DNA of 33,031 nt from Burkholderiaceae bacterium (lineage in GTDB: Bacteria; Pseudomonadota; Gammaproteobacteria; Burkholderiales; Burkholderiaceae_C). Location: NCBI GenBank assembly GCA_016790515.1, contig JAEUOY010000063.1, forward strand, positions 1-33,031, read 5' to 3'. This document shows positions 1 through 33,031 of this stretch, piece after piece (positions within the stretch are counted from its first letter, which is position 1; each line of letters starts with the position of its first letter). A program made the position numbers and the translations under genes. The notes under the pieces were generated by a model, which ran no database searches, was not told where the DNA came from, and was given only the letters and a program-made list of their open reading frames with translations.

Positions 1-4
1 CGCG

Positions 5-1210
5 ATGCGCCGCGAGCTGGCGCTGGTCGAGGCGGCCCGCGGGCCGGCGGCGCCACAGTTGTCGACGCCGCTGCACAACCTGGCCGCCACCCTCGAACGC
101 CAGGGCGGCGACGCACACCTGGCCGAGGTGGCGGCGCTGCTGCGGCGGGCGGTGGCGGTTCATGAGCGAGCCAGCGGCGCCCGGCACCCCGACACCGCCC
201 GCGCGCTGCTGCGGCTGGGCCAGTTCGAGGCCGACCAGGGCCGCCATGCCGACGCCGACGCGCTGTTCGCGCGCGCGGCGAGCGGGCTCGACGCGCCCCC
301 CGGCGCGCTGCCGGCCGGGCGGGCCGAGGTGCTGGCCGAGGTCGTCGCGGCCCAGGGCCGGCTGCAGCTCGAGCAGCTGGCCTACGCGCGTGCCGAGCCG
401 CTGCTGGCGCGGGCGGTGGCGCTGTCGACCGAGGCGCTGGGCGCCGACGATCCGCTGACCGGCCGGCGCCTGGGCGAATGGGCCGCCGCGCTCAGCGGTC
501 TGGGCCAGCCGGAGCGGGCCGAGCCGCTGCTGCGGCGCGCACTGGCGATCGCCGAGCAGCACGCCGGCGCGCGCAGCGCCGAGGCCGGCGATGCGCTGAA
601 CCGCCTGGCCGCGCTGGCCAGCAGCCAGCGCCGCCACGCCGAGGCCGAGGTGCTGTACCAGCGCGCGCTGGCGATCCGCGCCGCGTCGTGGGCCGCCGCG
701 CCGGCGGCGGCCTACCCGGCCTACCGCCAGGGGCTGGACACGCTGGCCTTCCACTTCCAGGCGCAAGGCGCACCGGAACGTGCCGAGCCGCTGTTCCGGC
801 GCGCGGTCGAGGTCACCGAAAGCCGCCAGCCCCCCGACCCCGCGGCGCTGGCCCAGGCCGCGCTGAACCTGGCCGAGAACCTTCGCGCGCAGCGCCGGCC
901 GGCCGAGGCCGAGACCTGGCTGCGCCGCGCGCTGGCGCTGGAGACCGGCCGCCTGGGCAGCGACCACCCGCGGCCGGCGCAGCTGCAGGGCCGCCTGGCC
1001 GCGCTGCGCTGGACCCAGGGCGATGCCGCCGCCGCGGAGACGCTGTACCGGCAGGCGCTGGCGACGCTGGCGGCCAGCCCGCTGGCCGACCGCGGCGACA
1101 GCGCCCGCCTGCTCGACGACCTGGCCGCGCTGTACCGCGCCACCCAGCGCCCGGCCGAAGCGCTGGCCAGCCGCCGGCGCGCCGAGGCGCTGCGCCTGCA
1201 GCGGCCTTGA
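5..1210 (+). CDS. TPR (kinesin-light-chain-type) repeat protein, probably 5'-truncated by the window edge
   Basis: This is a tandem tetratricopeptide-repeat protein of at least 401 residues. Repeats of about 42 residues recur with the kinesin-light-chain pattern (for example AEPLLRRALAIAEQ near 175 and AEPLFRRAVEVTES near 260). Such proteins act as protein-protein interaction scaffolds; nothing here indicates a partner or an enzymatic domain. The reading frame stays open to the left edge of the window, so the first ATG is probably internal and the real N-terminus, possibly with a signal or catalytic domain, lies outside. It converges on the thioredoxin-like gene with only 12 bp between the stop codons. 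The TPR assignment is secure; the function is unknown. Confidence 0.85.
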   Translation: MRRELALVEAARGPAAPQLSTPLHNLAATLERQGGDAHLAEVAALLRRAVAVHERASGARHPDTARALLRLGQFEADQGRHADADALFARAASGLDAPPGALPAGRAEVLAEVVAAQGRLQLEQLAYARAEPLLARAVALSTEALGADDPLTGRRLGEWAAALSGLGQPERAEPLLRRALAIAEQHAGARSAEAGDALNRLAALASSQRRHAEAEVLYQRALAIRAASWAAAPAAAYPAYRQGLDTLAFHFQAQGAPERAEPLFRRAVEVTESRQPPDPAALAQAALNLAENLRAQRRPAEAETWLRRALALETGRLGSDHPRPAQLQGRLAALRWTQGDAAAAETLYRQALATLAASPLADRGDSARLLDDLAALYRATQRPAEALASRRRAEALRLQRP

Positions 1211-1222
1211 TTTCCCTCAGCC

Positions 1223-2833
1223 TCAGGCGGTCGGCTTTTTCAGCGCCGGCTTCAGGATGCCTTCGCAGGTGGCGCGCTGGCCGTCGGCCGCGCCCAGCCG
1301 GCTGCACACCGCAGCCAGGCCGTCGGGGCCGTCCTGCAGCCGGCGCAGCGCGGCGTCGTGCTCGCCGTCCTTGTTCCACTCGGCCAACTTGCGACCCACC
1401 CGCTGCAGCGAGCGCGCGCTGCGCTCGTGGAACGCCGCCGGGTCCTTGGCCGCCTCGCTGAACAGCTGCTGCGCCACCCGCTCGATGCGTGCGGCGTCCT
1501 GCGGCGCCAGGTCGACCAGCGCGCTGACGTAGCCGGCGCCCCATTGCAGCCGCGTCGCCGGCCCTTCGCTCTTCGTGTAGCTCAGCTCGTACCAGCGCAG
1601 CGCCTCGTCGGTGCGGCCGAGCTTGCGGGCGTTGCCGGCGAGCTGGCTCATCAGGTAGTACGGCGAGTGGCTCTTCGCCAGGTTGGTCTTCAGCAGCGCG
1701 TCGCTCTCGGCCCACAGCCCGGCCAGTCCCAGTGCATGGGCGCCGGCGGTGATGACCGCCTGGCGCTCGTACGCGTCGGTGATCTCGCGGTCGTCGCGCG
1801 CCACCTGTTCGCGCAGCTGCCTGACCAGCGACGGCGGCAGCTTCGGGTGGCGTTCGTCCTTCGGCAGGTCGATGCGCGCCAGCGAGACCCGCGCGGTCAG
1901 CGCACCCAGCCGGTCGTTGCGCGACAGCGTGGCATCGACCTGCAGGCGCTGCAGTGCCGCGTCGAAGGCCCCGGCCAGCGCCGTCCGGTCGGCGCCGGGC
2001 TCGGGGCTCAGCGCCTGGGTGATCTCGGGCGCGGCGTTGCTCAGCACGTCCATCTGCGCGCGGCTGGCCGCCGGGTCGGCCAGCAACCGGGTCACCCGGC
2101 GGCGCAGCGCGGCGTCGGGCTTGATGCCCTTGCCCTCGTCGCTCTCGGCGAGGGCCTTCAGCAGCAGCCGGGTGGCCGATTCGGCCTCGCTGGCCGGGCA
2201 GGCATTCGACAGTTGGGCCAGCAGGCCGGCGCGTTCGCCGGCGCCGACCAGCTGGGCCTCGTCGATGTCCCAGCCGTAATAGGCCAGCGATCGCCACTCG
2301 GCGCCGCTGACCGGCTTGCCGGCCCGCACGTCGGCCAGCACCGCCTTGACCGGGCGGCCGCCGGCCAGCCCCAGCTGCAGCAGCGCCATCACCTGCGGCG
2401 CATCGACCTCGCCGGGCAGGCGGGTGATCTCGGTGCCGTCGGCGCCCATCAGGATCATCGTCGGGTAGCCGCGCACCTTGAAGCGGGCGCCCAGCTTCTG
2501 CGCGCCGGGCAGGTCGCCGTCGATGTTGACCGCGACGAAGTCCCTCGAGCGGGTGATGAAGTCGGCGCGGTTGAACAGCGTGGCCTTCAGCTGGTTGCAC
2601 GGCGGACACCAGCGCGCGCCCCAGTACAGCAGCAGCGGCTTCTTCTCGACCCTGGCCTGGGCGAAGGCACGGTCGATGTCGGCATCGGCGCCGGCGGCGA
2701 GCCAGGCCACCGCCGGGCCCTCGATGGCGCTGGCGGCGCGGGCCGCGGGCAGGGCGGCGGTCAGCGTGCCGGCGGCCAGCACGGCGATCGACCAGCCGCG
2801 GGCGGACCTGGCCACGAGGGTGAGGCGGCGCAT
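1223..2833 (-). CDS. Exported thioredoxin-fold protein with long C-terminal helical region
   Basis: A 536-aa protein with an N-terminal signal-type segment (residues 13-34, ending AARA), then a thioredoxin fold at about 45-150. The redox site is WCPPC at 75-79 and the cis-proline loop GYPT is at 122-125. This resembles the DUF255/thioredoxin_7-type periplasmic thioredoxins, which reduce or isomerise disulfides. The remaining 380 residues are helical and TPR-like, with no second catalytic motif visible. It is much longer than a simple thioredoxin (about 110 aa), so the C-terminal part probably selects the client. The gene lies 61 bp downstream of the Gly/Tyr-rich secreted protein on the same strand and may be co-transcribed. 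Start ATG chosen because it gives a complete signal peptide; the SD is weak. Confidence 0.85.
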   Translation of the reverse strand: MRRLTLVARSARGWSIAVLAAGTLTAALPAARAASAIEGPAVAWLAAGADADIDRAFAQARVEKKPLLLYWGARWCPPCNQLKATLFNRADFITRSRDFVAVNIDGDLPGAQKLGARFKVRGYPTMILMGADGTEITRLPGEVDAPQVMALLQLGLAGGRPVKAVLADVRAGKPVSGAEWRSLAYYGWDIDEAQLVGAGERAGLLAQLSNACPASEAESATRLLLKALAESDEGKGIKPDAALRRRVTRLLADPAASRAQMDVLSNAAPEITQALSPEPGADRTALAGAFDAALQRLQVDATLSRNDRLGALTARVSLARIDLPKDERHPKLPPSLVRQLREQVARDDREITDAYERQAVITAGAHALGLAGLWAESDALLKTNLAKSHSPYYLMSQLAGNARKLGRTDEALRWYELSYTKSEGPATRLQWGAGYVSALVDLAPQDAARIERVAQQLFSEAAKDPAAFHERSARSLQRVGRKLAEWNKDGEHDAALRRLQDGPDGLAAVCSRLGAADGQRATCEGILKPALKKPTA

Positions 2834-2894
2834 CGTCGGGCAACTCGTCGTTCAGGATCCCGGATTGTCGCCGCCGGCGCGGCTGCCGCAGCGT

Positions 2895-3383
2895 CTATTT
2901 CACCGTGTAGCCGCGACCGTCCATGCAGGCCAGCGTCGCGCGCTGGAACACCGCGGCGTCGGCGATCGCGTTCGGCTGGGTCGTCGCCCAGCGGTTGCAG
3001 TCACGCCGGTCGGACTCGGTCTGCCCGGCGCTCTGGCCGTTGCGAGGGTAGATGACCGGATCGGGCGGCGCCGGCGCGACCGGCGCGCCGGGCTGGGTGG
3101 GTGCCTCGTAGGTGACGACCGGCGGCGCGGCGACGACCACCCCGTAGCCCGGGTACCCCGGATAGGGATAGCCGAAACCATAGCCGAAACCATAGCCGTA
3201 GCGGCTGCCGTAGTAGACGCTGCCGACCCCGATGCCGATGCCGACCCCGCCCCAGTACGGGGCCGGGGCCCAGCCGCCGTGGCGGTACGGCGGGTAGCCG
3301 CCGCCATGGCCCTCGGCCGCGGCCGACCCCAGCGCGAGAAACACCGCCAGCCAGCTGATCCATCCAGGATGCCGATCGGACAT
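2895..3383 (-). CDS. Small secreted Gly/Tyr/Pro-rich protein of unknown function
   Basis: A 162-aa protein with a hydrophobic signal segment (WISWLAVFLALGSAAAEG). It continues into a low-complexity stretch rich in Gly, Tyr and Pro (repeats of YGFG and YPGYPGYG), then a short C-terminal domain with two cysteines (RRDCNRW and LACMDGRGYTVK). The C-terminal module resembles the conserved tail of many small Burkholderiales and Xanthomonadales exported proteins of unknown function. The ATG at 3383 is preferred over an upstream GTG at 3401 because GGAG lies 6 nt upstream of it. It follows the XRE regulator by 64 bp. No function can be assigned. Confidence 0.75.
   Translation of the reverse strand: MSDRHPGWISWLAVFLALGSAAAEGHGGGYPPYRHGGWAPAPYWGGVGIGIGVGSVYYGSRYGYGFGYGFGYPYPGYPGYGVVVAAPPVVTYEAPTQPGAPVAPAPPDPVIYPRNGQSAGQTESDRRDCNRWATTQPNAIADAAVFQRATLACMDGRGYTVK
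3171..3194. repeat. Two perfect 12-bp tandem units inside the Gly/Tyr-rich gene
   Basis: The unit GCCGAAACCATA occurs twice in a row and is followed by a partial third copy. On the coding strand it encodes alternating Tyr-Gly-Phe-Gly. The unit is a multiple of three, so copy-number change would lengthen or shorten the repeat tract in frame. Confidence 0.8.
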
Positions 3384-3447
3384 GACGAGACTCCAGACCA
3401 CCTGTCCCGATTGGACACCGGCGACGGCCGGGCCTGCCGCACTTTAC

Positions 3448-4272
3448 TCAAGCCTCGAGCGCGGCCACCGCCTGTGCCATGCGCTGCCGCGTCGCCTCGT
3501 CGGCCGGAAAGAAGTGCTCGACGCGCAGCGACGCCGCGGTCACGTCCAGCGGTGCGCCGAAGGTGGTGAACGCCGAGTAGAAGCGCAGCGCGCCGCCGTC
3601 GGCGGTGCGCAGTGCGGTCTCCAGCAGCGGGGCCGCGGGCCGCTCGAGCAGTGGGCCGGCCAGCCGCCGCGGCAGCAGCGGGCGCAGTTCGTCGACGATC
3701 GTGCGCAGCGCGGCGCTGTGCACCGCCTCGCGCTGGGCACGCTGCCAGACCTCGGCACACACCGCGTCGGCGTTGATCAGCGCGGTCGACAGCCCGCCGG
3801 GTGCCAGCAGCGCGCGCAGCAGGTTCAGCCCGCCGCTGGCCGCCGCCGGCGGCACGCCGAGCAGGCCCAGCATCGCCCGCAGGCCGCGGTTGGCCTGCAG
3901 CAGGTTCCAGGCGTCGTCCATCACCAGCGCCGGCGCCGGGTCGTGGGCGCTCAGCAGGTGCGCCAGCGCGTCGCGCACCGGCGCCATCTCGGCGTCGGCC
4001 AGTGCGCGGCGGGCAAACGCCGGGGCGTAGCCGGCCGCCAGCAGCGCGGCATTGCGCTGGTCCAGCGGGGCGTCCAGCGCGTCGAGCAGCGCGGCCAGCA
4101 TCTCGCGGCTGGGCCGGGCGCGGCCGGTCTCGATGCACGACAGGTGGCGCTGCGAGACGCCCACGCGCAGCGCCAGCTCGAGCTGGCTCAGGCGCGAGCG
4201 CGATCGCAGCTGGCGCAGCGCGGCGGCGTGCGGCGGGGCGGGGGCGGTGCTGGCGTGGTGCATGCCCTGCAT
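3448..4272 (-). CDS. XRE-family transcriptional regulator with MmyB-like ligand-binding domain
   Basis: A 274-aa cytoplasmic regulator. Residues 15-75 form a helix-turn-helix of the HTH_31/XRE type (LRQLRSRSRLSQLELALRVG, then VSQRHLSCIETGRARPSREM). Residues 110-270 match the MmyB-like PAS-fold ligand domain, including DAWNLLQANRG and the C-terminal FTTFGAPLDVTAASLRVEHFFPAD typical of the family. Family members usually regulate an adjacent divergent gene and sense a small, possibly lipid-like, ligand. Here the divergent gene encodes a small membrane protein, and a perfect palindrome lies 27 bp upstream of this start codon, suggesting autoregulation and control of the neighbour. The ligand is unknown. 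Confidence 0.88.
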   Translation of the reverse strand: MQGMHHASTAPAPPHAAALRQLRSRSRLSQLELALRVGVSQRHLSCIETGRARPSREMLAALLDALDAPLDQRNAALLAAGYAPAFARRALADAEMAPVRDALAHLLSAHDPAPALVMDDAWNLLQANRGLRAMLGLLGVPPAAASGGLNLLRALLAPGGLSTALINADAVCAEVWQRAQREAVHSAALRTIVDELRPLLPRRLAGPLLERPAAPLLETALRTADGGALRFYSAFTTFGAPLDVTAASLRVEHFFPADEATRQRMAQAVAALEA

Positions 4273-4298
4273 GGTGCCGCAGCCGGCGCAGCGCGGCG

Positions 4299-4315
4299 AT
4301 GACCTGCGAGGTCAT
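4299..4315. promoter_or_regulatory. Perfect palindrome, candidate operator of the XRE regulator
   Basis: ATGACCT-GCG-AGGTCAT: 7-bp arms around a 3-bp centre. It lies 27 bp from the regulator start and 74 bp from the divergent membrane-protein start. The placement is typical of an autoregulatory operator controlling both genes. Assignment to this regulator is inference from position and symmetry. Confidence 0.6.
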
Positions 4316-4388
4316 TGCCGCCGCCCGGCCGCGGCTCGCAGACTGCAGCCCTGACTTCCCGTTCGACCCTCACCGAAAGGACCCCGCC

Positions 4389-4676
4389 ATGCGCGCCCTG
4401 CTGTTGACCGTCACCGCCGCCTTCACGCTGTTCAGCGTGGCCATTGTCAGCCACACCGGGCTGGTCGGCTTCTACCGCCAGCTGATCGAATCGCCCGCGG
4501 CCTGGCAGACGCTGGCGGACATCGGCATCGCGCTGGGCCTGGTGCTGGCCTGGATGTGGCAGGACGCCCGACGCAGCGGCCGCGCCTTCTGGCCCTGGGT
4601 GCCGGTGACGCTGGCGCTGGGCTCGATCGGGCCGCTGCTGTACCTGCTGCGCCGGCCCGACGCCGGCAAGCCCTGA
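4389..4676 (+). CDS. Small inner-membrane protein, DUF2834-like
   Basis: A 95-aa protein with three likely membrane helices (about 3-22, 41-58 and 68-87) separated by GFYRQLIESPAAWQTLAD and WQDARRSGRAFWPW. The pattern (a polar loop, then D-x8-W, an Arg-rich cytoplasmic turn, FWP, and a final GPLLYLLRR) resembles DUF2834-type small membrane proteins, whose function is not known. The start ATG has AAAGGA just upstream. It is divergent from the XRE regulator and is therefore its most likely target. The family call is from pattern memory and is only moderately sure. Confidence 0.75.
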   Translation: MRALLLTVTAAFTLFSVAIVSHTGLVGFYRQLIESPAAWQTLADIGIALGLVLAWMWQDARRSGRAFWPWVPVTLALGSIGPLLYLLRRPDAGKP

Positions 4677-4679
4677 GCC

Positions 4680-5399
4680 TCATCGGCCCGCGGCACCGCC
4701 CAGCGCCTGCTGGGCGTCGTCGGCCGCCGGCTCGGGCGTGGCGCGGGCCAGTGCCATCCACACCGCGAAGGGCAGCCGCAGGCCGCGCCGCGGCGCCGGC
4801 CGCGCGACGTCGAGCGCGCCGTCGGGCCGCGCCAGCATCACGCCATAGACCTCGGGAATCTCCTGCGGCTGGGCGATGCCCTCGCGGATCACGTACCAGC
4901 ACTGGCTGCTCAGCCAGCGGTAGGCCTCGCCCTTGGCCGGGCGGCGCAGGTCGGCCAGCAGGTCGGCGCGGCGCACCTTGATCTCGTGCGCCACCGGCTC
5001 GACGTAGTCCTCCACCGTGGTGTGGCGGATCGAATAGACATCGGGTATCGCGATCGCCCAGCCGGGCTCGGCGCCACCGCCGGCGGCCGGCTCCTCGCCG
5101 ATGCGCGCGCGCAGGCTCAGCGCGCGCCAGACGACGCGGCCGGCGCGCTGCATCTCGCGTGCGACGCGCGCCACCAGGGCCTCGTGGTCGCCACGGGCGG
5201 CGCGGTTCTGCTGCAGCGTCTGCGCCAGCACGGCGATGCCGGCATCGGTCACGCGCACGGTCTCGCGGCCCTGCGCATCGCGCTCGCGCGACAGCAGGCC
5301 GGCAGCCAGCAGTTCGAGCTCGACCGCGTCCTGGTACGGCCAGCCGGCCGAACGCCAGACTTCGCGCAGGCGGCGCTGGTGGCTGGCGCCCAGGGCCAC
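4680..5399 (-). CDS. wHTH plus PD-(D/E)XK nuclease-like protein (MmcB/DUF2161-like)
   Basis: A 239-aa protein. Residues 5-60 look like a winged helix (REVWRSAGWPYQDAVELELL, then a wing with RDAQGRETVRVTDAG). Residues 115-190 carry a PD-(D/E)XK pattern: an aspartate at IPDVYS (D120), the core HEIK (E139, K141), and then RADLLADLRRPAKGEAYRWL and CWYVI. MmcB-type proteins show the same EIK-x2-RADLLADLR-x-P layout and are linked to DNA repair. The frame is open well upstream, but that part overlaps the DUF427 gene. I chose GTG at 5399, just past the DUF427 stop, although it has no clear SD. It probably forms an operon with the DUF427 gene. The nuclease role is inferred from motifs only. Confidence 0.7.
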   Translation of the reverse strand: MALGASHQRRLREVWRSAGWPYQDAVELELLAAGLLSRERDAQGRETVRVTDAGIAVLAQTLQQNRAARGDHEALVARVAREMQRAGRVVWRALSLRARIGEEPAAGGGAEPGWAIAIPDVYSIRHTTVEDYVEPVAHEIKVRRADLLADLRRPAKGEAYRWLSSQCWYVIREGIAQPQEIPEVYGVMLARPDGALDVARPAPRRGLRLPFAVWMALARATPEPAADDAQQALGGAAGR

Positions 5400-5413
5400 G
5401 GCCGGTCGGGGGC

Positions 5414-5695
5414 TCAGGCGACGACCTGCACGCCCTTCCAGAACGCCATCCGCCCCTCGATGCTGGCTGCCGCCTCGCTCGGCTCTGGGTAGTACCAGGC
5501 CGCATCGGGGTTCAGCTCGCCCTTGACCAGCAGGCTGTGGTAGCGGCACTGGCCCTTCCAGGCGCAGGACGTGCGGTGGTTGCTGAACGCGAGGTATTCG
5601 CGCTTGACCGATGCCTCGGGAAAGTAGTGGTTGCCTTCGACCACCACGGTGTCGTCGCTCTCGGCGATGACCACGCCGTTCCAGATCGCCTTCAT
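5414..5695 (-). CDS. DUF427 domain protein
   Basis: A complete 93-aa DUF427 protein, from MKAIWNGVVIAESDDTVVVE to AFWKGVQVVA. Family landmarks are visible: NHYFP, then KREYL, the strongly conserved CAWKGQCRYHSL turn, DAAWYYPEP, and IEGRMAFW. DUF427 proteins adopt a compact beta fold; the biochemical role is unknown. The start ATG has AGGAG 8 nt upstream. It is divergent from the chemoreceptor and lies directly upstream of the PD-(D/E)XK-like gene on the same strand. Confidence 0.92.
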   Translation of the reverse strand: MKAIWNGVVIAESDDTVVVEGNHYFPEASVKREYLAFSNHRTSCAWKGQCRYHSLLVKGELNPDAAWYYPEPSEAAASIEGRMAFWKGVQVVA

Positions 5696-5759
5696 GCCTG
5701 TCGCTCCTGCGCCGCCGCTTGCGGCGTCGATTCGTCGGCAGCGATGGTACGCCGCCGCC

Positions 5760-5786
5760 TCAAGCCGGCGCCGCGGCGGCCGATAG
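5760..5786 (+). promoter_or_regulatory. Sigma-28 (FliA) promoter for the chemoreceptor
   Basis: TCAAGCCG, 11-bp spacer, GCCGATAG. The -10 matches 7 of 8 positions of the flagellar sigma consensus GCCGATAA and the spacer has exactly the consensus length. The -35 keeps the TCAAG form seen in other proteobacteria. Transcription would start near 5793, giving a leader of about 80 nt before the chemoreceptor ATG. Confidence 0.65.
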
Positions 5787-5873
5787 CCCTGGCAGCGACG
5801 GCCGGCCGACCCGGGCCGCTCCGTCGGCTGCAACCCGTGACCCGCCGCAACGGCCGCCGCCGGAGACCCGCCC

Positions 5874-7304
5874 ATGTCCGCACCAAGCTTACCGTCCCCG
5901 CTGTCGATCGCCGGCACGGCCGACCTGCTGATCCTCGCCGCGCTGGCCGGCAGCGCGGCGGTCGCGCTGGCGATCGGCGTCAGCTACGACCAGCTCGGCA
6001 CCGCGCTGGGGATCGCCATCGCGCTGCTGGCGCTGGGTGCGGGCGCGGTGCTCGCCGCACGGGGCAGCCTCGCATCGCGGCTGGTGCTGGCCTGCAGCCT
6101 GATGGGCATGACCGCGCTGCACATCCAGCTCGGGCGCGGCACGCTCGAATTCCATTTCGGCGTCTTCGCGACGCTGGCCCTGCTGCTGGTCTACCGCGAC
6201 TGGCGCCCGGTGGTCACCGCTGCCGGCCTGATCGCGGTGCACCACGTGCTGTTCGACCGGCTGCAGGCCGGCGGCGCCGGGGTGTACTGCCTGGCCCAGC
6301 CCGACTTCATGAAGGTGCTGATCCACGCCGGCTACGTGGTGGTGCAGACCGGCTTCGAGATCTACATGGCGCTGCTGATGCGCCAGGCCGCCGACACCGG
6401 CGAGGAACTGGGCCGCCTGGTCGACCACCTCGGCGCCGGCGATGCGCTGGCGCTGGACGTCGACCGCCTGACGGTCAGGACGCCGCTGGCCGTCTCGCTG
6501 CAGCGCTCACTGGGCCGGCTGAACGCGGCGATGCTGTCGGTGGCGCGCAGCACCGGCAACATCCAGAACGCCTCGGACGAAATCGCCAGCGGCAGCGGCG
6601 ACCTGAGCCAGCGCACCGAGCAGACCGCCGGCAGCCTGCAGCAGACCGCCGGCGCGATCGCGCAGATCACCGGCACCGTGCGGCAGAGCGCCGAGTCGGC
6701 GTCCACCGCCAACCAGCTGGCCGGCTCGGCGGTCGGCGCCGCGCAGCGCGGCGGCGAGGTGGTCCGCCAGGTGGTCGCCAACATGGACGAGATCTCGTCG
6801 TCGAGCAAGCGCATCGCCGACATCATCGGCACGATCGACGGCATCGCCTTCCAGACCAACATCCTGGCGCTGAACGCCGCGGTCGAAGCCGCCCGCGCCG
6901 GCGAGCAGGGCCGCGGCTTCGCGGTGGTGGCCGGCGAGGTGCGATCGCTGGCCCAGCGCAGCGCCGCCGCGGCGCGCGAGATCAAGACGCTGATCTCGGC
7001 CAGCGTCGAGCGCGTCGAATCGGGCAGCCGGCTGGTGCAGGACGCCGGCAGCACGATGACCGAGATCGTCGCCGGCATCCAGCGCGTGTCCGACATCATC
7101 GGCGAGATCAGCGCCGCCACCGCCGAGCAGAGCAGCAGCATCGGCGCGGTCAACCGTGCGGTGACCCAGCTCGACGGCATGACCCAGCAGAATGCCGCAC
7201 TGGTCGAGCAGAGCGCCGCCGCGGCCGAGAGCCTGCGCGACCAGGCGCACCAGCTGGCGGTGGTGATCCAGAGCTTCCGGCTGTCGGAGTCCGCTGCCGC
7301 CTAG
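5874..7304 (+). CDS. Methyl-accepting chemotaxis protein with a His-bearing membrane sensor domain
   Basis: A 476-aa chemoreceptor. Residues 15-170 are largely membrane-embedded (about five hydrophobic segments) with no large periplasmic domain. Histidines sit at 83, 94, 123, 124 and 151 within or at the edges of helices. The C-terminal half is a long coiled-coil signalling domain. The kinase-control hairpin tip is at about 326-352 ([20 protein letters not shown], then GRGFAVVA), flanked by methylation-type helices ([20 protein letters not shown] and [15 protein letters not shown]). No clear HAMP domain is visible and no CheR-tethering pentapeptide ends the protein. A sigma-28 promoter upstream ties it to the flagellar regulon. 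The stimulus is unknown; the histidines would allow metal or haem binding (inference). Confidence 0.93.
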
Positions 7305-7325
7305 GATGCGCCTTGGCACCCGGCC

Positions 7326-7341
7326 GGCGCGGCGACGCGCC
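7326..7341. terminator. GC-rich hairpin between convergent genes
   Basis: GGCGCG-GCGA-CGCGCC, followed closely by a second partial dyad (GGCCC-CA-GGGCC near 7345). It lies between the chemoreceptor stop and the stop of the convergent 64-aa gene. No T-tract follows, so a bidirectional terminator is only a possibility. Confidence 0.3.
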
Positions 7342-7365
7342 CCGGGCCCCAGGGCCGGGCCGCGC

Positions 7366-7560
7366 TCAGGCGGTCGGCGTCCGCAGCACGGTGGCGATGG
7401 CGGGCGGCGCCGAAGGCCGTTCGCGCGCCAGTTGCGCCGCCGGGTCGCCAGCGGCCAGGCCCAGCACGCCGGCCAGCACACCGAAGGTGACGACCGCGGC
7501 CAGTGCCAGCGCCAGCGCCTGCTGGGTCAGCGGGGTCTGCAGTGGGCGGGCTTGGGTCAT
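7366..7560 (-). CDS. Small single-pass membrane protein of unknown function
   Basis: A 64-aa protein with a short N-terminal cytoplasmic part (MTQARPLQTPLTQQ), one hydrophobic segment at about 14-37, and a Pro/Ala-rich tail. The ATG has AGGAG 8 nt upstream and codon third positions are GC-rich throughout, which supports a real gene. It is divergent from the transporter operon and convergent with the chemoreceptor. I do not recognise a family. Confidence 0.6.
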   Translation of the reverse strand: MTQARPLQTPLTQQALALALAAVVTFGVLAGVLGLAAGDPAAQLARERPSAPPAIATVLRTPTA

Positions 7561-7722
7561 GGCGCGAGCTCCTGTGGGCGGGGTGGTTCGATGGCTGGAC
7601 TCTAGGCCGCGAGGTCCTGCATCGCGAGCGGCTTGCGACCGGCTGCACACCCGCCGCGACGGACGGCGCCCGGCGCCGACGAACCGCATCCAGCCTGCCG
7701 CGACGGCGCACCGCGGCACTGC

Positions 7723-7917
7723 ATGGCACGCTGCTATGCTGCGGCGGCCTCGCAGCCTGCCCGTCGCGCCTTGCCCGCCCTGCCCCGCCCCTTGTCGCTG
7801 CTGCTCGCCGGGCTGGCCTGCGGTGCGGCGCCGGCCGCGCCCGGCCATCCCCATGGGCTTGGCGAGGGGGCCCTCGGGGTCGTGGACGAGGCGCGGACGC
7901 TGGCCTGGAGCCGATGA
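7723..7917 (+). pseudogene. Short exported peptide, probable truncated ZrgA/DUF2796 gene
   Basis: A 64-aa frame with a signal-type hydrophobic segment (LPRPLSLLLAGLACGAAPAA) followed by GHPHGLGEGALGVVDEARTLAW. The H-x-HG, then L-x-V-x2-D-x4-L pattern resembles the mature start of DUF2796/ZrgA zinc-uptake proteins. In the related P. aeruginosa operon PA4063-PA4066, a DUF2796 gene precedes the ATPase, permease and DUF3299 genes in this same order. Here it stops after about 24 mature residues, its TGA overlapping the ATPase ATG (ATGA). A full-length family member needs about 150 more residues, so I read it as a truncated remnant that may now act as a translationally coupled leader. The start codon is uncertain (ATG 7723 or TTG near 7768; no good SD). 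The upstream 7561-7722 stretch shows no Zur-type AT-rich box. Confidence 0.4.
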
Positions 7918-8612
7918 GCCGCGACGATGCCTTTGCCCTGTCGATGCAGGGCCTGCGCTACCGCTGGCCGGCCGCCGCGCACGACGCGATCGACCTCGAC
8001 GAACTGACGCTCATGCCCGGCGACACCGTGTTCCTGCGCGGACCCAGCGGATGCGGCAAGAGCACGTTGCTGTCGCTGGCCGCCGGCGTGCTGCTGCCCG
8101 ACGCCGGCACGGTGGCGCTGCTCGGGCAGCGCTGGGCCGGGCTCGGCGCCGGCGCCCGCGACCGCCACCGTGCCGACCACCTGGGCTACATCTTCCAGCA
8201 GTTCAACCTGCTGCCCTACCTCAGCGTGCTCGACAACGTGCGGCTGCCGCTGCGTTTCTCGCCGCGCCGCGCGCAGCGCGCCGGCCCGGGTGCCGCCGAG
8301 GCGCTGCTCGAGCGCAGCGGGCTGCCGCGCAGCCACTGGGCGCAGCCGGCCGGCCGACTGTCGGTCGGCCAGCAGCAGCGGGTGGCGGCGGCGCGCGCGC
8401 TGATCGGCGCCCCCGAGGTGGTGATCGCCGACGAGCCGACCTCGGCGCTGGACGAGCCGCTGCGCGAGGCCTTCATGGCGCTGCTGCTGAGCCACTGCGC
8501 CGAGGCCGGCAGCGCGCTGCTGTTCGTCAGCCACGACGCACGGCTGGCCGGGCGCTTCGGCCGCGTCGTCGACCTGCCGGCGATCAACCGCGCCGCCGGC
8601 ATCGAGGCATGA
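7914..8612 (+). CDS. ABC transporter ATP-binding protein (LolD/MacB-type)
   Basis: A complete 232-aa nucleotide-binding subunit: Walker A GPSGCGKST at 43-51, Q-loop IFQQFNLLPY at 93-102, signature LSVGQQQR at 149-156, Walker B VVIADEP at 169-175, and switch histidine H207 (FVSHDARL). The FQQFNLLP segment is characteristic of the LolD/MacB/FtsE class that pairs with FtsX-type permeases. It is translationally coupled on both sides by ATGA overlaps, to the short upstream frame and to the permease. By operon similarity to PA4063-PA4066 it is likely linked to zinc or another transition metal rather than to lipoprotein sorting. Confidence 0.93.
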   Translation: MSRDDAFALSMQGLRYRWPAAAHDAIDLDELTLMPGDTVFLRGPSGCGKSTLLSLAAGVLLPDAGTVALLGQRWAGLGAGARDRHRADHLGYIFQQFNLLPYLSVLDNVRLPLRFSPRRAQRAGPGAAEALLERSGLPRSHWAQPAGRLSVGQQQRVAAARALIGAPEVVIADEPTSALDEPLREAFMALLLSHCAEAGSALLFVSHDARLAGRFGRVVDLPAINRAAGIEA

Positions 8613-9871
8613 ACTACCTGCTGGTGCTGGCCGCGCGCAGCGCCTGGAACCGGCGCTTCGTGCTGGCGCTGGTGGTCGCGGCGATCGCGCTGTCGACGCT
8701 GCTGTTGCTGGGCATCGAGCGCATCCGCCAGGACCTGAGGACGAACTTCGCGCAGGCGGTGTCGGGCACCGACCTGATCGTCGGCGCGCGCACCGGGCCG
8801 GTGCAGCTGCTGCTGTACTCGGTGTTCCGCATCGGCAATGCGACGAACAACATCCGCTGGGCCAGCGCCGAGGCGATCGCGCAGCACCGCGCGGTGGCCT
8901 GGCTGGTGCCGCTGGCGCTGGGCGACAGCCACCGCGGCTTCGCGGTGCTGGGCACCACGGCGGCCTATTTCGAGCATTTCCGCCATGGCGAGAAGCAGCC
9001 GCTGGTGCTGGCGCAGGGCCGCAGGTTCGAGCAGCTGTACGACGCCGTGCTCGGCGCCGAGGTCGCGCGCCGGCTCGGCTATGCGGTCGGCCAGAGGATC
9101 GTGCTGGCGCATGGCGACGGCGCGCTGGCCGCCAACGACCATGCCGACAAGCCCTTCACCGTGGTCGGCATCCTGGCGCCCACCGGCACGCCGGTCGATC
9201 GCACGGTGCACATCAGCCTGCAGGCGATCGAGGCGCTGCACCTGGACTGGGCGGCCGGCGCGCCGCTGCCGGGCCAGGCCGTCAGCGCCGAACAGGCCGC
9301 CGCGATGGACCTGAAGCCGCGCAGCATCACCGCCGCGCTGGTCGGGCTGAAGTCCCGCGCTGCCGTGTTCGCGGTGCAGCGCGACGTCGCCGCGTTCCGC
9401 GACGAGCCGCTTCTGGCGATCCTGCCCGGCGTCGCGCTCGACGAGCTGTGGGACGTGATCGGCCTGGGCGAGCGCGGCCTGCAGGCGATGAGCGCGCTGG
9501 TCGCGGTGGTCAGCCTGGCCGGGCTGGTCGCGGTGATCCTGGCCGGGCTGAACGAGCGCCGGCGCGAGCTGGCGATCCTGCGCGCGGTCGGTGCCGGCCC
9601 GCGCCAGGTGCTGGCGCTTCTGGCGCTCGAAGGCCTGCTGGTCACCGCCTGCGGCGTGGGGCTCGGCGCGCTGGCGGCCTGGGCCGGCGTCGCGCTGGGC
9701 GGGCCCTGGGTGCAGCGGGCTTTCGGCCTGACGCTGCGGCTCGAGCCACCAGGCAGCGCAGAATGGACGCTGATGGCGCTGCTGCTGGCCGGCGGCCTGC
9801 TGGCCAGCCTGCTGCCCGGCTGGCGCGCCTACCGGCTGTCGCTCGCCGACGGCCTCTCACCCCGGACCTGA
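8609..9871 (+). CDS. FtsX/MacB-type ABC transporter permease
   Basis: A 420-aa permease: an N-terminal helix at about 20-40 (FVLALVVAAIALSTLLLLGI), a MacB_PCD-like periplasmic domain at about 45-290, and three C-terminal helices at about 295-415. Those helices contain the FtsX-core signature NERRRELAILRAVGAGPRQV. The start ATG overlaps the ATPase stop, and the reading frame, although open for kilobases upstream, only has coding character from here. With the ATPase it should form a mechanotransmission-type transporter that acts on periplasmic or membrane-bound partners. The partner is probably the DUF3299 protein encoded next. Confidence 0.92.
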   Translation: MNYLLVLAARSAWNRRFVLALVVAAIALSTLLLLGIERIRQDLRTNFAQAVSGTDLIVGARTGPVQLLLYSVFRIGNATNNIRWASAEAIAQHRAVAWLVPLALGDSHRGFAVLGTTAAYFEHFRHGEKQPLVLAQGRRFEQLYDAVLGAEVARRLGYAVGQRIVLAHGDGALAANDHADKPFTVVGILAPTGTPVDRTVHISLQAIEALHLDWAAGAPLPGQAVSAEQAAAMDLKPRSITAALVGLKSRAAVFAVQRDVAAFRDEPLLAILPGVALDELWDVIGLGERGLQAMSALVAVVSLAGLVAVILAGLNERRRELAILRAVGAGPRQVLALLALEGLLVTACGVGLGALAAWAGVALGGPWVQRAFGLTLRLEPPGSAEWTLMALLLAGGLLASLLPGWRAYRLSLADGLSPRT

Positions 9872-9874
9872 CCG

Positions 9875-10504
9875 ATGAATCGTGCCGATCGCCACCCGAC
9901 TCGCCACCCGACCCGCCGCCGCCTGCTGAAACAGGGGCTTCAGGGCGCCGCCGCTGCCGCCACGCTCATCGCCAGCCATGCCGCGGCGCAGGCCGGCGCG
10001 GCCTCGGCGCCCGCCAAACCCAGGGTCGTCGACGGCTACACCGAGCTGCGCTGGGACGACCTGGTGCCCAAGGGCTGGGACCCGATGAAGGGCCTGCAGG
10101 ACAAGGGCATGAACAACATCGCGATGCTCAACGACGGCGATCCGAAGACGATCGAGCTGATGCGTCGCCTGCGCGAGGCCTGGGACAACGCGCCGACTGA
10201 AACCGCGCTCGACGGCGCCAAGGTGCGCCTGCCCGGCTACCTGGTGCCGCTGGAGGAGACCGCCGCCGGCCACACCGAGTTTCTGCTGGTGCCGTATTTC
10301 GGCGCCTGCATCCACACGCCGCCGCCGCCAGCCAACCAGATCGTGCTGGTCGTGCCGACCAAGCCCGCCGGCGGCCTGCGCAGCATGGACACGGTGTGGG
10401 TCAACGGCGTGCTGAAGGCCACGCGCAGCAATTCGCCGATGGGCAGCAGCGGCTACCGGCTCGAATCGGCGCTGGTCGAGCGGTACAAGGCCACGCCGCG
10501 CTGA
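9875..10504 (+). CDS. DUF3299 periplasmic protein with Tat-like signal
   Basis: A 209-aa protein with a twin-arginine-type leader (RRRLLKQGLQ, then AAAAATLIAS and AAAQA). The mature domain carries the DUF3299 hallmarks: YTELRWDDLVP, then VRLPGYLVPLE, then FLLVPYFGACIHTPPPPANQ, where the single Cys and His are nearly invariant. It starts 3 bp after the permease stop, so it belongs to the same operon. In the homologous PA4063-PA4066 operon the DUF3299 gene is last and the operon responds to zinc limitation. The role is unknown; the Cys-x-His pair may bind metal (inference). Confidence 0.9.
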   Translation: MNRADRHPTRHPTRRRLLKQGLQGAAAAATLIASHAAAQAGAASAPAKPRVVDGYTELRWDDLVPKGWDPMKGLQDKGMNNIAMLNDGDPKTIELMRRLREAWDNAPTETALDGAKVRLPGYLVPLEETAAGHTEFLLVPYFGACIHTPPPPANQIVLVVPTKPAGGLRSMDTVWVNGVLKATRSNSPMGSSGYRLESALVERYKATPR

Positions 10505-10562
10505 CGATTGCGCCGGGCGAGTCGGCCGCGGTGCCCGGCGCGCCGCTACCATCACCGGCTCG

Positions 10563-11264
10563 ATGCTCGGCCCCGACCCCCCTGTCACGGCGCTCTTCTG
10601 GCAACAGCTCACCCGGCTGGGCGAGGCGCAGCTGCTGCTGCCGGCGCTGCTGCTCGCCGCCGTCTGGCTGGCGCGCCGCCCCGGCGGCGGCCGGCCGGCC
10701 GCGGTCTGGCTGGCCGCCACCGCCGCCGCCGCGCTGCTGACCACGGCGACCAAGGTCGCCTTCATCGGCTACGGCATCGGCTACGCGCCGCTGAACTTCA
10801 CCGGCATCTCCGGCCATGCGATGTTCGCCGCCGCAGTGCTGCCGCCGCTGCTGCTGCTGGCGGGCAGCGGCTGGGCTCGAGGCGGGGCTGGCCGGCGCCA
10901 CGCTGCGCTGCTGGCCGGAGGCTATGCGCTGGCGCTCGCGGTGGCGGTGTCGCGGGTGGTGGTCGGCGCTCATTCGGCGTCCGAGGTGGTCGCGGGTTCT
11001 GCGCTCGGCGCGCTGTGCAGCGGCCTTGCGCTGGCCAGTGCGCGCCTGCCGGCGGCGCGGCTGGCGCGCTGGGTGCCGGTGGCGCTGCTGGCCTGGGGCG
11101 CGGTGGGCGTCGTCGCGGCACCGCCGTCGCAGACGCACGACCTGGTCACCCGGCTGGCGCTGGCGCAGTCCGGCCGCGACAAGCCCTACCAGCGCTGGGA
11201 GATGCTGCGCGAGCACCGGCTTAACAGCCGGCGCTCGGCGTCGATCTCACTGGAGCCACGCTGA
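10563..11264 (+). CDS. PAP2-superfamily membrane phosphatase
   Basis: A 233-aa protein with five to six membrane helices. PAP2 motif 2 is SGHA (in FTGISGHAMFAAAV) and motif 3 is SRVVVGAHSASEVVAG, supplying the catalytic His and Asp/Glu-type residues. Motif 1 is degenerate: a Lys is present (ATKVAFIGYGIGY), but the usual R-P pair is not obvious. The enzyme would remove phosphate from a lipid phosphate or undecaprenyl pyrophosphate at the membrane. It lies 58 bp after DUF3299, so it may be read through from that operon. The gene end overlaps the convergent 99-aa gene by 18 bp. Confidence 0.85.
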   Translation: MLGPDPPVTALFWQQLTRLGEAQLLLPALLLAAVWLARRPGGGRPAAVWLAATAAAALLTTATKVAFIGYGIGYAPLNFTGISGHAMFAAAVLPPLLLLAGSGWARGGAGRRHAALLAGGYALALAVAVSRVVVGAHSASEVVAGSALGALCSGLALASARLPAARLARWVPVALLAWGAVGVVAAPPSQTHDLVTRLALAQSGRDKPYQRWEMLREHRLNSRRSASISLEPR

Positions 11265-11546
11265 CTCCAGCGGCGGCAGGACCAGCGGCGTCAGCTCGGC
11301 GAACCACAGCGCGGCCACCGGCAGTTCGGCCTCGGGCAGTTCGCTGACCGCCAGGCCTTGCTGCAGTTCCCAGCTCGAATCGAACCAGCCGCAGGCGCGC
11401 ACCCGGTCGCTGTCGGCGACCACGGGTGCGGCCACCTCGGCCAGCGCGACCCGGGCTGCGGCATCGCCGGCATCGCCGACATCGCTGGCGGGCAGCTGTG
11501 GCGTGCGGCGCGAAACGCGACAAGGACTGGTCGGCAGGATGGTCAT
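11247..11546 (-). CDS. Hypothetical protein, 99 aa
   Basis: A short acidic cytoplasmic protein from MTILPTSPCRVSRRTPQLPA to PPLESAWLQ, with CGWFDSSWELQQGL in the middle. The ATG has GGAGG just upstream (short 4-nt spacing), and third codon positions are GC-rich. No signal peptide, membrane segment or known motif is visible. Its last codons overlap the end of the PAP2 gene tail to tail. I do not recognise a family, but the SD and coding character make it a probable gene. Confidence 0.6.
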   Translation of the reverse strand: MTILPTSPCRVSRRTPQLPASDVGDAGDAAARVALAEVAAPVVADSDRVRACGWFDSSWELQQGLAVSELPEAELPVAALWFAELTPLVLPPLESAWLQ

Positions 11547-11634
11547 GGGGCCTCCGCAAGAGCAGGGTGTGTCGGGGTGATGCGATCGTCGGCGCGCCGG
11601 ACCGCGGCCACCATCACCCGCTGGGTGGGCCGGC

Positions 11635-11678
11635 GGGGGCCCCCGTTCTCCCCCCCTGACCCCTCCCCCAAAGGAGGG
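11635..11678. repeat. Intergenic GC-rich dyads upstream of the SRAP gene
   Basis: Two dyads sit close together: the 12-bp palindrome CGGGGGCCCCCG at 11634-11645, and CCCTCC-CCCAAA-GGAGGG at 11661-11678. This kind of C-run/G-run element is common between genes in Rubrivivax-like genomes. It could terminate leftward or rightward transcription, but no T-tract is present. A wider 8-bp inverted repeat (GGGTGATG at 11575, CATCACCC at 11612) lies just before it. Confidence 0.45.
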
Positions 11679-11710
11679 CCGGGCCGGCTGTGTCACCATC
11701 ACGCCCGACC

Positions 11711-12430
11711 ATGTGTGGACGCTACGTCATCGCCTACGACCCGCAGACGCTGGTCAGCGGCTTCAGCCTGACCCGGATCCAGCCCTTCGACCGGCGCTGG
11801 AACGTCGCGCCTCAATCGGCCGTGCCGGTGGTCTACGAAACCCGCGACGGCGAGCGCGTGGCCGAGCTGATGCGCTGGGGCCTGGTACCGCACTGGGCGA
11901 AAGACCCGGCGATCGGCGCGAAGCTCAACAACGCCCGCAGCGAGGGCATGGCCGACAAGCCCTCGTTCCGCCAGGCGGTGCGCCGGCGCCGCTGCATCCT
12001 GCCGACCAGCGGCTTCTACGAATGGCAGCCGGTGGCCGGATCCGCCGGCAAGCCGGTCAAGCAGCCGTACTACATCAGCCCGACCGGCGCGCCGTTCTTC
12101 GCGATGGCCGGGCTGTTCGAGGCCTGGCGGCCGCCCGTCGGCCCAGGTGAAGCCGAACCAGGAGAGTGGGTGCTCACCTGCTGCGTCATCACGACGGCCG
12201 CCAATGCGCTGATGGCACCGATCCACGACCGCATGCCGGTGATGCTGGCGCCCGAGCACTGGGCCGCCTGGCTGGCCCGCGGCAACACCGATGCGGCGTC
12301 GCTGCCGCCGCTGATGCAGGGCCTGCCCGAGGCGGCGATGCAGGCCTGGCCGGTCGCGCGCACGGTCGGCCGCTCCAGTGCCGAAGGCCCGCAGCTGATC
12401 GAACCGCTGGCCGCCGCCGGCAGCGTCTGA
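11711..12430 (+). CDS. yedK: SRAP-family abasic-site DNA-crosslinking protein (YedK/HMCES)
   Basis: A 239-aa SOS-response-associated protein that covalently shields abasic sites in single-stranded DNA through its N-terminal cysteine. The diagnostic residues are present: MCGRY with Cys2, NVAP (N31), NNARSE (N74, R76), GFYEW (E104) and IHDRMPV (H172). The start is fixed by chemistry, because Met removal must expose Cys2; the upstream in-frame extension is therefore wrong. There is no clear SD, so translation initiation may be weak. The length is normal for bacterial members. It is preceded by the GC-rich dyads and stands as a single transcription unit; no LexA box was recognised upstream. Confidence 0.95.
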   Translation: MCGRYVIAYDPQTLVSGFSLTRIQPFDRRWNVAPQSAVPVVYETRDGERVAELMRWGLVPHWAKDPAIGAKLNNARSEGMADKPSFRQAVRRRRCILPTSGFYEWQPVAGSAGKPVKQPYYISPTGAPFFAMAGLFEAWRPPVGPGEAEPGEWVLTCCVITTAANALMAPIHDRMPVMLAPEHWAAWLARGNTDAASLPPLMQGLPEAAMQAWPVARTVGRSSAEGPQLIEPLAAAGSV

Positions 12431-12611
12431 GCATCCGCGCGCCCCAGCGCGGCGGTCGGGCATCGCGACAAGGCCACCTTCCCTCGGCCACCCGGCGGCG
12501 TGACATCCTCCCGGAATGCCGCGCCGCACCGCCAGTGCCACCCGAACAGGGTGACGGGCAGCAGCCTGATCGGTGATTCAATCCGCTGCGAGCCCCCCTA
12601 GGCTCATCGCC

Positions 12612-12833
12612 ATGATCAACAAGACCTCCAACGCCCACCCGCCGGTCCGCGAACCGGCCCGCGACCCGGCCCGAGCGTGGCAGCGCACCGTCGTCGGCGA
12701 GCTGCCGCCGCCGCTCGCCACCCGCCCGCCGGCGCCCCCGCGACAGGCGATCCAGGGCTTGGACGTGCGCGAACTCGAAAGCCAGACGGTCTTCGACCAG
12801 CTGTTCGGCGCCGGTTCGACGCCGGCGCGCTGA
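12612..12833 (+). CDS. Small hypothetical protein, 73 aa
   Basis: A Pro/Arg-rich short protein from MINKTSNAHPPVREPARDPA to FDQLFGAGSTPAR. Codon third positions are strongly GC-biased over the full length and the stop lies 5 bp before the convergent NnrU stop, which supports a real gene. The middle segment RQAIQGLDVRELESQTVFDQ looks helical; the N-terminal half looks disordered. The SD is weak. The 181 bp upstream hold only a small hairpin (CACCC-GAACA-GGGTG at 12539-12553). No function can be given. Confidence 0.5.
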   Translation: MINKTSNAHPPVREPARDPARAWQRTVVGELPPPLATRPPAPPRQAIQGLDVRELESQTVFDQLFGAGSTPAR

Positions 12834-12838
12834 GGCCT

Positions 12839-13420
12839 TCAGCCGCCGAACGGGCGCACGCCGAACAGCACGGCGTGCAGCCAGAACGCGAACGCCGCCC
12901 ACAGACCCGCGCCCAGCGCCACCGTCAGCGCCGTGGCGCCCGCCCGGCCGGGGGCAAAGACCGTGCCGGCGGCACGGTCACGCCGGCGCGCCGAGCCGAA
13001 GTCCAGCACCGCCCAGACCAAGAAGCCACCGAACAACAGCAGGTCGGCCAGGGTGTTGTTGGCCAACAGGTGGGCGAAGGCCCAGGCCTTGACGCCGAGC
13101 ACCATCGGGTGGTGCAGCCGCGCCTTGATGCCGTTGCCCGGCACATAGGCGGCGACCAGCAGCACCAGTGCCAGCAGCATCAGCAGGCTGGCCAGGTGGC
13201 GCGTCCACACCGGCGAGGCCCACAGCACCAGCGGCGCCAGCCGCGCCTGGCCATAACCCCAGACGATCAGCCCGAAGCCGGCCAGCGACACCACGGTGTA
13301 CAGCCCTTTCCAGGCACCGGCGCCGCGCTGCGCGATGACCTGGCTGCGCCAGCCGTCGGCGAAGATGCGCGCCGAGTGCATGCCCAGGAACATCAGCAGG
13401 CCCAGGATCAAGGCGCTCAT
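12839..13420 (-). CDS. NnrU-family integral membrane protein
   Basis: A 193-aa protein with about five membrane helices. NnrU signatures are visible: LFLGMHSARIF near the N-terminus (H15), then GLYTVVSLAGFGLIVWGY, RLHHPMVLGVKAWAFAHLLANN, and LLFGGFLVWAVLDFGSARRRD. NnrU was named for a locus needed for nitrite and nitric-oxide metabolism in alphaproteobacteria; its exact activity is unknown. No denitrification gene is near it here. The ATG has GGAG about 10 nt upstream. It is 41 bp downstream of the TPR gene on the same strand. Confidence 0.88.
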   Translation of the reverse strand: MSALILGLLMFLGMHSARIFADGWRSQVIAQRGAGAWKGLYTVVSLAGFGLIVWGYGQARLAPLVLWASPVWTRHLASLLMLLALVLLVAAYVPGNGIKARLHHPMVLGVKAWAFAHLLANNTLADLLLFGGFLVWAVLDFGSARRRDRAAGTVFAPGRAGATALTVALGAGLWAAFAFWLHAVLFGVRPFGG

Positions 13421-13461
13421 GGTCGGGGTACTCCGTGTCGATCAGCCACCGCAGCAGGCGC

Positions 13462-14754
13462 TCACTTGCGCGCCGGGCTCATCAGATAGAGGTTCCACAG
13501 GCGCGCCAGATCGGCCGTGCCGTCGCTGCCCTTGACGGCGGCGAAGCTGCGCCCGGCCTCGTCGAACTTGCCCGCGCGCCACTGCACCAGGCCCAGGTGC
13601 AGCATCGCATCGTCGGGCCGGCGCAGCCCGCCCTTGGCGATGCCCTGGTTCATCAGCGCCAGCGCTCGCTCGTGCGCGCCGCTGCCCGACACCGACAGCC
13701 CGAGGCCGTAGGCCGCATTGCCGTCCTTGGCCTTCAGCGCCGCGGCCTCGCTCTCGGCCAGCGATGCCAGGTCCTGCTTCGCCGACTTGGTGGCGGCCTC
13801 GCGCAGCTTCTGGTCGGCCGCGGCGTTGGCGTCCTTGCCCAGCAGGCCGGCGGCGAAGCCGTCATCGAGCAGCTTCTGCGCCTCGGCCGGCAGGCCGGCC
13901 TGGTTGGCACGGTAGGCCCAGTCGCCGATCTCCCCGGCATTCAGCGGCGCGCCCACCGCGCTGCGCAGGCGGTAGACGTCGATGCGCAGCCGCTCGGCGG
14001 CAAAGCCGTCGCGGCCGGTCGTGCGGGCGATCAGCTCGGCCCAGTAGTCGGGCTTGCCGGTGCCGGCGGCCAGCTTCTCCAGCGTGGCAAGGTAGCCGGC
14101 GCCGTCCTTCAGCGCGTTCTGGCTGCCGGCCAGCAGGCGCAGCGTGGCCTCGGGCGTGCTGCGCCGGGCAGCCTCGTCGGCGGCGACGACCGGCGCCAGC
14201 TCGCGCACGACGCCGGCATGGTCGCCCTGCACGCTGAGCACCTGCGGGTAGAGGCGGCGGATCTCGGCGTTGCCGCCGCCTTCGCCGGCATAGACCTTCA
14301 TCCACTTCGCGGCGCGGTCGTAGTCCTTGAGCTGCAGCGACAGCTTGATCGCCGTCTCGAGCACCGCCGGCCGGTCGGCAGCCGGCATGAACGGCGAGGC
14401 CAGGGCCGACTCGAAGATGGCCAATGCACCTGCCGCGTCGCCCTGGCCGAACACCGCCGGCGCCTTCAGCCGCTGCGTGACGTAGCGCTCGTACGGCGTC
14501 GGTTCGGGCACCGCCTCGGCCTCGGCGATGCGTGCCGCGGCATCCCGGTAATTGCCGGCCTTGATCGCCTCCTGCGCCGCCTGCAGCGGCTTGGCCACCT
14601 CGGCGCGCAGCGTCGGCGCCGATGCTGCCGCGGCCGGGGTGGCGGCGGTCTGTGCACTGGCGCTGCCGCCGGCCACGGCCAGCAGCAACGCCAGCAGCAG
14701 CCCCCGCGGCGGCGCACGGCGGGTGTTCGTCGACGGAGCAGGGGATCGATTCAC
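13462..14754 (-). CDS. Periplasmic TPR-like repeat protein
   Basis: A 430-aa protein with a signal peptide (RGLLLALLLAVAGGSASA, cleavage probably after SASA at about residue 34). It is followed by an Ala/Pro linker and degenerate helical repeats, such as PLQAAQEAIKAGNYRDAAAR, then DYDRAAKWMKVY, then LVQWRAGKFDEAGRSFAAVK. These look like TPR or Sel1-like units used as a scaffold. No catalytic motif is visible. The start is GTG with GAGGCG about 8 nt upstream; no in-frame ATG lies close. It may be co-transcribed with the NnrU gene, and follows the Tim44-like gene by 126 bp. Confidence 0.8.
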   Translation of the reverse strand: MNRSPAPSTNTRRAPPRGLLLALLLAVAGGSASAQTAATPAAAASAPTLRAEVAKPLQAAQEAIKAGNYRDAAARIAEAEAVPEPTPYERYVTQRLKAPAVFGQGDAAGALAIFESALASPFMPAADRPAVLETAIKLSLQLKDYDRAAKWMKVYAGEGGGNAEIRRLYPQVLSVQGDHAGVVRELAPVVAADEAARRSTPEATLRLLAGSQNALKDGAGYLATLEKLAAGTGKPDYWAELIARTTGRDGFAAERLRIDVYRLRSAVGAPLNAGEIGDWAYRANQAGLPAEAQKLLDDGFAAGLLGKDANAAADQKLREAATKSAKQDLASLAESEAAALKAKDGNAAYGLGLSVSGSGAHERALALMNQGIAKGGLRRPDDAMLHLGLVQWRAGKFDEAGRSFAAVKGSDGTADLARLWNLYLMSPARK

Positions 14755-14880
14755 GGGCGGCGCCTCGCAGTGGAGCAGGCCGGCAGTGTAGTCAGCGCCG
14801 GCTGAACCGGCGCCGCCGAAACGACGACGGCGGCCGCGGCCGCCGTCGTACGAGCAGGCGGGACCGGCCCGCCAGCCCGA

Positions 14881-15837
14881 TCACTGCACCGGGGTGATGC
14901 CGGCGATCGCCCAGTCGCCCTGGCCGTCGGCCGGCCGCACCAGGTGCCACAGCTCGTTGAACGCCTCGGCACCCGATTCGGGCGTCTCGCGGATCAGGCC
15001 ATGGAAGCGCACGGTGACGATGTCCAGGCCCTTGTCCTGCGCAACCTCGACCACCTGGGCCTCGATGTGCACGACATCGGTCTGCTGCCTGGCGGCGCCA
15101 CGCTCCTGCAGGTCCAGGCGCAGCGAGGCGAACAGCTCGGGCGTCGTGAACTTGCGCAGGTCGTCGACGTTGGCGGCGTCGTTGGCGGCCTGCATGCGGA
15201 TGAACACCATCTTGGCCAGGCGCTCGAAATCGGCCGCGGCCATGCCGCCGGGCAGGGTCGTCACGGCCGTCGGGCCGACTGGGCCCGCTGCAGCGCCAGC
15301 CGCAGCCGGCGTCGCCAGCGCGCTGCGCTGCAGCGGCGCCGGTTCCGCGCTGGGCTGCTGCCAGCCCGGGCCCGAGCCGCCCAGCGGCGCACCGGCGCCG
15401 GCCAGTTGCGGGCCGCCGGCGCGGCGCGCATTGCCGCCGATCCGGCTCATCACGAAGCGGATCGCGATGAAGGCCACGACGGCCAGCAAGGCCAGCATCA
15501 CGAAGTTGGCAAGGCCCTCACCCATGCCGAGATGGCTGAACAGCGCCGCCAGGCCCAGACCGGCGGCCAGGCCGGCCACCGGCCCCAGCCAGGAGCGCTT
15601 GCCCGGTGCGGCGGCCGTGCCGGCCGCTGCCGCGGCGCCAGGCTGGGCGGCCGGCGCGGCGGCCGGTGCGTTCGGGGTGGCTGCCGGCGAGGTCGGCGCT
15701 GCATTGGCCGGCGGCGCCTGGCGCTGCATGCCGGCCGCTTTGCCGCCGCCGAGCCGCTTGGCATCGGCGTCGGTCGGGGCCAGCCCCAGCGACACGGCCG
15801 CAACGGCCACGGAAAGCGCAAACAGCAGGTTTTTCAC
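14881..15837 (-). CDS. Tim44-like domain membrane protein
   Basis: A 318-aa protein: signal-type N-terminus (MKNLLFALSVAVAAVSLGLA, then PTDADAKRLGGGK, a hallmark of bacterial Tim44-like proteins), a long Ala/Pro linker, a pair of membrane helices at about 85-135, and a C-terminal Tim44-like domain at about 190-318 (TLPGGMAAADFERLAKMVFI, and RETPESGAEAFNELWHLVRP). The fold resembles mitochondrial Tim44, but the bacterial role is unclear. I chose GTG at 15837, with GGAGA 8 nt upstream, over the TTG at 15852. The gene heads a leftward group with the TPR and NnrU genes. Confidence 0.88.
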   Translation of the reverse strand: MKNLLFALSVAVAAVSLGLAPTDADAKRLGGGKAAGMQRQAPPANAAPTSPAATPNAPAAAPAAQPGAAAAAGTAAAPGKRSWLGPVAGLAAGLGLAALFSHLGMGEGLANFVMLALLAVVAFIAIRFVMSRIGGNARRAGGPQLAGAGAPLGGSGPGWQQPSAEPAPLQRSALATPAAAGAAAGPVGPTAVTTLPGGMAAADFERLAKMVFIRMQAANDAANVDDLRKFTTPELFASLRLDLQERGAARQQTDVVHIEAQVVEVAQDKGLDIVTVRFHGLIRETPESGAEAFNELWHLVRPADGQGDWAIAGITPVQ

Positions 15838-15861
15838 AGACAGGGTCTCCAACGGTTGAGG

Positions 15862-15885
15862 GGTCGGGTGCGACGCACCCCGACC
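15862..15885. repeat. Bulged inverted repeat upstream of the Tim44-like gene
   Basis: GGTCGGGTGCG, one base, then CGCACCCCGACC: an 11-bp stem with a single bulged C. It lies 25 bp upstream of the Tim44-like start codon and could be an operator or a leader hairpin. The rest of the gap to 16099 shows nothing I can identify. Confidence 0.4.
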
Positions 15886-16099
15886 GGCTTTGAGCCGCGC
15901 ACGCTACCGCAGTTCCGTGGTCGTCGCACGATTGCGCCCCGGCAGGGCAGCGCAGGTGCAGGAAAACGCCCGGGTCGCGGCGGCCGATTGTCCGCAGCAT
16001 GCCGCATCCGTCCCACCACCGACCCACCACCGGCGGCCCGGCGGGACGGCTTCGCGCACGTCGGCAGCCGGTTCGATGCCGATGGCGACGGTGCAGTCC

Positions 16100-16729
16100 T
16101 CAGGCCGACGCGAAGTAGCGGTCGGCGCAGCGCGACAACTGCCGCTGCGGCGTGCGCTGCAGCGCGCACAGCAGCCCGAACGGCACTTCGGCGGCGTAGC
16201 GCCGCTGCACCTCGGCAACGATGCGCCGCCACAGCTCGGCGGCCATCTCGGCATCGGCCAGCGCGCGGTGGGCGCGGCCGGTCGGCGCGATGCCGTGGAA
16301 CCGGGCCAGCGTGCCCAGCTTGTGGTTCGGCGCCTCGGGCCACAGCCGGCGCGACAGCAGCAGCGTGCAGCCGAATTCGGGCCGCAGCGCGCCGGCGCCG
16401 GCCAGCGCCATCTCGTGCTGCCAGAAGCCGCGGTCGAAGCCGGCGTTGTGCGCCACCAGCGCGCAGCCGCGGGTGAACTCGGCGACCTCGCGCATCACCT
16501 GCGCGGCCGGCGGCGCGGCGGCGACCATGCGGTCGCTGATGCCGGTGAGCTGCACGATGAACGGCGGCACCCGCACGCCGGCGTTCATCAGGCTGGCGTA
16601 GCGGTCGACGATGCGGCCCTCGCGCAGCAGCACCACCGCGATCTCGGTCGCCCGCGCGCCCATCGCCGGGCTCATGCCGGTGGTCTCGAAATCGATGACG
16701 GCGACGGTCTCGGGGGTGGCGGGCGGCAT
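16100..16729 (-). CDS. DnaQ-like 3'-5' exonuclease
   Basis: A 209-aa DEDDh exonuclease of the DnaQ/PolC-epsilon superfamily. Exo I is VIDFETTG (D13, E15), Exo II is AHNAGFDRGF (D99), and Exo III is HRALADAEM (H154, D159). It covers the exonuclease domain only, with a C-terminal extension of about 40 residues carrying two cysteines. This fits a stand-alone proofreading or RNase-T-like exonuclease rather than the replicative epsilon subunit. The only credible start, ATG 16729, has no SD; instead a perfect 7-bp hairpin directly abuts it. It is divergent from the TctC gene. Confidence 0.92.
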   Translation of the reverse strand: MPPATPETVAVIDFETTGMSPAMGARATEIAVVLLREGRIVDRYASLMNAGVRVPPFIVQLTGISDRMVAAAPPAAQVMREVAEFTRGCALVAHNAGFDRGFWQHEMALAGAGALRPEFGCTLLLSRRLWPEAPNHKLGTLARFHGIAPTGRAHRALADAEMAAELWRRIVAEVQRRYAAEVPFGLLCALQRTPQRQLSRCADRYFASA

Positions 16730-16749
16730 CCGGCGATTTTCGTCGCCGG
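16730..16749 (-). promoter_or_regulatory. Hairpin abutting the exonuclease start codon
   Basis: On the gene strand this reads CCGGCGA-CGAAAA-TCGCCGG: a perfect 7-bp stem with an A-rich loop ending one base before the ATG. It occupies the place where an SD should be, so it could limit translation or lie outside a leaderless transcript. Confidence 0.4.
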
Positions 16750-16810
16750 GACCCTGCGCACCGGTTCGGCTCGATAGACTGGCGCGCTTCCCCCGAGACC
16801 GGAGACTGCC

Positions 16811-17785
16811 ATGCCCTGTGCGAATGTCCCCCGCCGCCGCCTGCTCGCGCTGGCCGCCCTGGCCGCGGCCGCCCCGTCGTTGCGGGCCCAGGCGGCCTTC
16901 CCGAACCGTCCGATCACGCTGATCGTGCCCTGGCCGCCCGGCGGCTCGACCGACCGCCACCTGCGCACGCTGGCCGAGATCGCCGGCAAGCACCTCGGCC
17001 AGCAGGTGATCATCGCCAACCAGCCCGGCGGCGGCGGCACCACCGGGCCGGGCAACATGGCGCTGCAGGCCAAGCCCGACGGCTACACGATCGCCCAGTT
17101 CCCGATGGGCATGCTGCGCATTCCGCACATGCAGAAGACGCTGTGGAACCCGCTGACCGACTTCAGCTTCATCATCGGCGTCACCGGCTACACCTTCGGC
17201 TTCGTCGTCAAGGCCGATTCGCCGTACAAGACCTTCAACGACTACCTCGACGCCGCGCGCAAGCAGCCCGGCAAGATCGACTTCGGCTCGACCGGCGCCG
17301 GCACCAGCCCGCACCTGCTGATCGAGGAAGTGGCCGACGCCGCCAAGGTCGAGCTCAACCACATCCCGTTCAAGGGCAACGCCGACCTGATGCAGGCGCT
17401 GCTCGGCGGCCACGTGATGGCCGCCAGCGACGCCACCGGCTGGGACAAGTTCGTCGACAGCGGCCAGATGCGGCTGCTGGTGACCTTCGGCGAGAACCGG
17501 GTCAAGCGCTACCCCAACGTGCCCACCGCCAAGGAGCTGGGTCTCGGCGTGGTCAGCAATTCGCCCTACGGCCTGGCCGGCCCCAAGGGCATGGACCCGG
17601 CAGTGGTCAAGGCGCTGCACGACGCGTTCAGGAAGGCGATGGACGACCCGAAGCACCTGGAAGTGCTGGAGCAGCTGAACCAGCCGGTCTGGTACCGCAG
17701 CAGTGCCGACTACGCCGCCTGGGTGCGCACGACCTTCGGCAAGGAAAAGGCGCTGATCGAGAAGCTGGGGCTGGCCGGCAAGTGA
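16811..17785 (+). CDS. Bug/TctC-family periplasmic substrate-binding protein
   Basis: A 324-aa receptor of the tripartite tricarboxylate transporter family. It has a PRRRLLALAA leader cleaved near LRAQA, then family landmarks: RPITLIVPWPPGGSTD (the carboxylate-binding first loop), NQPGGGGTTGP, KPDGYTI, FGSTGAGTSPHL, IPFKGNADLMQALLGGHV, and AKELGLGVVSNSPYG. These bind small carboxylates or other organic anions. No tctA or tctB membrane genes are present, which is usual for the expanded Bug families of Burkholderiales. It precedes the Mo-hydroxylase genes but is separated from them by a candidate terminator. Confidence 0.95.
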   Translation: MPCANVPRRRLLALAALAAAAPSLRAQAAFPNRPITLIVPWPPGGSTDRHLRTLAEIAGKHLGQQVIIANQPGGGGTTGPGNMALQAKPDGYTIAQFPMGMLRIPHMQKTLWNPLTDFSFIIGVTGYTFGFVVKADSPYKTFNDYLDAARKQPGKIDFGSTGAGTSPHLLIEEVADAAKVELNHIPFKGNADLMQALLGGHVMAASDATGWDKFVDSGQMRLLVTFGENRVKRYPNVPTAKELGLGVVSNSPYGLAGPKGMDPAVVKALHDAFRKAMDDPKHLEVLEQLNQPVWYRSSADYAAWVRTTFGKEKALIEKLGLAGK

Positions 17786-17800
17786 TGCGCTGCGGATAAC

Positions 17801-17816
17801 CCCGCCGCCGGGCGGG
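17801..17816 (+). terminator. Hairpin downstream of the TctC gene
   Basis: CCCGCC-GCCG-GGCGGG, followed by CTGTTGCAAATT. It lies 15 bp past the TctC stop and 77 bp before the Mo-hydroxylase operon. It may end TctC transcription; the T content after the stem is modest. Confidence 0.4.
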
Positions 17817-17892
17817 CTGTTGCAAATTCCGATGCCGCCGCGGGGCCGCCATCGCATGATGCCGGCCACCGCTCGAGCACAGGAGTCCGGCG

Positions 17893-18351
17893 ATGGCCAC
17901 CCTCAACGTCAACGGCAGCGTGCGCAGCCACGACGCCGAACCCGACACCCCGCTGCTGTGGGTGCTGCGCGAGCAGCTCGGCCTGACCGGCACCAAGTAC
18001 GGCTGCGGCGTCGCGCAGTGCGGCGCCTGCACCGTGCACATCGACGGCGTCGCCGTCCGCTCCTGCGCGCGGCCGGTGTCGACGGTCGGGGCGAACGAGA
18101 AGATCACGACGATCGAGGGCCTGTCGCCCGACGGCAGGCACCCGCTGCAGCAGGCCTGGGTCGCGCTGGACGTGCCGCAATGCGGCTTCTGCCAGTCGGG
18201 CATGCTGATGACCGCGGCCGCGCTGATGAAGGCCAAGCCGCGGCCCAGCGACCAGGACGTTCGCGAGGCGATGACCAACATCTGCCGCTGCGGCACCTAC
18301 AACCGCGTCAAGGCGGCGATCCTGATGGCCAGCGCGGCCGCCAAGGGCTGA
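17893..18351 (+). CDS. iorA: Mo-hydroxylase [2Fe-2S] subunit (isoquinoline 1-oxidoreductase alpha-like)
   Basis: A 152-aa small subunit of the xanthine-oxidase family. The plant-type [2Fe-2S] cluster is bound by C38, C43, C46 and C58 ([18 protein letters not shown]), and the second cluster by C97, C100, C131 and C133 ([20 protein letters not shown]). It passes electrons from the molybdenum centre of its large partner to an acceptor. AGGAG lies just upstream of the ATG. It is the first gene of a six-gene same-strand group ending with soxA, and the large subunit starts 12 bp downstream. There is no separate FAD subunit, so a cytochrome is the likely acceptor. The symbol reflects family similarity; the substrate is not known. 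Confidence 0.92.
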
Positions 18352-18363
18352 GGGGGGCTGGCG

Positions 18364-20556
18364 ATGAACACCGTCACCGACCGTCGCCCGCAGTCGCCGT
18401 CGCGCCGCCGCTTCCTCGCCACCAGCAGCGCCAGCGCCGGCGGGCTGATGCTGGGCTTTCACCTGCCGCCGGCGCGCAGCCAGGCCGCGCCGCCCGAGAT
18501 CAATGCCTGGGTGTTGATCCGGCCCGACGAGACCGTGGTGATCCGCATCGCCCGCAGCGAGATGGGCCAGGGCACGCTGACCGGCCTGGCCCAGCTGGTC
18601 GCCGAGGAGCTGCAGTGCGACTGGGCCCGCGTCAGCACCGAATACCCGACGCCGGGGCAGAACCTGGCGCGCAACCGCGCCTGGGGCAACTTCTCGACCG
18701 GCGGCAGCCGCGGCGTGCGCGAATCGCACGACTACGTGCGCAAGGGCGGCGCCGCGGCGCGGATGATGCTGGTTCAGGCCGCCGCCGACGGCTGGGGCGT
18801 GCCGGCGGCCGACTGCCGGGTCGACAAGGGCGTGATCAGCCATCCCGCCTCGGGCCGGCGCACCACCTACGGCGCGGTGGCCCCCGCCGCGGCCAAGCTG
18901 GCGCCGCCGGCCGAGGTGCCGCTGAAGGACCCGAAGACCTGGACCATCGCCGGCCGGCCGCTGCCGCGGCTGGACACCGTCGCCAAGACCACCGGCGCCC
19001 AGGTCTACGGCATCGACCTGCAGCTGCCCGGGATGCTGAACGCGGCGATCCGCGACTGCCCCGTCGTCGGCGGCAGGCTCAGGCGCTTCGACGCCGCGGC
19101 GGTGATGGCGATGCCCGGCGTCAGGAAGGTCGTGCCGGTCGGCGATACCGCGGTGGTGGTGGTCGCCGACACCTGGTGGCGCGCGAAGAAGGCGCTCGAC
19201 GCGCTGCCCATCGAGTGGGACGAAGGCCCGAACGCGAAGCTGAACAGCGCCGACATCGCCGCGCTGCTGAAGGCCGGGCTCGACGCCCCCGAGGCGGTGG
19301 TCGGCCACCAGGTCGGCCAGGCGCGCGAGGCGCTGGCCGGCGCGGCGCGCACGATCGAGGCGGTCTACGCCTTCCCGTACCAGAACCACGCGACGATGGA
19401 GGTGATGAACGCCACCGCGCGCTGGACGCCCGAGCGCTGCGAGGTCTGGACCCCGACGCAGAACGGCGAGGCGGCGCTGGCCGCCACCGCCGAGGCCGCC
19501 GGCCTGCCGGCGGCGCAGTGCGAGGTCTACAAGATCCACCTCGGCGGCGGCTTCGGCCGCCGCGGCATGAGCGACTGGGTGCGCCAGGCGGTGGCGGTGG
19601 CCAGGGCGCTGCCCGGCACGCCGGTCAAGCTGATCTGGAGCCGCGAAGAGGACATGCAGCACGGCTTCTACCACCCGGTCACGCAGTGCAAGCTGCGCGC
19701 CGGCATCGACGCCCAGGGCAAGCTGAGCGCGCTGCACATGCGCATCTCGGGGCAGTCGATCCTGGCCGCGCTGTTCCCGCAGAACGTCCAGAACGGGCGC
19801 GACCCGGTGGTCTTCCAGGGCCTGAACGCCGGCGGCACCGAGGGTGCGCTGGGCTATGCGATCCCGAACCTGCTGATCGACCACGCGATGCGCAACCCGC
19901 CGGTGCGGCCGGGCTTCTGGCGCGGCGTCAACCTGAACCAGAACGCGGTCTACCTGGAGTGCTTCCTCGACGAGATCGCCCATGCGACCCGGCAGGACCC
20001 GCTGGCGCTGCGGCGCCAGCTGCTGGCCAGTTCGCCCAGGCACCTGGCGGTGCTCGAAGCGGTGGCCCGGCGTGCCGGCTGGGGCACGCCGGCGGCGCCG
20101 GTCAACGGCCAGGCGGTGCACCGCGGGCTGGCGCAGATCATGGGTTTCGGCAGCTATGTCGCGGCCTGCGCCGAGGTCTCGGTCAGCCCGGCGGGCGAGC
20201 TGACGATCCACCGCATCGTCGCCGCCACCGACTGCGGTCACGCGGTGAACCCGCAGCAGATCGAGGCCCAGGTCGAGGGCTCGTTCGCCTACGGCCTGTC
20301 GGCCGCGCTGCTGGGCGAGTGCACGGTCGAGAACGGCCGCATCGTGCAGACCAACTTCGACAGCTACCCGGTGCTGCAGCTCGCCCAGATGCCCAAGGTC
20401 GAGACGATCGTGATGCCCTCGGGCGGCTTCTGGGGCGGCGTCGGCGAGCCGACGATCGCGGTCGCCGCGCCGGCGGTGCTGAACGCGATCTTTGCCGCCA
20501 CCGGCCAGCGCATCCGCAGGCTGCCGATCGGGAACCAGTCGCTGAAACGGGCATGA
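18364..20556 (+). CDS. iorB: Molybdopterin-binding Mo-hydroxylase large subunit (isoquinoline 1-oxidoreductase beta / aldehyde dehydrogenase-like)
   Basis: A 730-aa catalytic subunit with a Tat leader (SRRRFLATSSASAGGLMLG), so the enzyme is periplasmic. Landmarks include RSEMGQGTLTGLAQLVAEEL near 62-82, an aldehyde-oxidase a/b hammerhead segment near 215-300, GGGFGRRG at about 394-401 contacting the cofactor, GFWRGVNLNQNAVYLECFLD, and the C-terminal GGVGEPTIAVAAPA, where E695 is the expected catalytic glutamate. Relatives hydroxylate N-heterocycles or oxidise aldehydes. The Tat leader carries the co-folded small subunit along. The stop is 7 bp before soxX, so the Sox cytochrome is a candidate electron acceptor. 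Substrate unknown. Confidence 0.92.
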   Translation: MNTVTDRRPQSPSRRRFLATSSASAGGLMLGFHLPPARSQAAPPEINAWVLIRPDETVVIRIARSEMGQGTLTGLAQLVAEELQCDWARVSTEYPTPGQNLARNRAWGNFSTGGSRGVRESHDYVRKGGAAARMMLVQAAADGWGVPAADCRVDKGVISHPASGRRTTYGAVAPAAAKLAPPAEVPLKDPKTWTIAGRPLPRLDTVAKTTGAQVYGIDLQLPGMLNAAIRDCPVVGGRLRRFDAAAVMAMPGVRKVVPVGDTAVVVVADTWWRAKKALDALPIEWDEGPNAKLNSADIAALLKAGLDAPEAVVGHQVGQAREALAGAARTIEAVYAFPYQNHATMEVMNATARWTPERCEVWTPTQNGEAALAATAEAAGLPAAQCEVYKIHLGGGFGRRGMSDWVRQAVAVARALPGTPVKLIWSREEDMQHGFYHPVTQCKLRAGIDAQGKLSALHMRISGQSILAALFPQNVQNGRDPVVFQGLNAGGTEGALGYAIPNLLIDHAMRNPPVRPGFWRGVNLNQNAVYLECFLDEIAHATRQDPLALRRQLLASSPRHLAVLEAVARRAGWGTPAAPVNGQAVHRGLAQIMGFGSYVAACAEVSVSPAGELTIHRIVAATDCGHAVNPQQIEAQVEGSFAYGLSAALLGECTVENGRIVQTNFDSYPVLQLAQMPKVETIVMPSGGFWGGVGEPTIAVAAPAVLNAIFAATGQRIRRLPIGNQSLKRA

Positions 20557-20563
20557 AGCAGGC

Positions 20564-20947
20564 ATGAGGCGGATGGCCGCGGCGGTGATGGCGCCGGTGC
20601 TGATCGGCACCGCTGCGGCCGCGGCGGCCGGCGACCCGGCGCGCGGCGAAGCGATCGCCACCAGCCGCTCGCTGGGCCTGTGCACGCTGTGCCACGCGCT
20701 GCCCGGCCAGCCGCCGGCGCTGCAGGGCAACCTCGGCCCGCCGCTGGCCGGCATCGGCGCCCGGCTCGATGCCCAGGCGCTGCGGGCGCGGCTGCTGACC
20801 CCGGAACGGTTCAACCCCGACACCCTGATGCCGGCCTACGGCCGCAGCGAAGGGCTGCAGCGCGTCGCCGCCGCGCAACGCGGCCGCCCGCTGCTGACGC
20901 CGGCGCAGATCGACGACGTGGTGGCCTACCTCGCAGGCCTGCGATGA
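20564..20947 (+). CDS. soxX: SoxX-type monohaem cytochrome c
   Basis: A 127-aa periplasmic cytochrome: signal peptide (AAAVMAPVLIGTAAAAAAG), haem motif CTLCH (C40, C43, H44), and axial Met in TLMPAYG (M89). The C-terminal part (RFNPDTLMPAYGRSEGLQRV, then RPLLTPAQIDDVVAYLAGLR) is typical of SoxX. With SoxA it forms SoxAX, which couples a sulfur substrate to the SoxY cysteine and takes up two electrons. The ATG lies 7 bp after the Mo-hydroxylase stop, and the TGA overlaps the soxY ATG. An alternative start lies 9 bp further in. A generic dehydrogenase cytochrome is possible, but soxYZA next to it favours SoxX. Confidence 0.88.
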   Translation: MRRMAAAVMAPVLIGTAAAAAAGDPARGEAIATSRSLGLCTLCHALPGQPPALQGNLGPPLAGIGARLDAQALRARLLTPERFNPDTLMPAYGRSEGLQRVAAAQRGRPLLTPAQIDDVVAYLAGLR

Positions 20948-21414
20948 GCGGCGCGCCGTCCGCCCGCGCCGGCCGCCGCCTGCTGCTGCAGCGTGCCGGC
21001 GGGCTGTGGCTGGCGCTGCAGTGGCGGCCCGCCGCCGCGGCGTCGGGCCCCGAATCGCTGCAGGCCGTGGTGCAGCGCTGGGCTGGCGGCCGGCCGCTGC
21101 GCGAGGGCCGGATCGGATTCGAGGTCGCGCCGCTGGTCGAGAACGGCAACGCGGTGCCGGTCTCGGTGACGGTCGACAGCCCGATGACCGCCGCCGACCA
21201 TGTGCAGGAGATCGTGATCTTCAACGAGCGCAACCCGCAGCGCGAGGTCGCCCGCTTCACGCTGACACCGGCCTGCGGGCGGGCGCAGGTCGACGCCCGC
21301 ATCCGGCTGGCCACCTCGCAGCGCCTGGTCGCGCTGGCGCGGCTGAGCGACGGCAGCCAGTGGGCGCGCTACGTCGACGTGATCGTGACGCTGGCCGCCT
21401 GCGTGGAGGCTTGA
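20944..21414 (+). CDS. soxY: SoxY sulfur-carrier protein with atypical C-terminus
   Basis: A 156-aa Tat-exported protein (GRRLLLQRAGGLWLALQW). The mature Ig-like fold carries SoxY markers: IGFEVAPLVENGNAVPVSVT, then MTAADHVQEIVIFNERNPQR, then ATSQRLVALARLSDGSQW. SoxY holds sulfur intermediates on a cysteine in a C-terminal GGCGG swinging arm. Here the end is VIVTLAACVEA: Cys153 is kept, but both glycine pairs are replaced and one residue is added after the cysteine. Another cysteine sits at 111 (TPACGRAQ). The loss of glycines should stiffen the arm, so partner enzymes may differ from the standard set. The start overlaps the soxX stop. Confidence 0.87.
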   Translation: MSGAPSARAGRRLLLQRAGGLWLALQWRPAAAASGPESLQAVVQRWAGGRPLREGRIGFEVAPLVENGNAVPVSVTVDSPMTAADHVQEIVIFNERNPQREVARFTLTPACGRAQVDARIRLATSQRLVALARLSDGSQWARYVDVIVTLAACVEA

Positions 21415-21418
21415 CGCG

Positions 21419-21754
21419 ATGGCCGCCGACGCCCGGGTCCGCACGCTGATCCACGGCACCGAGTCGCTGCAGCGCGGCGTGCCGGGCGAGCTCCGCGTCA
21501 CGCTCGGCCACCCGATGGAGAGCGGCCAGCGCACCGACGGCTACGGCAAGCTGGTGCCGCGCAACATCTGCACCCGCTTCGAATGCCGGCTCGACGGCGC
21601 GCTGGTCTTCGCCGCCGACCTGTACCCGGCGATCGCCGCCAACCCGATGCTGGCGTTCTGGCTGCGCGCCGACGGCCCGGGCACGCTGGTCTTCGAGTGG
21701 ACCGGCGACCAGGGCTTCGAGCACCGCGAGACGCGGGCGATCCGGCCGGCATGA
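21419..21754 (+). CDS. soxZ: SoxZ, partner of SoxY
   Basis: A 111-aa protein without its own signal, exported by hitchhiking with Tat-exported SoxY. Family landmarks: GELRVTLGHPMESGQRTDGY (H-P-M-E-x-G-x-R), then NICTRFECRLDGALVFAADL, and AANPMLAFWLRADGPGTLVF. SoxZ forms the stable SoxYZ heterodimer. The gene starts 4 bp after soxY and its TGA overlaps the soxA ATG. Length is normal. Confidence 0.93.
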   Translation: MAADARVRTLIHGTESLQRGVPGELRVTLGHPMESGQRTDGYGKLVPRNICTRFECRLDGALVFAADLYPAIAANPMLAFWLRADGPGTLVFEWTGDQGFEHRETRAIRPA

Positions 21755-22530
21755 CGGCACCGGCGCGGTGGACGCAGCGGGTGCTGCTGCTGGCCAGCGC
21801 CTTGCCGGCGCTGGCCGCGGCCCAGCCCGATGCGCGCCGCTCGGGCCTCGACTTCATGAGCCCGGCGCTGCAGGCGCTGCAGCGCGACGACCGCCAGAAC
21901 CCGGCGATGCTGTTCCTGCCCGACGGCGAGGCACTGTGGCGCAGCCCGTCCGGCGCGGCGGGCCGGTCCTGCGCCGACTGCCACGGCGACGCCGCGCGCT
22001 CGATGGCCGGCGTCGCGGCGCGCTACCCGGCCTGGGATGCCGCCAGCGGCCAGGCGCTGAACCTCACCGGCCGCGTCAATGCCTGCCGCCAGCGCCACCA
22101 GCAGGCCGCGCCACTGGCCGCCGAATCGGCCGACGCGCTGGCGCTGACGGCCTGGCTGGGCCGGCTGTCGCGCGGCCTGCCGCTGGCCCCGCCCGACGAT
22201 GACCGGCTGGCGCCGCTGCGCGCCCGGGGCCAGGCGCTGTGGCAGCAGCGGCTGGGCCAGCTGAACCTCGCGTGTACGCACTGCCACGACCAGCGCGCCG
22301 GCCAGCGCCTGGGCGGCGCGGTGATCCCGCAGGCCCATGCCACCGGCTATCCGGTCTATCGCCTCGAATGGCAGGGCCTGGGCAGCCTGCAGCGCCGGCT
22401 GCGCGGCTGCGTCGCCGGCGTGCGCGCCGAGCCGTATGCGCCCGATGCCGTCGAATGGCTGGCGCTCGAGGCCTTCCTGGCCCGGCGCGCCGCCGGCATG
22501 GCGGTGGAGACGCCGGCCGTGCGGCCTTGA
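21751..22530 (+). CDS. soxA: SoxA dihaem cytochrome c
   Basis: A 259-aa periplasmic cytochrome with a signal peptide (VLLLASALPALAAA). Two haem motifs are present, CADCH (C74, C77, H78) and CTHCH (C175, C178, H179). The cysteines that serve as distal haem ligands in SoxA are C112 (VNACRQRHQQAAPLAAES) and C220 (RLRGCVAGVRAEPY). So this is the dihaem form with an intact active-site cysteine. SoxAX attaches the sulfur substrate to SoxY. In most clusters soxB follows; here the next gene is a convergent NDH-2 and no SoxB is encoded in the window. Confidence 0.93.
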   Translation: MTAPARWTQRVLLLASALPALAAAQPDARRSGLDFMSPALQALQRDDRQNPAMLFLPDGEALWRSPSGAAGRSCADCHGDAARSMAGVAARYPAWDAASGQALNLTGRVNACRQRHQQAAPLAAESADALALTAWLGRLSRGLPLAPPDDDRLAPLRARGQALWQQRLGQLNLACTHCHDQRAGQRLGGAVIPQAHATGYPVYRLEWQGLGSLQRRLRGCVAGVRAEPYAPDAVEWLALEAFLARRAAGMAVETPAVRP

Positions 22531-22548
22531 AACCGGCGGTCGCTCACA

Positions 22549-22627
22549 AGGAAACGCCGGGCCGTCCCAAGTTTCCTTGACCCCCGCGGGGGGCGGGCTG
22601 GGCGCAGCCCGGCCCTGGGGGCGCTCA
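22549..22627. repeat. 79-bp intergenic repeat, copy A
   Basis: Matches 25154-25232 in inverted orientation at 78 of 79 positions (one A/G difference at about 22569). Read in the direction of the NDH-2 gene it begins with that gene's TGA stop. It then contains three consecutive dyads: GGGCTG-CGCC-CAGCCC, the palindrome CCCCCGCGGGGG, and AGGAAAC with a 15-nt loop and GTTTCCT. It fills the gap between the convergent soxA and NDH-2 genes and probably acts as a terminator or mRNA 3'-end structure. Confidence 0.9.
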
Positions 22628-23980
22628 GTGCAGCTTGACCCGCGGCTCGGTGCTGCGCGTCAGCAGCCGCGAGGCCGAGCCCAGCGTGGTCTTCCACCAG
22701 CCGTGCAGCGCGACCTGGTGCATCTTGTACAGCGACAGGTACATCGTCCGCGCGAACAGGCCTTCGACCCACAGGTTGCCGCCGACCAGCGCGCCCATCA
22801 GGTTGCCCACCGTGGAGTACTCGCCCAGCGACACCAGCGAGCCGAAGTCGCGGTAGCGCCAGGGCTCGAGCGGCTGGCCGCGCAGCCGGCGGCGCAGCTG
22901 CTTCGCCAGGTGCGTGGCCTGCTGGTGCGCCGCCTGCGCGCGCGGCGGCACGTTGCCGCCGTGGCCCAGCCAGGGCGCCGCGGCGCAGTCGCCCAGCGCG
23001 AAGATCGCCGCATCGCGGGTGCTCTGCAGCGTCGGTTCGACGACCAGCTGGTTCAGCTTGTTGGTCTCCAGCCCGGCCAGGTCGCGCAGGAAGTCGGGCG
23101 CCTTGACGCCGGCAGCCCAGACCACCAGCTCGGCCGGCACCAGCTCGCCGTCGGCCAGCTGAACGCCTTCGGCGGTGACCGCGGTGACCCGCGAGCCGGT
23201 GCGCACCTGCACGCCCAGGCCGCGCAGCAGCGCGGTGGCCGCGCCGGCGATGCGCTCGGGCAGCGCCGGCAGGATGCGCGGGCCGGCCTCGATCAGGTTC
23301 AGCCGGATGTCGCGCTCGGGGTCGATGCGATCGAGGTTGTACGACACCAGCGTGCGCGTCGCCTTGTGCAGCTCGGCGGACAGTTCCACGCCGGTGGCAC
23401 CGGCGCCGATGATCGCCACCTGCAGCTGGCGCGGCGACAGCGGTTCGGACTGCATGTGCGCGCGCAGGCAGGCATTGACCAGCCGGCGATGGAAGCGCTG
23501 GGCCTGCGACGGCGTCTCCAGCGCGATCGCGTGCTCGGCGACGCCGGGCGTGCCGAAGTCGTTGGTGTTGCTGCCGACCGCGATCACCAGCGTGTCGTAG
23601 CCGCGGGTGTAGGCGGGGCTGACGGTCTCGCCGTCCTCGTCGCGCACCGGCGCCACGTGCACCAGGCGCTTGTCGCGGTCCAGGCCGGTCATCTCCCCGA
23701 CCCGGTAGCGGAAGCCGTGCCAGTGCGACTGCGCCAGGTAATCGGTGGCGTGAACGTGCAGGTCCATGCTGCCGGCGGCGATCTCGTGCAGGTGCGGCTT
23801 CCAGAAGTGCGAGCGCGCGCGCTCGATCAGCGTGATGTGGGCCAGCCCCTTGCGGCCCAGCGTGTCGCCGAGCCGGGTGGCCAGCTCCAGCCCGCCGGCG
23901 CCGCCGCCGACGATCACGATGCGGTGCAGGCCGGGGCCCGGACCCGGGTCGGCGGCGTGCGATGCGGAGGACTTGGCCAT
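22625..23980 (-). CDS. ndh: Type II NADH dehydrogenase (NDH-2)
   Basis: A 451-aa flavoprotein that oxidises NADH and reduces quinone at the inner membrane without pumping protons. The FAD dinucleotide motif is IVIVGGGAGGLELATRLGD at about 21-39, and the NADH motif is VAIIGAGATGVELSAEL. The second FAD motif is FALGDCAAAPW, followed by PPRAQAAHQQATHLAKQLRR, the quinone-side segment of NDH-2. The C-terminus (GNLMGALVGGNLWVEGLFAR, then MYLSLYKMHQVALHGWW) is the amphipathic membrane anchor. The stop codon is the first three bases of repeat A. The neighbouring leftward GDT1 gene is 46 bp upstream, so the two may be co-transcribed. Confidence 0.93.
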   Translation of the reverse strand: MAKSSASHAADPGPGPGLHRIVIVGGGAGGLELATRLGDTLGRKGLAHITLIERARSHFWKPHLHEIAAGSMDLHVHATDYLAQSHWHGFRYRVGEMTGLDRDKRLVHVAPVRDEDGETVSPAYTRGYDTLVIAVGSNTNDFGTPGVAEHAIALETPSQAQRFHRRLVNACLRAHMQSEPLSPRQLQVAIIGAGATGVELSAELHKATRTLVSYNLDRIDPERDIRLNLIEAGPRILPALPERIAGAATALLRGLGVQVRTGSRVTAVTAEGVQLADGELVPAELVVWAAGVKAPDFLRDLAGLETNKLNQLVVEPTLQSTRDAAIFALGDCAAAPWLGHGGNVPPRAQAAHQQATHLAKQLRRRLRGQPLEPWRYRDFGSLVSLGEYSTVGNLMGALVGGNLWVEGLFARTMYLSLYKMHQVALHGWWKTTLGSASRLLTRSTEPRVKLH

Positions 23981-24026
23981 GGCCGGAGATTAGCGCAGCC
24001 CCCAGGCAGCGCGGGGCACCAACGGG

Positions 24027-24602
24027 TTACAGCAGGCTGCCGACGTTGGCCAGCGTCAACACGCCCAGCACCGCGAACACCGCGGCGGCGATGACATGGA
24101 CCAGCCGCATCGACATCCGCCGGCTGATCTGGTCGCCCAGCAGCACCGCCGGCACGTTGGCGACCAGCATGCCCAGCGTCGTGCCGGCCACCACCTCCAG
24201 CAGCTCGGGGTAGCGAGCGGCCAGCGCGACCGTGGCGATCTGCGTCTTGTCGCCCATCTCGGCGAGGAAGAAGGCGACCGCCGTGGTGCCGAACACGCCG
24301 AGCCGCGGCGCGCCGGCCGGTGCGGCGGCGTCGTCGAGGCGGTCGGGGACCAGCATCCAGACCGCCATCGCCAGGAACGAGCCGCCGATCACCCAGCGCA
24401 GCAGCTGCGGTCCCATCAGCATGGCGATCCAGCCGCCCAGCCAGCCGGCCGCGGCATGGTTGGACAGCGTGGCCACCAGGATGCCGGCGATGATCGGCAG
24501 CGGCCTGCGAAAGTGCGCGGCCAGCAGCAGCGCCAGCAGCTGCGTCTTGTCGCCCATCTCACCCATGGCGACGAGGCCGGTCGAGACAATCAGGGCTTCC
24601 AT
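24027..24602 (-). CDS. TMEM165/GDT1 (UPF0016) family cation exporter, MneA-like
   Basis: A 191-aa, six-helix membrane protein with the two family-defining motifs GEMGDKTQ (E15, D18) and AEMGDKTQ (E115, D118), exactly 100 residues apart. This is the internal duplication that forms the two-fold transporter core. Bacterial members export manganese (Vibrio MneA). The two motifs share 21 identical bases in DNA (24240-24260 and 24540-24560). No SD is visible before the ATG and no yybP-ykoY manganese riboswitch was found upstream. Divergent from the thioesterase gene. Confidence 0.92.
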   Translation of the reverse strand: MEALIVSTGLVAMGEMGDKTQLLALLLAAHFRRPLPIIAGILVATLSNHAAAGWLGGWIAMLMGPQLLRWVIGGSFLAMAVWMLVPDRLDDAAAPAGAPRLGVFGTTAVAFFLAEMGDKTQIATVALAARYPELLEVVAGTTLGMLVANVPAVLLGDQISRRMSMRLVHVIAAAVFAVLGVLTLANVGSLL

Positions 24603-24714
24603 GGCGTCAAGGGGATCAGGCGGGCGAGCCTAGCCGGCGAGGCTGTCAACCACCTTGCAGGTCACGACAGGGTCGGTGCAAAGCGCGATGGCGGCCGCGC
24701 CCGCGATGGTTTAG

Positions 24715-24733
24715 CGTCGGTGCACCGCCGACG
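24715..24733. promoter_or_regulatory. Small dyad before the thioesterase RBS
   Basis: CGTCGG-TGCACCG-CCGACG, ending 3 nt before AAAGGA, the thioesterase SD. It could be an operator or a leader hairpin. GTCGGTGCA is repeated 44 bp upstream (24672 and 24716). Confidence 0.35.
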
Positions 24734-24745
24734 AAAGGATCCCCG

Positions 24746-25156
24746 ATGCTCGACACCGCCACCGTCCAGAAGATGCTGGACCCGCTGTTCCCAGGCCTGA
24801 TGGGCGTCCGGCTGACCGAACTGGCGCCCGACCGGGTGGTCGCCGAAATGCCGGTTCGCGCCGACCTGTGCACCGGCGGCGGCATCCTGCACGGCGGCGC
24901 CTACATGGCCTTTGCCGACACGCTGGGCGCGGTCGGCACGGTCATCTCCATGGGTCCGGGCAAGCGCACCACGACCACCGATTCCAGCACCAAGTTCATC
25001 GCCGGCAGCAAGGTCGGCAGCACCGTCACCGGCGAGTGCGTCGCGCTGCACCGCGGCCGCACCACCCAGGTCTGGCAGACCTCGATCCGCAACGCCGATG
25101 GCAAGCTCTGCGCGGTGGTCACGCAGACCCAGCTGATCCTCGACGCCGCGCTCTGA
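24746..25156 (+). CDS. PaaI-family hotdog thioesterase
   Basis: A 136-aa hotdog-fold protein. The active-site segment is GGGILHGGAYMAFADTLGAV, the HGG loop followed by the helix with the catalytic Asp. The later strand FIAGSKVGSTVTGECVALHR and the closing VWQTSIRNADGKLCAVVTQT fit PaaI/YbdB-type acyl-CoA thioesterases. Substrates in the family include phenylacetyl-CoA and other aryl- or acyl-CoAs; the one used here cannot be told. AAAGGAT precedes the ATG. The TGA stop is the first three bases of repeat B. Confidence 0.92.
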   Translation: MLDTATVQKMLDPLFPGLMGVRLTELAPDRVVAEMPVRADLCTGGGILHGGAYMAFADTLGAVGTVISMGPGKRTTTTDSSTKFIAGSKVGSTVTGECVALHRGRTTQVWQTSIRNADGKLCAVVTQTQLILDAAL

Positions 25157-25232
25157 GCGCCCCCAGGGCCGGGCTGCGCCCAGCCCGCCCCCCGCGGGGG
25201 TCAAGGAAACTCGGGACGGCCCGGCGTTTCCT
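25154..25232. repeat. 79-bp intergenic repeat, copy B (inverted relative to copy A)
   Basis: Inverted copy of 22549-22627 (78/79). It begins at the thioesterase TGA and fills the gap to the convergent class II aldolase. The three dyads are the same as in copy A. Copies A and B bracket 2.5 kb carrying NDH-2, the GDT1 exporter and the thioesterase. Confidence 0.9.
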
Positions 25233-25240
25233 CGAGAGAT

Positions 25241-25906
25241 TCAGCGCTGCTTCAGCCCGTAGCGGCTGAACTTCTCGACGACGACGTCGATTTCGGACGG
25301 GGGCAGCAGCTTCGGCCCGCCGAGCTGCAGGCACATCAGCGTCTGCTGCGCGAGCGTCTCGACCTCGCGCGCCAGCCACATCGCGCGCGGCAGGTCGCGC
25401 TCGAAGGCCAGCAGGCCGTGGTGGCCCAGCAGGCAGGCCTTGCGGCCGTCCAGCGCCTCGACCGCGGCGATCGACAGCTCGGGCGTGCCATAGGTGAAGT
25501 AGGGCGCGCAGCGGATCGTCGGCCCGCCGGCGGCGGCGATCATGTAGTGCAGCGCCGGGATCTCGCGGCCCTGGATCGCCAGCACCGTCGCATAGGTCGG
25601 GTGGCCGTGGACCACCGCGCCGGCCTCGGGCCGCGCCTGGTAGACCGCCTGGTGCATCAGCCATTCGCTGCTGGGTTCCAGCGCGTGCTCCCAGGTCGCG
25701 GTGCCGGCCCCGGTGAAGACCACCGGCACGATGTCCTCGGGCTGCAGCTGGTCGTAGGCGATGCCGCTGGGCGTGATCAGCATGCCGCCGTCGCCGCCGA
25801 GGTCGACGCGCACCGACAGGTTGCCCGAGGTGCCGGTGGTCAGGCCCAGCGGTTCGAGCCGGCGCGCCTCGCGCACCAGCAGCTCGCGCAATGCGGTCAG
25901 CGGCAT
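25241..25906 (-). CDS. Class II aldolase (L-fuculose-phosphate aldolase-like)
   Basis: A 221-aa zinc aldolase. The zinc ligands are H100 and H102 (VVHGHPTYAT) and H162/H163 (LLGHHGLLA). The catalytic glutamate is E81 in EPSSEWLMH, matching E73 of E. coli FucA. The phosphate-binding segment TSGNLSVR and ITPSGIAYDQL are intact. It should cleave or form a sugar phosphate, giving dihydroxyacetone phosphate or a related ketone plus an aldehyde. It starts 7 bp after the phosphofructokinase stop, so the two form an operon. The physiological sugar is unknown. Confidence 0.92.
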   Translation of the reverse strand: MPLTALRELLVREARRLEPLGLTTGTSGNLSVRVDLGGDGGMLITPSGIAYDQLQPEDIVPVVFTGAGTATWEHALEPSSEWLMHQAVYQARPEAGAVVHGHPTYATVLAIQGREIPALHYMIAAAGGPTIRCAPYFTYGTPELSIAAVEALDGRKACLLGHHGLLAFERDLPRAMWLAREVETLAQQTLMCLQLGGPKLLPPSEIDVVVEKFSRYGLKQR

Positions 25907-25913
25907 TGCCGCC

Positions 25914-27134
25914 TCACCCGCCGGCGTTCAGCACCTTGGCCACCGGCGCCGGCCGCAGGCGGTAGGCGTCGGGCAGGCCGGAGCCGAGCAGCGGCCGCAG
26001 GTAGAGCCGGAACGCGTCGGTCACGTCGGTGCCGCTGTCGGCGATGAAGACGTCCTCCATCACCCGGGTCTTGCCGGCGACATCGGCCAGCGGCAGCAGC
26101 ACGAAATCGGCCGAGTAGTAGCCGGTGCGCTGGATCGCCACCGAGCCGTCGCGGTCGCCCCACATCGCGAACTGCACCGCCTTCTCGCCGACTTCGCGCG
26201 CCTCGCGCTGGTCGACGTCGGAGACGCAGCCGATGAAGCTGCGCTGCAGGTAGCCGAAGGTGTCGCCGCGCACCCGCTTGATGCCGAGCTTCTCCTTGAT
26301 CTCCTCGCACAGCAGGTCGGCCAGCGCGCCGGTGCCCGACAGCTGCACGTTGCCATGCGCGTCGTGCTCCAGGTCCTTGGCCAGCTGGGCCAGCATCGGC
26401 GCGCCGCCGGCATCGTGGATGCCCTCGCTGACGGCGATCACGCAGCGGCCGTGGCGCTGGTACATCGCCTTCACGTCGGCGAGGAAGCGCTCCAGCTCGA
26501 ACACCCGCTCGGGCAGGTAGATCAGGTGCGGGCCGTCGTCGGGGAACTTCTTGCCCAGCGCCGACGCGGCGGTCAGGAAGCCGGCATGGCGGCCCATCAC
26601 CACCGCCAGGTAGACGCCGGGCAGCGAGGCGTTGTCGAGGTTCGCGCCGGCGAAGGCCTGGGCGACGAAGCGTGCGGCCGACGGGAAGCCCGGCGTGTGG
26701 TCGTTGCCGACCAGGTCGTTGTCGATCGTCTTCGGGATGTGGATGCAGCGCAGCGGGTAGCCGTCCTCGCGCGCCTGCTCGCTGACGATGCGCACGGTGT
26801 CCGACGAATCGTTGCCGCCGATGTAGAAGAAATGGCCGATGCCATGCGCCTTCAGCACCTGGAAGATCTTGCGGCAGTAGGCCAGGTCGGGCTTGTCGCG
26901 GGTGCTGCCCAGCGCCGACGACGGCGTGGCGGCGACCAGCTCGAGGTTGTGGCTGGTCTCCTGCGTCAGGTCGACGAAATTCTCGTCGACGATGCCGCGC
27001 ACGCCGTGGCGCGCGCCGTAGACCAGGTCGATGGCCTTGTGGCGGCGCGCCTCGAGCACCACGCCGACCAGGCTCTGGTTGATCACCGCGGTGGGCCCGC
27101 CGCCCTGGGCGACGAGGATCTTGTTCAAGGCCAT
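25914..27134 (-). CDS. pfp: 6-phosphofructokinase, probably pyrophosphate-dependent
   Basis: A 406-aa PfkA-superfamily enzyme. The N-terminal phosphate loop is VAQGGGPTAVINQSL, and the donor-site motif is GGNDSSDT (106-113). The catalytic motif is PKTIDNDL (134-141, D138 as base) and MGRHAGFLT binds fructose 6-phosphate. ATP-dependent enzymes have a glycine where this protein has K135 and GGDGS where it has GGNDS; K plus Asp at these places is the pyrophosphate-type pattern (position 109 is D). So it is likely the reversible PPi-dependent enzyme, serving glycolysis, gluconeogenesis or sedoheptulose-phosphate chemistry. The length fits the roughly 400-aa PPi clade. It is first in an operon with the class II aldolase. 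Confidence 0.9.
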   Translation of the reverse strand: MALNKILVAQGGGPTAVINQSLVGVVLEARRHKAIDLVYGARHGVRGIVDENFVDLTQETSHNLELVAATPSSALGSTRDKPDLAYCRKIFQVLKAHGIGHFFYIGGNDSSDTVRIVSEQAREDGYPLRCIHIPKTIDNDLVGNDHTPGFPSAARFVAQAFAGANLDNASLPGVYLAVVMGRHAGFLTAASALGKKFPDDGPHLIYLPERVFELERFLADVKAMYQRHGRCVIAVSEGIHDAGGAPMLAQLAKDLEHDAHGNVQLSGTGALADLLCEEIKEKLGIKRVRGDTFGYLQRSFIGCVSDVDQREAREVGEKAVQFAMWGDRDGSVAIQRTGYYSADFVLLPLADVAGKTRVMEDVFIADSGTDVTDAFRLYLRPLLGSGLPDAYRLRPAPVAKVLNAGG

Positions 27135-27188
27135 GGCCAGCTCCCGGCGACGCTGCGGCGCCAGATCACGAGGGGCAGCGTGGCCGGA

Positions 27189-27219
27189 TTGTGGCGCGGC
27201 GCCGGCCCGGTGCTAAGGT
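27189..27219 (+). promoter_or_regulatory. Possible promoter of the VOC gene
   Basis: TTGTGG, 19-bp spacer, TAAGGT (with TGC before the -10). Transcription would start about 14 nt before the ATG, leaving just enough leader for the GAGGAG SD. Spacing is long, so this is tentative. Confidence 0.35.
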
Positions 27220-27239
27220 GCGGCCGAGGAGACGACGCC

Positions 27240-28052
27240 ATGACCGAGACCGAGGCCAGCCGCGCCCTTGCCCGCCCCCGCCTGCGCCAGGTCTGCCTGG
27301 CCGCCCCCGCGCTGCAGCCGCTGGTCGGCCAGCTGCAGGCGCTGTTCGGCCTCGGCGCACCGTACCGCGACCCGCATGTCGCGAAATGGGGCCTGGACAA
27401 CGCGGTGTTGCCGGTCGGCCACCAGTTCCTGGAGGTGGTGGCGCCGGTGCGCGACGATGCGCCGCTGCACCGCTTCCTGGCCCGCCACCCGGCGGGCGCC
27501 GGCTACATCGTGATCCTCGACAACGATGACGTCGCCGCCCGCCGCGCCCACCTGCTGCGGCTGGGCGCACGGCTGGTCACCGACCTCGGCCATGACGGCT
27601 TCCACACGCTGCAGGTGCACCCGCGCGATGCCGGCGCCTGCATGCTGGAGTTCGACCGCACCGACGGCGGCGAAGCCTGGGACGGCCCCTACGCGCCGGG
27701 CGGCCCGAAGTGGCAGCAGCAGGTGCGGCGCGAGCGCATCGGCGGCTTCGCCGGCGTCGTGCTGCGCGGCGCCGACGCTCAGGCGCTGGCCGCACGCTGG
27801 TCGGCGCTGATCGGCGTCGCCGCCGGCGCCGACGCGTCGGGCCGGCCGGCGATCGAACTGGACGGCGGCCGCCTGGTCTTCGAGCCCGGCGCCGCCGGCG
27901 AGCCCGAGGGCCTGGCCGAGCTGCTGCTGCAGGCGGCCGATGCGCCGTCGGTGCTGCGCGAGGCGGCCGCGCTGGGGCTGGCGGTCCAGCCCGAGGCGCA
28001 GCGGCTGCAGCTGTGCGGCGTGGGTTTCAGGCTGCTGCCGACCGCGCGTTGA
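27240..28052 (+). CDS. VOC/glyoxalase-like domain protein
   Basis: A 270-aa protein with a glyoxalase_3-type vicinal-oxygen-chelate domain in its first two thirds (LRQVCLAAPALQPLVGQLQA, then DNAVLPVGHQFLEVVAPV, then AGYIVILDNDDVAARRAHLL, then FHTLQVHPRDAGACMLEFDR) and a second, weaker VOC half (FAGVVLRGADAQALAARWSA, and AIELDGGRLVFEPG). Possible metal ligands are H62 and E65 of GHQFLE and E149-region residues. VOC enzymes are lyases, isomerases or ring-cleaving dioxygenases; the reaction here is unknown. The start has GAGGAG upstream. It is divergent from the phosphofructokinase by 105 bp. Confidence 0.85.
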   Translation: MTETEASRALARPRLRQVCLAAPALQPLVGQLQALFGLGAPYRDPHVAKWGLDNAVLPVGHQFLEVVAPVRDDAPLHRFLARHPAGAGYIVILDNDDVAARRAHLLRLGARLVTDLGHDGFHTLQVHPRDAGACMLEFDRTDGGEAWDGPYAPGGPKWQQQVRRERIGGFAGVVLRGADAQALAARWSALIGVAAGADASGRPAIELDGGRLVFEPGAAGEPEGLAELLLQAADAPSVLREAAALGLAVQPEAQRLQLCGVGFRLLPTAR

Positions 28053-28067
28053 TCAGCGCGCTGATCA
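28050..28067. terminator. Perfect 18-bp palindrome overlapping the VOC stop codon
   Basis: TGATCAGCGCGCTGATCA, whose first three bases are the TGA stop. A second, weaker hairpin with a T-rich tail follows (CGGG-ATAAG-CCCG, then TCTTCATTTC at 28104-28126) and is the better terminator candidate. Confidence 0.45.
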
Positions 28068-28178
28068 GCGCGGCGCCGACATGGCACGATCGCCGAGCGG
28101 CAGCGGGATAAGCCCGTCTTCATTTCACGGCCCGGCCGCCGAGATCATCACGATGCCGTGAACCCGTCGAGCGCTGCC

Positions 28179-28487
28179 ATGGAACTGCCCTTTCGCGTGC
28201 TGCTGTACCGCTACCTGTTCTTCGGCTGGCTGTTCAAGGACATCGGCCGGCAGAAGTCGCTGTTCGAGCGCGCCGCCGCCTGGCGCCACAACCGCGAGCA
28301 GTCGCGCTGGCTGCCGCTGTACATGCTGCGCTATGTCGTCAGCAGCGCGATCCTGTTCGCGATGGGTCTGGTCGCCGAATCGCTGAGTCCGCCGCTGTCG
28401 GCGCTGTTCTACGTGCCCTGCACGATGGCCCTGCCACTGCTGGCCGTGGCCGCCGTCGCCTGGACCGGATTGCAGGTGCTGAAGTAA
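28179..28487 (+). CDS. Small membrane protein of unknown function, 102 aa
   Basis: A basic protein with a conserved-looking cytoplasmic front (MELPFRVLLYRYLFFGWLFK, then DIGRQKSLFERAAAWRHNRE) and two C-terminal membrane helices (VVSSAILFAMGLVA and MALPLLAVAAVAWTG). I recall similar uncharacterised proteins in Burkholderiales but know no function. An upstream GTG at 28158 would add seven residues; the ATG is preferred, although neither has a strong SD. Confidence 0.75.
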   Translation: MELPFRVLLYRYLFFGWLFKDIGRQKSLFERAAAWRHNREQSRWLPLYMLRYVVSSAILFAMGLVAESLSPPLSALFYVPCTMALPLLAVAAVAWTGLQVLK

Positions 28488-28607
28488 ACGCTTTGCGAAC
28501 GAGCCCATCGCGGCCGGGGTGAATCGGCGCCACTGGAATGCGGCGGGCTTTCGGCGTAATGTTCCGTGCCGCGCCCAGCCCGTGGCGCCCACCGAGCGGA
28601 GAACTCG

Positions 28608-29198
28608 ATGAACCGTGATGCCGCCATGTCCACGTTCCGCCTCGAGCCCGGCGTGGGCGTCGCCCAGGCCGCGCCCTGGCAGACCCACCCGGTGACGCTG
28701 CAGTCACCGGCGCTGTCGGTGATGACCGACCTGACCCAGGTCAAGGCCGCCACGACCCGCCCCGACGCCACGCTGCGCGAAGCCGAGCAGGCGATGATCT
28801 ACCTCGGGGTGCGCATGCTGTTCGTCGTCAGCGGCATGCCGGCGATCGAGGGCCTGATCACCACCACCGACCTGCATGGCGACCGCCAGATGATGCTGGT
28901 GCACGAGCGCGGCCTGCGCTACGACGAGCTGACGGTCGCCGACGTGATGAGCGGGCTGTCCTCGCTCGACGCGGTCGATTTCGACGCGATGCGCACCGCC
29001 GACGTCGGCAACCTGATCGCCACGCTCAAGCGCTTCGGCCGCAACCACCTGCTGGTGGTGCAGGCCGCCACCGCCGAGACGCCGCGGCGGGTGCGCGGGG
29101 TGGTCTCGCGGGCGCAGATCGAGCGCCAGCTCGGCGCGCCGGTCGAGGTGGCGCCGATCGCCAGCAGCTTCTCGGAGATCGAGCGCGCGCTGGCCTGA
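28608..29198 (+). CDS. CBS-domain protein
   Basis: A 196-aa cytoplasmic protein with a tandem CBS pair: the first at about 45-100 (ATTRPDATLREAEQAMIYLG, then MPAIEGLITTTDLHGDRQ) and the second at about 110-185 (LTVADVMSGLSSLDAVDFDA, then RRVRGVVSRAQIERQLG). CBS pairs bind adenosyl nucleotides and regulate a partner. No enzyme or transporter domain is attached, so it must act in trans. GGAG lies 6 nt upstream of the chosen ATG, which rules out the longer open frame from 28566. Confidence 0.88.
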   Translation: MNRDAAMSTFRLEPGVGVAQAAPWQTHPVTLQSPALSVMTDLTQVKAATTRPDATLREAEQAMIYLGVRMLFVVSGMPAIEGLITTTDLHGDRQMMLVHERGLRYDELTVADVMSGLSSLDAVDFDAMRTADVGNLIATLKRFGRNHLLVVQAATAETPRRVRGVVSRAQIERQLGAPVEVAPIASSFSEIERALA

Positions 29199-29210
29199 GC
29201 GTCGGACCGG

Positions 29211-29984
29211 TCAGCCCCGGTACGACGGGTCGACCCGGTCGACCAGCCGCTGCATCGCGTCGAACACGTCCTGCCCGGCGCCGAACCTCGGGTTGAAGTT
29301 CAGCGAATCGCGCACGCAGCCCTCGAGCACCGGCTCGGCGATCGGCCGCAGCCGGCCCAGCGACTGCGACGCCACCTGCACCTCGCAGGCGCGGTTGAGC
29401 ACCCACATCAGCCCGAAGCCATGGGCCAGCGTGCGGCCGATCGTCACCGGCCCGTGGTTGCGCAGCAGCAGCACCGGCTTGCCGCCGGCACTGGCCAGGA
29501 TGCGCTGGCCTTCGTCGAGGTGCACGGTGATGCCCTCGAAGTCGTGGTAGGCCACCTGGCCCCACAGCTGCGCGGCGTAGAAGTTGGTGAACGACAGGCC
29601 TTCGTCGAGGCAGCACACCGCCATCGTCGGCGTGGTGTGCACGTGCATCACGCAGTGCGCGTCGGGCAGCGTCTCGTGGATCGCGCCGTGGAAGGTGAAT
29701 CCGGCCGGGTTGATCGGCCAGGCACTGGCGCCGACGATGTTGCCGCGCACGTCCACCTTGACCAGGTTCGACGCACAAACTTCCGAATAGTGCAGGCCGA
29801 ACGGGTTGAGCAGGAAATGCCCGGGCTCGCCGGGCACGCGCAGCGAGATGTGGTTGTAGATCAGCTCCGACCAGCCGAGCCGGTCGAAGATGCGGTAGGC
29901 CGCCGCCAGCTGCACCCGCGCCGACCATTCGGCCGGCGCGATGTGCTCGGGGCGGGGATAGCGGTCGTCGAAGCGGTCGGGCAT
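29211..29984 (-). CDS. Class II aldolase/adducin family protein
   Basis: A 257-aa protein of the aldolase/adducin fold. Metal-ligand histidines are present at H114 and H116 (CVMHVHTTPT) and H177 (LLRNHGPVTIG). The segment preceding the first ligand is FTFHGAIHE: where FucA-type aldolases have the catalytic Glu (SSEWxxH), this protein has H99. It therefore belongs to the adducin-like branch and may be a decarboxylase, epimerase or non-classical aldolase. GGAG lies 7 nt upstream of ATG 29984. A perfect 18-bp palindrome 13 bp upstream of the start implies repression by an unlinked regulator. It is divergent from the MerR gene. Confidence 0.88.
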   Translation of the reverse strand: MPDRFDDRYPRPEHIAPAEWSARVQLAAAYRIFDRLGWSELIYNHISLRVPGEPGHFLLNPFGLHYSEVCASNLVKVDVRGNIVGASAWPINPAGFTFHGAIHETLPDAHCVMHVHTTPTMAVCCLDEGLSFTNFYAAQLWGQVAYHDFEGITVHLDEGQRILASAGGKPVLLLRNHGPVTIGRTLAHGFGLMWVLNRACEVQVASQSLGRLRPIAEPVLEGCVRDSLNFNPRFGAGQDVFDAMQRLVDRVDPSYRG

Positions 29985-29997
29985 CAAGGCACTCCAT

Positions 29998-30015
29998 TCA
30001 CTCAGAAGTGAGTGA
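29998..30015. promoter_or_regulatory. Perfect palindromic operator upstream of the second aldolase
   Basis: TCACTCA-GAAG-TGAGTGA: 7-bp arms and a 4-bp centre, 13 bp before the aldolase start. The shape and half-site resemble TetR/AcrR-family operators, but no such regulator is encoded in this window. Confidence 0.65.
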
Positions 30016-30082
30016 TTGTGCCGCCAATCCGTGCCCTCGGCCCACCCGCGCACCGCCGGCGCGCTGCGCGGCCCGAGGCGCG

Positions 30083-30097
30083 GCAGAGTGACTCTGC
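30083..30097. promoter_or_regulatory. Perfect 15-bp palindrome in the aldolase-MerR intergenic region
   Basis: GCAGAGT-G-ACTCTGC, 98 bp from the aldolase start and 145 bp from the MerR start. Possible protein-binding site or small hairpin. Confidence 0.45.
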
Positions 30098-30128
30098 GGT
30101 GGCGCGGGCCCGGGCCGGCCGGCGCCGA

Positions 30129-30168
30129 AGCGGGTTCCTCGGGATTCAACGCGTCGTCGGAACCCGCT
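30129..30168. repeat. Long inverted repeat with 10-bp perfect arms
   Basis: AGCGGGTTCC, 20-nt loop, GGAACCCGCT. A stable stem-loop in the aldolase-MerR gap. No T-tract follows on either strand, so an intrinsic terminator is unlikely; an RNA leader structure or a two-site operator is possible. Confidence 0.55.
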
Positions 30169-30203
30169 GGGGCTGATGCCGATCTGACTCGTAATTGCCA
30201 CCA

Positions 30204-30235
30204 TTGCTATCAGCCAAAACCGATTTGCATACACT
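30204..30235 (+). promoter_or_regulatory. MerR-type promoter with long spacer and internal dyad
   Basis: TTGCTA, 20-bp spacer, TACACT. The spacer contains CAAAACCGATTTG (30215-30227), a near-perfect dyad. Over-long spacers carrying a dyad are the normal target of MerR-family activators. The predicted start of transcription falls on or next to the MerR ATG, so the mRNA may be leaderless. Confidence 0.45.
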
Positions 30236-30248
30236 ATCCTGATGCAAA
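30224..30248 (+). promoter_or_regulatory. Inverted repeat spanning the -10 and the MerR start codon
   Basis: TTTGCAT, 11-bp spacer, ATGCAAA. The right arm begins with the start codon itself, and the left arm overlaps the -10. A likely autoregulatory operator. Confidence 0.6.
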
Positions 30249-31237
30249 AGACGTTCGCACCCGCGTCCAGCGATCATCCACGCTACCGCAGCGGAGCGGT
30301 GGCGCGAATGGTGCGCATCCCGGTGTCCACGTTGCGCATCTGGGAACGGCGCTACCAGGTGGTCGGGCCGGCGGTCACGGCCACCGGCCACCGGCTCTAT
30401 TCGGGCGCCGAGGTCGAGCGCCTGCTGCTGATCAAGCAGCTGGTCGACCTGGGTCATGCGATCGGCTCGCTGGCCCGCTTGCCGACCGAGGCGTTGCTCG
30501 AGATCGCCGACACCCGGGCCGCGCTCGACGCCGAGCCCTCGGCAGCGCCGCGGCCGCGAGCGGTGCTGCTGGGCCTGGGGCTGCCGCGCCGGCTGGGCGC
30601 GCTGTCGCTGCGGCGCGTCGCCACCTGGGCCGATCTCGCCGGCGCCGAGGCCGCGCTGGCCACCGAGCCAGCGCCCGACCTGCAGTCCGACCTGCTGGTG
30701 GCCGAGCTCGCCACGCTGCAGCCCGAATCGGCGACCCGCCTGCTGGCGCTGGCGCAGCGCCTGGGCGCGCGGCGCTGCCTGGTGATCTACGGCTTCGGCA
30801 GCGAGGCAGCGGCGCAACGCCTGCGCCAGTCCGGCTGGCGGCTGGCCCGCGCCCCGCAGGCCGACGCCGATCTGCGCGCGCAGGTCGCCGAGCTCGCCGC
30901 CGGCCTGGGCGCCGCAGCGCTGGCCAGCTGGCCGGATCCGCTGGCGCCACCGTCCGATCTGGCGCTGCCGCCCCGACGCTTCGACGATGCCGCGCTGCAC
31001 CGGCTGGCGGCCGCCTCGACCACCGTGGCCTGCGAATGCCCGCGCCATATCGCCGAGCTGGTGCTGCAGCTGGCGAGCTTCGAGACCTACAGTGCCGAGT
31101 GCGTCGACCGCAGCCCGGCCGACGCGGCGCTGCACCGCGATCTGCAACAGGTGTCCGGCGTCGCGCGCGCGATGTTCGAAGCCGCGCTGCAGCGCGTGGC
31201 CGAGGCCGAATCGCTGCCGCTGCCGCCCGGCCGCTGA
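30242..31237 (+). CDS. MerR-family regulator of the CarH/LitR type with degenerate cobalamin-like domain
   Basis: A 331-aa regulator. Residues 15-80 are a MerR winged helix of the CarH/LitR subclass (YRSGAVARMVRIPVSTLRIW, then ERRYQVVGPAVTATGHRLYS, then GAEVERLLLIKQLVDLGHAI). Residues 105-230 look like a Rossmann-type cobalamin-binding domain (DLLVAELATLQPESATRLLA, then GARRCLVIYGFGSEAAAQRL), but the D-x-H-x2-G and E-x3-H B12 ligand motifs are absent. A helical tail follows, with CECPRHIAELVLQLASFE. So it probably responds to another signal, or to none. No SD precedes the ATG; the promoter position suggests a leaderless mRNA. Its targets may be itself, the divergent aldolase or the downstream amidase. 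Confidence 0.85.
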   Translation: MQKTFAPASSDHPRYRSGAVARMVRIPVSTLRIWERRYQVVGPAVTATGHRLYSGAEVERLLLIKQLVDLGHAIGSLARLPTEALLEIADTRAALDAEPSAAPRPRAVLLGLGLPRRLGALSLRRVATWADLAGAEAALATEPAPDLQSDLLVAELATLQPESATRLLALAQRLGARRCLVIYGFGSEAAAQRLRQSGWRLARAPQADADLRAQVAELAAGLGAAALASWPDPLAPPSDLALPPRRFDDAALHRLAAASTTVACECPRHIAELVLQLASFETYSAECVDRSPADAALHRDLQQVSGVARAMFEAALQRVAEAESLPLPPGR

Positions 31238-31264
31238 CGATTCGCGCAGCGCCGGGATCACGGA

Positions 31265-32866
31265 ATGCCCACCATGAAACGACGCTTCTTCCTGCAGGCC
31301 GCCACCGCCAACGGCAGTGCAGCGCCGGCCGGCGGCGCCGGCGCCGCGGCACCATTCGCCGATACCGGATTTGCCTGGCTGGAAGCCGGCGCGGCCGAGC
31401 TGTCGCGCGCGATGGCCGAGGGCCGCGCCAGCGCGGTGGCGCTGGTGCAGGCCTACACCGGACGCATCGCCGCGATCGACGCCGCCGGGCCGCGCCTGGC
31501 CAGCGTGCTGGAAGTCAACCCCGACGCGGCGGCGATCGCGGCGCAGCTCGACGCCGAGCGCGCCGCGGGCCGGCTGCGCGGGCCGCTGCACGGCATCCCG
31601 GTGGTGGTCAAGGACAACATCGCCACCGCCGACCGCATGGCCACCAGCGCCGGCTCGCCGGCGCTGCTGGGCATCGTGCCGCCGCGCGACGCCGCGGTGG
31701 TGGCCCGGCTGCGCGCCGCCGGCGCGGTCGTGCTGGCCAAGACCAACCTGTCGGAGTGGGCCAACTTCCGCGGCAAGAACTCGGTCAGCGGCTGGAGCAC
31801 CCGCGGCGGCCAGACGCGCAACCCCTACGCGCTGGACCGCAGCCCCAGCGGCTCGTCGTCGGGCACCGGCAGTGCGGTGGCGGCCAGCCTGGCCGCGCTG
31901 GGCGTGGGCACCGAGACCGACGGCTCGATCACCTCGCCGGCCGGCGTGGCCGGGCTGGTCGGCGTCAAGCCCACGGTCGGGCTGGTCAGCCGTGCCGGCA
32001 TCGTGCCGATCGCCTTCAGCCAGGACACCGCCGGCCCGATGTGCCGCAGCGTCGCCGACGCCGCGCTGCTGCTGGCGGTGCTGGCCGGCCCCGACCCGGG
32101 CGATCCGGCGACGCGCGCACAGGCCGGCAAGCTGGCGCCGGAGAGCCTGCTGCGGCTGCCCGCCGGCGCGCTGCGCGGTGCCCGGCTGGGCGTGGCCGGC
32201 AACCTCGTCGAGGGCCACGGCCGCGGCACCGTCGCGCTGTTCGAGGCCGCGCTGGCGGCGCTGCAGGCCGCCGGCGCCACGCTGGTGCGCGCACCGCTGC
32301 CCAACCTCGACAAGATGGGCGCCGGCGAACTCGAGGTGCTGCTGTTCGAGATCCGGCAGGCGATGGCCGCCTACCTGGCCGACTATGCCGGCGCCGGGCC
32401 GCACCGCACGCTGGCCGACCTGGTGGCCTACAACCAGGCCCATCCGCAGACCCTGGCCCTGTTCGGCCAGGAGTGGTTCGAGCAGGCGGTGGCCAAGGGC
32501 CCGCTCGACATGCCGGCCTACCGCCGCGCGCTGGCCACCGGGCGGCGGCTGTCGCGCACCCACGGCATCGATGCGATGCTGCGCCAGCACCGGCTCGACG
32601 CGATCATCGCGCCCACCGGCGGTCCGGCCTGGCTGATCGACCCGGTCAACGGCGACGCCGGATCGGCGCCCTCGGCCACCATGCCGGCCGCGGTGGCCGG
32701 CTACCCGCATGTCACGGTGCCGATGGGCCAGGTGGCCGGCCTGCCGGTGGGGCTGAGCTTCTTCGGCGGCGCCTGGCAGGACGCCCGGCTGCTGGCGCTG
32801 GCGCTGCACTACGAACAGACCACCCGGCACCGCGCCCCGCCGACCTACCGCCCCACCAGCACCTGA
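31265..32866 (+). CDS. Tat-exported amidase (amidase-signature family)
   Basis: A 533-aa serine amidase. The leader MKRRFFLQAATANGSAAPAG is Tat-like. The catalytic Ser-cisSer-Lys triad is present: K116 in VVVKDNI, the cis-Ser in the GSSSGTG cluster at 196-202, and the nucleophile S221 in TETDGSITSPAG. It hydrolyses amides, peptides or related substrates, here probably in the periplasm; no substrate is indicated. It starts 27 bp after the MerR gene and may be co-transcribed. Two starts are possible, ATG 31265 or ATG 31274; the second gives a tighter Tat leader. Confidence 0.92.
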   Translation: MPTMKRRFFLQAATANGSAAPAGGAGAAAPFADTGFAWLEAGAAELSRAMAEGRASAVALVQAYTGRIAAIDAAGPRLASVLEVNPDAAAIAAQLDAERAAGRLRGPLHGIPVVVKDNIATADRMATSAGSPALLGIVPPRDAAVVARLRAAGAVVLAKTNLSEWANFRGKNSVSGWSTRGGQTRNPYALDRSPSGSSSGTGSAVAASLAALGVGTETDGSITSPAGVAGLVGVKPTVGLVSRAGIVPIAFSQDTAGPMCRSVADAALLLAVLAGPDPGDPATRAQAGKLAPESLLRLPAGALRGARLGVAGNLVEGHGRGTVALFEAALAALQAAGATLVRAPLPNLDKMGAGELEVLLFEIRQAMAAYLADYAGAGPHRTLADLVAYNQAHPQTLALFGQEWFEQAVAKGPLDMPAYRRALATGRRLSRTHGIDAMLRQHRLDAIIAPTGGPAWLIDPVNGDAGSAPSATMPAAVAGYPHVTVPMGQVAGLPVGLSFFGGAWQDARLLALALHYEQTTRHRAPPTYRPTST

Positions 32867-33003
32867 ACTGGCGGGGAGCGGGGCGTCGGCACGCGGCTCG
32901 TTGCGGGTATTGCGACAGGCGGCTTTCGCTGCGCTCATCGAAGCTGAATCGGCGTGAGGACGAGGCCGAGGCCACCGGGTGACCGGCCGACTCCGTGTCC
33001 CCC

Positions 33004-33020
33004 GCCGGCCTGCGGCCGGC
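33004..33020. terminator. Hairpin near the right edge
   Basis: GCCGGCC-TGC-GGCCGGC followed by TCCTCCTTTA: a perfect 7-bp stem with a pyrimidine-rich tail. It could terminate the amidase transcript. The 138 bp between the amidase stop and this stem hold no gene I can support. Confidence 0.45.
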
Positions 33021-33031
33021 TCCTCCTTTAC

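Follow-up and report, generated by a model that had tools for sequence, protein, structure and literature searches.

The window, i.e., the whole stretch of 33,031 nucleotides that was analysed, harbors six open reading frames (ORFs), all located on the + strand between positions 17893 and 22530 and separated by 12, 7, -4, 4, and -4 bp. They are listed here together with the two flanking genes:

16811-17785, + strand: periplasmic solute-binding protein of the TctC (Bug) family (Pfam TctC, 256 bits)
17893-18351, + strand: [2Fe-2S] small subunit of a xanthine-oxidase-family enzyme (Fer2 and Fer2_2, i.e., two [2Fe-2S] domains, above cut-off)
18364-20556, + strand: molybdopterin (Mo) subunit of the xanthine oxidase family, predicted to be Tat-exported (MoCoBD_1/2; best PDB match 8gy3_C)
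20564-20947, + strand: SoxX-like monohaem cytochrome c (TIGR04485, 65.6 bits, cut-off 61; CxxCH and Met conserved)
20944-21414, + strand: SoxY-related AACIE-arm carrier subunit (TIGR04487, 188 bits, cut-off 172; arm AACVEA, with Cys153 and Glu155)
21419-21754, + strand: SoxZ-like carrier subunit (Pfam SoxZ, 73 bits, cut-off 25; TIGR04490, 63.6 bits, below its cut-off of 76)
21751-22530, + strand: SoxA-like dihaem cytochrome c (TIGR04484, 202 bits, cut-off 110; Cys220 aligned with the GC cysteine of SoxA 1h31)
22625-23980, convergent to the operon: Pyr_redox_2 oxidoreductase (family scan)

The ORF calls reproduce exactly the six genes, coordinates, common strand, and gaps given in the preliminary description, whose remark that no soxB adjoins soxA also extends to the whole genome assembly (82% complete), where soxB had no match. 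Family scans of the six genes disclosed neither SoxC nor SoxD nor an FAD subunit, and soxX lies directly downstream of the Mo gene. The scan of positions 17500-23000 for sigma-70 promoters and terminators, whose outcome is weak evidence either way, picked up neither a promoter-like site nor a terminator on the operon strand. The TctC gene ends 107 bp upstream of the operon; its belonging to the module is uncertain, a direct search having found a homologue at the same position in just two of 116 different loci (L016 and L015; L143 is a second retrieval of L015).

The two [2Fe-2S] domains of the small subunit and the MoCoBD domains of the large one place the enzyme in the xanthine oxidase family, whose members are known for the oxidation of heteroaromatic rings and aldehydes. 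The Mo subunit matches 8gy3_C best both by sequence (E 9e-77) and by fold, the AF2 model (pLDDT 74.7) confirming the fold only. Its N-terminus carries a twin-arginine signal, with R14-R15 invariant in 14/14 aligned sequences. Equally invariant (14/14) is E695 in the motif VGEP, which lines up with the glutamate in the GEP of 8gy3 and in the VGE of 5y6q and corresponds to the catalytic glutamate of the family. A carbon monoxide dehydrogenase was considered and rejected, the corresponding models scoring 61 and 93 bits, far under their cut-offs of 991 and 950. The nearest solved relative being an aldehyde dehydrogenase, the Mo subunit would fit a plain aldehyde enzyme too.

The "soxY" of the preliminary description is indeed a SoxY-related carrier; it is not a thiosulfate SoxY. 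The protein fails the GGCGG model TIGR04488 (75 bits, cut-off 125) and passes TIGR04487, named "SoxY-related AACIE arm protein" by NCBI, with a Cys-x-Glu arm. The model for fused quinoprotein-associated SoxYZ (TIGR04557, cut-off 140) is not passed either (48 and 31.6 bits), SoxY and SoxZ being encoded by separate genes in the window. The carrier cysteine of the arm is conserved in all 129 aligned SoxY rows, and the residues around it split cleanly: the C-terminal motif is C-x-[ED] in 119/119 AACIE-type proteins, C-x-D in 7/7 proteins of a convergent arrangement described below (arms [ST]ACFD), and GGCGG in 17/17 soxB-linked ones.

Window SoxA and SoxX pass the curated models of the thiosulfate pathway, and the CxxCH haem sites and the position of the cysteine ligand are present in them, as judged from models, the 1h31 alignment, and conservation. 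In the SoxA alignment both CxxCH motifs occur in 122/122 rows and the cysteine matching Cys220, presumably a haem ligand as in 1h31, in 120/122. In a quick SoxA tree (the careful search is unfinished and long branches were flagged), the AACIE-type rows fall on one side (95), the convergent rows likewise (99), and both together are separated from the 15 soxB-linked rows (94). Since these SoxA sequences group apart from the soxB-linked ones and the arm motif splits cleanly, the possibility that the operon is a decayed remnant of a canonical sox operon from which soxB was lost was rejected.

The order FeS-Mo-(FccAB)-soxX-Y-Z-A recurs in 63/80 loci of the named collection and in 40/48 loci of the same family, that is, in 103 of 128 (116 of them different), which argues that the operon is not a product of chance and bears out the gene-order conservation that the preliminary description had proposed to look for. 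Of the remaining 25 loci, 19 are interrupted by contig ends and six are real exceptions. The AACIE-type sox genes lack a neighbouring Mo gene in three loci (L047, L138, and L162, in the last of which soxX is likewise absent from the 1.7 kb of sequence upstream), and soxA is missing in one (L159). Record titles place the bacteria with this operon among the Alpha-, Beta-, and Gammaproteobacteria (Steroidobacter by its accepted class), many of them from soil and freshwater. An AACIE SoxY occurs in 49/299 sampled genomes of the window's family, and 46 of these 49 fall among the 51 genomes with a Mo subunit of at least 69% identity.

Two further arrangements were disclosed. In seven loci, found via Mo and not via SoxY, a sister Mo clade is convergent with soxXYZA; in the Mo tree, the seven form one clade (1.0) beside the group containing the AACIE-linked Mo subunits (0.75). 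In an alphaproteobacterial MAG, SoxYZ fusions lie beside FeS-Mo genes, with and without SoxX-SoxA. Related Mo genes are also found with no Sox genes nearby: L172 (69% identity), L173 (70%, with an in-frame stop), L175 (64%), and L187 (54%). Tree distances of Mo agree with those of SoxA and SoxY (r 0.76 and 0.80, 99 loci; 0.55 and 0.61 in the 92 loci left without the convergent ones), an agreement that alone is not functional evidence, since species kinship gives the same. The partnership between the Mo enzyme and the Sox proteins is well supported, and the idea of the preliminary description that hydroxylase and SoxXYZA form one module gains from the conserved order, from the second and third arrangements, and from the frequent lack of a detected SoxB.

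In fact, soxB was undetected in 16 of the 49 related AACIE genomes, 13 of which show no GGCGG-type SoxY. In the incomplete assembly of the window's genome, neither soxB nor a GGCGG SoxY was seen, so that a canonical set elsewhere combined with an unconserved gene order, which the preliminary description had named as speaking against it, is not what was found. Overall, AACIE genomes contain soxB more often, not less often, than the other genomes of the family (36/49 versus 128/250); therefore, products of the module may feed the canonical Sox pathway. Flavocytochrome c sulfide dehydrogenase (FCSD) is likewise frequent (47/49 versus 155/250) and is encoded elsewhere in the window's genome. FCSD genes lie within or beside the operon in 28/128 relatives' loci: the flavoprotein gene is located between Mo and soxX in 20/80, immediately precedes soxX at a contig end in four more, and lies on the opposite strand nearby in 1/80 and 3/48. 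Of these 28 FccB loci, 21 also encode a small FccA-like cytochrome within 1.5 kb. FCSD does not single out the module, since it also adjoins five of the 19 canonical sox sets read (L094, L096, L100, L110, and L111).

Neighbouring genes were also inspected for hints of the substrate. Seven Roseomonas-type loci contain an SsuA/NMT1-type ABC system, a PuuE-like deacetylase, and an amidase passing the allophanate hydrolase cut-off; in six of them soxA is followed by a gene labelled TauE-like from its sequence (an ncbifam scan of one of these had no match). In Reyranella, a TAXI binding protein is encoded near the operon, as is TctC in the window; solute-binding-protein genes of three different kinds thus occur nearby in three lineages. 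Deducing the substrate from such neighbours was rejected, as they vary from one lineage to another and point to no shared compound; thiazoles, thiophenes, thiohydantoins, and methanethiol are candidates that nothing found here supports.

The reading we prefer, which in our judgement might equally well prove right or wrong, is that the operon represents a separate Sox-like branch, in which the xanthine-oxidase-family enzyme takes the place of SoxB and SoxCD and, in concert with SoxYZ, acts on an organic substrate that contains sulfur. SoxYZ, with its bulkier, acidic C-terminal arm (A-C-x-E/D for G-G-C-G-G), would be a dedicated periplasmic carrier, to whose arm cysteine SoxXA would oxidatively couple a sulfur compound. 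The likeliest such compound would be an organic thiol, or one whose thiol group oxidation has exposed. The exported Mo enzyme might then use water to oxidise a carbon of the carried (or freed) organic part. Since there is no FAD subunit, the two [2Fe-2S] clusters would hand the electrons on to cytochromes c of the periplasm, and leftover sulfide or persulfide could be taken by FCSD. A bolder version, which we advance tentatively, is that the Mo enzyme acts directly on the disulfide-tethered substrate, placing water-derived oxygen onto a carbon of the carried organosulfur compound, with the A-C-x-[E/D] arm as the key that fits it; this would be a third class of SoxYZ pathway beside those of SoxB and SoxCD, and a widespread dissimilatory organosulfur route.

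The best surviving alternative, which we nevertheless regard as unlikely, keeps the module within inorganic sulfur oxidation: the Mo enzyme would replace SoxCD as a sulfane dehydrogenase on sulfur bound to SoxYZ (from sulfide or thiosulfate), sulfate being released by some other route or, in genomes that encode it, by SoxB. The intact catalytic residues of SoxXA, the near-constant presence of FCSD, and soxB in 36 (by another count 33) of the 49 AACIE genomes are consistent with it; the 13 soxB-less genomes without a GGCGG SoxY speak against it, and enzymes of the xanthine oxidase family hydroxylate carbon and are not known to hydroxylate sulfur. Moreover, PMC5748708 reports that Bradyrhizobium diazoefficiens has two soxY genes, of which soxY1 (locus I) alone is required to oxidise thiosulfate; its soxY2 is probably of the AACIE type, judging from Bradyrhizobium sp. 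ARR65, which has one AACIE, one GGCGG, and one fused SoxY.

It appears still less probable that sulfur is not the substrate at all and that SoxYZ carries an aldehyde or C1 unit, or shields the enzyme, a role suggested before for the fused SoxYZ that belong to PQQ alcohol dehydrogenase systems. Such a role would suit the Gluconobacter aldehyde dehydrogenase as nearest solved structure, and the sections of PMC11237559 used here propose a part in carbon metabolism for divergent SoxYZ whose neighbours are PQQ alcohol, methanol, and formate dehydrogenases. The window's genome itself encodes two fused SoxYZ carriers on another contig (C171), with one SoxH-like hydrolase homologue (below the model cut-off) between them; however, no SoxX or SoxA is found in the 19 kb read around these carriers, whereas the operon keeps a SoxXA with its catalytic residues and is linked to FCSD.

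The alternative put forward in the preliminary description, that SoxX and SoxA haems accept the electrons of the hydroxylase, looks very improbable when read as an electron sink only, with SoxYZ as a passenger: the missing FAD and cytochrome subunits and the soxX gene directly after Mo agree with it, but Mo stays with SoxYZ where an intact SoxXA is not beside them (L164, the first cluster of L218, and L131), even though genomes G233 and G023 have SoxXA elsewhere (L179 and the second cluster of L218), the arm cysteine is invariant, and most FccB loci have, in the FccA-like cytochrome, an electron acceptor of their own. The same persistence of Mo with SoxYZ would suit a periplasmic upkeep of the sulfido ligand of the Mo centre by SoxXA, SoxYZ, and FCSD, the faintest candidate of all, given that other exported enzymes of the family work without SoxYZ and that no Sox genes lie near the related Mo genes L175, L180, L184, L185, L186, and L187 (47-64% identity).

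If the bolder version is true, genome surveys now miscount this route as thiosulfate oxidation. Because the SoxA and SoxX of the operon score above the cut-offs of the curated thiosulfate models, surveys counting soxA or soxX would book the bacteria that have it as thiosulfate oxidisers, though arm and partner differ. Once identified, the substrate could give access to a section of the organic sulfur cycle that has gone unrecognised, and to a novel way of using a protein-arm carrier, in combination with an enzyme of the xanthine oxidase family. In the open-access PMC literature, to which the searches were confined, the word AACIE occurs in no paper retrieved and no description of an AACIE SoxY joined with a Mo hydroxylase was found.

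Among the systems described so far, a flavocytochrome c gene of SAR324 that has SoxYZ-like genes as its neighbours shares the pairing of FCSD with a divergent SoxYZ and the lack of further recovered sox subunits; it differs in that no Mo partner is named beside it, as far as the portion of PMC4782131 used here goes. The fused SoxYZ beside PQQ dehydrogenases (TIGR04557; SoxYZ-S2/S4 in the corresponding portion of PMC11237559) share the tie between a SoxYZ homologue and a periplasmic carbon oxidoreductase, and differ in being fused, in their SGGCS arms, in the SoxH-like hydrolase nearby, and in having no SoxXA in the 19 kb read. According to the same portion, that survey removed SoxY sequences without a GGC motif; the AACIE type would therefore be absent from its tree. 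TIGR04487, whose cut-off the window protein exceeds, is a name for a protein only. With the Sox thiosulfate system (SoxXA, SoxYZ, SoxB, and SoxCD), the operon shares SoxX, SoxA, SoxY, and SoxZ, with the C-terminal catalytic cysteine and the haem motifs, and an FCSD (SoxEF-like) sometimes nearby; unlike that system, it lacks SoxB and SoxCD, has an AACxE arm in place of GGCGG, and adds a xanthine-oxidase-family Mo enzyme. The latter resembles the periplasmic, membrane-bound aldehyde dehydrogenase of Gluconobacter (8gy3), also of the xanthine oxidase family, over its full length, in the Tat signal, in the separate [2Fe-2S] subunit, and in the lack of an FAD subunit, enzymes of the isoquinoline 1-oxidoreductase type being similar in the last three respects; it differs from both in that the window has no dedicated cytochrome subunit and SoxXYZA stands in its place.

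The six same-strand open reading frames proposed for positions 17893-22530 of the window were confirmed, with gaps of 12, 7, -4, 4 and -4 bp, and family scans assign their products, in order, to a [2Fe-2S] subunit (FeS), a Tat-type molybdopterin subunit (Mo), SoxX, a relative of SoxY, SoxZ and SoxA. The preliminary description had read the last four as soxXYZA; this holds for SoxX and SoxA, each of which exceeds its own curated cut-off, but SoxY is not a true SoxY. It scores 75 bits with the true-SoxY model (cut-off 125) and belongs instead to TIGR04487, the "SoxY-related AACIE arm protein" family (188 bits, cut-off 172), its arm being AACVEA. The window SoxZ also falls under the true-SoxZ cut-off (63.6 vs 76). 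Downstream, a Pyr_redox_2 oxidoreductase (22625-23980) and a GDT1-type cation transporter (24027-24602), both on the minus strand, converge on the operon; GDT1 homologues are also located 3' of soxA in loci L014, L015, L016, L017 and L019.

The conservation of this gene order, which the preliminary description had proposed to look for in other genomes, is borne out by two samples. In the first one, named genomes were scanned with the SoxY protein, using peptide patterns that excluded its arm, and the best 80 of 124 relatives were kept; the order FeS-Mo-(FccAB)-soxX-soxY-soxZ-soxA is complete and on one strand in 63 of these 80 loci, and of the remaining 17, 16 reach a contig end and one, L047 (Methylobacterium sp. 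WSM2598), lacks the Mo pair next to its sox genes. The second sample consisted of 299 genomes from the window's family, searched with the TIGR04487 profile (E 1e-30), which matched in 49 of them (39 over the cut-off). Besides the window, 48 loci were obtained, 40 of which show the full order, three are cut by contig ends (L134, L150, L165) and five are real exceptions: in L131, soxX and soxA are remnants (7100-8180), with FeS, Mo, soxY and soxZ still open; in L138, Mo is absent from the 5.6 kb upstream, where a RecJ-like gene is located instead; L159 lacks soxA; in L162, both Mo and soxX are missing from the 1.7 kb upstream; and L164 has no soxX or soxA within its 16 kb. Since 12 loci are common to both samples, the 128 loci represent 116 different ones.

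In the Roseomonas-type loci, a further set of genes precedes the Mo-sox operon:

L049:1404-12240, operon's strand: SsuA/NMT1-type ABC system, PuuE-like deacetylase and allophanate-hydrolase-like amidase, upstream of the operon; also in L044, L055, L059, L067, L069 and L079.

Six of these seven loci also have, 3' of soxA and on the opposite strand, a gene resembling that of a TauE-type exporter.

When the Mo protein was searched against the same 299 genomes (E 1e-150), matches were found in 110, 51 of which at an identity of at least 69%. Of the 49 SoxY genomes, 46 are among these 51 (all but G123, G132 and G233). As for the other five of the 51, G079 and G205 contain the whole cluster, with a SoxY overlooked by the profile search; no Sox genes lie near the Mo copies of G159 and G209, the latter carrying an in-frame stop; and the Mo locus of G270 ends at a contig end. 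A sister Mo group (55-61% identity, seven loci read), detected via Mo and not via SoxY, has FeS-Mo facing a soxX-soxY-soxZ-soxA operon in convergent orientation; the SoxY arms there end in [ST]ACFD. In the metagenome-assembled genome (MAG) G023, SoxYZ fusions with GACAQ and GACAD arms adjoin FeS-Mo, SoxX-SoxA following once and missing once. The related Mo genes of L175, L180, L184, L185, L186 and L187 (47-64%) have no Sox genes nearby. The two sets of G023 share one contig (L218:5216-16166). Tandem FeS-Mo pairs precede FccB-soxX in L088:2360-7802 and L091:2310-7786, the second Mo being only about 50% identical to that of the window.

The SoxY arm is altered, its reactive cysteine is retained and the SoxXA motifs are intact. 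C-x-E/D occurs in the last 22 residues of all 119 AACIE-type SoxY rows (118 E, 1 D; one row per different locus, L047, L138, L162 and the contig-cut loci included), C-x-D in 7/7 convergent rows and GGCGG in 17/17 soxB-linked ones. In rows that still contain duplicates of the 12 shared loci, the SoxY cysteine is kept in 129/129 and the glutamate in 128/129; SoxA has both CxxCH motifs in 122/122 and a cysteine aligned with the haem-ligand position in 120/122; SoxX has CxxCH in 122-123 of 123 and the methionine in 120/123. According to PMC4423706, the SoxA haem is Cys-ligated and thiosulfate is coupled to the SoxYZ cysteine, the role of that cysteine being disputed. Roseomonas-type soxY-soxZ-soxB genes with FccAB are found in L110:5841-10064 and L111:6737-11399; their SoxY, of the GGCGG type, shares about 50% identity with the AACIE SoxY, more than the other soxB-linked SoxY found do.

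In a SoxA tree from a quick search (the careful one is unfinished, and long branches were flagged), 112 AACIE-type rows lie on one side of a branch (95), the seven convergent rows are set apart (99), and both together are separate from 15 soxB-linked rows (94). The seven convergent loci come out as a single clade (1.0) in the Mo tree, next to a group of 106 (0.75). L175 and L187, neither with Sox genes nearby, belong to that group as well.

A gene for the flavoprotein of flavocytochrome c sulfide dehydrogenase (FCSD, FccAB) is located between Mo and soxX in 20 of the best 80 of 124 first-sample loci, and ahead of soxX at a contig end in four more. It is nearby on the opposite strand in L026 and, in the second sample, in L119, L123 and L124; the L053 copy has the FCSD domains, and a short ORF encoding a CxxCH motif lies ahead of it. 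Over both samples, FccB is present in 28/128 loci, with an FccA-like cytochrome within 1.5 kb in 21 of the 28. At the genome level, with kinship uncorrected, FCSD occurs in 47/49 AACIE family genomes vs 155/250 others (Fisher p 5e-7), and soxB in 36/49 vs 128/250 (p 0.005). FCSD also adjoins 5/19 canonical soxB regions read.

The lack of soxB remarked on in the preliminary description extends to the window's assembly (5.0 Mb, 176 contigs, 82% complete), in which no SoxB was found, but not to all its relatives: among 49 genomes behind the 80 first-sample loci, of which the completeness is not given, 33 yielded a soxB match and 16 did not. Steroidobacter and Azorhizobium oxalatiphilum are culturable carriers of the module in which soxB went undetected. 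A search of the 16 for a GGCGG-type SoxY gave one in G001, G011 and G033 and none in the other 13 (30 of 32 matches were read, the other two lying in G001 and G011). The window's genome has three SoxY-domain matches, i.e., the operon gene and two fusions on another contig, which represent a second, different Sox-derived carrier system:

L012:8937-13290 (contig C171): two fused SoxYZ-like carriers, both passing TIGR04557 in the family scan.

Between them are a homologue of the SoxH-like (quinoprotein-relay zinc) hydrolase, under the model's cut-off, and a beta-propeller protein. Neither SoxX nor SoxA turned up in the 19 kb of C171 read around them. One FCSD flavoprotein of this genome is on contig C83, adjoining a small FccA-like cytochrome.

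The Mo-SoxYZ partnership persists through several gene arrangements, and a Mo-Sox partnership is nearly certain. Mo and SoxYZ are retained beside missing or broken SoxXA in L131, L164 and the first cluster of L218, SoxXA being elsewhere in the genomes of L164 (at L179) and L218 (second cluster); since the pair outlasts SoxXA at these loci, it is the Mo-SoxYZ pair, not the cytochromes, that looks like the core of the module. The SoxY arm would present the Mo enzyme with a substrate linked through sulfur, the enzyme would oxidise carbon, and FCSD might deal with sulfide or persulfide. The reaction may pass through an aldehyde intermediate, since 8gy3, the closest relative of the Mo subunit with a solved structure, is a membrane-bound aldehyde dehydrogenase.

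No description of the Mo-AACIE module was found in the portion of the open-access PMC literature searched. A 2024 survey (PMC11237559) proposes divergent SoxYZ, some adjoining PQQ dehydrogenases, for carbon or organosulfur metabolism, and removed SoxY sequences without a GGC motif. PMC5748708 reports two soxY in B. diazoefficiens, of which only soxY1 is required for thiosulfate oxidation, and PMC4782131 a SAR324 FCSD gene with SoxYZ-like genes on either side. The module described here is real, widely conserved and distinct from canonical Sox.
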